From Candidatus Nitrosopumilus sp. (GTDB taxonomy: Archaea; Thermoproteota; Nitrososphaeria; Nitrososphaerales; Nitrosopumilaceae), in NCBI GenBank assembly GCA_028343855.1, contig JAOLZN010000010.1, positions 1-47,325 on the forward strand: a DNA stretch of 47,325 nucleotides. The letters run 5' to 3'. A program made the position numbers and the translations under genes. This document shows positions 1 to 47,325 of the stretch, in pieces. Under the pieces are notes generated by a model. That model saw only the letters and a program-made list of their open reading frames with translations. It had not been told where the DNA came from and did no database searches. Numbering within the stretch: the stretch's first letter is position 1; each line of letters opens with the position of its first letter.

Positions 1-228
1 CACTATTTGTAATCTAATTCCTTTTTTCTTAAAATTTTCATCTAAATCTAACAGTGATTCATTAAGGAAATTCCATCTAAATTTTGCTTCCTTTAATTTT
101 TTAATTAAATTGGAATCATAGATGAAGCAAGGAATTACTTCTTTTGAATTATTTAGGGCATCTATTAATCCGATGTTGTCCTCTATTCTTAAATCTCTGT
201 GAAAAAGAAATATGCTTTTTTCATACAT
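1..228 (-). CDS. phrB: Deoxyribodipyrimidine photolyase, N-terminal part (runs off window)
   Basis: Only the first 76 codons are inside the window and the gene continues past base 1. The protein starts MYEKSIFLFHRDLRIEDN, a good match to the opening strand and the FRRDLR-x-DN signature of the photolyase/cryptochrome alpha/beta domain, followed by the expected second strand (VIPCFIYD). Photolyases use light and FADH- to split cyclobutane pyrimidine dimers. The FAD-binding part is outside the window, so photolyase versus cryptochrome or 6-4 photolyase cannot be settled. It lies 20 bases behind the DICT-like gene on the same strand and probably shares its transcript. No frame was given for this gene; I translated it by hand. 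Confidence 0.85.
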   Translation of the reverse strand, partial: MYEKSIFLFHRDLRIEDNIGLIDALNNSKEVIPCFIYDSNLIKKLKEAKFRWNFLNESLLDLDENFKKKGIRLQIV

Positions 229-248
229 TGGGTTTCTTTTTATGAAAA

Positions 249-803
249 CTATTGGATATCAAATTTAGAATCTAACGTTGTTCCCATTACTTTTAGAGCA
301 TACCTACATACGTTAGAATTAAGTGTGAAGAAACCTCTAAATTTTCCATCTTCATACTCTTCTGCTATTAGGCCAAATGGTCCATACGGTCCTCTGGTAA
401 TTACTGTCCACACATTTGCTAAATTTGTATTACTGCAACTTAAAAATTCTGAATTTGGAATTACTACGTCTGTTGGAATTACCTCATCGTCAAAATCTGC
501 AATTATCCATACTTTGGGCATATCTTTCACCATTTTTTGATATCTTTCTTTTACGTATGAAAATTTTGCAATTTTTTCAAATGTTGCAAGTAATGGCTCT
601 TTGTGTTCTTGAGCGTAATTTTCAATCATTCTACTTAGATGGTATAATGGTTTCCTATCTGCATCAAAATTATGATAACCTGCTTCGATGAACTGTTCTA
701 GTTTCCAAATTGGTAAAATCTCATTATCTAGATTGTGCCATTCTGCTAGTTGTGGAAATTCTTCCCACACTTCATGTACAAAATCTCCATATGGATTTTC
801 CAT
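249..803 (-). CDS. DICT-like sensory domain protein
   Basis: A 184-residue soluble protein. The second half (about residues 85-180) has the outline of the DICT sensory domain: a segment with Y-x3-V-x4-KVWIIADFDD, a strand-rich middle, then VWTVITRGPYGPFGLIAEE and a GFFTLNS segment near the end. DICT domains occur in cyanobacterial and haloarchaeal signalling proteins and have been suggested to act in light responses; this link is from memory. The first 85 residues are not recognised. It precedes the photolyase by 20 bases on the same strand, which suggests a light or UV related pair. A TATA-like box lies 27 bases before the ATG. The domain call is by eye. Confidence 0.5.
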   Translation of the reverse strand: MENPYGDFVHEVWEEFPQLAEWHNLDNEILPIWKLEQFIEAGYHNFDADRKPLYHLSRMIENYAQEHKEPLLATFEKIAKFSYVKERYQKMVKDMPKVWIIADFDDEVIPTDVVIPNSEFLSCSNTNLANVWTVITRGPYGPFGLIAEEYEDGKFRGFFTLNSNVCRYALKVMGTTLDSKFDIQ

Positions 804-824
804 TATGTATATTCTAATTAAATC

Positions 825-834
825 GGATATAAAA
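825..834 (-). promoter_or_regulatory. TATA-like box of the DICT-photolyase transcript
   Basis: On the minus strand this reads TTTTATATCC, centred about 27 bases before the ATG at 803. That spacing implies a transcript starting at or next to the start codon (leaderless). Confidence 0.5.
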
Positions 835-915
835 TCATTTTATTGAATTCTTCTAGTGCCAATTTTTTTTAGATATGAATAATAGTTTTTATTCTACAAA
901 CACTTCATTCCCAAT

Positions 916-1323
916 ATGTCCAGATATGAGAAATTACTTCACATGTTGATGGATTATGAAGAAACCGTTATTTTAACAGCAATTAGTGATACGTCTGGAA
1001 ATATCTTGTGGAATACCATTAGGGATGACTCAAAAGTAAAAATTCCTCTAGCCGAAATTAAAAAAACACTTGTAAGTGAATCTTCAGACTGGATTAATAG
1101 ATGCAAAATAGAAGATTCTGATGATCTTGGTAGGGCAATGTACCATATTGCATCCTTTCAAAAAGTAAAACAAGTTACTATCCCTCTTGATGCATTTCAT
1201 ATGTTAATAATTTATGTGGATAACACTCCTCTCAAAAAAACAAAAACAAAAAGTTATGGAAGATATGTTCAAATGGGAAAAATAATGTCTATTGTTGACT
1301 TCGTTAATACTTTTGAAGAATAG
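916..1323 (+). CDS. Small conserved thaumarchaeal protein, copy 1 of a tandem pair
   Basis: A 135-residue soluble protein of unknown function. It is a paralogue of the next gene: both start with YE(K/Q)LL-x-M-x-MD, share a SD-x-SGN-(I/L)LWN segment at about residue 25, an (I/V)TIPL segment near residue 90, and a closing SYG-x3-MG-(K/E)I-S-VV/IVDFV block. The alternating strand pattern around SDTSGNILWN resembles roadblock/LC7 or profilin-like folds, but this is only an impression. From memory such proteins are catalogued as a thaumarchaeal domain of unknown function (possibly DUF6659). A TTTTTATTC box sits about 25 bases before the ATG. Confidence 0.7.
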   Translation: MSRYEKLLHMLMDYEETVILTAISDTSGNILWNTIRDDSKVKIPLAEIKKTLVSESSDWINRCKIEDSDDLGRAMYHIASFQKVKQVTIPLDAFHMLIIYVDNTPLKKTKTKSYGRYVQMGKIMSIVDFVNTFEE

Positions 1324-1366
1324 TTATTTTAGAATAGTTTGGCACTAGATTTTCTAATTTCGAAGA

Positions 1367-1375
1367 TTATATTAA
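1367..1375 (+). promoter_or_regulatory. TATA-like box of the second paralogue
   Basis: TTATATTAA centred 27 bases before the ATG at 1398. The second paralogue therefore probably has its own leaderless transcript, separate from the first copy. Confidence 0.5.
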
Positions 1376-1397
1376 CCGAAATGATGATTGTTAGATA

Positions 1398-1799
1398 ATG
1401 GAAAAGTATGAACAGCTTTTGAATATGATAATGGATTTTAATGAATCTGTTAGATTTGCAGCAGTTTCTGATGCTAGTGGAAATTTACTTTGGAATAGTC
1501 AAAGAGATGGTATTTCTAATATTGTTCCAATTGAAAAAACTAAATCAACCATGTCTAGATCTAGAGTAGAATGGGACAATTATGCTTCATCATCTGAACA
1601 CATAGGAAACGGACTCTACTCTATTACTTCTTATGCAAAAATCAAAAGAATTACTATTCCACTTTCTGATGGTAACATGTTATTCATTAGTGTCAATAAC
1701 AAACCAATGAAAAATGCTAAAAATACTAGTTATGGTCATCTTGTTGAAATGGGTGAGATTCTTTCAGTTGTTGAATTCGTTGAATCACAAAATTTCTAA
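1398..1799 (+). CDS. Small conserved thaumarchaeal protein, copy 2 of a tandem pair
   Basis: A 133-residue soluble protein, clearly homologous over its full length to the gene at 916-1323. Shared landmarks are the N-terminal YEQLLNMIMD, SDASGNLLWN, RITIPL and the final MGEILSVVEFVE. The two copies differ most in the middle (residues 40-75), where copy 1 has a charged segment and copy 2 is rich in Ser and Asn. Each copy has its own TATA-like box, so they may be expressed under different conditions. No catalytic motif, membrane segment or metal site is visible. Function unknown. Confidence 0.7.
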   Translation: MEKYEQLLNMIMDFNESVRFAAVSDASGNLLWNSQRDGISNIVPIEKTKSTMSRSRVEWDNYASSSEHIGNGLYSITSYAKIKRITIPLSDGNMLFISVNNKPMKNAKNTSYGHLVEMGEILSVVEFVESQNF

Positions 1800-1835
1800 T
1801 ACTAAAATTTTTACAAATTTGGAATGTTTTAAGTT

Positions 1836-1991
1836 TTGACTGATTTTATTGCTAAATGTAGAAAATGCACTTCTAAAATTAAAATCCCTGATCAAGGACC
1901 CTGTACTGATTTAGAATTTATGGATTATATCACTGCATATGGAAAACAATGTAAATGTGGAAAAAATGATTGGGAATTATTCGCTGATTAA
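1836..1991 (+). CDS. Tiny zinc-ribbon-like protein
   Basis: A 51-residue frame starting at TTG. It has CRKC near the start, a single Cys in the middle (GPCTD) and CKCG near the end, which could bind one zinc ion. The predicted protein ends NDWELFAD. A TAAAATTTTTAC box centred about 27 bases before the TTG supports that start. It follows the second paralogue by 36 bases on the same strand. Similar tiny Cys-pair proteins recur in this window. The function is unknown; a nucleic-acid or protein adaptor role is possible but not shown. Confidence 0.55.
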   Translation: MTDFIAKCRKCTSKIKIPDQGPCTDLEFMDYITAYGKQCKCGKNDWELFAD

Positions 1992-1997
1992 TTTTAA

Positions 1998-2297
1998 TCA
2001 TTTTCTGGGTCTTCGTCTTGGATTTAACTCATAAAACCTTTCAATATTCTCAAGCCATTGTTTAGTTTCAGGTAAACGTGAACGTGCATGAGGTCTTTTA
2101 CCATTATTTGATAATATGCCACTATGGTCATTGTAAAATTTATCTATTTCATTGACTAATACGTCCAGAAATTCTGATGCCTCTTTTGCTTCAGTACTTT
2201 TTGGCTCTCTATGATTTATTATGGATTTTGCTAAAATGTCTACTTTTGCTATTTTTATTTTATATTCACTTAGTACTCTATGTTCAAAACTAATCAT
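1998..2297 (-). CDS. Hypothetical protein, basic C-terminus
   Basis: A 99-residue soluble, mostly helical, charged protein. The C-terminus is very basic (ending NPRRRPRK), and a KRPHARSRLPETKQW segment lies in the second half, so nucleic-acid binding is conceivable. It is convergent with the tiny zinc-ribbon gene, only 6 bases apart. I do not recognise the family. Confidence 0.55.
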   Translation of the reverse strand: MISFEHRVLSEYKIKIAKVDILAKSIINHREPKSTEAKEASEFLDVLVNEIDKFYNDHSGILSNNGKRPHARSRLPETKQWLENIERFYELNPRRRPRK

Positions 2298-2368
2298 TTC
2301 ATTTATTTCTCATTTAATCATTCTATGTATATTTTCGTATCTTTTCAAAATTTTATTTTTGTGTTTCT

Positions 2369-2881
2369 CTACCTATACATTGATTTGTTGATTGTTTCAT
2401 CTGATAAGTTACTTTTTGAGGAGAAATTGCTAAAATTTGAACGTAATATTTTTTGAACGTGGCCTGAAACCCTGGCTACATTATCCCAAACATTGTGAAA
2501 TGAAATTCTATCTAAATTTTGTTCATCTATATGTGAAAATATTGCTAAACCCGCAATTAACTCTCCATCTTTAATCCACTGATGTCCAATATTACAAATT
2601 GTACAAATCTCACTAATTTCCATTATTGCTTTTGAAAATGATGGATTTTTACTAACTAATAATTTTGAATCTTCTGGGGGAAATCTCATGTTGACATTAA
2701 CGTGTACTCTGTCTTCTCGATTGGAATTTTTGCTTACTACTACATTTGTTCCAACATGAAATTGCCAATCAACTAGATCACTTTTTTCTTTAATTTTTTC
2801 AGTTTGATCTTCATATTTTACATTCGTTATCTGGATAAATTCCTCAATTAATTTTTTCATCTCTATTGATGTTTTTGTCAT
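2369..2881 (-). CDS. Conserved hypothetical protein
   Basis: A 170-residue soluble protein without membrane segments. It begins with a helical segment, then a strand-rich region (DWQFHVGTNVVVSKN, RVHVNVNMRFPPED), then a helix with Cys residues (EICTICNIGHQW). The middle strand and PPED turn resemble small archaeal domain-of-unknown-function families such as DUF2299, but I cannot confirm that. A TATA-like AAATATAACT box lies about 26 bases before the ATG on this strand. Confidence 0.5.
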   Translation of the reverse strand: MTKTSIEMKKLIEEFIQITNVKYEDQTEKIKEKSDLVDWQFHVGTNVVVSKNSNREDRVHVNVNMRFPPEDSKLLVSKNPSFSKAIMEISEICTICNIGHQWIKDGELIAGLAIFSHIDEQNLDRISFHNVWDNVARVSGHVQKILRSNFSNFSSKSNLSDETINKSMYR

Positions 2882-2930
2882 AATTACAATTTTTTTTGTT
2901 AGTTATATTTTTGATTAATGAAAAAAAGAG

Positions 2931-3068
2931 TTAATGACTGTGTCCACAGCCGCAAGAATCGTGACCTTCACTACCTTGAGATTCTTTTCCTGCACATTTG
3001 GAACATTTTTCTGAGCCCATTGGGGAGAAAAAACTAATTCCACATGATACGCATTTCATATTTGCCAT
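2931..3068 (-). CDS. Tiny zinc-ribbon-like protein
   Basis: A 45-residue frame starting MANMKCVSCG and containing CVSC and CSKC pairs that make a plausible four-Cys zinc site, followed by a tail rich in His, Gly and Cys (DSCGCGHSH) that could bind a further metal. A TATA-like box (AATAAATAC) lies about 26 bases before the ATG. A second ATG three codons in is an alternative start. Function unknown. Confidence 0.6.
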   Translation of the reverse strand: MANMKCVSCGISFFSPMGSEKCSKCAGKESQGSEGHDSCGCGHSH

Positions 3069-3140
3069 GTTATTGCTAAAAAATTGCGGTATTTATTGAA
3101 TACGCTTTGATTTAATAAAAATATGAATATTGCTAATTAT

Positions 3141-3458
3141 TCAGTTTTTTTGAAAAACACGATATTCCCCAATTATTGAATTACATTGGTGACATGTGTA
3201 TTGTCCTCTTTCAATCAAAGTTAATCCATCTGCAACTGTTTCGTTTGGCTTCTCTTCAATTTGTATTTGAGTTGGGCCGTCAAATTCTGAATTGCATTGT
3301 TTACAAAAATGTTTAATCATTTTTGCAGTATCCAGTTTTTCAAGTGATGCCAAAAAATGCTTGTCTATATTGGGAACCAGTTTTGATTTTGTAACCTGTT
3401 CACCAGTTAGATCAGCATTAATCCATCCACCTGAACCTGCTAATTGAATTTCTGTCAA
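3141..3458 (-). CDS. Hypothetical protein with C-terminal zinc ribbon
   Basis: A 105-residue protein starting at TTG. A CKQC pair at about residues 52-55 and CHQC at about 89-92 give a classic two-knuckle zinc ribbon with about 33 residues between. The N-terminal half opens IQLAGSGGWINADLTGEQV and is not recognised. A TATA-like CTTATTAATGG box about 27 bases before the TTG supports this start; no in-frame ATG lies close upstream. The gene is divergent from the Mrr-like gene. Confidence 0.6.
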   Translation of the reverse strand: MTEIQLAGSGGWINADLTGEQVTKSKLVPNIDKHFLASLEKLDTAKMIKHFCKQCNSEFDGPTQIQIEEKPNETVADGLTLIERGQYTCHQCNSIIGEYRVFQKN

Positions 3459-3529
3459 TTTAATCTCATAATTTGTTGGCCATTAATAAGTCAAAATGAA
3501 ATTAATAGTCTAATAAAAATAAAATTACT

Positions 3530-4273
3530 ATGAACATACACTTCGATTTATCCGTACTTGATAATACTTCTGGCCGTGAATTTGAAAAATTTGTTATTTC
3601 ACTATTTGAAAAATTAGGTTATTCTTCCACAGTAACTAATCGTTCAAAACAGTATGGCTGTGATATGATGTTACAACAGGCTGACTACAGAATTGCAGTT
3701 CAAACTACTCGTTCTGAGTCTGAATTAAATTTCACTTCTGTTCAACGAGTCTTAGATTCTTCAAAAAAATATAATTCACAAATGTCCATTGTCATTACTA
3801 ATAACAAATTCCTCTCTTCTGCAAAAAATTTGGCTAAAATTAAAAACGTGGTATTGTTGGATAGAAAAAAATTATTAGAATTAATTGATTTATCTAATTT
3901 ACCTGTACATCATAAAAAAGATTTAGTTAAATTTTGTAAAAATATTCAAAATGATTTGATAAAAGAAGATATTGATAAGGAAATAATGAAGTTTTTAGGT
4001 CTTGACACTCAAAATATTGATCATAGCTTACTAACAAAAAATTCCTTTGATAGACCTACCCCCCAAAATAATAAAAAAGAAAAATTATTCTATATTTTTA
4101 AAGAAATTAGAGGGGATGAAGATTTATCTGTCGAAAAACATATTTTACTAAATTTTATGGACAAATATCCCTTAATGTTTGGAACAAAGGTTGATTCAGA
4201 AATATTTCTACATAGTATGATAAATGAATTAATAATTTTTAAACCAAAAACTGATTATTATAATTTGGTTTAA
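3530..4273 (+). CDS. Mrr-like restriction endonuclease fold protein, probably inactive
   Basis: A 247-residue protein. Residues 14-115 look like the Mrr/PD-(D/E)XK fold: SGREFEKFVISLFEKLGY (first helix), YGCDMML with the candidate acidic Asp45, then YRIAVQTTR where active relatives have QxK, and later strands (MSIVITNN, KNVVLLDRKKLLELI). Gln58 is kept but the catalytic Lys is Thr60, so DNA cleavage looks unlikely unless another residue compensates. The rest (about 120-247) is helical and not recognised. It stands alone, with no methylase or specificity gene beside it. It could be a structural or DNA-binding derivative of a restriction enzyme. Confidence 0.65.
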   Translation: MNIHFDLSVLDNTSGREFEKFVISLFEKLGYSSTVTNRSKQYGCDMMLQQADYRIAVQTTRSESELNFTSVQRVLDSSKKYNSQMSIVITNNKFLSSAKNLAKIKNVVLLDRKKLLELIDLSNLPVHHKKDLVKFCKNIQNDLIKEDIDKEIMKFLGLDTQNIDHSLLTKNSFDRPTPQNNKKEKLFYIFKEIRGDEDLSVEKHILLNFMDKYPLMFGTKVDSEIFLHSMINELIIFKPKTDYYNLV

Positions 4274-4460
4274 TTTTCATCATTTTCACCATCTCTGTTA
4301 ATATTTTCACATTCTGGCATTGATTGAGATAACTGATCATCCTGCTTAATTAGATAATCCAGTTGATTCATAATTTCATTTTTCACTATTCTTTTTATTT
4401 TTAACTTCTTCAAATTTGACCAAACATTATTACTAATGATGAGAATAGTAGAGAAGGATT

Positions 4461-4607
4461 ATGGGTAAAATTTCTTTGGTTGTGGGAGTGATCATTGGAA
4501 TTCTATTTTCCGTTGCATTTCCTGAAGTTGCACAAACCATCAATGATGCCATAATGCCTAGCATTCAATCCATTGGTGAGCAGTTAATCAACTGGATGAC
4601 TAACTAA
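4461..4607 (+). CDS. Tiny single-pass membrane protein
   Basis: A 48-residue frame, starting MGKISLVVGVIIGILFSV, with one hydrophobic segment at about residues 4-20 and a polar amphipathic remainder ending INWMTN. It is the first of three tiny membrane proteins in a row on this strand. Function unknown. The 187 bases before it contain only a weak minus-strand frame, which I did not accept. Confidence 0.5.
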   Translation: MGKISLVVGVIIGILFSVAFPEVAQTINDAIMPSIQSIGEQLINWMTN

Positions 4608-4675
4608 CATGTTTCTCTAATTGTCTACTATGAAATTTAATCAAAGTTAATGAGGCCCAATTTTCTTAGAAATGT

Positions 4676-4936
4676 ATGATAAAACACATCCCACTTTTAC
4701 TAGTTGTTATTGGAATAGTGGTTCTTTTAGTTGGAATAAATCTCGTTTTGATGTATGATTTATCATTTTTCACAGGTATTATTGTGTTTTTTGGAATTGC
4801 TATGCTTGTAGCTGGTGTGGATCTTAAAAGAAAAATTAAGAAACTAAAAGAAAAAAATAAAAAAGATCATCGTGATTATACAATTTCAAAATTAATGAAA
4901 GATGAAGATCCTTCAAAAGAAGATAAGGATGGTTAG
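4676..4936 (+). CDS. Small membrane protein, two membrane segments
   Basis: An 86-residue protein with two hydrophobic segments (about residues 5-25 and 31-49) and a strongly charged cytoplasmic tail rich in Lys, Glu and Asp. Its last codons overlap the start of the next small membrane protein by 8 bases (from the ATG at 4929), so the two are probably co-translated. No family recognised. Confidence 0.55.
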   Translation: MIKHIPLLLVVIGIVVLLVGINLVLMYDLSFFTGIIVFFGIAMLVAGVDLKRKIKKLKEKNKKDHRDYTISKLMKDEDPSKEDKDG

Positions 4937-5141
4937 TAAAAATTATGGACAAATTATAATAGGATATGGATTACTTTCAATAGGATTAACTTTATTGCTA
5001 CTGTTTATTCAAACATCTGGTATTTTTTGGTTAATTTTGGGAACTGTCTCTTTGATTGTGGCAATTTGGATAATAAAAAAAGAAAGGAAAGATAGGAATA
5101 CCTTTTTTCAATCTGATCCTGGCCAGACGGATAACTTCTGA
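4929..5141 (+). CDS. Small membrane protein, two membrane segments
   Basis: A 70-residue protein, starting MVSKNYGQ, with two hydrophobic segments (about residues 8-28 and 32-50) and a basic tail (KKERKDRN). I chose the ATG at 4929, which overlaps the upstream stop codon, rather than the longer frame from 4902, which overlaps more and adds a charged stretch. It probably pairs with the preceding membrane protein. Function unknown. Confidence 0.5.
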   Translation: MVSKNYGQIIIGYGLLSIGLTLLLLFIQTSGIFWLILGTVSLIVAIWIIKKERKDRNTFFQSDPGQTDNF

Positions 5142-5191
5142 TAATACTTTGTTTAGAGTAATTTTTTAGTGGGTATGTGGAGAATAGATTA

Positions 5192-5428
5192 ATGGGATTT
5201 TTTGGAAAGAAAAAAGAAAAATGTGATGCTTGTAACAAACCATTTGAGGAACTTGATGAATGTCGAGAGCATATGAAACTAATTCACCCTGCAACTAAGC
5301 CTTGTACAAAATGTTCGGGCTTGATGCAATGGGAACGACAGCATATTGGACAACCTTCGATGAATCTAATCTATGTGTGTCGAGAATGCGGTTTTATTGG
5401 TGAAATGTGGAAATATCATTCAAACTAG
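5192..5428 (+). CDS. Zinc-finger protein, C2H2-like plus zinc ribbon
   Basis: A 78-residue protein starting MGFFGKKKEK. It carries CDAC-x14-H-x4-H (C2H2-like finger) and then CTKC ... CREC (zinc ribbon), so two zinc sites are likely. I chose the ATG at 5192 because an ATTTTTTAG box lies about 26 bases before it; a GTG at 5177 would add five residues. Such small fingers usually bind nucleic acid or mediate protein contacts, but no specific role can be assigned. Confidence 0.6.
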   Translation: MGFFGKKKEKCDACNKPFEELDECREHMKLIHPATKPCTKCSGLMQWERQHIGQPSMNLIYVCRECGFIGEMWKYHSN

Positions 5429-5518
5429 GCTCAATTCCTCAAATATTTACTATTTTTTTGTAATTTTGAATTATGAATGCCAACAAAGATTCTTATCTAA
5501 AATTTTTAGGAAAATATC

Positions 5519-6439
5519 ATGGCAATTATTAAAAATAAATCTCCTGTTTTATTTTTCTACAATAATTCTAAAAAATGGTTAATGAATATTTCAAAAAAAG
5601 AATCCCTTCACACTCACATTGGTGTTCTTAAACATGCTGATGCTATTGGTAAAGAATATGGTTCTCGATTGATGACAAATAAAGACAAGTACGTGTACCT
5701 GCTTGAACCCACAATGTATGATTATATAATGAAAATTCAACACGGCACTCAAATTGTATATCCAAAAGATCTTGGTTACATTGCTGCCCGTGCAGGAATT
5801 CAGGATGGTCAAAAAATCTTGGAAATAGGAACTGGAAGTGGTTCTTTAACTTCTTTTGTTGCAAGTATTGTAAAACCTCGTGGGCATGTTTACACTTTTG
5901 ATGTTGATGAAAATTTTATGAAAATTGCAGAAAAGAATATTCGCAAATCTGGTGTTTCAAAATATGTCACTCAGCATAATTTGGATTTAAAAACTTCTAA
6001 AGAAATTCCTGTTACTGACATGGATGTTGCCTTAATTGATCTTGGTGACCCCTGGGTGGTTATTCCTAAAGTTAGACAGATGTTAAAAGGCAGTGGTTCA
6101 ATATTTGCAATATGCCCAACAATGAATCAATTAGAAAAATTAACCATGGCTTTAGTTGAAAATGAATTTACTGATATTGAATCCACTGAACATATCATAA
6201 GAACAATTGAGGCTAGAGAAGGAAAAACTAGACATTCATTCCAAGGTATTGGGCATACTACTTACTTGTGCTTTGCAAGAAAAGCATTCTTTGGACCTAA
6301 GACCAAAACAACTAAAGCAAAAACAACTAAAGCAAAAACAACTAAAGCAAAAACAACTAAAGCAAAAACAACTAAAGCAAAAACAACTAAAGCAAAAACA
6401 ACTAAAGCAAAAACAACTAAAAAAAGCACAAAAAACTAG
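5519..6439 (+). CDS. trmI: tRNA (adenine-N1)-methyltransferase, TrmI family
   Basis: A 306-residue protein. Residues about 1-70 form the N-terminal beta domain; about 80-235 are a Rossmann methyltransferase with motif I ILEIGTGSGSLTSFVAS, motif II VYTFDVDE, and VALIDLGDPW as motif IV. TrmI enzymes use S-adenosylmethionine to make m1A at position 58 of tRNA, and in archaea also m1A57. A lead-in YPKDLGYIAARAGI matches the family. The catalytic domain ends near residue 258. After it comes a Lys/Thr/Ala tail made of seven perfect KTTKA units, absent from typical members, which could help hold tRNA. Confidence 0.9.
   Translation: MAIIKNKSPVLFFYNNSKKWLMNISKKESLHTHIGVLKHADAIGKEYGSRLMTNKDKYVYLLEPTMYDYIMKIQHGTQIVYPKDLGYIAARAGIQDGQKILEIGTGSGSLTSFVASIVKPRGHVYTFDVDENFMKIAEKNIRKSGVSKYVTQHNLDLKTSKEIPVTDMDVALIDLGDPWVVIPKVRQMLKGSGSIFAICPTMNQLEKLTMALVENEFTDIESTEHIIRTIEAREGKTRHSFQGIGHTTYLCFARKAFFGPKTKTTKAKTTKAKTTKAKTTKAKTTKAKTTKAKTTKAKTTKKSTKN
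6305..6409 (+). repeat. Seven perfect 15-bp tandem repeats in the trmI tail
   Basis: The unit AAAACAACTAAAGCA is repeated seven times without any base change and begins an eighth copy. It is in frame and encodes KTTKA. Perfect identity at synonymous positions points to recent slippage expansion, so copy number may vary among strains. Confidence 0.9.
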
Positions 6440-6500
6440 AGTAAATCCAATTTTCCATCGAAAACAATTTTTATTCATCTAAAATCTATGATGTTGTATC

Positions 6501-7364
6501 TTGGAACCCAAAATTCTTTCATCTTCAATAATTCAAAATTTTATACCTGCAAGAAAATCTATGTCTAGAAAAGGCGATAATGGGATTATACTTGTTGTTG
6601 GTGGAAGTTATATTTATCACGGGGCTCCTATACTGTCTTCACTTGCTGCACTTAGATGTGGAACTGATTTAGTTTATACTTCTGTTCCAAAAATCAATGT
6701 ATCTGCAACACGCGCAACTTCTCCCAACCTTATTGTAATTCCTTTAGTTGATCAAAAATTGACTCTTGGCTCTGTAAAGAAACTTGTTGGGGCATTACCT
6801 CGAAATTTGCATTCTGCAACAATTGGAATGGGTCTTGCAATACAAGAAAAAAATTCTTTGCTTTATCTTGTTAAATCTTTGTTGGATAGGGATGTTCGAT
6901 TATCTCTAGATGCCAGTGCATTAATCCCCGAAATTTTACCTCTTTTAGCTAACAAAAATGTTGTAGTAACTCCTCATTCTGGAGAATTTAAGAGATTATT
7001 TGGTACTGTTCCATCTGATTCTAAAAATGAACGAATTAAGTTAGTTGAAAAACATGCTCTTGATAATGCTGTAACAATTTTGTTGAAAGGTCCTACTGAT
7101 ATTATTTCCAATGGAGATACTACGTATCTCTGTGAAAAAAATACTCCTGCAATGACTGTTGGTGGTACTGGTGACGTATTATCTGGATTAGTTGCTGGAC
7201 TCTTGTCTCAGAATAGAAATAGTTTGGAATCTGCAGCATCTGCTAGCTTCATTTGCAGTTTAGCTGGAAAAGAAGTTCAGGAAAAATTGGGATTGCATAT
7301 GACTTCTATGGATTTGATCAATTCTATTCCTAATGTGATGAAACCTTTTGATAGAATAGTGTGA
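6501..7364 (+). CDS. nnrD: ADP-dependent NAD(P)H-hydrate dehydratase
   Basis: A 287-residue ribokinase-fold enzyme that repairs hydrated NAD(P)H. Visible landmarks are GDNGIILVVGGS and YHGAPILSSLAALRCG in the first 65 residues, VVTPHSGEF in the middle, LLKGPTDII, and the nucleotide-binding MTVGGTGDVLSGLVAGLL near the end. The NnrE epimerase domain that is often fused in front is absent. The start is TTG at 6501: an in-frame stop lies just upstream, and a TTTTTATTC box 28 bases before supports it; ATG at 6561 is the alternative. It nearly abuts the M20 peptidase gene. Confidence 0.9.
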   Translation: MEPKILSSSIIQNFIPARKSMSRKGDNGIILVVGGSYIYHGAPILSSLAALRCGTDLVYTSVPKINVSATRATSPNLIVIPLVDQKLTLGSVKKLVGALPRNLHSATIGMGLAIQEKNSLLYLVKSLLDRDVRLSLDASALIPEILPLLANKNVVVTPHSGEFKRLFGTVPSDSKNERIKLVEKHALDNAVTILLKGPTDIISNGDTTYLCEKNTPAMTVGGTGDVLSGLVAGLLSQNRNSLESAASASFICSLAGKEVQEKLGLHMTSMDLINSIPNVMKPFDRIV

Positions 7365-7369
7365 TAGTG

Positions 7370-8722
7370 ATGAATCCATTAAAACATGTAGATGATCACA
7401 TGGATGATCTTATTTGTGATCTTCAAAAATTAATTCAACAACCTAGTGTCTCTGCAAAAAATGAAGGTATTGAGGAATGTGCCAAATTGGTTCAAAAATT
7501 ATTAAAATCATCTGGCCTTAAATCTGAAATTTTAAGATTAAAAAAAAATGTAGCTCCGATAGTCTTTGCTGAAATTAAATCAAAATCTAATCCTGAAAAA
7601 ACCTTGATGTTTTACAATCATTATGATGTTCAACCTGCAGAACCATTTGATTTATGGGATGATCCTCCCTTTAGTGGAGTAAGAAAAGGAAATAAAATTT
7701 TTGGAAGAGGTTCTACTGATGATAAGGGTGAATTAATTACTAGAATTAAAGCTGTTGAGGCTTGTCTTGCAACAACTGGTGATGTTCCTTGTAACATAAA
7801 ATTTGTAATTGAAGGAGAGGAGGAAACTGGTAGTGCACATATTGAAGAATATTTGAAAAAATACAAAAAGAAATTTTCTAATGATGGTGTGATTTGGGAA
7901 TTTGGATATGTTGATGCAAAAAATAGACCTATTATTGGACTTGGAATGAAGGGACTACTATTTGTTGAATTATCTGTAAAGGAATCTATACGTGATGCAC
8001 ATTCTAGTTTAGCTGTACTAATTAAAAATCCTGCATGGCGATTAATTGATGCTGTAAAAACATTAAGAGATTCTGATGGGAAAATCCTGATTAATGATTG
8101 GTATAAAGAAGTAATTCCATTTTCTAAAAAAGATTTAGAATTAATTAAGAAAGAACCTTTTGATGATAATGTATTCAAAAAAGAATTTGGAATTGATTCT
8201 TTTGTAGGTAATAAAAAAAATCTTGATGCAAAAAAGGCTTTAGTTGGTGATGCTACTTGTAATATTGCTGGATTTATTTCTGGTTACACTGGTGATGGAG
8301 CTAAAACAGTTCTTCCTGGTGAAGCCTTGGTAAAAATTGATTTTAGATTAATCCCTAAAATGGATCCTAAGAAACAAGTTATTCGATTAAAAAAACATCT
8401 GAAATTAAATGGGTTTAATGATGTAAAAATTAAAATTTTCCATGGAGAGGCAGCAGCTAGAACTAATTCTTCTGATCCTTTTGTATCACAAGTAAAGAAT
8501 GCAGCTGACAAGACTTTTGGAAAATCAATTTTGAATGTTTCAAATGCTGGTACTGGTCCAATGTACCCATTTGTTGACATTTTAAAATCTCCTTGCATTT
8601 CAATAGGAAGTACCTACATGTTTTCCAGAATTCATTCTCCTAATGAATTTGCTAGAGTTGATTTGTTAAAGAAAACTACAAAGTGCATTTGTTTGATAAT
8701 GGAAAATTTTGCAAAAAATTAA
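7370..8722 (+). CDS. M20 family metallopeptidase (dipeptidase/deacylase)
   Basis: A 450-residue zinc hydrolase of the CNDP/ArgE/DapE group. Metal ligands are visible in FYNHYDVQP (His), GRGSTDDKGEL (Asp bridging) and EGEEETGS (Glu pair, with catalytic Glu before it), and IHSPNEFAR near the C-terminus supplies the final His. About residues 180-300 form the lid/dimerisation domain. Substrate is not predictable; likely short peptides or acylated amino acids. I chose the ATG at 7370; a GTG at 7361 overlapping the nnrD stop would add three residues. It is convergent with the DoxX gene and overlaps it by 4 bases. Confidence 0.85.
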   Translation: MNPLKHVDDHMDDLICDLQKLIQQPSVSAKNEGIEECAKLVQKLLKSSGLKSEILRLKKNVAPIVFAEIKSKSNPEKTLMFYNHYDVQPAEPFDLWDDPPFSGVRKGNKIFGRGSTDDKGELITRIKAVEACLATTGDVPCNIKFVIEGEEETGSAHIEEYLKKYKKKFSNDGVIWEFGYVDAKNRPIIGLGMKGLLFVELSVKESIRDAHSSLAVLIKNPAWRLIDAVKTLRDSDGKILINDWYKEVIPFSKKDLELIKKEPFDDNVFKKEFGIDSFVGNKKNLDAKKALVGDATCNIAGFISGYTGDGAKTVLPGEALVKIDFRLIPKMDPKKQVIRLKKHLKLNGFNDVKIKIFHGEAAARTNSSDPFVSQVKNAADKTFGKSILNVSNAGTGPMYPFVDILKSPCISIGSTYMFSRIHSPNEFARVDLLKKTTKCICLIMENFAKN

Positions 8723-9147
8723 TGAAGACATCTGGGAATTTTTTTAATTACTTGTGATAATGAAATTCTTCCAGGACCTGCAACAATAATTACTAATGCT
8801 ACTGCAAGTAGGATTAAATCAAATTCTATTCCATTGTCTCCTGTGATGCTTTGAGCACCTTTAACGTGGAAAATTGCACCTACCATTATTATGGAAATGA
8901 CTGATGCTGATATTCTATTCAACACTCCTATGATTAGTAATATTCCTGGAATCACTTCTGCTAATGCTATAATTATGGCTAATTCTCCTGGAATCCCCAT
9001 TGATGATATCCAACCTACAAACCCTTCATTACCAAATTTACTATATCCGTGAATGATGAAAATTACTCCCATTGCTAATCTTAATCCGAGAAATACTGTA
9101 TCATTCAAGATTTTTTCTTTAATTTCACTGGTAGCCAATTTATCCAA
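8719..9147 (-). CDS. DoxX family membrane protein
   Basis: A 142-residue integral membrane protein with four hydrophobic segments. FLGLRLAMGVIFIIHGYSKF near the start and the following Gly/Pro-rich loops (GWISSMGIPGELAIIIALAEVIPGILLIIGVLNR) are typical DoxX features. DoxX-like proteins occur in membranes and some belong to thiosulfate:quinone oxidoreductase, but this single-subunit type has no settled role. The start is TTG, supported by a TTTTTTATG box about 24 bases before it on this strand. Confidence 0.85.
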   Translation of the reverse strand: MDKLATSEIKEKILNDTVFLGLRLAMGVIFIIHGYSKFGNEGFVGWISSMGIPGELAIIIALAEVIPGILLIIGVLNRISASVISIIMVGAIFHVKGAQSITGDNGIEFDLILLAVALVIIVAGPGRISLSQVIKKIPRCLH

Positions 9148-9311
9148 TCTTATTTTTCATTATTCTCATAAAAAAGATATGGTTTGTTCTATCTTTGTAC
9201 TAGACAATTTTGTTATTTCATGACCTTCTGATCCATTATTTTTAAATTTTAGCCACAAATTTGATCTCTATTGTAGAAAGCCCTTTATTATGTGACAAAA
9301 TTATTTTAAAT

Positions 9312-9908
9312 ATGTCAATGTATATGCCGGGAGCAACTGCTGTTGGAATTACTTTTGATGGTGGTGTAGTTTTTGCTAGTGAGAAAAGAATCGCTTTTGG
9401 TAATTTCCTTGTAAGTAAAACCACTAAGAAGACTTTCTCTATAACTGATAAAGTTGGTGCAACTTGTGCTGGTCTTGTTGCTGATATGCAAATTTTAACT
9501 TTACAAATTTCAGCTCTTGCAAAAATTAGAAAAATGGACATTAAAAGAGATGTTCCTCCAAACACTGTTGCTAAAATGATGTCAAATATGATGTATGAAA
9601 GAAGATACTTTCCATTACTAACACAAGTAATTGTTGGCGGCGTGGTTGATAAACCCGTTATGTATACTCTTGATCCTCTTGGTTCAGTACTTCCTGATGA
9701 ATATGCTGCAGTTGGTACTGGTGCTGAAATGGCATTAGGTGTTTTAGATCCTCAGTTTAAACCAAACATGACTAAAGATGAAGCTATTACTTTGGCAAAA
9801 CATGCAGTGCGTGCAGCAGCTTTGAGAGATTCTGCAAGTGGTGATGGATTAGATGTACTTGTAATAACTAAAGATGGTACAGAAGAATTTACTGAAAGTA
9901 TCAAATAG
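9312..9908 (+). CDS. psmB: Proteasome beta subunit, apparently lacking the catalytic Thr1
   Basis: A 198-residue 20S proteasome beta-type subunit. After a six-residue leader and Gly7 the fold starts ATAVGITFDGGVVFASEKR. Aligned with the archaeal TTTVGI...E17-K/R18-R19 pattern, Glu17 and Lys33 (in KTTKKTF) are present, but position 1 is Ala8 rather than Thr. Later GTGAEMALGVLD and SGDGLDVLVI are typical. The subunit therefore seems non-catalytic, like the second beta subunit of some crenarchaea; an active partner should be elsewhere. Reading Thr9 as Thr1 would need a one-residue deletion. I chose the ATG at 9312, about 25 bases after TTTATTA; TTG at 9261 would add 17 residues. Confidence 0.88.
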   Translation: MSMYMPGATAVGITFDGGVVFASEKRIAFGNFLVSKTTKKTFSITDKVGATCAGLVADMQILTLQISALAKIRKMDIKRDVPPNTVAKMMSNMMYERRYFPLLTQVIVGGVVDKPVMYTLDPLGSVLPDEYAAVGTGAEMALGVLDPQFKPNMTKDEAITLAKHAVRAAALRDSASGDGLDVLVITKDGTEEFTESIK

Positions 9909-9913
9909 TTTTT

Positions 9914-10828
9914 TCATCCATTGTTGAGCATTTTTCTCAAACCTACACATCTGTTTCTAATTGTAACTTCGGTAATTCCTGATGCGATTGATATTTCTTT
10001 TTGTGATTTTATTTCACCTGTAGTAATACATGCTAAATATAGTGATGCGGCTGCAACTCCCATGGGATCTTTGCCTGCCACTAGCCCTATGTCTTTGGCT
10101 TGATTGAGAATTTTAACTGCATTCCTTTTACTTTTTTCACTTAATTTTGCAACACTTGCAATTCTTGAAATTCCTTTTACTGGATCAACCACTGGCATTT
10201 TTAATTCTAATTCTCTAAAAATTAATCTATAACATCTTGCAATATCTTTTTTTTTAATATTCATTTCATCTGCAATATCGTATAATGTTCTTGGAGTTTC
10301 TGTATCTCTACATGCTGCATATAGACACGCTCCTACCAATCCTTGAATTGAACGTCCTCTAACTAATTTTTTTTCCATTGCTTTTCTGTAAATGTAAGCT
10401 GCTTTTTCAATCACTGTATCTGTTAATGCCAGTTTGTCTTTTAGTTTCCCCATTTCATTAAATGCTTGTCTGAGATTTCTATCTGCAGATGAATTAGCTT
10501 GACTTCTACTATCCCAAGTTCTAAGTCTTTCAATTGAATTTTTCATACTAGATGATAGTGGTTTTCCTGTTGCATCCTTGTTTGCAACTCCAATAATTGT
10601 TGATAATCCCATATCGTGTATTGTTAGTGATGTTCCTGCACCTACTCTGGTTCTGTCATTTTGATCACTTGAAAAAGAACGCCATTCTGCACCTGAATCT
10701 GTAATTTGATCTGTAATCACTAATCCACATTTCCCACAAAATAATTCTCCTGTACTGTGATCTGTAACTAATTTTTTATCTCCACAAACAGGACATTTTA
10801 CCACATTTGCTAAATTATTTTTTAACAT
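9914..10828 (-). CDS. tfb: Transcription initiation factor IIB (TFB), first copy
   Basis: A 304-residue TFB. The N-terminal zinc ribbon is CPVC-x17-CGKC (residues 12-34), followed by the B-reader/linker (SGAEWRSFSSDQNDRTRVG) and two cyclin repeats, the first about residues 115-195 and the second about 210-300. It recruits RNA polymerase to TBP-bound promoters and sets the start site. It is convergent with psmB, 5 bases apart. A second TFB lies at 32550-33476, very similar through the reader and the cyclin core, so promoter selectivity may be divided between them. Confidence 0.95.
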   Translation of the reverse strand: MLKNNLANVVKCPVCGDKKLVTDHSTGELFCGKCGLVITDQITDSGAEWRSFSSDQNDRTRVGAGTSLTIHDMGLSTIIGVANKDATGKPLSSSMKNSIERLRTWDSRSQANSSADRNLRQAFNEMGKLKDKLALTDTVIEKAAYIYRKAMEKKLVRGRSIQGLVGACLYAACRDTETPRTLYDIADEMNIKKKDIARCYRLIFRELELKMPVVDPVKGISRIASVAKLSEKSKRNAVKILNQAKDIGLVAGKDPMGVAAASLYLACITTGEIKSQKEISIASGITEVTIRNRCVGLRKMLNNG

Positions 10829-10942
10829 ATTTCATCGATTCAAAAATTAACTAAATAATCCTTTTACGAAATTTCTGAAGGTGACTTGTTGTAATATTAT
10901 GTTGTTGTTCTCAATTTTTAGAATACCATATTCTCATTTTTC

Positions 10943-12367
10943 TCAATCTACTATACAATACGCATAACTGGGTGTCATTGATGGATACATGATATTATTT
11001 CTATCATTTGTGTGTGGCAATCCTAATGTGTGGCCTAATTCGTGAGTCATAATGGTTTCTAGAGTTTTGATATCGTATAATTGAAATTGTCCGTCACAAT
11101 TAAAATCCCCTAATGCCACTTCTACTACACCTTTGCCTAGATGTGCATGTCCTAATACGCCTTCACCAATATCTCTAACTACCCAAGTAATCCAAACATT
11201 TGCGTCCTGTTTTATATTAATAATTTCAAATTTCATTTTAGCATCAAATTCTTTTACTTTCAACTCTTGTTGTCCCCAAAATTGAAATGAATTTTTTAAT
11301 GTGTTTACGTGGTCAAGTGGCAGACCAACTGGTTGTTCATTAACAAATGCTTTGTATTTTATGATATATGTTCCGTTAATAATTTCATATGTTGGATCTG
11401 GAAAATGTGCTGATGATGATTGAACTTGTTGATCATAATTCCATTTATTTTTGTCTCTAAGAAATTTTTTAATTACTTCCTCACTTGGATTTGGAAATTC
11501 TATGTATCGTCTTTCCTTTACCATGTTGTTTTCAATATCTCTTAGATATTTGTTAAATAGAAAATCTTCATACTCTAAATCTTGTTGTGTTTTTTTAACA
11601 TTTCCATCGATTAATTTATTGTCTATTAACCATTGAACATTTTTAAAAAATATTCTGTTTGATGACTGTTCTTTACTCCATATTTCTAAATCTTTTTTAA
11701 TTGCTGACATGCTTTTTAATTCATTTATCTTTTCAACTATTTGTTCATTAGGAACTTTAACCATTTTCTCCTTAATCATATATTCTAAAACATTAAAAAA
11801 TTCTTCATCTGTAATTTTATCAACTATCCACCATTTTGTTGCATCTTCTATCCATTTTGGTAAATTACCTTGGTCATCTGTAAATCCTACTGTCTTACTA
11901 GTTGGTTTGTATGGGTATTTTGAAACAAATTCTTTAATAAACTCCATATAGTTTTTTATCACTTCACTATTTGGTTTTTCTTGCTTAGCTTTATTGAAGT
12001 AGATTAACGCTTCTTGATATTCTCCTAAACTTCCAAAACTCACACCCATTGCGGTGAGTACAGTTGATTCATTTGGATCAATTTGTAATGCTTTATGATA
12101 TTGTTTTAATGCAGATGTATGTTCATCTAAATTATTTAATGATAATCCTTTCATTTTTAATGCTTGAATGTTATCTGGTTGATTTTTCAGAATTTCGTCA
12201 TAGATCATTATAGCTTGTCTGTATTCTCCATTTAGGGTGTGATCTTTAGCTGTTCTGAATGATTCTTTTAATTCATTTTTTTGTGCAAATGCATCTTCAG
12301 TAACAAATAATGAAATGCATAAAATCGGTAAAATTAGATAGATTAAATTTTTTGTTTGTTTAATCAT
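10943..12367 (-). CDS. Secreted TPR and matrixin-like zinc metalloprotease
   Basis: A 474-residue exported protein. Residues 1-28 are a signal peptide ending AFAQ. TPR-like repeats fill about 32-140 (AIMIYDEILKNQPDN, ALKQYHKALQIDPNE, ALIYFNKAKQEKPNS). Two W-rich modules follow (LPKWIEDATKWWIVDKI, and FFKNVQWLIDNKLIDG), of a kind frequent in thaumarchaeal surface proteins. The C-terminal peptidase domain has HELGHTLGLPH with His442, Glu443, His446 and His452, and a Met-turn NIMYPSM. This is the metzincin/matrixin zinc site. It probably acts at the cell surface on proteins; the substrate is unknown. The protein lacks a C-terminal anchor. Confidence 0.85.
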   Translation of the reverse strand: MIKQTKNLIYLILPILCISLFVTEDAFAQKNELKESFRTAKDHTLNGEYRQAIMIYDEILKNQPDNIQALKMKGLSLNNLDEHTSALKQYHKALQIDPNESTVLTAMGVSFGSLGEYQEALIYFNKAKQEKPNSEVIKNYMEFIKEFVSKYPYKPTSKTVGFTDDQGNLPKWIEDATKWWIVDKITDEEFFNVLEYMIKEKMVKVPNEQIVEKINELKSMSAIKKDLEIWSKEQSSNRIFFKNVQWLIDNKLIDGNVKKTQQDLEYEDFLFNKYLRDIENNMVKERRYIEFPNPSEEVIKKFLRDKNKWNYDQQVQSSSAHFPDPTYEIINGTYIIKYKAFVNEQPVGLPLDHVNTLKNSFQFWGQQELKVKEFDAKMKFEIINIKQDANVWITWVVRDIGEGVLGHAHLGKGVVEVALGDFNCDGQFQLYDIKTLETIMTHELGHTLGLPHTNDRNNIMYPSMTPSYAYCIVD

Positions 12368-12489
12368 ATTGTCATCAAATTCTTGCTTTATTTCTATTTT
12401 TTACTTGTTAATTTTTCAGTATTTTTTAGCTTAAATCTTTCATGACTGTTGGAAAATCTTTAATTCATTCATTAATACGACTTTTTGTA

Positions 12490-12849
12490 ATGGTTGATGA
12501 TAAAATTTCTAAAAATATCTATGATCTTCGTAAAGAAATTGAATTCGTTGAAAATGAGTTATCTGAATTGGGCGATCCTGTTTCAGATATTCCTGAAATG
12601 ATTTCAAATTCAAATTTAATTCGTTCAAATGAATATTTTTTAAAATCTGATCAAAAGAAAACAGATTTGATCTCATTATATGCTCAATATTCTGATTCTC
12701 TGGAAGTTCTTTTGTCATCTGTTTTTGAAATCCAAACTGAATTGAAGGATGTTTTACATGAACAATCTTTACTTATTGATTCTAAAAGGTCAAAGCCAAA
12801 ATCAAAGCCAAAATCAAAGCCAAAATCAAAGCCAAAATCAAAAAAATAA
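12490..12849 (+). CDS. Coiled-coil protein with basic SKPK repeat tail
   Basis: A 119-residue protein if started at the ATG at 12490 (MVDDKISKNIY); an ATG at 12442 would add 16 hydrophobic residues (SLIHSLIRLFV), and I cannot decide firmly. Residues 1-100 are predicted helical with heptad-like spacing; the tail is four SKPK units and ends SKK. The tail is very basic and could bind nucleic acid or acidic partners. Convergent with birA, one base apart. Function unknown. Confidence 0.55.
   Translation: MVDDKISKNIYDLRKEIEFVENELSELGDPVSDIPEMISNSNLIRSNEYFLKSDQKKTDLISLYAQYSDSLEVLLSSVFEIQTELKDVLHEQSLLIDSKRSKPKSKPKSKPKSKPKSKK
12790..12837 (+). repeat. Four perfect 12-bp tandem repeats (SKPK tail)
   Basis: TCAAAGCCAAAA is repeated four times without change, in frame, encoding SKPK. 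It closely parallels the repeat-grown basic tail of the trmI gene. Confidence 0.9.
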
Positions 12850-12850
12850 T

Positions 12851-13858
12851 TTATTTTGATAGGTGAATTACATCACCAGCAATTACTTTTTTCATATTTT
12901 TCTTTTGTTTAATTATTAATCCCCCATCATGATCTAGTTTGATGGCTTCTCCTTTTACTATTCCATCACTAGTGTTGATTTCTATTTTTTTTCCAATAGT
13001 TGATGATTTTTTTGTCCAATCTGCAATAATTTTTTTTATTTGATTATTGTTTAGTTCTTCATACACTTTTTCTAATTCTAATAGAAATGATTGGATTAAT
13101 TGTATGGGGCTGCTTTTATTTTTATGTTCATTTAAACTTGCTACTCCGTAATAATTCCCTGTTTTCTTCAAGCCCTTTTCAATTTCTTTTGTATTTACAT
13201 TGAAATTAATTCCAACACCTAAAATTAAATTTTCTATTCTATTTGATTCAAATGAAGCATCTACTAACATTCCTGCTAATTTTTTCCCCTTTATTGTTAA
13301 ATCATTTGGCCATTTTAATTCTGTAGATATTTTACATGTTTTTTGAATTGCATTTGATAATGCTAATGACGATGCAATGGGAAATAATGTTGTATTTGAA
13401 ATATCAAATTTTGGATGTAAAATTATTGAAAAAGAAATTCCTCCTTTGGGTGATATCCATTTCCTACCTGATCTTCCTCTTCCTTCAGTTTGTTTTTCTG
13501 CAATAATTATTGTACCTTCATTTTCTAACTCATTAACCATCTTCAATGCTTGACTTTGTGTGGACTCTATGGAATCAAAATAATATGCATGTTGACCTAA
13601 TACTTTTGTTTCTAGTTCTGAAATTATTTCCCATGGCAACAATAAATCTGAATTTTTTGTAAGTCTGTAACCTTCTTTTTGTTTTGATTCTACTGTGTAT
13701 CCTAACGTTTGAATTTTTTTAATATGCTTCCAAACTGCAACCCTGCTAATTCTTAAAACATCACTAAGATCCTGCCCTGATAGGTATTCTGTATTATGTG
13801 TCTTGAGAAATCTTAAAACTTTGAGTAATCCTGTATCATCAGACGAATTGTAAATCAA
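12851..13858 (-). CDS. birA: Biotin operon repressor / biotin-protein ligase
   Basis: A 335-residue bifunctional BirA. Residues about 5-70 are a winged helix-turn-helix (GQDLSDVLRISRVAVWKHIKKIQTLG). The ligase domain has the biotinyl-AMP loop GRGRSGRKW, ISPKGGISFSI, and the KWPNDLTIKGKKLAGMLVD block, followed by the small C-terminal domain. It adds biotin to the carboxyl carrier subunit of acetyl/propionyl-CoA carboxylase, which in thaumarchaea starts carbon fixation, and may repress biotin genes. The start is TTG; no in-frame ATG is close. No palindromic biotin operator is obvious in its upstream 35 bases. Confidence 0.92.
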   Translation of the reverse strand: MIYNSSDDTGLLKVLRFLKTHNTEYLSGQDLSDVLRISRVAVWKHIKKIQTLGYTVESKQKEGYRLTKNSDLLLPWEIISELETKVLGQHAYYFDSIESTQSQALKMVNELENEGTIIIAEKQTEGRGRSGRKWISPKGGISFSIILHPKFDISNTTLFPIASSLALSNAIQKTCKISTELKWPNDLTIKGKKLAGMLVDASFESNRIENLILGVGINFNVNTKEIEKGLKKTGNYYGVASLNEHKNKSSPIQLIQSFLLELEKVYEELNNNQIKKIIADWTKKSSTIGKKIEINTSDGIVKGEAIKLDHDGGLIIKQKKNMKKVIAGDVIHLSK

Positions 13859-13893
13859 TTATTTGTTATTCTTAATTGCTGTATAAAAAATAT

Positions 13894-14406
13894 CTAGAAT
13901 CCGATATCAAAATCAAACCCGCCATCATCCATACCGCCATCATCCATACCGCCATCATCCATACCTTGATCAGCCATATCTTGTTGTGATACAAAATCTG
14001 ACATTCCAATACCCATCATACTAAACATCATTGAAAACATCATCATATCCATTACTCCAAAAAACATCATAGTTGGTAAAAATGATTTATTTTCTTCCAT
14101 TTTTTGTTGAAGTTGTTGTTTGTCCCCATTTTCATAAAGTGATTTCATCTCTTTCCATTTGGATTGTATTTCTATAATTTTTCTATCTAGTTCATCTGAT
14201 CCTGTTTCTGTAATTTTTAATTCTATTTTCTTTCCAAAGAATCCTTTTTTTTCTTCAACTCTGATGAATTTTTTATTTTCTAATTCTTCTAAAATTGAAT
14301 TCAGTTCTTCTCCGCTAATCTTTGTTTCATTTTGAATATTTGAAAATTTTTTCTTACCTCTTCTGATTGAACCTAATACAATTACATCTTTTGGTTCTGT
14401 TTCCAT
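13894..14406 (-). CDS. Winged-helix-like protein with Met-rich segment and GGMDD repeats
   Basis: A 170-residue protein. Residues about 5-75 look like a winged helix (IVLGSIRRGKKKFSNIQNET, ELNSILEELENKKFIRVEEK, KIELKITETGSDEL). A helical linker follows, then a very Met-rich hydrophobic stretch at about 108-132 (MMFFGVMDMMMFSMMFSMMG) and an acidic Gly-rich tail with three MDDGG units ending FDFDIGF. It may be a membrane-tethered or self-associating regulator; the Met-rich stretch could also bind copper, which is inference only. No family assigned. Confidence 0.6.
   Translation of the reverse strand: METEPKDVIVLGSIRRGKKKFSNIQNETKISGEELNSILEELENKKFIRVEEKKGFFGKKIELKITETGSDELDRKIIEIQSKWKEMKSLYENGDKQQLQQKMEENKSFLPTMMFFGVMDMMMFSMMFSMMGIGMSDFVSQQDMADQGMDDGGMDDGGMDDGGFDFDIGF
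13919..13963 (-). repeat. Three perfect 15-bp tandem repeats (MDDGG tail)
   Basis: Three identical copies of a 15-base unit (plus-strand CCGCCATCATCCATA) encode the MDDGG repeats at the C-terminus of the winged-helix-like protein. Perfect identity suggests recent slippage. Confidence 0.9.
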
Positions 14407-14449
14407 AGTTTCCTTGATTTATTATAATTAAAATACTCTCTGATTTTGA

Positions 14450-15358
14450 CTAAATTCTATTTTTTTCCTTTAGTTCTGATATTACTTGTTTTACCCCCTC
14501 TTTGTAATTTGGATATTTGAATTGGTATATTTGAGATATTTTTTTGTTGGATACCTTCATTGAAGTTGTTAATAATTTGATTAAATCTCCTCCTAGTATT
14601 GCTTTAGCTAAAAATACCGGAACGCTTCCTGGATGCTTTGCATTAATTTGATCTGCTGTATAGTTTGAAAATTCTTTAAATGTAATTGGCATAGAATCTG
14701 CAATGATAAATGATTCTCCAAATGATTTATTTTCTAAAACTGCAATCATACTACCTACTGCATCTTCTACATGAACAAAACCTTTGTAATATTCTCCTCC
14801 TTTAGGCATCCTAAACGTATTATTTTTTAATCTTTTTACAAGCATTTGGTGAAACCAACCATCTGGTCCATAAACATCCCCAAAATGAACTACTGAAAAA
14901 TTAATTTTATTTTCTAATGTTTTTTCTTTTAGATATTTTTCGGCATCCAACCTTATTTTCACAAAATTTGTATTTGGATTGTATTTTTGATTCTCATCTA
15001 TTATTTTCTCTCCTGTTTCTCCATATACTCCTAATCCTGAAATATAGATGATTGATTTTGTGATGTCTTTAATTTCTCCAAATAATTTTTTTGTTCCTTC
15101 CAAGTTGACTTTTTCCAATATTTTTTTATTTTTTTCTAATGGTGTGTGTGATGCTAGATGGAAAACACAATCAAATTTTACACCTTTGAAATCTATTTTC
15201 TCTTCACTTAAATCTCCGTAAATGATTTTTGATTTTGAATTCCCTTTTTTGTTTTTACGAATTAGACTAGTAACCTCGTATCCTTGACTGATTAAAGAAT
15301 CCACTAATCTTGAACCGATAAAGCCTGTTGCACCTGTTACTAATACTGATTTTCCCAT
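14450..15358 (-). CDS. Extended SDR-family NAD(P)-binding protein (epimerase/reductase-like)
   Basis: A 302-residue Rossmann protein with the cofactor motif VTGATGFIGSRLVDSL at the N-terminus and the extended-SDR marks FHLASHTPL, ISGLGVYGETGE and YGPDGWFHQML. The usual catalytic YxxxK is FVKIR here (in NTNFVKIRLDAEKYL), so both Tyr and Lys are replaced. Normal nucleotide-sugar epimerase chemistry is therefore doubtful; it may be a binding protein or use other residues, as atypical SDRs do. I took the ATG at 15358, supported by an ATACAATAAAAG box 27 bases before; TTG at 15367 would add three residues. Confidence 0.8.
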   Translation of the reverse strand: MGKSVLVTGATGFIGSRLVDSLISQGYEVTSLIRKNKKGNSKSKIIYGDLSEEKIDFKGVKFDCVFHLASHTPLEKNKKILEKVNLEGTKKLFGEIKDITKSIIYISGLGVYGETGEKIIDENQKYNPNTNFVKIRLDAEKYLKEKTLENKINFSVVHFGDVYGPDGWFHQMLVKRLKNNTFRMPKGGEYYKGFVHVEDAVGSMIAVLENKSFGESFIIADSMPITFKEFSNYTADQINAKHPGSVPVFLAKAILGGDLIKLLTTSMKVSNKKISQIYQFKYPNYKEGVKQVISELKEKNRI

Positions 15359-15453
15359 ACCATTCAATGGTTTTTTACCTTTTATTGTATTTGTATTTGT
15401 TATACTAGTGCCATTCGTTCAAAAATTATATGATACGTTGTTGAGGTTATCTT

Positions 15454-15867
15454 GTGGAACAGGACTCCTATTCTGATAAGCAAATAATTGAATTTTTATC
15501 TTTGAAAACTGTTGCTGTAATTGGAATGTCAAAACATTCATCTAAAGCTGCTCACTATGTTCCAAAATATTTACTTGATAACGGGTATGATGTTACACCT
15601 GTAAATCCTACTGCAGACAAAATTTTAGAAATTAATTGCTATGATTCTGTATCTGAAATTAATGGCCCAATTGACATCATTGATGTATTTCGACCATCTG
15701 ATCAAATCTCTTCTATTATTCATGATTGTATTGAAAAAAAACCTAAAGTAATTTGGCTTCAGGAGGGAATTCATGATTTTGAATCTGAGGAATTAGCTCG
15801 AAAAGCTGGAATTCTTGTAGTTTTTAACAGATGCATGTTGGCTGAACATCAGAGATTGGGATTATGA
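15454..15867 (+). CDS. CoA-binding domain protein (YccU-like)
   Basis: A 137-residue single-domain protein of the CoA_binding_2 family: KTVAVIGMSKHSSKAAHYVPKYL (Rossmann start), VTPVNPTAD, IDVFRPSDQI and VIWLQEGIH, ending with GILVVFNRCMLAEH. These proteins bind CoA or acyl-CoA; the reaction, if any, is unknown. The start is GTG at 15454, with an AAATTATATG box centred 26 bases before it. Its stop overlaps by 4 bases the ATG of a decayed downstream gene, so the two were once co-translated. Confidence 0.85.
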   Translation: MEQDSYSDKQIIEFLSLKTVAVIGMSKHSSKAAHYVPKYLLDNGYDVTPVNPTADKILEINCYDSVSEINGPIDIIDVFRPSDQISSIIHDCIEKKPKVIWLQEGIHDFESEELARKAGILVVFNRCMLAEHQRLGL

Positions 15868-16233
15868 CTGATTTTGATAATTTTTATCGTGACTTGATGG
15901 AATTAGTAAAAAAAATATGAAAATGATCTCGGATTAAAGGTTGAAACTGATCTTGATTACGATATTGTTAAAATATTTGGCTTGAAAATTACTTCTTTGG
16001 CTAGAGCTCAAAACGGTCTTAATGATGTCACTGAACTGACACATTCTACTGCAGAACATCATCCATACTGGAATTTATTGTCTAATTGTTCGGAAATTGG
16101 TCATACTGTTTTGAATAATTAGAAAAAATCATTATCTCCTGATGATGTTGCAGATATTGAATGGGCTTTAAAAGAAATTAATCAAACATTGGAAAAAATT
16201 AAAAATAATCCTGATGTTTCTCATGATCATTAA
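15864..16233 (+). pseudogene. Broken gene: one frameshift and one in-frame stop
   Basis: From the ATG overlapping the previous stop, the frame gives MTDFDNFYRDLMELVKKI and hits TGA at 15918. Removing one A from the run of eight at 15908-15915 restores a frame (YENDLGLKVETDLDYDIVK, then ARAQNGLNDVTELTHST) that runs to a TAG at 16120-16122. After that stop the same frame continues (SLSPDDVADIEWALKEIN) to TAA at 16231. The restored protein would be about 120 residues, mostly helical, family not recognised. Both a real decay and sequencing error at the A run are possible, but the separate TAG makes decay more likely. Confidence 0.7.
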
Positions 16234-16296
16234 ATATTATTGAATAAATTTGACAAAATATTATGGAACTTTGTAATATGCATATTATTCATAAAA

Positions 16297-16398
16297 TTAA
16301 TTGATTTTTCGTAATCTCTCTCCGATTTCTTCTAATGATGACTGATCTTTCAATTGTGGTGATTTTGTATTCCTTAATAAATAACCTATTTCTGACAT
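16297..16398 (-). CDS. Possible 33-residue protein
   Basis: A short frame starting MSEIGYLLRNTK and ending EEIGERLRKIN, charged and helical. It sits in the 172 bases between the broken gene and the next plus-strand gene and overlaps that gene's presumed TATA box. Only its coding-like composition supports it; it may be chance. Confidence 0.3.
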   Translation of the reverse strand: MSEIGYLLRNTKSPQLKDQSSLEEIGERLRKIN

Positions 16399-16405
16399 TC
16401 TATTG

Positions 16406-16993
16406 ATGAGTTCCAAAAATAGTGATTCTGAAGGGCTATTCGGTACTATCAAAGTAGGTTTTGGAGCTGGTCTAGTTGCAGGCTGTGCATTATTTTCATC
16501 ATTCCTTTCAATTGATCAACAACTAAACATTCCACATGGTACCTTTTACAAAACAATAGGAATTCCTATGGGTGTTGAAGGTTTTGGAGCTGTACTTATC
16601 GGATTATTGATGCACATTACAGTTGCAGCATTAATTGGAATCGCATTTAATATATCGGCATCTTATTGGAGAACATTTAGAATTGTAACAGTCCCAAAGG
16701 GAATTTTAACTGGCGCCGTTACTGGTGCGATAGTATTTAGCTTAGCGTTCTTACCATTGCACACTATGGTTATGATGCCGATTTTAGAAACAACTCTTTC
16801 TTCAACTGATTCAGTAGTGAGTATATTGCCTGAAGAAAAAGAGGCTTTACTAGAATTGATCAAAGGAAATGATTTCGTATTGTGGTATTCTGCAATGTTG
16901 CATGTTCTATTTGGTTCTGTATTGGGATTGATGTCTGGATTCCTATTGCATGATAGATATAGGAATGTTCCTAGAATTCGTTCATTCTGGTAA
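16406..16993 (+). CDS. Polytopic membrane protein, unknown function
   Basis: A 195-residue integral membrane protein with four hydrophobic segments, at about residues 15-35, 58-80, 95-120 and 160-180. Gly-rich helices (GFGAGLVAGCALFSSFLS, GAVTGAIVFSLAFL) and a conserved-looking VLHVLFGSVLGLMSGFLLHDRY end suggest a transporter-like or channel-like packing, but I do not recognise a family. I took the ATG at 16406; the TTG just before it is also in frame. TTAATAAATAAC lies about 27 bases upstream. Confidence 0.65.
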   Translation: MSSKNSDSEGLFGTIKVGFGAGLVAGCALFSSFLSIDQQLNIPHGTFYKTIGIPMGVEGFGAVLIGLLMHITVAALIGIAFNISASYWRTFRIVTVPKGILTGAVTGAIVFSLAFLPLHTMVMMPILETTLSSTDSVVSILPEEKEALLELIKGNDFVLWYSAMLHVLFGSVLGLMSGFLLHDRYRNVPRIRSFW

Positions 16994-17022
16994 AATTAAA
17001 TTTCTATTTTATTTCAAATTAA

Positions 17023-18180
17023 TTATATAAAATCTGATAATGTTTTTTGTCTTATCATATTCATCATACTTCCATTTCTAATCCATTCCTTTTTACTTAC
17101 ACTTGTTTTTGTTGATGCTAATTGTATTGCATGATTAAAATCTGAAGTTATTTTTGGTTTTTGTTTCATTGCCTCTCTAATTCCTTCGCGAACTTGCCAC
17201 ACTCCAACTGGAATCGCATATTCTGGTCGAATTTCTCTGAAAATTAAAACACCTGATTGAATTTTATTTTTTAATAAATATTCTGAAACTCCTAACTTTG
17301 CTGCAAAATATGCTCCTGCAATATTTGGTGGATGATCAATTCCTCGAGCATCCTCATTATCTGAACCAAATCCTAAAATTCCATTTGAATACCATGCTTC
17401 TATCATTTCAAAAACCCATCTGTGTGGAAACAAAACCACTGAAAATATGTTGCCTAGATGTTCATATGAAAATATTTTACACGTATCAATTAAACTATTT
17501 TCTAATATTTCCTCTACTATTGATTTTGAAATAATGTCGTCTGTTGCAGTAATACTCCATTTTGTTGGAACTAATTTTCTTTTTTTACCTAGCATCCCAA
17601 TACTAAAACATTTTTGTATTTTTGAAATCTCAATTCCTGAATTATATAATTTTAAAACTGCATCTTGTGCTTTCATATCTCTGTCGTAGAATATTTTTTC
17701 AATAGGTTTGGTAGATGTACTTCCTGAAAATTTTACAGACTTTATTTCGCCTACAGGGCCAAAAGGTGCACTTTCACCATCTACTGAAATATTTGATGAT
17801 ACATTTTTGTTAAATTTTAAATCCAAATCTGTTGGTTTTGAGGACATTGTCATTTCTTGTAAGTTTTCAATGTACCTACCTTCGGTTTGTTCTATTGATG
17901 ATTTTTGAATTCCTCTAACTAGGTTTAAACGAAAATTAACTATTTCTTCAAGTGTTTTGCCTTTCCATTTTTCTGGATTATCCAATAATTCTGTATTTCC
18001 ATGAATTGGGGGAACCATTGGACCTACAAACACTTTTGGATAATTATATGATCCAACAAACACTGATGGTGGACTAGTTCCGCTAATGGCATCTGCAGAA
18101 AATAGATTACTATATTTTGATAATGATTCATGCCATTTTGATAAAATCGATCTTCGAATTTCTTGAGAGTCTGATGACAT
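17023..18180 (-). CDS. nreA: NreA-type archaeal DNA repair protein
   Basis: A 385-residue protein of the archaeal Nre family. The N-terminal part has SPPSVFVGSYNYPKVFVGPM (about residues 34-55); the C-terminal part has ISKIQKCFSIGMLGKKRKLVPT and ATDDIISK, both family hallmarks. The last residues, RQKTLSDFI, fit a PCNA-binding PIP box (Q-x2-L-x2-F). Nre proteins act in repair of damage such as interstrand or mitomycin lesions through the sliding clamp. The usual N-terminal zinc finger of some Nre members is not evident here. Divergent from the BtuF-like gene. Confidence 0.85.
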   Translation of the reverse strand: MSSDSQEIRRSILSKWHESLSKYSNLFSADAISGTSPPSVFVGSYNYPKVFVGPMVPPIHGNTELLDNPEKWKGKTLEEIVNFRLNLVRGIQKSSIEQTEGRYIENLQEMTMSSKPTDLDLKFNKNVSSNISVDGESAPFGPVGEIKSVKFSGSTSTKPIEKIFYDRDMKAQDAVLKLYNSGIEISKIQKCFSIGMLGKKRKLVPTKWSITATDDIISKSIVEEILENSLIDTCKIFSYEHLGNIFSVVLFPHRWVFEMIEAWYSNGILGFGSDNEDARGIDHPPNIAGAYFAAKLGVSEYLLKNKIQSGVLIFREIRPEYAIPVGVWQVREGIREAMKQKPKITSDFNHAIQLASTKTSVSKKEWIRNGSMMNMIRQKTLSDFI

Positions 18181-18219
18181 TGTTATTTGTGACTAAAATG
18201 AGCCTATTAACTTGACTAA

Positions 18220-18232
18220 TTTTAAAAATAAA
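18220..18232 (+). promoter_or_regulatory. TATA-like box of the BtuF-like gene
   Basis: TTTTAAAAATAAA centred about 24 bases before the ATG at 18250, in the 69-base gap between this gene and the divergent nreA. Confidence 0.5.
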
Positions 18233-18249
18233 CAATTGTCTAATCTAAA

Positions 18250-19206
18250 ATGTTTAAACGTTCATCAAGTTTTCTTTTCAATATGGATGTTAATAGAATA
18301 GTTTCTTTCTTACCTAGTGCTACAGAATTACTTTATGAATTTGGGGTTGAAGAAAAATTATTTGGAGTAACACATGAATGTAAATATCCTGAAACTGCAA
18401 AATTAAAACCTCAAGTAATTTCATCTGTAATTAATTCTGATGAATTAACTAGTAATGAAATCAATACTATTACTTGCACTTTGTTACGCGATGGAAAAAA
18501 TATTTTTGAATTAAATAAAAAAAATCTTCTTGATGCTAATCCCGATCTAATTATTTCTCAAGAAACTTGTGAAGTTTGTGCTGCTTATACTAATGAAGTT
18601 AAAACTGCATTAGAAATTCTTCCAAAAAAACCTGAATTATATTCCATGGATCCCCATAATCTGAATGAAATAATTCAATCTGTTACTGTGATGGGAAAAA
18701 TTTTACAAAAAGAAAATAAAGCATTAGAAATTGTACATTCACTACAACAACGAATTCAAAATATTCAAAACTCTAAAAATGAAAAAACTCCTAAAGTTCT
18801 TGCAATTGAATGGATTGAACCATTTTTTACAGCTGGTCATTGGATTCCAGAAATGATTGAACTTGCTGGTGGTGTTAATTTGATCAGTAAAACTGGTGAT
18901 CATTCTAGACGCATGGATATGACTGAAGTAACGAATTCTGATCCTGATATAATTATTTTAATGCCATGTGGATTTGACACGATTCGCACTATGACTGAAT
19001 ATGATTCAATTTTAAAGAATAATCGTGCCTGGAATTCATTAAATGCTGTAAAAAATAATCAAGTGTTTGCAGTGGATGCAAACTCATTTTTCAGTAAACC
19101 TAGTATTCGAACTGTGGAAGGATTAGAAATTTTGGCAAAAATCATTCAACCTCATAAATTTACTGATCTAAGTGTTTCTGCCGGTTCATTTTCAAACGTG
19201 TCATAA
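18250..19206 (+). CDS. BtuF-like cobalamin/iron-siderophore binding-fold protein
   Basis: A 318-residue TroA/BtuF-fold protein: RIVSFLPSATELLYEFGV, GVTHECKYPE, LDANPDLIISQETCEVCA, LAIEWIEPFFTAGHWIPEMIELAGG and VDANSFFSKPS. BtuF captures cobalamin for an ABC importer. Here there is no convincing signal peptide or lipobox; the N-terminus (MFKRSSSFLFN) is short and the fold begins at once, so it may be cytoplasmic. No permease or ATPase gene is adjacent. A TTTTAAAAATAAA box 24 bases before supports the ATG at 18250; ATG 18283 is the alternative. Cobalamin is relevant because the mutase genes are nearby. Confidence 0.8.
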   Translation: MFKRSSSFLFNMDVNRIVSFLPSATELLYEFGVEEKLFGVTHECKYPETAKLKPQVISSVINSDELTSNEINTITCTLLRDGKNIFELNKKNLLDANPDLIISQETCEVCAAYTNEVKTALEILPKKPELYSMDPHNLNEIIQSVTVMGKILQKENKALEIVHSLQQRIQNIQNSKNEKTPKVLAIEWIEPFFTAGHWIPEMIELAGGVNLISKTGDHSRRMDMTEVTNSDPDIIILMPCGFDTIRTMTEYDSILKNNRAWNSLNAVKNNQVFAVDANSFFSKPSIRTVEGLEILAKIIQPHKFTDLSVSAGSFSNVS

Positions 19207-19243
19207 GAATTACTTTATCTATGATAAAATATCTCCATTATGT

Positions 19244-19444
19244 ATGGTAAGAGCAAAATTAACTGAAAAGCAAAAAGAAAAAGCAAAAAAAGAGCAAAAA
19301 ACAAGAGCCGAACAATCTCGTGCTGCTAGAAGAAGTGGTAAAAGTATGAAAACTGAAGGAAAAGTTACTAAATCAACATCAAAAGCAAAGGAATCTAGAT
19401 CGTCCAAGAAAATTGCAACTATCAAAAAGAGAACTAGAAGCTAA
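19244..19444 (+). CDS. Small lysine-rich basic protein
   Basis: A 66-residue, highly basic protein starting MVRAKLTEKQKEKAKKEQ. It is almost entirely Lys, Arg, Ser, Ala, Thr and Glu, probably helical then disordered, and could bind nucleic acid or the ribosome. I used the ATG at 19244, with a TTTATCTATG box about 27 bases upstream; an in-frame start at 19172 would overlap the previous gene. Family not recognised. Confidence 0.6.
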   Translation: MVRAKLTEKQKEKAKKEQKTRAEQSRAARRSGKSMKTEGKVTKSTSKAKESRSSKKIATIKKRTRS

Positions 19445-19533
19445 TTTCATCCATTTTTTTGTCTATGATTTCTAATGACATTGACAATGAAAGTTGTTAA
19501 TCTATCAATTCTATCCTGATTATCTATGATAAA

Positions 19534-20295
19534 ATGAAAACAATGAGTGATAATTCTGAAAAAACTTTTTCAAATTACGGTGTTTATGATTTAGAATCTG
19601 ATCTTGAATTATTGTTACCAAATACTATTATCAAATTTCAACGAATTAATGATAATGCTTTCTCATACTTTCGAAAAAATTCTGAAGGGGCGATTGTTGA
19701 AAAAATAATTCCTGTTAAATCTAATAATCCTAAAATTGAATTGGCACCAATTAGACCTCTTAACCATCCTGCAAGAAGAACTACTCACATGTTCTTACAA
19801 TTTGACAAGGAGATTTACCTTAGTGAAAATTCCGCTGCAAGCATTTTTGTTCATTGCCCAATTGAAATAGGTATTTTTTTAGTTCATGAATCTAATCATG
19901 ATTCTCTTGACTGGATTACTTGTAATCCTTTGAATTCTAGGTTTGGTTTGTATGGTTCTCCCGACACTGGAAAATTATGTAAATATGCAAAAGTTTCTTT
20001 AGCTACTGATTATGATGACTCTAATTCTTACTTGGAAGGTGTAATGCAAATTGTTATTGAAAACACTTTGTCTTTTGGTCAATCCCTTAGTAAAGTTGTA
20101 TTTCAGATAACTGATAATGCTATATTTTATCAAGACTCTAAAACAATTATTGATGGAATAAAAATCACTATGAAAAAACGTGCGGCTGTAAACATTGCTG
20201 ATGTTAAAACTACTTCTGTTGAAACTGATTGGTCCATGTCCCCAACATGGGAAGATAAAACTGCTAGTACTCATATGGAGATGGGATTAGAATAA
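19534..20295 (+). CDS. DUF432-type protein partnered with MscS channel
   Basis: A 253-residue soluble, strand-rich protein. Landmarks such as GVYDLESDLELLLPN, IELAPIRPLNHPARRTTHMFLQF and IFVHCPIEIGIFL match what I recall of the archaeal DUF432 family, which is often next to or fused with MscS channels. Its stop overlaps the mscS start by one base (TAATG), so translation is coupled. A cytoplasmic accessory or lipid-facing regulatory part of the channel is a reasonable inference. Start at the ATG at 19534; an internal ATG (MSDNSEK) is three codons in. Confidence 0.7.
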   Translation: MKTMSDNSEKTFSNYGVYDLESDLELLLPNTIIKFQRINDNAFSYFRKNSEGAIVEKIIPVKSNNPKIELAPIRPLNHPARRTTHMFLQFDKEIYLSENSAASIFVHCPIEIGIFLVHESNHDSLDWITCNPLNSRFGLYGSPDTGKLCKYAKVSLATDYDDSNSYLEGVMQIVIENTLSFGQSLSKVVFQITDNAIFYQDSKTIIDGIKITMKKRAAVNIADVKTTSVETDWSMSPTWEDKTASTHMEMGLE

Positions 20296-21119
20296 TGATT
20301 TTAGAATTTCTTCAGAGCTTATCTGAAATGCAACTTGTTGGTGAATTAACTGTACTGTCTTTATTGATTGGTGGAATTATTATGGCCGGTGGTGTAATAA
20401 TTGCAAAAATTGCAAAATTATTGTTTCATAAATATTATGCACCTTCATTACCAAAAGATACTGCACAAAATATTAGTAAATTAATTTATTTTGGCATTTT
20501 AGTAATTTCCTTTTTAGGATTTACATCCAGTCAAGGAATTGATTTATCTGGAATAATGGTTGCAGGTGGAATATTTGCAGTAGTAATTGGATTTGCAACA
20601 CAATCGGTCGTTTCTAATTTGATCTCTGGTGTATTTTTAATTGTTGAAAAACCTGCAAAACATGGTGATACAATTGAACTTCCAGACATGGGGATTTCTG
20701 GAACTCTTCTTGACATAGGAACTTTTTCTAGCAAAGTTAGAAAATTTGATGGAACAGTAACTCGAATTCCTAATGAGAAATTCTTCACATCAAATATTCG
20801 TTCACTTACTCTATCTACTGTTAGGCGAGCTGATGCAACTGTTGGGATTTCCTATGAATCTGATATTGACAATGCCATTTTAGTAATGAAAAATGAAATT
20901 TTAGAAACTATGCCGTTTATTCTTCAAATCCCTGAGCCTGAATTTAGAACTGAGGAATTAGGTGATTCAAGCGTAAATATTCATGTTTATGTTTGGCATC
21001 CTAGAGATGATTGGAGTAGTGCACAACCAATCCTTTTGAATACTTTAAAACGTGCTCTTGACAAATCTGGAATTGAAATTCCTTTCCCTCAAAGAGTTGT
21101 CTGGTCTGGGAATGATTAA
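20295..21119 (+). CDS. mscS: Small-conductance mechanosensitive channel (MscS family)
   Basis: A 274-residue channel with three membrane segments (about residues 18-40, 55-75 and 85-110). The third is the pore helix with the Gly/Ala pattern AGGIFAVVIGFATQSVVSNLISGVF, followed by the beta domain (VEKPAKHGDTIELPD, IPNEKFFTSNIRSLT) and a C-terminal alpha/beta domain (VHVYVWHPRDDW). These channels release solutes on hypo-osmotic shock. It is co-translated with the DUF432-type protein. Convergent with the small membrane gene at 21116-21394, overlapping by 4 bases. Confidence 0.92.
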   Translation: MILEFLQSLSEMQLVGELTVLSLLIGGIIMAGGVIIAKIAKLLFHKYYAPSLPKDTAQNISKLIYFGILVISFLGFTSSQGIDLSGIMVAGGIFAVVIGFATQSVVSNLISGVFLIVEKPAKHGDTIELPDMGISGTLLDIGTFSSKVRKFDGTVTRIPNEKFFTSNIRSLTLSTVRRADATVGISYESDIDNAILVMKNEILETMPFILQIPEPEFRTEELGDSSVNIHVYVWHPRDDWSSAQPILLNTLKRALDKSGIEIPFPQRVVWSGND

Positions 21120-21394
21120 GATTGTTTAATTTGTTTTTTATTTATACGTCGTTTTTTAATTAAACTAAACATGATCATTCCTACATTAATAATTGAAATA
21201 ATTTCAATTAAATCTACACCGTATAGAAACCAATCAATTACTGGATGAACTCTTGAAACAATTCCTGCTTCAAGCATAATGTCTGCGTTCCATACCATGT
21301 GTGGCACTTGAATAAATTGTATTACTGCAATAATTACAATACTTCCTAATATTTTATTTTCATACCAATTCCAAAATTTATTCCATACATTCAT
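21116..21394 (-). CDS. Small membrane protein, unknown function
   Basis: A 92-residue protein with two hydrophobic segments (about residues 15-35 and 57-77), joined by a loop with HMVWNADIMLEAGIVSR, and a basic C-terminal tail (KKRRINKKQIKQS). No family recognised. Its promoter region carries three operator-like 14-base repeats just upstream of a TATA-like ATTTAATAG. Confidence 0.6.
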   Translation of the reverse strand: MNVWNKFWNWYENKILGSIVIIAVIQFIQVPHMVWNADIMLEAGIVSRVHPVIDWFLYGVDLIEIISIINVGMIMFSLIKKRRINKKQIKQS

Positions 21395-21416
21395 GCATTA
21401 AGATATGTTGTATTTC

Positions 21417-21425
21417 TATTAAATG
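21417..21425 (-). promoter_or_regulatory. TATA-like box of the small membrane gene
   Basis: On the minus strand this reads ATTTAATAG, centred 27 bases before the ATG at 21394. The 14-base repeats begin 12 bases upstream of it. Confidence 0.5.
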
Positions 21426-21436
21426 CTGTTAAAATT

Positions 21437-21478
21437 AGACACAACTAATTAGACTCAACTAATTAGCCACAACTAATT
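21437..21478. repeat. Three 14-bp tandem repeats containing CTAATTAG palindromes
   Basis: Three consecutive units AGACACAACTAATT, AGACTCAACTAATT and AGCCACAACTAATT. Each junction creates the perfect 8-base palindrome CTAATTAG, so palindromes recur every 14 bases. They lie between the cysS 3' end and the small membrane gene, immediately upstream of that gene's TATA box, where an activator or repressor could bind. Confidence 0.8.
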
Positions 21479-21497
21479 TTTGTGCCTAAAATTATTT

Positions 21498-22886
21498 TTA
21501 TTTTTCAGATTTTATTTTTTCTTTTTTCATCCAAATGGTTTTTTGTTTATGATCAATTAACTCTACATTCATTTCATTTAATTGATCACGAATTCTATCT
21601 GCTTCTTCAAATTGTTTTTGCTCTCTACATTTTTTTCGATTTAAAATAAGATTATCTATTTTTTGTTTTTCTTCTTGACTCATCTCAGGAATATTTAATC
21701 CTAATATCTGTGCAATTCTTTCAAATTCTTTTTTAATTATTAAACTATTTTCTATTCCCAATTTTTCCTCTGCAGCTAATCTGTTTGTTTCTTTTACTAA
21801 TTCAAAAAATGATGATAATGCAAGATGTGTGTTTAAATCATCTTCTAAAGATTTATCAAATTCTGTACTGATATTCCTAATTTTTTCTGATATGTTTTCT
21901 TGTTGATCACTATTTGCATGAATTAATTCGAAATAACATGTTTCTACCTGCCTCCATTTTGTGAGATTTTCTTTTAACATTTCTTCAGAATAATCTAATA
22001 CTTTGGAATAATGCCCCGATAAACAAAATAATCTAATTATGTTGGGTCCCCAATTCTCTAATACGTACTTGATTGACTTTGTATTGCCCAGTGATTTAGA
22101 CATCTTTTCCCCTGCTATTGTTACCATGCCTACATGCATCCAAATTTTAGCAAATTTTCCATCTGAATGTGCCTCTGATTGTGCTATTTCATTTTCATGG
22201 TGTGGAAAAATTAGATCTCTTCCACCTCCATGAATATCAAAATTCCCTCCAAGATACTTCATACTCATTACTGAGCATTCGATATGCCATCCTGGTCTGC
22301 CTTTTCCCCACGGGCTTTCCCATGTGGGTCCAACATCTGAAAATTTCCATACTGCAAAATCTAATGGGTCTTTTTTTGTTTCATCAACTTGTATTCTAGA
22401 ACCTGATTTCAATTCATCAATTTTTTTCTTAGATAGTTTTCCGTATTCTGGAAATTTTGATACTGAAAAATATACTCCATTTTCTGAGGGATATGCAATT
22501 CCCTTTTCAATTAATTTTTTTATGAATTCAATAATATCTTCAATGTGTTCAGTTGCTTTTGGATAGTTTGTAGCACGTTTAATATTTAATTGATCAAAAT
22601 CTCTGAAATAATTTTCAATGTATCTTTTGCTTATTTCATGTGCAGGTATTCCTTCATCATTTGCACGATTGATTATTTTATCGTCAACATCTGTAAAATT
22701 TTGAATTAATTCTACTTCTTTTTTCTTATTTTCTAAATATTTTCTTAATACATCAAAAACAATTATTGTTCTGGCATGTCCTATATGCGATTCATCATAT
22801 ACAGTAACTCCACAAAGATAAATCTTAATTTTTTCTGAATTATCTACTTTTTGTTCAGTACTGGATAAAGTATCTTGAATATTCAT
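21498..22886 (-). CDS. cysS: Cysteinyl-tRNA synthetase
   Basis: A 462-residue class I synthetase. The first zinc ligand is in YLCGVTVYDESHIGHART, where HIGH is the ATP motif. WHIECSVMSMKYLGG holds the second zinc Cys, HHENEIAQSEAH the further ligands, and GEKMSKSLGN is KMSKS. The C-terminal helical bundle ends EEADRIRDQLNEMNVELIDHKQ. It charges tRNA-Cys. It starts one base after the nadE stop on the same strand, so the two form an operon. Confidence 0.97.
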   Translation of the reverse strand: MNIQDTLSSTEQKVDNSEKIKIYLCGVTVYDESHIGHARTIIVFDVLRKYLENKKKEVELIQNFTDVDDKIINRANDEGIPAHEISKRYIENYFRDFDQLNIKRATNYPKATEHIEDIIEFIKKLIEKGIAYPSENGVYFSVSKFPEYGKLSKKKIDELKSGSRIQVDETKKDPLDFAVWKFSDVGPTWESPWGKGRPGWHIECSVMSMKYLGGNFDIHGGGRDLIFPHHENEIAQSEAHSDGKFAKIWMHVGMVTIAGEKMSKSLGNTKSIKYVLENWGPNIIRLFCLSGHYSKVLDYSEEMLKENLTKWRQVETCYFELIHANSDQQENISEKIRNISTEFDKSLEDDLNTHLALSSFFELVKETNRLAAEEKLGIENSLIIKKEFERIAQILGLNIPEMSQEEKQKIDNLILNRKKCREQKQFEEADRIRDQLNEMNVELIDHKQKTIWMKKEKIKSEK

Positions 22887-22887
22887 A

Positions 22888-23679
22888 TTATTTTATGTCA
22901 TCTTTTTGTGGTAGTAATCTTTTGTGTTCACTGTTTATGTTTAAATTATGAATTTTTTCAACTATTTCTTTATCTATGTTTGTCCTTTCTGCCGTTTCTT
23001 GAATTGAAAGTCCTTTTTCAATTAGACAGTACAAAATTGAGTCCACTTCTTCATATTGTGTGCCTAATTCCTTTTCAGCTTCATGATCTTTCCAAAGATG
23101 AGGACTGCTCTTTTTTGATATTATGTTTTCTGGAATTCCTAAGTATTTTGCAATTTCCCTAACTTGTAATTTATACAATGAAACAATTGGTGTTAGATCT
23201 GATGCACCATCACCATATTTTGTAAAATATCCTATAAGATATTCACTTTTGTCACTGGAACCTAAAACCAAATAATTTTCAATGTTTGCATAATAGTAGA
23301 GTATGTTTGTTCTTATTCTTGCTCTGAGATTTCCTTTTGATTTTTCATTTGGTACTAAATACATGGAATATTCGTTTACAATTGGTTTGATATCGATTAG
23401 TTTATGCTCAATTCCTGTTAAACTAATGATTTTCATTGCATCTTCAGTTTCACTGTTAGGTGTAATTGTTGTATCTGGTAAAATCAGAGCAAGTGTTTTT
23501 TCTTTTAATTTTCTTTTACAAATGTATGCTAAAACTGCTGAATCAATTCCTCCACTGAGGCCTAAAATTATTCCTTTTGCATTATTTTTCTTTATTTCAT
23601 TTTCTATAAACTCTTCAATTCTATTTGTAATTGAAGCATAATCCTGTGAAATTATTTTATTAATGATATCTTGATTCAA
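22888..23679 (-). CDS. nadE: NH3-dependent NAD+ synthetase
   Basis: A 263-residue N-type ATP pyrophosphatase. LGLSGGIDSAVLAYI is the P-loop-like SGG-x-DS motif; GSSDKSEYLIGYFTKYGDGASDLTPI binds deamido-NAD, and SPHLWKDHEAEKELG is the closing loop. It amidates deamido-NAD to NAD with ammonia and lacks the glutaminase domain, which fits an ammonia-rich lifestyle. The start is TTG at 23679; there is no in-frame ATG nearby. Its stop is one base before the cysS start. Divergent from the methyltransferase gene. Confidence 0.95.
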   Translation of the reverse strand: MNQDIINKIISQDYASITNRIEEFIENEIKKNNAKGIILGLSGGIDSAVLAYICKRKLKEKTLALILPDTTITPNSETEDAMKIISLTGIEHKLIDIKPIVNEYSMYLVPNEKSKGNLRARIRTNILYYYANIENYLVLGSSDKSEYLIGYFTKYGDGASDLTPIVSLYKLQVREIAKYLGIPENIISKKSSPHLWKDHEAEKELGTQYEEVDSILYCLIEKGLSIQETAERTNIDKEIVEKIHNLNINSEHKRLLPQKDDIK

Positions 23680-23754
23680 TGATATTTCTAAAAAATAACT
23701 TAGAATAAAAATTGACCTCTAGTGCTAGTCTTTAATTGAATAATCATCTTAGAC

Positions 23755-23764
23755 TTTAAATTAA
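23755..23764 (+). promoter_or_regulatory. TATA-like box of the methyltransferase gene
   Basis: TTTAAATTAA centred about 25 bases before the ATG at 23784, which favours that ATG over the TTG at 23772. Confidence 0.5.
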
Positions 23765-23783
23765 TTGGAAATTGGAGAAAATT

Positions 23784-24530
23784 ATGGATAATAAATCCTG
23801 GGATAATTTAGCAGCTAATTATGATAAGAGTGTGGAAGATAATCAAAGTCCATTAATAATTAATTATCTTGACAAGGAAATTGAAATTCTTAATATTTTG
23901 TGCCAAAAACATAGCAACAAAAACAGTAATTTTTCAATTATTGATATGGGTGCCGGTACTGGGAGAGTAGTTTTTGCTCTTGATAAAAAATTACATAATA
24001 ATTCAATTGAATTTTTTGGCGTTGAAAATTCTGACTCCATGCTAAATTTTGCAAATCATAAAAATAGCAAACATGATGGAGTTTCAAAAATTAGTTTTTT
24101 AAAATATGATCTTACTGATTCTAATTTATCTGAGTATTTTCAATTAAATGATGCTAATATTGTGATGTGTTCATTCAATACATTGGGTGTAGTTCCTTCT
24201 GATAAGCGCCAAAAATTCATTGATAATATGAAAATTATTGCTGGAAAAAATGGATTGGTAGTGTTAACTATGTTTAATGGTGATGACTTTGGTTTTGTTG
24301 CCCCAAAATTATATCACTCCATGATTCCAATGATTAAACAAATAGATGGTGATTCTTTTGATGAAGAAAATAGAGTTTTTCACAATAGTCTTGGTTTTAG
24401 AAGTCAATGGTTTACTAAAAATGAAATCAAATCAATGTTGAATACAAATATTGATCCTAATCCAATTGATGTAGTTGTAGATGATAAATGCTTTACATTT
24501 GGTAATGTGTTTGTTGATAGAAATATTTGA
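23784..24530 (+). CDS. Class I SAM-dependent methyltransferase, substrate unknown
   Basis: A 248-residue Rossmann methyltransferase. Motif I is IIDMGAGTGRVVFAL (about residues 51-65), the acidic end of strand two is FFGVENSDSML, and NIVMCSFNTLGVVPSDKR follows as motif IV with a helix. The N-terminus WDNLAANYDKSVED is typical of the small-molecule group. The C-terminal part (SLGFRSQWFTKNEI) is the usual substrate lid. Not recognisable further. The TPR gene begins 11 bases after its stop, so a two-gene unit is likely. Confidence 0.8.
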   Translation: MDNKSWDNLAANYDKSVEDNQSPLIINYLDKEIEILNILCQKHSNKNSNFSIIDMGAGTGRVVFALDKKLHNNSIEFFGVENSDSMLNFANHKNSKHDGVSKISFLKYDLTDSNLSEYFQLNDANIVMCSFNTLGVVPSDKRQKFIDNMKIIAGKNGLVVLTMFNGDDFGFVAPKLYHSMIPMIKQIDGDSFDEENRVFHNSLGFRSQWFTKNEIKSMLNTNIDPNPIDVVVDDKCFTFGNVFVDRNI

Positions 24531-24541
24531 GATTTTTAATT

Positions 24542-25033
24542 ATGTCTGAAATAGAAAGATTGTTGAGTGAAGGGCAAAGATCATTAAATTTAGACAATCC
24601 AAAAGAAGCATTATCTTTTTATGAAAAAATTCTTGATCAAAGACCAACTCATTTAGAAGCATTATTAAAAAAAGGGAATATTTTTGGAAGATTTAGTAGG
24701 TTCAATGAAGCTATCCTTTGTTATGATGCTGTTCTTTTACAAGAAAAAGAAAACCTCTTAGCATTATTGAATAAGGGATTATGTCACCATAATACTGGAC
24801 AATACGATATAGCCATAACTTGTTTTAATCTAGTTTTAAAAATTAAACCCCAAAATAAGACTGCATTATATAACAAATCTTCCTCAATAATAAAATCTGG
24901 TAAAATTAAGGAAGGGTTAGAAATTTTATCTGAATTAATTGAATTGGATTCTTCGTATAAGCAACAAGCCAAATATGATGTTGATTTTGTTGATATCAAA
25001 CTTTTAAATGAATTTAAAGAAATTACTAATTAA
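24542..25033 (+). CDS. TPR repeat protein
   Basis: A 163-residue soluble protein of about four TPR units; clear ones are EALSFYEKILDQRPTHLEAL, EAILCYDAVLLQEKENLLAL and IAITCFNLVLKIKPQNKTAL. TPRs form a superhelical scaffold that binds peptides or proteins. No signal peptide. It is 11 bases downstream of a methyltransferase. I used the ATG at 24542; an in-frame TTG at 24527 would overlap the methyltransferase stop. Confidence 0.75.
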   Translation: MSEIERLLSEGQRSLNLDNPKEALSFYEKILDQRPTHLEALLKKGNIFGRFSRFNEAILCYDAVLLQEKENLLALLNKGLCHHNTGQYDIAITCFNLVLKIKPQNKTALYNKSSSIIKSGKIKEGLEILSELIELDSSYKQQAKYDVDFVDIKLLNEFKEITN

Positions 25034-25041
25034 TTTTTTTT
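25034..25041 (+). terminator. T-run between convergent genes
   Basis: Eight T residues directly after the TPR gene stop, in the 6-base gap before the convergent Rieske gene's stop, with AT-rich flanks. A U-tract is the usual archaeal intrinsic terminator. Confidence 0.45.
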
Positions 25042-25342
25042 AAATATCCACATAGAGTCCGTCGTCTCTCTTTTCGACTTCATATGTTTCTAATTTTACA
25101 TCTTTGAGATAATCTACTAATTTTCCTGTCTTTATGTTGTAGTGCCAGAAATGTAATGGGCATTCAACTATATCTCCTTCTAATTTGCCTGGTGCAATTG
25201 ATCCGTCTTGGTGAACGCATAGGTCATCCATCGCATGAAAACCATCTTGATTAAAAATTGCAATTTGTTTTCCATCGATTTTGAATGCTTTACCTCCACC
25301 TGAAGGTACTTCGCCTTTCTCTGCAATTTTTTTCCATGCCAT
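25040..25342 (-). CDS. Rieske-type [2Fe-2S] ferredoxin-like protein
   Basis: A 100-residue Rieske domain. The cluster ligands are C-x-H in LCVHQDG and C-x2-H in VECPLHFWHYN, 17-18 residues apart, the standard arrangement of bacterial Rieske ferredoxins and the small subunits of dioxygenases. No signal peptide or membrane anchor, so it acts in the cytoplasm as an electron carrier or redox subunit; the partner is not adjacent. I used the ATG at 25342 (MAWKK); a TTG at 25354 would add four residues. Confidence 0.9.
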   Translation of the reverse strand: MAWKKIAEKGEVPSGGGKAFKIDGKQIAIFNQDGFHAMDDLCVHQDGSIAPGKLEGDIVECPLHFWHYNIKTGKLVDYLKDVKLETYEVEKRDDGLYVDI

Positions 25343-25388
25343 GAGTTTAATCAAATATCTGTCATTTATTTACATTCGCATGATAGTA

Positions 25389-25396
25389 TTTTATAG
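25389..25396 (+). promoter_or_regulatory. TATA box of ahcY
   Basis: TTTTATAG centred about 26 bases before the TTG at 25418, a good fit to the archaeal TATA consensus. It implies a leaderless message beginning at the TTG. Confidence 0.6.
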
Positions 25397-25417
25397 CCCC
25401 TGACTGGCATTTGTTTA

Positions 25418-26659
25418 TTGAGTAAAGTAAAATCTAGTCCAAAATTGATCAAAGAAGGAAAACTTTCTTATGAATGGGCTAGATCTCATATGCAAATTTT
25501 AGATAATACTATTAATCGATTAAAAAAATCAAAACCTCTCAAGGGAATTACTCTTGGTTTTTGTTTACACGTTACAAAAGAAACTTCTGTTTTACTTATG
25601 GGTGCAAAAGAATTGGGCGCAACAGTTGCAGTTTGTGGTGGCAATCCTTTAACAACTCAGGATAATATTGCTGCATTTTTGGCTTCACAAGGAATCAATG
25701 TTTATGCCTGGCATGGACAATCTGTAAAAGATTATGATTGGTCAATTGATCAAGTACTCAAACACAAGCCAACAATTCTAACTGACGATGGCGCTGACAT
25801 GAATATCAAAGCACATTTTGATAAAAGATTCAAAGACATGAAAGTTTTAGGAGCAACTGAAGAAACTACTGCAGGTGTAACTAGAATTAGAGCCGTAGAA
25901 AATCAAGGAAAATTACGTTATCCTGTAATCTTAGTTAATGAAGCTGTTACCAAACATATGTTTGATAATCAATATGGAACTGGTCAAAGTACAATTGATG
26001 GTTACTTACGTGCCATGAATTTGTTGATGGCTTCTAAACGTATTGTTGTAGTTGGTTATGGATGGGTAGGACGTGGTGTCGCATCTAGATGCCGTGGAAT
26101 GGGCTCTAAAGTAATTGTAACTGAAGTTGATCCTGTAAAGGCATTAGAAGCTCACATGGATGGATTTGAAGTAATGCCAATGGCACAAGCAGCAAAAATT
26201 GGTGATATGTTTATCACATGTACAGGAATGACTAGTGTAATTAGAAAAGAACACATCTTAAAAATGAAAGATGGTGCAATTATGGGCAACGTTGGACACT
26301 TTGATGTTGAAATTGACGCTGAATTTTTACTCAAGAAATCAAAATCTGTAAAAGAAGTTAGACCAACACTTGATGAATGTACTTTGAAAAATGGTAAAAA
26401 AGTTTACTTGATTGGACAAGGACGTCTTGCTAACTTAGTTTCTGCTGAAGGGCATCCTCCAGAAGTAATGGCACAATCATTTTCAAATCAACTTTTGTCT
26501 GTATTGTATATCTTAAAGAATCACAAAAAAATGGAAAATAAAATTATTGATGTTCCAAAAGAAATTGATATTCAAATTGCATTTGATGCATTGAAGGCTA
26601 TGGATGTTAAAATTGATAAATTAACTCCAGAACAAGTAAAATACGCAAATAACTGGTAA
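25418..26659 (+). CDS. ahcY: S-adenosylhomocysteine hydrolase
   Basis: A 413-residue enzyme that splits S-adenosylhomocysteine to adenosine and homocysteine and so keeps methyltransferases running. The NAD-binding domain is RIVVVGYGWVGRGVASRCRG (about residues 208-227); the substrate domain has GFCLHVTKETSVLL, GNPLTTQDNIAA and GATEETTAGV, and the closing part NVGHFDVEID and LLSVLYI. It is the short archaeal form, without the mammalian insert. The start is TTG, supported by the TATA box 26 bases before. Convergence with the Rieske gene is on the other side. Confidence 0.97.
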   Translation: MSKVKSSPKLIKEGKLSYEWARSHMQILDNTINRLKKSKPLKGITLGFCLHVTKETSVLLMGAKELGATVAVCGGNPLTTQDNIAAFLASQGINVYAWHGQSVKDYDWSIDQVLKHKPTILTDDGADMNIKAHFDKRFKDMKVLGATEETTAGVTRIRAVENQGKLRYPVILVNEAVTKHMFDNQYGTGQSTIDGYLRAMNLLMASKRIVVVGYGWVGRGVASRCRGMGSKVIVTEVDPVKALEAHMDGFEVMPMAQAAKIGDMFITCTGMTSVIRKEHILKMKDGAIMGNVGHFDVEIDAEFLLKKSKSVKEVRPTLDECTLKNGKKVYLIGQGRLANLVSAEGHPPEVMAQSFSNQLLSVLYILKNHKKMENKIIDVPKEIDIQIAFDALKAMDVKIDKLTPEQVKYANNW

Positions 26660-26697
26660 AACTTCTTAACTCCGATTTTACTTTTGACAACTGTATA

Positions 26698-28353
26698 ATG
26701 AATAAAAGAGCTATAATTACAAGTGCATTACCATATGCAAATGGTGAGATTCACTTGGGTCATGTTGCATCAACATATCTCCCAGCAGATGTGACTACAA
26801 GATTTCTAAAACAAAACGGTGTTGAAGCATACTATGTTTGTGCATCTGATGATTTTGGAACTCCTATCCTAATCCAATCCGAAAAACAAGGAAAAACTCC
26901 TGCAGATTATGTTGCTCATTGGAATAAACGTGACTATGAAGATTTTACTGCATTTGGAATTAATTTTGATTATTTTTACAAAACAAGTTCATCAGAAAAC
27001 ATTGAATTTGTACAAGATGTTTTTAAGAAATTAAATGATGCTGGTCATATTTACCAAAAGGAAATAATCCAATTTTATTGTAATAACGATAAAAAATTCC
27101 TTCCTGACAGATACGTGAAAGGAATTTGCCCTCATTGTAAGGCTGAAGACCAATATTCTGATTTATGTGAAAGTTGTGGACGTGTACCTGAGGAAATTAC
27201 TGATCCAAAATGTTCTCTTTGTGGCCAAACTCCAACAAAGGAAAAAACTAATCATTACTTTTTCAAACTCAAAAATTTTGGTGATTCCTTATCTGAATGG
27301 CTAGAAGAAACTACCACTCTTCAAAAGGATGTCAAAAAATATGTTCAAAACTGGATTAAATCTGGATTAATTGATTGGGATATTACTAGAGATATTCCTT
27401 GGGGTGTTCCTGTCCCACTTGATGATGCAGATGGTAAAGTATTCTATGGATGGTTTGATAATCATCTTGCATACATTTCTACTGCATTAAAATTTCTAAA
27501 TGATAAGGGAATTGATGGAAAAGAGTTTTGGAACTCTGCAGACATTTATCATTTTATTGGAAAGGATATTGTATATCATCATTATCTATTCTTACCTGCA
27601 ATGAGATTGGGCATCAATAAAGAATTCAAATTACCTACATACATTCCAACTAGAGGTCATCTTACACTTCAAGGAAAAAAAATATCTAAGAGTAGAAATT
27701 GGTACATTGGATTAAAACAATTTTTACAATACTACCCTGCTGATTATTTGAGATTTTATCTTGTATCTATCAATCCCTATTCACAAGATGATTTGAATTT
27801 TGACTGGGATGATTTTACAACTAGAATAAATTCTGAATTAATTGGTAATCTGGGAAATTTTATTAATCGTGCTTTAGGATTTACAAAAAAATCCTTTGAT
27901 GGAAAAATTCCTGAGACTGAATCTTTTGATGAAAAAGATTCTGAAGCAGAACAAAAAATAAAATCCCTTGCTACTGATGTTTCTACTTTGATGGAGCAAA
28001 ACCACTTGGATAGGGCATTAAAGAAAATTATGGAGGTTTCTTCATTTTTTAATCAGTATTTCCAACATAAGGAACCTTGGAAAAATGGTCCTGGAACTGC
28101 AAATTGCGTATATCTATCTGTAAATGCAGTTAGGAGTTTTGCCATTGCTATATTCCCATTTATGCCTGAGTCTGCCCAAAAAATTTGGGAACAATTAGCC
28201 CTTGATGGAAATGTGGCTGACATGTTGTGGTCTTCTCAATCTGAATTGGGTATTTCATCTGGACACACACTTGGTGATGCTTCTCCATTATTTGCAAGAA
28301 TTGAAAAATCTGATATTGAAAAATACAAAAAAGAATTAGGTCCTTCTGAATAA
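26698..28353 (+). CDS. metG: Methionyl-tRNA synthetase
   Basis: A 551-residue class I synthetase. PYANGEIHLGHVASTYLPAD contains the HIGH motif (HLGH), CPHCKAEDQYSDLCESCG with KCSLCG are the two zinc knuckles, and KKISKSRNWYIG is the KMSKS loop. The anticodon-binding helices follow from about residue 390. The C-terminal EMAP-like dimerisation domain found in many bacteria is not present, as in many archaea, where it may be a separate gene. It charges tRNA-Met for initiation and elongation. The hydrolase gene begins two bases after its stop. Confidence 0.97.
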   Translation: MNKRAIITSALPYANGEIHLGHVASTYLPADVTTRFLKQNGVEAYYVCASDDFGTPILIQSEKQGKTPADYVAHWNKRDYEDFTAFGINFDYFYKTSSSENIEFVQDVFKKLNDAGHIYQKEIIQFYCNNDKKFLPDRYVKGICPHCKAEDQYSDLCESCGRVPEEITDPKCSLCGQTPTKEKTNHYFFKLKNFGDSLSEWLEETTTLQKDVKKYVQNWIKSGLIDWDITRDIPWGVPVPLDDADGKVFYGWFDNHLAYISTALKFLNDKGIDGKEFWNSADIYHFIGKDIVYHHYLFLPAMRLGINKEFKLPTYIPTRGHLTLQGKKISKSRNWYIGLKQFLQYYPADYLRFYLVSINPYSQDDLNFDWDDFTTRINSELIGNLGNFINRALGFTKKSFDGKIPETESFDEKDSEAEQKIKSLATDVSTLMEQNHLDRALKKIMEVSSFFNQYFQHKEPWKNGPGTANCVYLSVNAVRSFAIAIFPFMPESAQKIWEQLALDGNVADMLWSSQSELGISSGHTLGDASPLFARIEKSDIEKYKKELGPSE

Positions 28354-28355
28354 TT

Positions 28356-29108
28356 ATGAAACCTGTCCCCAGAATTTCAACTCGTGGATACTATAATTTA
28401 CTAAATGGAAAAACTATTAAAAATAATTCATACTATCTATACCCAAAACCAGATTTCAAAAAACTAGTTGATTCAAAAGAATTAACAATAATGATTCATG
28501 GTTTGAGAAATGATAATGCTGGAGCAATTACCAAAGTTGTTTTGGCAAAAACTAAACTAAAAAAACTGGGATACTCTTATCCTGTAATTGGATATAGTTA
28601 TGATTCAAACACTACTGGTGCTCATTTACTGAAATATGCAAAAAGATCATTGACTGCAGGACAAGTTATTGCAAAGAAAAATGGACGTAACTTGGGAAAA
28701 TTTATTGAAGATTTTAAATCTGATAGCCCTGATACAAAAATTCGTTTAATTGGACACTCTCTTGGTACTCAGGTTATCTTAAGTACTTTGGAATATCTTG
28801 CAAAAAAGAAAAATAATTTTGGAATTGTAGAAGGAGTATATTTTTTTGGTGCATCTATTACTGATGACGTTCCATCCTCAAAGAAATATGGGAAAATTCT
28901 TCAAAATATTGTTGATAAAAAAATTGTTAATCACTATGCTCCATCTGATGAGGTTTTAGCTTGGGCAGATAAAGAAAAATTTGTTAATGGTCCTTTGGGA
29001 CTAAATGGGGCAACTGGAAAACCAATATCAAAATACAATCAGATTTTACTGAAACCTAAAAATCATAGATTTGCAAGTTATGCCTCTGCATTGAAAAAAT
29101 TCCCGTAG
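28356..29108 (+). CDS. Alpha/beta-hydrolase-fold serine hydrolase
   Basis: A 250-residue cytoplasmic alpha/beta hydrolase. The oxyanion strand is LTIMIHGLRND and the nucleophile elbow is IRLIGHSLGTQVILSTLEYL (GHSLG Ser at about residue 130). The later Asp is probably in VNHYAPSDEVLAW and the His in KNHRFASY. This layout resembles DUF726-type hydrolases. The substrate is unknown; an esterase or lipase-like role is inferred only from the fold. It is co-oriented with metG, 2 bases apart, and probably read through. Confidence 0.75.
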   Translation: MKPVPRISTRGYYNLLNGKTIKNNSYYLYPKPDFKKLVDSKELTIMIHGLRNDNAGAITKVVLAKTKLKKLGYSYPVIGYSYDSNTTGAHLLKYAKRSLTAGQVIAKKNGRNLGKFIEDFKSDSPDTKIRLIGHSLGTQVILSTLEYLAKKKNNFGIVEGVYFFGASITDDVPSSKKYGKILQNIVDKKIVNHYAPSDEVLAWADKEKFVNGPLGLNGATGKPISKYNQILLKPKNHRFASYASALKKFP

Positions 29109-29151
29109 AATTTCAACTAACTATAAGTTGGTACCTTTGATGCGTCATTTT

Positions 29152-29159
29152 TTTATATG
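29152..29159 (+). promoter_or_regulatory. TATA-like box before tiny ORF 29180
   Basis: TTTATATG centred 25 bases before the ATG at 29180, at the spacing seen for larger genes here. Confidence 0.4.
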
Positions 29160-29179
29160 ATTATTGACTACTTTTAGGC

Positions 29180-29287
29180 ATGGAATTGAATAAATCAATT
29201 AATTCTAACAAATCTATTTTGTATCACTTTAACATTTTAGATGAAAAATCCGAAACTTGTTTGGATCTTTCTGACTACCCTTGCTAA
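29180..29287 (+). CDS. Possible 35-residue protein
   Basis: A short frame starting MELNKSINSNKSIL and ending DLSDYPC. It has no recognisable domain. The only support is a TATA-like box at the right distance before the ATG and an otherwise empty 222-base gap. It may encode a peptide, or the promoter could serve a small RNA instead. Confidence 0.35.
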   Translation: MELNKSINSNKSILYHFNILDEKSETCLDLSDYPC

Positions 29288-29300
29288 ATCTAGTGATAAC

Positions 29301-29310
29301 TTTTTAAAAT
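29301..29310 (+). promoter_or_regulatory. TATA-like box before tiny zinc protein 29331
   Basis: TTTTTAAAAT centred about 26 bases before the ATG at 29331; the transcript would be leaderless. Confidence 0.5.
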
Positions 29311-29330
29311 TATATTGATAATGATTAGTC

Positions 29331-29447
29331 ATGAATGGTACTAGTTGTGACAATTGCTTTACAGGATATCGGCCTGGACAACTAATTTCTTGTGATACCT
29401 GCGGCTCTGAATTTTGTGATAGTTGCATTAAAAGTCATAAACACTGA
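29331..29447 (+). CDS. Tiny treble-clef/B-box-like zinc protein
   Basis: A 38-residue protein, MNGTSCDNCFTGYRPGQ onwards, with three CxxC pairs (CDNC, CDTC, CDSC) and two C-terminal His (KSHKH): enough ligands for two zinc ions in a cross-brace, like a minimal B-box or FYVE-like finger. A TATA-like box 26 bases upstream supports expression. The role is unknown. Confidence 0.6.
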   Translation: MNGTSCDNCFTGYRPGQLISCDTCGSEFCDSCIKSHKH

Positions 29448-29500
29448 ACTTTCTTTTTGAATTCAAAAATTCATAAGAAAGAATTTTTTATTTTATAATT

Positions 29501-30421
29501 ATGGTGAAATCCATCAATTTTGTAGTATTAGGTAAACAAGATATTGCATCCGAATTTGGGAAAAAAGGTACAGAATCAGATTTGACTCTTTATGATCGAA
29601 AGGAATCTGATATTATCAAAACTTGGGTAATTCCAAATGGCTTCCCAGAAAAAATTCAACCCTTATTTCAGGCAATTAATTTGGCTGAATATGTAATCTT
29701 TCATGTGGATAAACTAGATAAATTCACAGGAGAACAAATCATTGCTTTGAATTCTCTAAAAAAAGAAAAAGGTATCCTATCTCATACGTTTGATGTTGAT
29801 GAATCAAAACTAAATATGATGATTAAGGGAACTGTTGTTGAAAATTATGCTCGAGTGGACCAAGACAAAATTAAAGAAGAGATGAACACTCTTGAACCGA
29901 TCACAAATAATAATCCTGCAGAGTTGTTAATTGATCACTGTTTTGATGTCAAAGGTGTGGGAACTGTAATTTTGGGTAAGGTCAGTAATGGAACCATTAA
30001 GCAATACGACAATCTGAAATTATACCCTCACAATATTGACGTTTTAATAAAATCCATTCAGATGCATGATGATCCTGTTCCTGAGTCTGTTTGTCCTGCC
30101 AGAGTAGGTCTTGCAGTTAAGGGTGCAAAACCTGATGAAGTTGGACGCGGTGATGTAATTTCTGTTGAAAATGCTGTTGACATTAAAACTGAGATTGAAC
30201 TTGATTTTGAGAAAAGTCCATTTTACAAAAGTGAAATTTCTGAAAATCAAGGGTGTCTTGTAAATATTGGTTTGCAAACTAAAGCTGCAAAATTTTCTTC
30301 AATATCTCCATTAAAATTAATTTTTGAGAAACCTATTGTTTGTAAAAAAAATGATATTGCTGTTATCTTAAAACCTGAATCCACAACTATTCGTATTTTG
30401 GGCAGTGGCAAAATCCTATAG
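29501..30421 (+). CDS. EF-Tu/SelB-like protein with degenerate GTPase domain
   Basis: A 306-residue protein. The C-terminal two thirds (about residues 120-306) follow EF-Tu domains 2 and 3: FDVKGVGTVILGKVSNGTIKQYDNLKLYP is the domain 2 signature, then QMHDDPVPESVCPARVGLAVKGAKPDEVGRG. In the N-terminal part the GHVDHGKT P-loop is replaced (FVVLGKQDIASEF) and DCPGH is missing; only VDKLDK recalls NKxD. GTP hydrolysis is unlikely. Such SelB-like relatives occur in several archaea and may act on the ribosome or tRNA; the function is not known. Confidence 0.75.
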   Translation: MVKSINFVVLGKQDIASEFGKKGTESDLTLYDRKESDIIKTWVIPNGFPEKIQPLFQAINLAEYVIFHVDKLDKFTGEQIIALNSLKKEKGILSHTFDVDESKLNMMIKGTVVENYARVDQDKIKEEMNTLEPITNNNPAELLIDHCFDVKGVGTVILGKVSNGTIKQYDNLKLYPHNIDVLIKSIQMHDDPVPESVCPARVGLAVKGAKPDEVGRGDVISVENAVDIKTEIELDFEKSPFYKSEISENQGCLVNIGLQTKAAKFSSISPLKLIFEKPIVCKKNDIAVILKPESTTIRILGSGKIL

Positions 30422-30458
30422 TGTAATTTAATAAAATCCATCATTTCATAACTATTTG

Positions 30459-30578
30459 ATGGAACCTGCACGTTCTTGTCCCATTTGTCCTAAATGTGGC
30501 TCTAAAAGATTTATTCGACTTCCCGGTGACAAAGTCATCGTAAAATGTCGTTCATGTGATAATATTATTGAAATTTAA
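30459..30578 (+). CDS. Tiny zinc-ribbon protein
   Basis: A 39-residue protein, MEPARSCPICPKCGSKRF, with Cys at 7, 10 and 13 and a CRSC pair near the end; the CPKC/CRSC pairs make a single zinc ribbon. A TAATTTAATAAAATCC box about 27 bases before the ATG supports expression. It lies between the EF-Tu-like gene and ilvC. Many small archaeal zinc ribbons are transcription or translation adaptors; nothing more specific can be said. Confidence 0.6.
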   Translation: MEPARSCPICPKCGSKRFIRLPGDKVIVKCRSCDNIIEI

Positions 30579-30637
30579 TATTTTTTGACGTTGAATCTAC
30601 TTTCATAGTTAATATTTGCACGTCCTTTAGATACCTT

Positions 30638-31636
30638 ATGGCAAAAACATGGAAAGATAACGAAATCAGTCTAGATCCTATCAAGGATCAAACAATCGCT
30701 GTAATCGGTTATGGAATTCAAGGTGATGCTCAAGCTAATAACATGAAAGACTCTGGTCTCAATGTTATTGTCGGTCTTAAAGAAGGTGGAAAAAGCTGGA
30801 AAAAAGCCGAAGCTGATGGTCATAAGGTAATGTCTGTTGCAGAAGCAACTAAACAAGGAGACATTATTCACATCTTACTTCCAGATATGGTTCAGGGACA
30901 AATTTACAAAGATGAAATCGCACCAAATCTTTCAGAAGGAAAAGCATTGTCATTTTCTCATGCAGCTGCAATCTATTGGAAATGGATTGAAGCACCAAGT
31001 AATGTAGATCTTATTATGGTTGCTCCAAAAGGACCTGGTTCTAAAGTTAGAGAAACTTATCTTGATAACTTTGGTACTCCATCTATTGTTGCAGTCGAAC
31101 AAGACTTTACAGGAAAAGCTTGGGATAGAACTTTAGGAATTGCAAAAGCAATTGGTAGTGCAAGAGCTGGATTAATCAAAACTGCTTTCAAAGAAGAAGT
31201 TGAAACTGATTGGTTTGGTGAACAAGCAGACCTTTGTGGTGGTGCAGCTTCTATGGTAACAAATGCATTTGAAACTCTAGTTGAAGGAGGATATCAACCA
31301 GAAATCGCATACTTTGAAGTTTTACATGAACTCAAACTAATTGTAGATATGATTCAAAGATATGGAATTAATGGTATGTGGAGACGTGTAAGTGAAACTG
31401 CTAGATATGGTGGTTTAACACGTGGACCAATTGTTATGGATGCTGCAAGCAAAGCTAACATGAAAAAAGTTCTTACCATGATTCAAGATGGTACTTTCAA
31501 CAACGAGTGGATATCTGAATACCAGTCAAAAGGTTCAGAAGCATTTGATCAATACATGAAGAAAAATGATGAACACCAAATTGAAAAAGTTGGTAAAGAA
31601 ATGCGTAAAATGATGTGGCCTGATTCCACAGAATAA
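30638..31636 (+). CDS. ilvC: Ketol-acid reductoisomerase
   Basis: A 332-residue class I enzyme of valine and isoleucine synthesis: it isomerises and reduces acetolactate or acetohydroxybutyrate. The Rossmann motif is TIAVIGYGIQGDAQANNMKD, the cofactor loop GLKEGGKSWKKAEADGH, the substrate-loop motif VAPKGPGSKVRETYL, and the knotted C-terminal domain has ETDWFGEQADLCGG with the Mg2+ ligands and HELKLIVDMIQRYG. Length matches the family. TTAATATT is centred 26 bases before the ATG. No other branched-chain gene is adjacent. Confidence 0.97.
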   Translation: MAKTWKDNEISLDPIKDQTIAVIGYGIQGDAQANNMKDSGLNVIVGLKEGGKSWKKAEADGHKVMSVAEATKQGDIIHILLPDMVQGQIYKDEIAPNLSEGKALSFSHAAAIYWKWIEAPSNVDLIMVAPKGPGSKVRETYLDNFGTPSIVAVEQDFTGKAWDRTLGIAKAIGSARAGLIKTAFKEEVETDWFGEQADLCGGAASMVTNAFETLVEGGYQPEIAYFEVLHELKLIVDMIQRYGINGMWRRVSETARYGGLTRGPIVMDAASKANMKKVLTMIQDGTFNNEWISEYQSKGSEAFDQYMKKNDEHQIEKVGKEMRKMMWPDSTE

Positions 31637-31638
31637 TC

Positions 31639-31645
31639 TTTTTTT
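31639..31645 (+). terminator. T-run after ilvC
   Basis: Seven T residues followed by further A/T-rich sequence, right after the ilvC stop and only a few bases before the stop of the convergent mcmB gene. Candidate U-tract terminator. Confidence 0.45.
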
Positions 31646-31648
31646 ATT

Positions 31649-32071
31649 TTATATTTTTCTTAATTTAGACACACCAGTATTGATGTGTTCAATTATTGTT
31701 GGTAATGGTGTACCTGGACCAAATACATGGTCAACTCCTGACTTAACTAAATCTTTATGATCAATTTCTGGAATAACTCCTCCACCCACAATTAGGACAT
31801 CTTTGATTCCTTTCTTTTTGAGATTTTTTACAACTCTTGGAAACAATGTTCCGTGTGCTCCATTTAACAAACTCATTGCAACTGCATCCACATCTTCGTC
31901 TTCTGCAATTTGTGCAATTCTGTCTGGTGTTGCAAATAATCCTGAATAAATCACTTCCATTCCTGCATCTCTAAATGCTCTACATAGTACTAGTGCTCCC
32001 CTATCGTGACCATCTAGGCCTAATTTAGCAACTAAAATTTTGATATTACGTGATGTTGCTTTTTGCTTCAT
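31649..32071 (-). CDS. mcmB: Methylmalonyl-CoA mutase, small cobalamin-binding subunit
   Basis: A 140-residue B12-binding domain. LGLDGHDRGALVLCRAFRDAG carries the DxHxxG His that ligates cobalt, and the later SLLNGAHGT and VLIVGGGVIP complete the fold. It pairs with the large subunit at 37409-39010 to interconvert methylmalonyl-CoA and succinyl-CoA. It is encoded 5 kb away from the rest and on the opposite strand, so it is regulated separately. A TTTTAAAATATAC box about 24 bases before the ATG lies in the 183-base gap shared with albA. Confidence 0.95.
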   Translation of the reverse strand: MKQKATSRNIKILVAKLGLDGHDRGALVLCRAFRDAGMEVIYSGLFATPDRIAQIAEDEDVDAVAMSLLNGAHGTLFPRVVKNLKKKGIKDVLIVGGGVIPEIDHKDLVKSGVDHVFGPGTPLPTIIEHINTGVSKLRKI

Positions 32072-32207
32072 AATTTCGTTTTATTATGTATATTTTAAAA
32101 GCTTTAGTCTTTGTTAAAAATACATAAAATCACCCATTTGTTTTCCAAATGTTGTAAATGTCTGATCCATTGAGATCTAATGGGTTCTTTGAAGTTAATT
32201 TGGATAT

Positions 32208-32219
32208 GTTCAATTGAAC
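32208..32219. promoter_or_regulatory. 12-bp perfect palindrome in the albA promoter
   Basis: GTTCAATTGAAC is a perfect palindrome ending 6 bases before the TATA box of albA-tfb, over the BRE-side region. The position suits a repressor or activator dimer, but such a palindrome can also occur by chance in AT-rich DNA. Confidence 0.45.
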
Positions 32220-32225
32220 TATCTG

Positions 32226-32234
32226 TTTAAATTA
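32226..32234 (+). promoter_or_regulatory. TATA box of the albA-tfb operon
   Basis: TTTAAATTA centred 25 bases before the ATG of albA at 32255, consistent with a leaderless transcript. Confidence 0.6.
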
Positions 32235-32254
32235 GACCTGAAAATTACTCCTGT

Positions 32255-32539
32255 ATGTCAAATAACACAAATGATACAATTTACATTGGAAAAAAACCAT
32301 TAATGACCTACGTCACATCAACAATTGTTCAATTAGCTACTAAACCTGATGTTACTATCAAAGCAAGAGGATTAACTACTTCAATAGCAATCGATGTTGC
32401 TCAAGTAGTAATTAAGAAAACTAAACCTGCATTTGAAATAAGTAATGTATCCATTGGTTCAGAATCTTTGGTCTCATCTGATGGTAAAAATAGAGACGTT
32501 TCAACCATAGAAATTTCTATAAAAAGGACTACTGCATAA
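32255..32539 (+). CDS. albA: Chromatin protein Alba
   Basis: A 94-residue Alba fold protein. The canonical start IYIGKKPLMTYVTST includes the Lys pair that in Sulfolobus Alba is acetylated and contacts DNA. The strands ARGLTTSIAIDVAQVVIKKT and the C-terminal VSTIEISIKR complete the IF3-C-like fold. It coats and bridges DNA, and binds RNA in some archaea. A TFB gene begins 10 bases after its stop, so chromatin and initiation factor are co-transcribed. Confidence 0.95.
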   Translation: MSNNTNDTIYIGKKPLMTYVTSTIVQLATKPDVTIKARGLTTSIAIDVAQVVIKKTKPAFEISNVSIGSESLVSSDGKNRDVSTIEISIKRTTA

Positions 32540-32549
32540 GGATATCAAC

Positions 32550-33476
32550 ATGGTTGCTGCCAATTCGACTCCTAGTTGTTTACGTTGTGGAAAAAATTCA
32601 CTATTAACTGATGATGTTACTGGTGAACAGTTTTGTTCAAAATGTGGTTATGTAGTTTCAGAAAAATCTCAAGAATCTGGACCTGAATGGAGATCATTTC
32701 AAAAAGATGGTGGCGCAGATCCTGCAAGAACTGGTGCCCCTTCATCACTAATGATACATGATATGGGATTGTCCACAGTTATCAATCCATTAAACAAAGA
32801 CGCATCTGGAAAACCATTATCAACTTCAATGAAAAGTACAATCGAACGTCTTAGAACTTGGGACAGTAGAAGTCAAGTTCATGAACCTGTAGATAGAAAT
32901 CTTAGACAAGCTCTTAGTGATTTAAATAAATTAAAAGACAAAGTTTCGGTACCTGCAAATGTTCTTGAAAAAGCAGCTTACATTTACCGTAAAGCACTTG
33001 AGAAAAAATTAGTTAGAGGTCGTTCAATTTCTGCAATGATTGCTGCATCTCTTTATGCTGCATGTCGTGATACTGCAACACCTCGAACTTTAAAAGATAT
33101 TGCAGATTCTGCAAATGTAAAACGAAAAGATATTGCAAGATGTTATAGATTACTACACCATGAATTAGAATTGAAAATGCCTGTAGTTGATTCTATTCAA
33201 TGTATTGCAAGAATTTCTAGTAAATTAGAAATTTCTGAAAAAACAAAACGTTATGCTGTTAAAGTACTCAAAGAAGCACAAGAACGTAAAGAATCCGCAG
33301 GAAAAGATCCTATGGGACTTGCAGCTACTGCATTATACTTATCCTGTGTTAAAAATGGTGTATCTATTACCCAAAGAGATCTTGCAGAGGCTGCTGGTGT
33401 AACTGAAGTAACAATAAGAAATCGTTACAAAGGTTTGAAAGCAGATCAGGCTCCTAAATCAAAAACTACTGAATAA
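32550..33476 (+). CDS. tfb: Transcription initiation factor IIB (TFB), second copy
   Basis: A 308-residue TFB with zinc ribbon CLRC-x17-CSKC at about residues 10-32, the B-reader SGPEWRSFQKDG, and two cyclin repeats. Core segments such as GKPLSTSMKSTIERLRTWDSR and TEVTIRNRYKGLK are very close to the first TFB in this window. Differences concentrate in the linker (GADPARTGAPSSLMIHDMG) and the C-terminal tail (ADQAPKSKTTE). Downstream of albA by 10 bases in one transcript. Confidence 0.95.
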   Translation: MVAANSTPSCLRCGKNSLLTDDVTGEQFCSKCGYVVSEKSQESGPEWRSFQKDGGADPARTGAPSSLMIHDMGLSTVINPLNKDASGKPLSTSMKSTIERLRTWDSRSQVHEPVDRNLRQALSDLNKLKDKVSVPANVLEKAAYIYRKALEKKLVRGRSISAMIAASLYAACRDTATPRTLKDIADSANVKRKDIARCYRLLHHELELKMPVVDSIQCIARISSKLEISEKTKRYAVKVLKEAQERKESAGKDPMGLAATALYLSCVKNGVSITQRDLAEAAGVTEVTIRNRYKGLKADQAPKSKTTE

Positions 33477-33541
33477 TTTCAATTATTATTATTTTATGTA
33501 AATAGAAAATCTACATAAATGCCTAAATTTTTCTATAAATT

Positions 33542-36043
33542 ATGGATGTTAGTCCTTTAAATTATAAATTAACTTTTGAACCTGATCTAAAAAAATTTAC
33601 TTTTAGTGGATTGGAATCTATCTCAATTAATTGTAAAAAACCTGTTAATATCATCACTATGAATTGTGCTGAATTAAAAATTAAATCTTGTATTGTAAAA
33701 TCTGGCAAAAAAATAATTAAATCCAATCCTAAAACAAACGAAAAAAAGGAAGAATTACAAATTAAACTTGACGAAAAAATACGTGGATTATGTACTGTTG
33801 AATTAGAATTTGAAGGTATTTTGAATGATAGATTGTTAGGATTTTATCGTAGCAGATACGAACAAAATGGAAAAACAAAATATCTTGCTACCACCCAATT
33901 TGAAGCTGCAGATGCTCGACGTGCATTTCCTTGTTGGGATAAACCTGATGCTAAGGCAACTTTTGAAATTTCGATTATAGCTGATAATCAATTTACTGCA
34001 ATATCCAACATGCCTGTCAAAACAAAGAAAAAAACTGGTAAAACTACGATTTATAATTTTCAAAAAACTCCACTTGTTTCAACATATTTGATTTATCTTG
34101 GTGTTGGTGAATTTGAATATCTTTCAGGAAAAGCTGGTAAAATTCAGATTAGAGTTGTAACTACAAAAGGAAATACATCTAAAGGTAAATTCTCTTTAGA
34201 ATTGGGAAAAAAACTTCTTACTTCTTATGAAAAATATTTTGGAATTAAATTCCCATTACCTAAACTTGATTTGATAGCAGTTCCTGATTTTGCAGCTGGA
34301 GCTATGGAAAATTGGGGTGCTATTACTTTTAGAGAGACAATTTTACTATATGATCCTAAAACATCTTCTACTAGAACTAAGCAATTCATTGCTGAAGTAA
34401 TTTCTCATGAAATTGCACACATGTGGTTTGGAAATTTAGTTACTATGAAATGGTGGAATGATTTATGGTTAAACGAAAGTTTTGCAACATTTATGGCAAC
34501 AAAATTTGTTGATAAATTTTACCCTGAATGGGATTTATGGAATCAATTTGTTGAAGATGCAATGAATGTGGCAATGGGCCTTGATTCATTAAAAACAACA
34601 CACCCAATTGATGTTAAAGTTAATTCCCCTGCTGAAATTCGTGAAATCTTTGATGCAATCTCATATGATAAAGGTGGATGTGTATTGAGAATGTTAGAAA
34701 ATTATGTTGGAGAACCAAATTTCCAAAAAGGTTTGAAAAAATATCTTTCTGATTTTAAATACAAAAATGCTAAGGGTCAAGATCTGTGGGATGCTATTGG
34801 AAAAGCATCTAAAATGCCAGTTACTTCTATGATTAACACTTGGTTAAAACAACCTGGATTCCCATTAGTTGAGATTAATCAGGATGGTGATAATTTAAAA
34901 ATTAAACAAAAGCGATATTTGCTTGAATCTGATAAAAAATTTACTAAGGGTTTGTGGTCAATTCCATTATCTTTAGGTTTAGAAAAAGAAACTTCTAAAA
35001 CACTATTTTCTAAAAAATCTATGTCAGTAAAATTACCTAAAAATACAATTGGATTTGTTGCAAATTATGGTAGAAAAGGATTCTATCGTGTAAAATATGA
35101 TGAAGGAATTTTACTTGATCTTAAAATGTTAGTAGATGAAAAACGTATGCCTCCAATTGATAGATGGGCCATACAAAATGATTTGTTTTCTTTATGTGTT
35201 TCCGGTGATGAACAAGTACGAAACTATCTTGATTTCTCTGATGCATATTTTGATGAAGACAGCTATCTTGCATCTGTTAATGTTGCACATAATTTGGCAT
35301 CATTGTATTTCCGTGCATTTGATGAACCCTTTATTGAAGAAATAAGAAGTTATGCTGTAAATTATTTCAGAAAAATTTTGTTTAATCTTGGATGGGAACC
35401 TAAAAAATCTGACAAACACACTGATGCATTGTTACGTACATTCACAATAGCTGTATTGGGAAAAATGAATGATGACTCTGTTACTGATGAAGCAATTAAA
35501 AAATATAAAAAATTCTTGAAATCCCCAGGTAGTTTATCTCCTGATCTAATAGAAACAATTTGCTCAATTGCAGCTTGGAATGGAAATTCAAAAACTTTTG
35601 CGGAATTAAAAAAATTATATACAAACGCAAAAACAATGGAAGAGAAACTTCGTTTCTTAGGAGCAATGTGTGGATTTCAGGATAAGAAATTACTTGTTAA
35701 AACTCTTGATTTCTCTCAAACATCTGAGGTTCGCTCTCAAAACATGCAGTTACCAATAATGAAAATTGCTGGAAATCCTTATGGTGATAAAGTTTTGTGG
35801 CCATGGCTAAAGAAAAATTGGAAAAAAATCAACAAAAAAGTTGGACATGGAAATCCTTTGTTTAATCGTATTGTGGCTAGTATTGCTGGTGTGGCTGATG
35901 ATTCTATGGAGAAGGAAATTAAACTATTTTTCAAAAATAATCCTACTCCTGGCACCGAAAGAACTCAAAGTCAAACCTTAGAAAGAATTAGAATTAATTC
36001 TAAATTTTTAAGAAAGATGCGAAAAGAATTCAAAAATGGCTAA
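33542..36043 (+). CDS. M1 family aminopeptidase (tricorn-factor-like)
   Basis: An 833-residue zinc aminopeptidase. The exopeptidase motif GAMEN is at residues 253-257, and the zinc site is HEIAH at 289-293 with Glu312 in NESFATF, exactly 18 residues apart. The DxxAxRRxFPCWD-like block (FEAADARRAFPCWDKPD) and the C-terminal helical domain from about residue 470 match tricorn interacting factors F2/F3. It trims N-terminal residues from proteasome peptides. No signal peptide, so cytoplasmic. It overlaps the next gene by 8 bases. Confidence 0.93.
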   Translation: MDVSPLNYKLTFEPDLKKFTFSGLESISINCKKPVNIITMNCAELKIKSCIVKSGKKIIKSNPKTNEKKEELQIKLDEKIRGLCTVELEFEGILNDRLLGFYRSRYEQNGKTKYLATTQFEAADARRAFPCWDKPDAKATFEISIIADNQFTAISNMPVKTKKKTGKTTIYNFQKTPLVSTYLIYLGVGEFEYLSGKAGKIQIRVVTTKGNTSKGKFSLELGKKLLTSYEKYFGIKFPLPKLDLIAVPDFAAGAMENWGAITFRETILLYDPKTSSTRTKQFIAEVISHEIAHMWFGNLVTMKWWNDLWLNESFATFMATKFVDKFYPEWDLWNQFVEDAMNVAMGLDSLKTTHPIDVKVNSPAEIREIFDAISYDKGGCVLRMLENYVGEPNFQKGLKKYLSDFKYKNAKGQDLWDAIGKASKMPVTSMINTWLKQPGFPLVEINQDGDNLKIKQKRYLLESDKKFTKGLWSIPLSLGLEKETSKTLFSKKSMSVKLPKNTIGFVANYGRKGFYRVKYDEGILLDLKMLVDEKRMPPIDRWAIQNDLFSLCVSGDEQVRNYLDFSDAYFDEDSYLASVNVAHNLASLYFRAFDEPFIEEIRSYAVNYFRKILFNLGWEPKKSDKHTDALLRTFTIAVLGKMNDDSVTDEAIKKYKKFLKSPGSLSPDLIETICSIAAWNGNSKTFAELKKLYTNAKTMEEKLRFLGAMCGFQDKKLLVKTLDFSQTSEVRSQNMQLPIMKIAGNPYGDKVLWPWLKKNWKKINKKVGHGNPLFNRIVASIAGVADDSMEKEIKLFFKNNPTPGTERTQSQTLERIRINSKFLRKMRKEFKNG

Positions 36044-36443
36044 AAAATTAGGACCTCCAATATTTCTTGGAGTTTTTACTGTTTTAGCAATCGTGTTTCT
36101 TACTGGTGGTGCTTCCGATGATAAAGATCCACTCCGTGAAAATTTTCAGTTAGAAGCAATTTACTATGACACTGGATATGTTGAAATTTCATATCTTGAT
36201 AAATCTGAAAAAACAACTTCTGTTGTACTTGAGATACTTGGAATGGAAACTTCTTTTCAAAAATCTTTCAGTGATTCAGAATTTATAGAAATTATTCAGT
36301 TTCCTAATAAACCCAAATATGGTTGGGCTATTCACCCAATAGTTCTGGAAGTTGAACATGATGAATTTGGTCACGTTCAAATTAAGACTGAAATTCATGA
36401 GTTAGATGCTCCGATACCTAATACCATTTATGATGTATCATAG
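36036..36443 (+). CDS. Exported or membrane-anchored small protein
   Basis: A 135-residue protein with one hydrophobic N-terminal segment (IFLGVFTVLAIVFLTGGA, about residues 9-26) that serves as signal or anchor, and a strand-rich outer domain (LEAIYYDTGYVEISYLD, TTSVVLEILGMETSF). The ATG overlaps the aminopeptidase end by 8 bases, so the two are co-translated. I do not recognise a family. Confidence 0.65.
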   Translation: MAKKLGPPIFLGVFTVLAIVFLTGGASDDKDPLRENFQLEAIYYDTGYVEISYLDKSEKTTSVVLEILGMETSFQKSFSDSEFIEIIQFPNKPKYGWAIHPIVLEVEHDEFGHVQIKTEIHELDAPIPNTIYDVS

Positions 36444-36486
36444 ATCGGATACAACATTTTATTGTACCTTCTAAATCATATTTCTA

Positions 36487-37404
36487 GTGGACTTACTTTC
36501 TGATTTAAAAAAAGGAAAACGTGGTGCAATTGCTAAAGCTATCACAATTGTTGAAAATGATCAAAAAGAAACAAGGAAATTATTAAAAAAAATTTTCAAA
36601 GATACTGGAAAATCTAGTATCATTGGAATTACTGGACCTGCGGGAGCCGGAAAAAGTTCCTTAATTAACAAGACTGCAATTTCACTGAAAAAACTTGGTT
36701 CAAAACCAGCTGTTTTAGCAATTGATCCTACTAGTCATTTAACTGGTGGTGCAATTTTAGGTGATAGAGTTAGAATGACTGAATCAACTGATTCTGGAAC
36801 TTATATCCGCAGTATTGCATCTAGGGGCGCAACAGGAGCTGTTTCAAGATCATTAAGAAACAGTATCAGAGTTTTAGAATATGCTGGCTTTAATCCAATA
36901 ATTATTGAAAGTGTAGGAGCCGGACAAACTGAAGTTGAAATTTCTAATATTGCTGATATTACTGTAGTTGTTTTCAATCCAAACACTGGTGATAGTATTC
37001 AAACAATTAAAGCTGGATTAACTGAGATTGGAGATATTTATCTAGTAAACAAAAGTGATCTTCCTGGTACAAATCAATTATTTGATGCAGTACGTGATTT
37101 TATTGGAGATTCTGATAGAAACCCTACAATTTTAAAAACTTCAGTTAAAAAAAATGCTGGAATTACTGTTTTTGCAAAAACTCTCAAGGATATGATGAGT
37201 ATAAAGAAGAAATTCAAGGAACAAAAGGATCTTGAACGTTTTGAAGCCGAATTGAAAGACATTGTTTTAAATAACATTAGTGAAAAGGTTGAAGAAATGA
37301 TGCAATCTGACAAATCTTTCTCAAATTATCTTAAAAAAATAAATTCTAAAAAAATGGATCCGTTTACTGCAGCTGAAAAAATTAGTAAATCTGTGATGAA
37401 GTGA
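36487..37404 (+). CDS. meaB: MeaB/ArgK-type GTPase chaperone of methylmalonyl-CoA mutase
   Basis: A 305-residue G3E-family P-loop GTPase. IIGITGPAGAGKSSLINKTA is the P-loop, ILGDRVRMTE the switch region, IIIESVGAGQTEVEISNIAD Walker B, and LVNKSDLPGT gives NKxD. MeaB loads and protects adenosylcobalamin in the mutase. The start is GTG with a CATTTTATTG box 27 bases before. The mcmA ATG comes 4 bases after its stop, and mce follows, which supports the role. Confidence 0.95.
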   Translation: MDLLSDLKKGKRGAIAKAITIVENDQKETRKLLKKIFKDTGKSSIIGITGPAGAGKSSLINKTAISLKKLGSKPAVLAIDPTSHLTGGAILGDRVRMTESTDSGTYIRSIASRGATGAVSRSLRNSIRVLEYAGFNPIIIESVGAGQTEVEISNIADITVVVFNPNTGDSIQTIKAGLTEIGDIYLVNKSDLPGTNQLFDAVRDFIGDSDRNPTILKTSVKKNAGITVFAKTLKDMMSIKKKFKEQKDLERFEAELKDIVLNNISEKVEEMMQSDKSFSNYLKKINSKKMDPFTAAEKISKSVMK

Positions 37405-37408
37405 TATT

Positions 37409-39010
37409 ATGGCAGCAAAGAAAGTAACTAAATCCAAAAAACCTGAAAAGAAAATTTTTACAGATTCTGAATATTCTGTAAAAAGAATTTATCAAAAATC
37501 TAGTAAAAAGAAACCTTCTGAGGATGCAGGAAAATATCCTTTCACTAGAGGTATACATCCTGGAATGTTCCGTGAAAGATTTTGGACTATGAGACAGTAT
37601 TCTGGATTCGGTGATGCAAAATTAACTAATGAGCGTTTTAAATTCATGCTTGAAAAAGGCCAAACTGGACTTAGTATGGCATTTGATCTACCTACTCAAA
37701 TTGGTTATGATTCTGATTCTCCACAAGCTGAAGGTGAAGTTGGAAAAGTAGGTGTTTCAATCACATCTATCAAAGATATGATGACTGCTTTTGATGGAAT
37801 TCCTTTAGGTAAAGTTAGTTCTTCTATGACCATTAATTCTACTGCATCAACATTACTTGCATATTATATTGCAGTTGGTGAATCTCAGGGATTCAAAAGT
37901 ACAGAACTTAGAGGAACCACTCAAAATGATATCTTAAAAGAATACATTGCAAGAAATACTTACATCTATCCGCCACAACCTTCAATGCGATTAATTGGTG
38001 ATATGATTGAGTTTTGTGCAGAAAAAGTTCCATCATGGTACCCTGTATCTATTTCTGGTTATCATATGAGGGAAGCTGGTTGTACAGCTACTCAAGAAAT
38101 TGCTTTCACTTTGGCAAATGCAATTGCATACATTCAAACTTGTTTGGATAAGGGATTAAAAATTGATGACTTTGCACCCCGTTTATCTTTCTTCTTTTGT
38201 TGTACTATAGAGTTCTTTGAGGAAGTTGCTAAATTTAGAGTTGCAAGAAAAGTATATGCAAAAATTTTGAAAGAAAAATTCCATGCAAAAAACCCTCGTT
38301 CCTTACAATTGAAATTCCATACTCAAACCAGTGGTGAATCATTAACTGCACAACAACCTAACAACAACATTGTACGTGTTGCAATTCAAACTATGGCAGC
38401 TGTTGCTGGAGGTACTCAATCACTTCACACTAATTCTAGAGATGAAGCACTTGCACTCCCTACCCAGGAATCTGCAAAAATTGCTCTAAGAACCCAACAA
38501 ATTGTGGCACATGAAAGTGGTATTACTAAAACTGCAGATCCTCTTGCAGGATCATACTATCTTGAAGAATTATGTGATCAGATTGAAGCAGATGTTTGGA
38601 AATATTTGAAAAAAATAGAGAGAATGGGAGGCTCTGTTAAGGCAATTGAGAAAGGTTTCTTCCAATCTGAAATTAGAGCAAATGCATATCGTCTAAAGAA
38701 AGAAACTGATGATGCTGATAGAATTATCGTTGGTGTCAATAAATATTCTGAAGAAGAAGAACAACCTGAATTACTTAGAATTGATGGTAGAATTGAAATT
38801 CAGCAAAAGAAGGCACTGAAAAAACTTCGTGCTGACAGAGATTCTAAAAAATTAGAAAAAGCATTGTCTGCAATGCAAAGTGCAGCTGACACTGAAGAAA
38901 ATCTAATGCCCTACATTGTAACTGCTGCAAAAGCATTTGCAACAACTGGTGAAATTAGCAATACTTTCAGAGAAGTATTTGGAGAATATCGTCCAAAGGA
39001 GGTCTTTTAA
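37409..39010 (+). CDS. mcmA: Methylmalonyl-CoA mutase, large catalytic subunit
   Basis: A 533-residue TIM-barrel mutase subunit. YPFTRGIHPGMFRERFWTMRQYSGFGDA is spread over residues 43-70 and contains the TRG-x-HP and RQYSG motifs that bind CoA. GLSMAFDLPTQIGYDSD and SISGYHMREAGCTATQE form the active site. It lacks the B12 domain, which is the separate small subunit at 31649-32071. With the epimerase it joins the propionyl-CoA arm to succinyl-CoA in the 3HP/4HB cycle. N-terminal residues 1-40 are Lys-rich and probably flexible. Confidence 0.96.
   Translation: MAAKKVTKSKKPEKKIFTDSEYSVKRIYQKSSKKKPSEDAGKYPFTRGIHPGMFRERFWTMRQYSGFGDAKLTNERFKFMLEKGQTGLSMAFDLPTQIGYDSDSPQAEGEVGKVGVSITSIKDMMTAFDGIPLGKVSSSMTINSTASTLLAYYIAVGESQGFKSTELRGTTQNDILKEYIARNTYIYPPQPSMRLIGDMIEFCAEKVPSWYPVSISGYHMREAGCTATQEIAFTLANAIAYIQTCLDKGLKIDDFAPRLSFFFCCTIEFFEEVAKFRVARKVYAKILKEKFHAKNPRSLQLKFHTQTSGESLTAQQPNNNIVRVAIQTMAAVAGGTQSLHTNSRDEALALPTQESAKIALRTQQIVAHESGITKTADPLAGSYYLEELCDQIEADVWKYLKKIERMGGSVKAIEKGFFQSEIRANAYRLKKETDDADRIIVGVNKYSEEEEQPELLRIDGRIEIQQKKALKKLRADRDSKKLEKALSAMQSAADTEENLMPYIVTAAKAFATTGEISNTFREVFGEYRPKEVF
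38995..39003 (+). promoter_or_regulatory. Strong Shine-Dalgarno for mce
   Basis: AAAGGAGGT lies inside the end of mcmA, about 8 bases before the TTG of mce. It explains how an internal operon gene with a weak start codon is translated. Confidence 0.75.
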
Positions 39011-39406
39011 TTGAAAATTGATCATATTGCTATTGCTGTAAATGATGTGGAAGAATCTGCAAAAGTCTATCAACAAGCTTTAGGTGTTGAACATGTTGAA
39101 TTTGAAACTGTAGAAACTGAAGGAGTTAAAGTTGCAATTATTGAATTGGAAAACGGAAGAATTGAATTAATGCAACCAACAAATGATTCTAGTCCAATTA
39201 AAAAATTTCTTGATAAAAAAGGACCTGGACTTCATCATATGGCATTAGATACTGATAACATTGAAGGTGAAGTAGAAAGAATGGAAGGATGCGGAATACA
39301 ATTTTTGGGTAAAGTTAGACCTGGTTCTGCTGGAACTAAAGTAACATTCATTCATCCTAAATCATTACATGGGGTTTTAGCTGAATTATGTTCTCATCCT
39401 AATTAG
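39011..39406 (+). CDS. mce: Methylmalonyl-CoA epimerase
   Basis: A 131-residue VOC/glyoxalase-fold enzyme. KIDHIAIAVNDVEESAKVY has the first His ligand, ENGRIELMQPT and GPGLHHMALDTDNI carry the further ligands, and LHGVLAELCSHPN ends the second repeat. It interconverts the (R) and (S) forms of methylmalonyl-CoA. The TTG start follows the mcmA stop directly and has a clear Shine-Dalgarno. Last gene of the meaB-mcmA-mce operon. Confidence 0.95.
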   Translation: MKIDHIAIAVNDVEESAKVYQQALGVEHVEFETVETEGVKVAIIELENGRIELMQPTNDSSPIKKFLDKKGPGLHHMALDTDNIEGEVERMEGCGIQFLGKVRPGSAGTKVTFIHPKSLHGVLAELCSHPN

Positions 39407-39435
39407 AATTTAAAATTTTATAATTACTAATTATT

Positions 39436-39993
39436 TTATTCCATCATTTTTAGCGTGTCTGAAGCCGTAATTATGCCTACTACTTTTGATTTTTTTGTAA
39501 CTAATATGCACTTTGAATATCTGATCAAAGGTACAAGTACATTTGCAGGTGTATCCCAATCTACGATTGGTGGAACTGAATCCATTGTATCTGCAAGTTT
39601 TGCTTTTTTCAATTCCGCCTCTCCTAAATCTGCTAAATGTTTTACAATGCCATCTTCTGACACAACTCCTACTATTTCAGAATTATTAAAAACAGGAATT
39701 TGACTAATTGACAATTCATGCATTTTTTTAATTGCATCATGTAATGTATTTGAGGGTTTTAATTTTACAATGTCCTTACTACAAAAATCCCCTGCTGTAT
39801 GGGATGATGATTCCCCTTCTAGTTTTGTTAAATTTTCAAATATTTTTTTTGCTGTTTCATAGCTTGGTTGGCTTCTTCCTGATTCTATTTGATTGATCAT
39901 GGATGTACTTACTCCTGTCATTGAAGCAAGTTTTTTTTGGGTAATTCCAATTTTTAGCCTAATTTGTTTAATAGAGTCAATTCTTGGAAGCAA
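39436..39993 (-). CDS. HTH-CBS transcriptional regulator
   Basis: A 185-residue regulator. Residues about 8-60 are an XRE-type helix-turn-helix (KIGITQKKLASMTGVSTSMINQIESGR); residues 68-185 are two CBS domains (DIVKLKPSNTLHDAIKKM, SQIPVFNNSEIVGVVSE; then PANVLVPLIRYSKCILV and KVVGIITASDTL). CBS pairs bind adenine nucleotides, so it may sense energy charge. The start is TTG. It lies at the end of the minus-strand block behind ppdK, suggesting control of or by that enzyme. Confidence 0.9.
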   Translation of the reverse strand: MLPRIDSIKQIRLKIGITQKKLASMTGVSTSMINQIESGRSQPSYETAKKIFENLTKLEGESSSHTAGDFCSKDIVKLKPSNTLHDAIKKMHELSISQIPVFNNSEIVGVVSEDGIVKHLADLGEAELKKAKLADTMDSVPPIVDWDTPANVLVPLIRYSKCILVTKKSKVVGIITASDTLKMME

Positions 39994-40030
39994 TTCATTA
40001 ACTGTATGATTTATTCCGTTTTAAATTATC

Positions 40031-42709
40031 TTATTTTTTCTTTGTTTTTGATTTTTTAGGTTGTTCTATTGCTGCTTGTGCTGCTGCAACTATTGCAATT
40101 GGAATTCTATGTGGTGATGCACTAACATAACTTAGTCCTTCTCCATGACAGAATTTAATTGAACTTGGATCTCCTCCATGCTCTCCGCATATTCCTACTT
40201 CCATGCCCTTTCTTACCCCTCTTCCAGCAGCGATTCCTATTTTTATTAGACTGCCTACTCCGTTAACATCAATTGATTGGAATGGATTTCTTTCTAGTAA
40301 TTCTTTTTCCATATATTCTGGCAAGAATTTACCTTCCACATCTTCTCTACTAAAACTAAATGTTCCTTGGGTAAGATCATTTGTTCCAAAACTGAAAAAT
40401 TCTGCAGTTACTGCAAGTTCATTTGCAGTTAATGCTGCTCTTACAACTTCTATCATTGTTCCAAAGTTTATTTTTAATTTCATTTTGTGCTTTGCTTCTG
40501 TTTCTTTCTTTATTCTATCATAGATTGCTTTAATGTGATTTAATTCTGCAATACTACTAATTTGTGGAATCATAATTTGTGGATGTGCTTTAATTTTCTT
40601 TTTGGTTAATTCAACTAGGGCATCAAATACTGATTTAATTTGCATTTCATATATTTCTGGATATGTTACACCTACTCTTACCCCTCTATGCCCCATCATT
40701 GGATTCACTTCTGCAAGTTCTCTTGCTCTCTTAAGAACCACTTTTGCTTCAGAAATTTCATTTGTTTTTCCAGATGCTTCTAGTTTTTGTATTTTTTCAA
40801 CTAATTCTTCTGGATTAGGTAGGAATTCATGTAATGGTGGATCTAGTAATCTGATTGTTACTTCGTATCCTTCCATAGCTTTTAAAATTTCAATAAAGTC
40901 ACTTTTTTGTAATTTACCTAATTTGTCTAATATTTTGCTTCTTTCTTCAATATTTTCTGCCATAATCATTTCTACAAATAAATTGATTCTATCACTGCCA
41001 TTGAACATTCTTTCTGTTCGACATAGGCCAATTCCTTGACCTCCAAACTTTCTTGCAAGTTTTGCCATGTCAGGAGTATCTGCATTTGCTCTAATTCCTA
41101 ATGTTTTAGTTTTTTGAGCCCATGCCAATATTTGTTCAAAGTCTTTTGTGACTTTGGGTTCTACTGTTGGAATTTCTCCAATAAAGACAGTACCTTCACT
41201 TCCATCAATGGTGATTGTTTCTCCTTCTTTTATTGTCATTCCATTTGCAGTTCCTATATTGTTATCATAATCTATTTTTAATTCTGGGCATCCCACTATG
41301 CATGGTTTTCCCATTCCTCTTGACACAATTGCAGCATGAGATGATTTTCCTCCTAAACTAGTCAAAATACCTTCTGATGAAAAGAATGCTGGAACGTCTT
41401 CTGGTTTTGTTTCTTTTCTCACTAGGATTACTTTCTTACCTGAATCTCCTAATTCTATTGCTTTTTTAACATCAAATACTACAATTCCACTTGCAGCTCC
41501 TGGGGATGCTGCAATTCCTTTTGCTAACTGCTTGAAATCTTTAATTTTTGATTCATCCATTGTTCTATGCAACAATGCCTCTAGTTGCTGTGCTGGAATT
41601 CTTGTAAGTGCTTTATTTTTATCAATTAATTTTTCTTTAACCATGTCTACTGATGTTTTTACTAATGCTCCTGCACTCATTTTGGCAGTTCTTGTTTGTA
41701 ACAAATAGAATTTTCCTTGTTCTATTGTAAATTCAATATCTTGTGGTTCTCTGAAATGCTTTTCCAATTTTGAACATGCATTACTTAGTTCCTTATGTGA
41801 TTTTGGCATATCTTTTTTTAATAATTCAATACTTTTTCCAGTTCTTACTCCTGCTACTACGTCTTCTCCTTGTGCATTGATAAGATATTCTCCTTCTATC
41901 TCTTTTTTTCCATTATGTCCATTTCTTGTAAATACTACTCCTGTTGCACTGTCATCTCCCATATTCCCAAATACCATTGTAACAATATTTACTGCAGTTC
42001 CATTTGCAATATCTTTTGTAATGTTATTTTTTTCACGATAAACAATTGCTCTTTCTCCCATCCAGCTTTTGAAAACTGCTTCAATGGATAATACTAATTG
42101 TTCATCTGGTGTATCTGGAAATTTTCTTTTTGTATGTTCTTCACATATTTTTTTATATTCTTTTACAATAATTTTTAGTGATTCTACATTTAGTTTACTG
42201 TCATCTATGACTCCTTGCTTCTCTTTTGCAGCATCTAAAACATGATCAAACTTTTCATCATTTACTCCAAATACTACTTTTCCAAATAATTGAATGAATC
42301 TTCTGTATGAATCCCATGAAAATCGTGGATTCTTTGTTTGTTCTGCAAATCCTTCTACTGTTTTTTCATTTAATCCTAAATTCAAAATTGTATCCATCAT
42401 TCCTGGCATTGAAATTGCTGCACCAGAACGAACTGAAACTAATAATGGATTCTTTGTAGAATTCCATTTCTTACCTGTCTTTTTTTCCATTTTTGCAATA
42501 TTTTTCATTACTGCTGGCATGACATCTTTTGGTAGTTTGCGATTATTATCGTAGTATTTGTTACAGACTTCAGTTGTAATTGTAAATCCTGGAGGTACTG
42601 GTAATTTTAGGCGTGTCATTTCGCTTAATCCTGCCCCTTTTCCACCTAGAAGCATTCTTTTTTTACTATCTGCTTCTTCAAATGCATAAACTGGTTTGTT
42701 TTTTACCAT
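40031..42709 (-). CDS. ppdK: Pyruvate, phosphate dikinase
   Basis: An 892-residue enzyme interconverting pyruvate, ATP and phosphate with PEP, AMP and PPi. LLGGKGAGLSEMTRLKLPVPPGF opens the ATP-grasp domain over residues 20-42; GGKSSHAAIVSRGMGKPCIVG holds the phosphorylated His at about residue 455; the C-terminal PEP barrel has GICGEHGGDPSS with the catalytic Cys, and FFSFGTNDLTQGTFSFSRED. The Lys-rich tail is short. In this lifestyle it likely runs in the gluconeogenic direction. It lies 27 bases behind tpiA. Confidence 0.97.
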   Translation of the reverse strand: MVKNKPVYAFEEADSKKRMLLGGKGAGLSEMTRLKLPVPPGFTITTEVCNKYYDNNRKLPKDVMPAVMKNIAKMEKKTGKKWNSTKNPLLVSVRSGAAISMPGMMDTILNLGLNEKTVEGFAEQTKNPRFSWDSYRRFIQLFGKVVFGVNDEKFDHVLDAAKEKQGVIDDSKLNVESLKIIVKEYKKICEEHTKRKFPDTPDEQLVLSIEAVFKSWMGERAIVYREKNNITKDIANGTAVNIVTMVFGNMGDDSATGVVFTRNGHNGKKEIEGEYLINAQGEDVVAGVRTGKSIELLKKDMPKSHKELSNACSKLEKHFREPQDIEFTIEQGKFYLLQTRTAKMSAGALVKTSVDMVKEKLIDKNKALTRIPAQQLEALLHRTMDESKIKDFKQLAKGIAASPGAASGIVVFDVKKAIELGDSGKKVILVRKETKPEDVPAFFSSEGILTSLGGKSSHAAIVSRGMGKPCIVGCPELKIDYDNNIGTANGMTIKEGETITIDGSEGTVFIGEIPTVEPKVTKDFEQILAWAQKTKTLGIRANADTPDMAKLARKFGGQGIGLCRTERMFNGSDRINLFVEMIMAENIEERSKILDKLGKLQKSDFIEILKAMEGYEVTIRLLDPPLHEFLPNPEELVEKIQKLEASGKTNEISEAKVVLKRARELAEVNPMMGHRGVRVGVTYPEIYEMQIKSVFDALVELTKKKIKAHPQIMIPQISSIAELNHIKAIYDRIKKETEAKHKMKLKINFGTMIEVVRAALTANELAVTAEFFSFGTNDLTQGTFSFSREDVEGKFLPEYMEKELLERNPFQSIDVNGVGSLIKIGIAAGRGVRKGMEVGICGEHGGDPSSIKFCHGEGLSYVSASPHRIPIAIVAAAQAAIEQPKKSKTKKK

Positions 42710-42736
42710 GCAAAATTTTGTAAATTTTTTGGCTTT

Positions 42737-43393
42737 TTAAACTAATGCCTTTGCAAATTCTGAAATTATTTTATTCCAATTTTTTGCTTTAATTATACCG
42801 CTTGCTACTAAGATCCCTTTTGATCCTAATTCTATTGATTTTGATACATCTTCTCCTGATACAATACCTGCACCACATAGTAGTTTTGTTTTATTTTTTG
42901 AATCATTTACAATACTTGCAGCTTTTTCTATGAGATCTGGTTTTTCTTTAGATACTGCTTTTCCTGAACCAATTAATTCCGGCGGTTCTATTGCAATAAA
43001 ATCTGGTTCTATTTTTAAATATTTTTTTACTTCTGCAACATCCTTAACACATACTATTGAAATCATTTTTAATTCTTTTAATTTTAAAACTAGTTTTTCA
43101 ATTTCCTTACTAGAAATTCTGTGTTCGCTATGGTTTATGAGGGACCCCTTGACTTTTGATTTTTTTAATAATTCTGGAATAATAAAACCTGTAGTACTTC
43201 CAACTTTTGAATCATCAATATGCTGAGCTAAAACTGTAATTGAGCTATTTGCAACTACTCCAATTAGATGCTGAGGTGGTGATATTGCAATTTTTATCTT
43301 ATATTTTTTAGAAACTTGTTCTGCAATTTTTATAAATTTTTTAATTTTATCTCCAGATATTTCTTCATAATTTTTACAATTTATCACAAACAT
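42737..43393 (-). CDS. tpiA: Triosephosphate isomerase, archaeal short form
   Basis: A 218-residue TIM barrel, shorter than bacterial forms as usual in archaea. FVINCKNYEE has the substrate Asn-Lys pair, GSLINHSEHRIS the catalytic His, FIAIEPPELIGSG the catalytic Glu, and LLCGAGIVSGED and GILVASGIIK the phosphate loops. It interconverts DHAP and glyceraldehyde-3-phosphate. It is 42 bases behind the SemiSWEET gene on the same strand. Confidence 0.96.
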   Translation of the reverse strand: MFVINCKNYEEISGDKIKKFIKIAEQVSKKYKIKIAISPPQHLIGVVANSSITVLAQHIDDSKVGSTTGFIIPELLKKSKVKGSLINHSEHRISSKEIEKLVLKLKELKMISIVCVKDVAEVKKYLKIEPDFIAIEPPELIGSGKAVSKEKPDLIEKAASIVNDSKNKTKLLCGAGIVSGEDVSKSIELGSKGILVASGIIKAKNWNKIISEFAKALV

Positions 43394-43435
43394 CTTTTTA
43401 TGATTTTTTCATATTCTATTTAATTCTTCATTGAT

Positions 43436-43723
43436 TTATGTAGCATCAATTTTTTTATCGTATTTTGTTTTCATTACTAGTACAATAAACATCAGTACAA
43501 TAGCTGCAATATTGGTGCCTATGATGAATACGTCAACTACAATGATTCCATAAATTAGCCATAATATTGCGCCTGCTGATATGAATATCATTAAAAAACT
43601 TGAAACATCTTTTAGGCTTTTTGACTTGTATCCTTTGTAAATTTGATCTACCCAACCTGTTAGGATTAAAACCCCTGCTGCCACACCTAGAATTGTTAAT
43701 AGGGTTGGATCTACTTCCATCAT
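43436..43723 (-). CDS. SemiSWEET-type (MtN3/PQ-loop) sugar transporter
   Basis: A 95-residue membrane protein with three hydrophobic segments, the size of a SemiSWEET half transporter, which works as a dimer. GWVDQIYKGYKSKSLKDVSSFLMIFISAGAILWLIYGI runs over about residues 23-60 and contains the PQ-loop-like first part and the conserved W-x2-YG. It could move sugar or another small solute. Only 4 bases separate it from polB upstream, and tpiA follows. Confidence 0.8.
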   Translation of the reverse strand: MMEVDPTLLTILGVAAGVLILTGWVDQIYKGYKSKSLKDVSSFLMIFISAGAILWLIYGIIVVDVFIIGTNIAAIVLMFIVLVMKTKYDKKIDAT

Positions 43724-43727
43724 TTTT

Positions 43728-46283
43728 TTAACTCCAAAAGAATTCGTCTAATCCTGTTTGTTTTGGTTTTCCTAAAATTGTATCAAAATCTAAATCCATT
43801 GATGAAGTTATCTGTTCTAATGTTGATTCCAAAAATTCCATATATTTTTTAGAATCTATTTCTTCTTTTTTTGCTAGTTCTACTGGTTTAACTCCTGGTT
43901 TGTTTAATATTTTGATAAATGAAATTTTATCTCCTTTCTTTAATTCTTTAATTGATTCAAGTTGTTTTGCAGCTCTAATGTGCTGTGGTATAGTTTTAAC
44001 ATATTCTGATGGTGCTTTACTTAGCATGACATTGAATGTTAAATCTTCTAGTGGTATTTCTTTTGCTTCAACTTTTTTCCCACACTCTGCAATTTTTTCT
44101 GAAATTGCTTTTTTTGCTTTTACAAAGTCTTCCATTGTTTGAACTTCTGCTAAAACATCTAGCAATTCAAAAAATAATTTTTTAATGAATGCTGGTGTGT
44201 GAGATTTTTTCCCTGTTAGTCCTTTTACGTCTACTTTTCCTGAATTTGTAACTCCTAAGTAATTTTTCTTTCTATTACTTAATACACAATATCTATACGT
44301 CTTATCAATTTCTAAATCTACTCCGTGATCACTTTTTGCTTGTTCAATGAGTTTTTCAATTTGTTCTTGTGTTGGATTTTTGATAAACAAAGAATCTGTA
44401 TCTCCGTATAGAACTTCAATTCCTGTACCTTCACATTTTTTGATTGTTTCTAAAATTGTATATCTTCCAACTGCTGTTGTTGCTTCTGCTGCTGGTAGGA
44501 AATACAGTGGAAATATTTCTGCACCCATTACTCCATAACTTGCATTTAGAATAACTTTGAGTGCTTGACTGACTACTGTGTATTGCTGCCTTTGTTCATC
44601 AGTTAATGTCTCTTTTTTTGAGAGACTTTTGTAGTAATTTACTCTCAAATCTCTCAATGATCCGATAATAATCGATGTTAATCCATTCTTTTTTGAACAT
44701 GCCCAATGGTTTGTTTGTGGGATTGTATTTTTTTTACATTCTTCATGTGCACATCTTACTGTTTCATAAGATAGATTTCTTACTTTAATTATACTTGGAT
44801 ACAGACTTGCAAAATCCATTACTACCACTTTAAAATGAATTCCTTCTTTTGGTTCAACGACTAAACCTCCTCTGTATTTTTTATCTTTGATAACTGCATC
44901 TGACATTACACCTTCTGTCCTTTTTTGCAATTCTTCTCTTTTTGGAATGAGTGCATTTCTTTTTCTGTGTTCATAATATAACAAACTTCTAATCCATTGA
45001 GATACTCCCATTCTTGCAATGTCATCAATTGGCATTCTTCCAATTCTTGCAATAATTACAAGTAGATTCATCAATAAATCCCCGTTGAAACTTGTAAGCT
45101 CATACGTTAATTGTGCATCATTGTAGCAATAGTTTGCAGTTTGGTATAGTGATAATTTGTCAAAATCTAATCCATAGTCTATCTTCTCTTTTCCTAGTAG
45201 AGCTTTTGATACACTGTTTAATGAAAAATCTGTGTATGATTGACTAAACGCATAAATTTGAAATGAACGATTTGATAAAGTTCTATACAAATCAATATGA
45301 ACTCCATGTTTTAGAGTTGCAGAATCTCTCATCATGTATAGTGGATTATTTTCATTTTGGATTCCTAGTCTTTCAGCTCTATTGTACAAATATGGTAAAT
45401 CAAATTCATCTCCATTATAGGTAACCACAAATGGAAACTCTTCAATTATTTTGAATGCATCTGCAATCATTTCTTTTTCTTTATCTAATTCATAGAATGT
45501 TACTTTGATATTTTCATTTAATTCGTTATTTCCCTGCTCGGTTCCTTCTGTTTTGAGCACAAAAATTTGATCATAATCGTCACTTCCTTTGAGTCCTATA
45601 GCTGTAACTCTTTTTTCAGCTAATTTTGGGTCTGGAAATCTACCTGGATCAAATTCAACTTCAATGTCTACACTAAGTCTTTTGATTTTTGGAATTGGTT
45701 GATTAAGTAAATCTGCCCACTCTGAAATAAATTCTTTAAATTCTTCAGAATCTATCATGCTTTTACTATCTACTTTATCCCATAGTAGACTCTTTAATGC
45801 AAGTTTAACTTCATCAGAAATTTCCATGTTATGTGGCTTGAGTGAACCATCTGTAATTTCATAATATTTTCCAACAATAAACTCTCTATCATATAGATAA
45901 GTTTCATAATATTTGATATCTGATTCCCATGTTTCAATTTGATTTCTAATACTTTCTCCATAATTTCCTCCGATTGAAAGCGGATTATCTACTATTATTT
46001 TTGACATCTCAATTTCTTTATCTTGAATTAAATCATGTTTTTTTACTTTTTTTATTTCTAAAACATCATCTCTTTCTTGTAAAAAATCTAATTCATCTGG
46101 AGATAATTTTGAATAACAATATGGTTTATGTCCAATTTCATCTTTCCATAAAAATAATTTTTGTTCTGTTGGTTCATAAAATTTTAGAACAGCTGATTTA
46201 CTTGGTCCATCATATGTTGCAGATACTAGCATTGCTGGTAACATCGTTTCAATTTTTTCAACTTGTGCTACTTTAACTTGCAT
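43728..46283 (-). CDS. polB: DNA polymerase, family B
   Basis: An 851-residue replicative-type polymerase. The 3'-5' exonuclease has LSVDIEVEF (Exo I), VTYNGDEFDLPYLYNRA (Exo II) and YCYNDAQLTYEL (Exo III). Polymerase motifs are VVMDFASLYPSIIKVRNLSY (A), KVILNASYGVMGAE (B) and VLYGDTDSLFI (C). The C-terminus KPKQTGLDEFFWS holds a canonical PIP box, QTGLDEFF, for binding PCNA. Thus a proofreading, clamp-tethered polymerase. It follows the dCMP deaminase by 4 bases. Confidence 0.97.
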   Translation of the reverse strand: MQVKVAQVEKIETMLPAMLVSATYDGPSKSAVLKFYEPTEQKLFLWKDEIGHKPYCYSKLSPDELDFLQERDDVLEIKKVKKHDLIQDKEIEMSKIIVDNPLSIGGNYGESIRNQIETWESDIKYYETYLYDREFIVGKYYEITDGSLKPHNMEISDEVKLALKSLLWDKVDSKSMIDSEEFKEFISEWADLLNQPIPKIKRLSVDIEVEFDPGRFPDPKLAEKRVTAIGLKGSDDYDQIFVLKTEGTEQGNNELNENIKVTFYELDKEKEMIADAFKIIEEFPFVVTYNGDEFDLPYLYNRAERLGIQNENNPLYMMRDSATLKHGVHIDLYRTLSNRSFQIYAFSQSYTDFSLNSVSKALLGKEKIDYGLDFDKLSLYQTANYCYNDAQLTYELTSFNGDLLMNLLVIIARIGRMPIDDIARMGVSQWIRSLLYYEHRKRNALIPKREELQKRTEGVMSDAVIKDKKYRGGLVVEPKEGIHFKVVVMDFASLYPSIIKVRNLSYETVRCAHEECKKNTIPQTNHWACSKKNGLTSIIIGSLRDLRVNYYKSLSKKETLTDEQRQQYTVVSQALKVILNASYGVMGAEIFPLYFLPAAEATTAVGRYTILETIKKCEGTGIEVLYGDTDSLFIKNPTQEQIEKLIEQAKSDHGVDLEIDKTYRYCVLSNRKKNYLGVTNSGKVDVKGLTGKKSHTPAFIKKLFFELLDVLAEVQTMEDFVKAKKAISEKIAECGKKVEAKEIPLEDLTFNVMLSKAPSEYVKTIPQHIRAAKQLESIKELKKGDKISFIKILNKPGVKPVELAKKEEIDSKKYMEFLESTLEQITSSMDLDFDTILGKPKQTGLDEFFWS

Positions 46284-46287
46284 TTAA

Positions 46288-46815
46288 TCACTCATTTGTT
46301 TCGTGCTTACTAACTAACTTCTCGGCCCATTTTTCAATTTTTCCTTTATCTATATGTACAATTTCAACTCCGGCCTCTTTTATCAAATCATAATCTGTTC
46401 CTGGATATTTGTCGAGACATACAAATTTTCTTATTCCGATGGTAATTGCCATTTTTGTACATTCTAAACATGGGACATATGTGGAATACAATGATGCACC
46501 TTTAACTCCTGCTTCTATTCCTAAGATTGCACAATGCATTATTGCATTAGCTTCTGCATGATTACACAAACACTTTCCTAATGCTTCTCCTGCTTTTATT
46601 TTGCCTTCCATTCTATCACTGCATCTTTTGCATCCTCCTTCAAAGCAATTTTTAATTCCTGGAGGTGTTCCGTTGTACCCAGTTGCTAATTGTCTATGAT
46701 CTCTTACTATTACCGCTCCAACGTGTCTTGTAATACAGTTTGATCTTAATGATGCAAGTTTTGCTTGAAGCATAAAATATTCGTCCCAATTTGGTCGCTC
46801 AAAAGAATCACTCAT
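46288..46815 (-). CDS. Deoxycytidylate (dCMP) deaminase family protein
   Basis: A 175-residue zinc deaminase. NCITRHVGAVIVRDHRQLATGYNGTPPG is spread over residues 26-53; the zinc/catalytic site is HAEANAI (His, Glu) with VPCLECTKMAIT (two Cys). A CFEGGCKRC segment gives extra Cys typical of dCMP deaminases. It makes dUMP from dCMP for thymidylate. It heads the minus-strand block and is 4 bases ahead of polB, tying nucleotide supply to replication. Confidence 0.92.
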   Translation of the reverse strand: MSDSFERPNWDEYFMLQAKLASLRSNCITRHVGAVIVRDHRQLATGYNGTPPGIKNCFEGGCKRCSDRMEGKIKAGEALGKCLCNHAEANAIMHCAILGIEAGVKGASLYSTYVPCLECTKMAITIGIRKFVCLDKYPGTDYDLIKEAGVEIVHIDKGKIEKWAEKLVSKHETNE

Positions 46816-46906
46816 ACAAATTTAGTCTAAATGTTCCATATATGGATCTCGTTAATGATTATTTTGTTTGCGATCAAGATTTTTTAAAATCTTTTGATTC
46901 CTCACC

Positions 46907-46914
46907 TTTAAATT
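46907..46914 (+). promoter_or_regulatory. TATA-like box of the window-end secreted protein
   Basis: TTTAAATT centred about 28 bases before the ATG at 46939. Confidence 0.5.
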
Positions 46915-46938
46915 CAAATTAAAATATTGAATATTGAA

Positions 46939-47325
46939 ATGAAATTAAGTATTCTTTTAATTATTTCAGTGATTTCAATTTTTACAATTTATTCGGCAAG
47001 TCCATCAGCTTTTGCATATGGTGGTCCTCCTGAAAACAACAGCTCAAATAACTATACTGTTGAAATTAGTACTAATCAGGAATCATATGTAATTGGTGAA
47101 TCTGTAATCTTTACCGGGTCTGTAAACAAGTATGATGAAGACCGTTCTTTGAGAATCACTGTTTTTGATTCTAGTAAAAATTTAATCAGTACCAAAAAAA
47201 CCCCTGTGGACACATACGGTAAATTTTCTTACACTGTACAATTAAATGAAAAATATTCTGATGGAAAATATATTGTAAAGTCTCAATATGGCAATTCTAA
47301 ATCTACTGTGAATTCTTCTTCTTTT
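46939..47325 (+). CDS. Secreted surface protein, N-terminal part (runs off window)
   Basis: The first 129 codons of a protein that continues past the window. Residues 1-26 are a signal peptide (hydrophobic core SILLIISVISIFTIYS, ending SAFA). Then comes an Asn/Ser-rich linker and a strand-rich, Ig-like or cell-adhesion-like domain (YTVEISTNQESYVIGESVIF, and YGKFSYTVQLNEKYSDGKY), similar to modules repeated in thaumarchaeal surface and S-layer-associated proteins. The rest is unseen, so repeat number and anchor are unknown. No frame was given for it; I translated it by hand. Confidence 0.8.
   Translation, partial: MKLSILLIISVISIFTIYSASPSAFAYGGPPENNSSNNYTVEISTNQESYVIGESVIFTGSVNKYDEDRSLRITVFDSSKNLISTKKTPVDTYGKFSYTVQLNEKYSDGKYIVKSQYGNSKSTVNSSSF

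Follow-up and report, generated by a model that had tools for sequence, protein, structure and literature searches.

An alanine-1 proteasome beta subunit conserved across Thermoproteota and its Asn166-bearing catalytic partner in Nitrosopumilus

The beta gene and its active-site positions

The window, by which we mean the whole 47,325-nucleotide stretch of Candidatus Nitrosopumilus sp. analyzed here, carries at 9312..9908 on the plus strand a psmB-type gene for a putatively non-catalytic proteasome beta subunit of 198 amino acids with alanine at position 1, as assigned by PF00227, TIGR03634 and alignment with the Thermoplasma acidophilum subunit. The open reading frame begins with an ATG at 9312 and its stop codon ends at 9908; the N-terminus is MSMYMPGATAVGITFDGGVVFASEKRIAFGNFLVSKTTKK, and the 198-residue product opens with MSMYMPGATAVGITFDGGVVFASEKRIAFGNF. 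In-frame starts are also present upstream of 9312 (TTG at 9261). The ATG at 9312 is supported by the short N-terminal leader that it yields, MSMYMPG (9312..9332, plus strand), which ends in Gly(-1) and is nearly invariant among close relatives (18 aligned orthologs).

The two neighbors of the gene lie on the minus strand and, judged by eye from their translations, are a DoxX-like gene and a TFB gene; neither has an evident link to proteolysis. Elsewhere in the window, the ORF at 5519-6439 resembles a tRNA m1A methyltransferase (also named by eye), and its C-terminus (6207-6439) consists of about nine tandem TTKAK repeats. The product of the ORF at 10943-12367 is predicted to be secreted; it contains TPR-like repeats and a zinc-metalloprotease motif of the metzincin type, HELGHTLGLPH.

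The window protein clearly belongs to the Proteasome family of Pfam, scoring 163.6 bits with PF00227 (cut-off 22.4). Among NCBIfam models it matches TIGR03634, the archaeal beta subunit, best, but its 205.9 bits fall short of the equivalog cut-off of 224. The protein thus departs from a catalytic equivalog of this model in both score and the threonine at position 1.

The original prediction placed alanine at position 1 and called for alignment with the Thermoplasma subunit, and this alignment bears it out. HMMER aligns the window protein, whose N-terminus reads MSMYMPG-ATAVGI, to the T. acidophilum beta subunit (1pma_B) without gaps at the N-terminus, pairing P6-G7-A8-T9-A10-V11-G12 with T7-G8-T9-T10-T11-V12-G13, in which T9 of 1pma_B is Thr1. 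Ala8 (codon GCA, 9333..9335, plus strand) is therefore position 1, Thr9 (9336..9338, plus strand) is position 2, and Gly(-1) is retained; with this gap-free numbering, position p corresponds to window residue p+7. Thr2 is conserved in both beta classes described below and is the only nearby threonine that could be mistaken for Thr1.

The rest of the active site is largely intact. Glu17, Arg19 and Lys33, which had been predicted to be kept, are found at residues 24, 26 and 40 of the window protein in the Thermoplasma alignment. The catalytic-triad position Glu17 (9381..9383, plus strand) is Glu or Asp in 137/137 rows of the non-Thr set (one of them an alpha subunit), Arg19 (9387..9389, plus strand) is present in 136 of these 137 rows, with the alpha row as the sole exception, and the second triad position, Lys33 (9429..9431, plus strand), is present in all 137. 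Gly47 (residue 54), Asp166 (173) and Ser169 (176) are also retained in the window protein, the last two encoded at 9828..9839 (plus strand), where class alignments show that the Thr1 partner from the same genome has Asn166 and Thr169. At 9717..9725 (plus strand), Thr129-Gly130-Ala131 replaces Ser129-Gly-Ser131, so that Ser129 becomes Thr (residue 136) and Ser131 becomes Ala (residue 138); position 131 is Ala in 125/137 non-Thr rows versus Ser in 62/63 sequences of the Thr1 class. Across the non-Thr class, positions 17, 33, 47 and 166 are kept throughout and positions 19 and 169 almost throughout. Gly(-1), found in 130/137 rows of the non-Thr set, is mostly retained in the Ala1 class even though self-cleavage is impossible there. 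The near-invariance of Glu17, Arg19, Lys33, Gly47, Asp166 and Ser169 in a supposedly dead subunit hints at a constraint beyond that of a scaffold.

The proteasome gene set and the distribution of the non-Thr class

A profile search of the source genome (1.2 Mb, 95.7% complete) recovered four PF00227 genes: two alpha subunits (L001 and L004), each with a YQVEYA motif, the window gene, and one Thr1 beta subunit. The original prediction was that the organism needs a second, active beta gene, and exactly one other beta is present in the genome as searched. This gene, L002 (1444-2073 on the minus strand of its locus; contig C47:40798-41427), encodes a beta subunit with the HG|TTTVGI junction, Asp17, Arg19, Lys33 and Ser129, and it scores 227.7 bits against TIGR03634, over the cut-off of 224. 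The second alpha gene, L004 (1408-2133, minus strand, contig C1), is apparently confined to the family of the window genome, which has four PF00227 genes where many relatives have three.

The PAN ATPase model TIGR01242 gave no hit above its cut-off of 500 bits in this genome, the best score being 309. The genome does encode three double-AAA Cdc48-like proteins and one single-AAA protein (candidate unfoldase genes at C23:3184-4788, C23:73174-74721, C1:75757-77328 and C1:159643-160371). Since no PAN surpassed the cut-off and Cdc48-like AAA proteins are present, the unfoldase of this proteasome is probably Cdc48-like.

We collected beta sequences from near relatives, from 28 genomes sampled across the phylum and from 80 close orthologs, and they split into two main classes. 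The Thr1 class comprises 63 sequences, Thermoplasma included. In the non-Thr class (n=136, which omits one alpha row, L186, that was also kept out of the tree), Ala occupies position 1 in 130 sequences and Gly in the other 6, and Thr, Ser or Cys never does; the Gly count includes L207, L214 and L225, whose one-residue alignment shifts show a gap at position 1 and were read as Gly1. The genomes of the phylum from which we read betas contain both classes together. In a tree of 114 rows, with a single euryarchaeal row, a branch with SH-aLRT support of 100 separates the non-Thr betas from all other rows, and all 51 clade members sampled lack Thr1. We infer that Thr1 was lost once, the direction following from the generality of Thr1 in catalytic betas.

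The 80 close orthologs, which come almost wholly from Nitrosopumilus, Nitrosarchaeum and Marine Group I, have Ala at position 1 without exception (codons GCA 75, GCT 5). Pairwise comparison of 10 orthologs with the window gene gave dN/dS values of 0.03-0.09 at dS of 0.33-1.27. The window gene is under strong purifying selection, and the subunit is maintained without a nucleophile. Recent degeneration or a sequencing error would be another way to arrive at Ala1, but nothing speaks for it; with Thr1 missing from 80/80 orthologs and from the 51 tree members, and with dN/dS below 0.1, this explanation is refuted, and we give it practically no weight.

By sequence comparison, the non-catalytic beta class is phylum-wide, extending beyond the crenarchaea, and is ancient and strictly conserved. 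The kind of subunit is already known from Sulfolobus, and the window gene adds a member. What a specialist may not expect is the phylum-wide distribution of a single clade, together with the Asn166 partner described below. Our search of the open-access literature turned up no report of either, though this speaks only weakly for novelty. Proteasomes with two betas, one of them silent, are thus no oddity of Sulfolobus, as they span the sampled Thermoproteota (TACK) lineages.

The Sulfolobus ortholog and the role of the Ala1 subunit

A solved structure is available for an ortholog. PDB entry 6z46 has one kind of beta, in 14 copies, and the Sulfolobales locus L236 is identical to chain H of this entry over about 100 residues and reads EELPATAIGI, that is, Ala1-Thr2. 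We take chain H to be Saci0662, from its non-Thr beta sequence, the 14 copies of one beta in the structure and general background on the entry; the assignment agrees with the biochemistry described next. The window protein is of the same type, with a non-Thr residue at position 1 and a place in the clade that it shares with L236 (SH-aLRT 100). An AlphaFold2 model of the window protein, computed from only 18 near-identical sequences, was discarded (mean pLDDT 40.7), and 6z46 serves in its place.

The Sulfolobus pair has been reconstituted. Saci0662 and the alpha subunit (Saci0613) form an assembled, inactive 28-mer; Saci0909 by itself fails to bind alpha; and the combination of Saci0613, Saci0662 and Saci0909 is active, with Saci0909 as the minority beta (PMC4569737).

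These data bear on whether Thr2 could become the N-terminal nucleophile once the leader and Ala1 are removed, which would leave the subunit catalytic with a one-residue shift. Thr2 is present in every non-Thr1 beta (alpha row excluded), and Anjum et al. noted the equivalent of the catalytic threonine in both Sulfolobus betas, Saci0662 among them, and removed the preceding residues (PMC4569737). However, subunits that rely on Thr1 conserve Thr2 just as well, which makes the conservation of Thr2 structural, and a threonine one residue off is unlikely to sit over Lys33. Further, Saci0662 truncated to its threonine still assembles into 20S particles that are inactive (PMC4569737). That threonine is position 2 in the V4-G5 register, as 6z46_H has one residue before TAIGI, and the inactivity of the truncated particle argues against Thr2 as the nucleophile. 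Reading Thr9 of the window protein as Thr1 is therefore rejected; it is largely refuted for the ortholog Saci0662, and we regard a catalytic role for Thr2 as very improbable.

We instead favor, at a probability of roughly 0.88, the reading that the window gene encodes a structural, proteolytically silent 20S beta subunit and that cleavage is carried out by a second, interspersed Thr1 beta. The proposal that the window gene is the non-catalytic beta draws support from Ala1, from membership in the Saci0662-type clade and from the separate Thr1 beta gene of the genome. The Ala1 beta would fold as a normal beta subunit, take up places in the beta rings, probably the majority, and provide contacts that hold the beta rings on the alpha rings. 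With no N-terminal nucleophile, it would neither process itself nor cut peptides. In yeast, T1A mutants of beta1, beta2 and beta5 show neither autolysis nor cleavage (PMC4792962). Peptide cleavage would depend on L002 (HG|TTTVG) subunits scattered through these rings, and trimming of the 7-residue leader of the Ala1 beta may depend on L002 as well. By orthology to the Sulfolobus pair, the window protein is most likely the ring-carrying structural beta and L002 the active one, and by the same analogy we infer mixed rings in Nitrosopumilus.

Alternatively, the Ala1 beta may form a separate, homomeric and inactive 20S particle, as a storage or decoy form or as a holding chamber for the ATPase, with no mixed rings. 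Alpha and Saci0662 alone do make a stable 28-mer (PMC4569737), 6z46 holds 14 copies of one beta, separate contigs (C2 and C47) carry the two beta genes, and with two alphas in the genus two particle types are conceivable. Nevertheless, the Thr1 beta of Sulfolobus cannot bind alpha alone and needs the inert beta, so that separate particles would leave no active one. We consider this arrangement unlikely.

The Asn166 partner and comparison with known systems

The Thr1 partner of the window protein carries an unusual active-site motif. Where other archaeal betas read RDSASG or a similar sequence, L002 has RNIGTGD, which in a gap-free alignment corresponds to Asn166 and Thr169. Thr169 accompanies Asn166 in 82/82 Thr1 betas that have it, all of which keep Thr1, Asp17, Arg19, Lys33, Gly47 and Ser129. 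This pattern occurs in 15 of the 16 families of the window's order in which the gene was read; the exception within the order, family f13, has Asp166 and Ser169 in 7/7. The other 34 Thr1 betas in the set, which come either from beyond the order or from its accessory classes, all have Asp166, with Ser or Thr at position 169. Our search of the open-access literature on Nitrosopumilus proteasome subunits or on archaeal Asn166 found nothing specific.

An additional Thr1 beta, this one with Asp166, occurs in some members of the order, where its gene is arranged in tandem with an extra alpha-like one (L116, L119, L126). These belong to a third beta class, also seen in the same phylum at L246 and L248, which starts with Met-Thr-Thr (once with Val), so that the start residue abuts Thr1 with no leader; Asp166 is kept, and the tandem arrangement looks like a second complete alpha-beta pair. 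With no more than two betas in the window genome, the Asn166 site is the sole Thr1 site there.

The swap in the Thr1 beta would affect the proton-shuttle residue Asp166, while the inert Ala1 ring-mate keeps Asp166 and Ser169. In yeast beta5, the D166N mutation still permits removal of the propeptide, but activity falls by about 60% and the contact with Ser129 is disrupted (PMC4792962). The Asn166 subunit is the only Thr1 beta found in this genus, whose proteasome thus appears, from its sequences, to run on an altered catalytic site. It is tempting to go further and propose that the main 20S of the order relies on the Asn166-Thr169 Thr1 beta, with an altered center that is probably slower or differently tuned and with rings diluted by silent subunits; we put this forward tentatively, at slightly less than even odds, and the altered chemistry would be its conjectural part. 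The loss of Asp166 in ammonia oxidizers, which are among the ocean's most abundant archaea, offers a natural experiment on proteasome mechanism. It also raises a testable question, as triad and shuttle residues are retained in a subunit without a nucleophile, yet the active partner of ammonia oxidizers has lost Asp166.

Comparison with known systems places the window protein closest to Saci0662, with which it shares Ala1, Thr2, E17, R19, K33, D166 and S169, a short leader and a genome with one Thr1 beta. The two differ in that the Saci0662 leader ends in Pro whereas the window leader ends in Gly(-1), and the partners differ as well, since the Sulfolobus Thr1 beta keeps Asp166 (DSFTG in L222, from the genome of L236) where that of Nitrosopumilus has Asn166. 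With T. acidophilum PsmB (1pma), the window protein has in common the fold family, length, triad positions 17 and 33, oxyanion Gly47 and Asp166/Ser169, but it lacks Thr1 and has Ala for Ser131. The eukaryotic beta3, 4, 6 and 7 are similar in being silent and in sharing rings with Thr1 subunits, which leaves fewer active sites per ring. Their active sites are more degenerate, whereas the window subunit keeps nearly everything but the nucleophile. An archaeal proteasome with a silent subunit would be a prokaryotic parallel to the mixed beta rings of eukaryotes.
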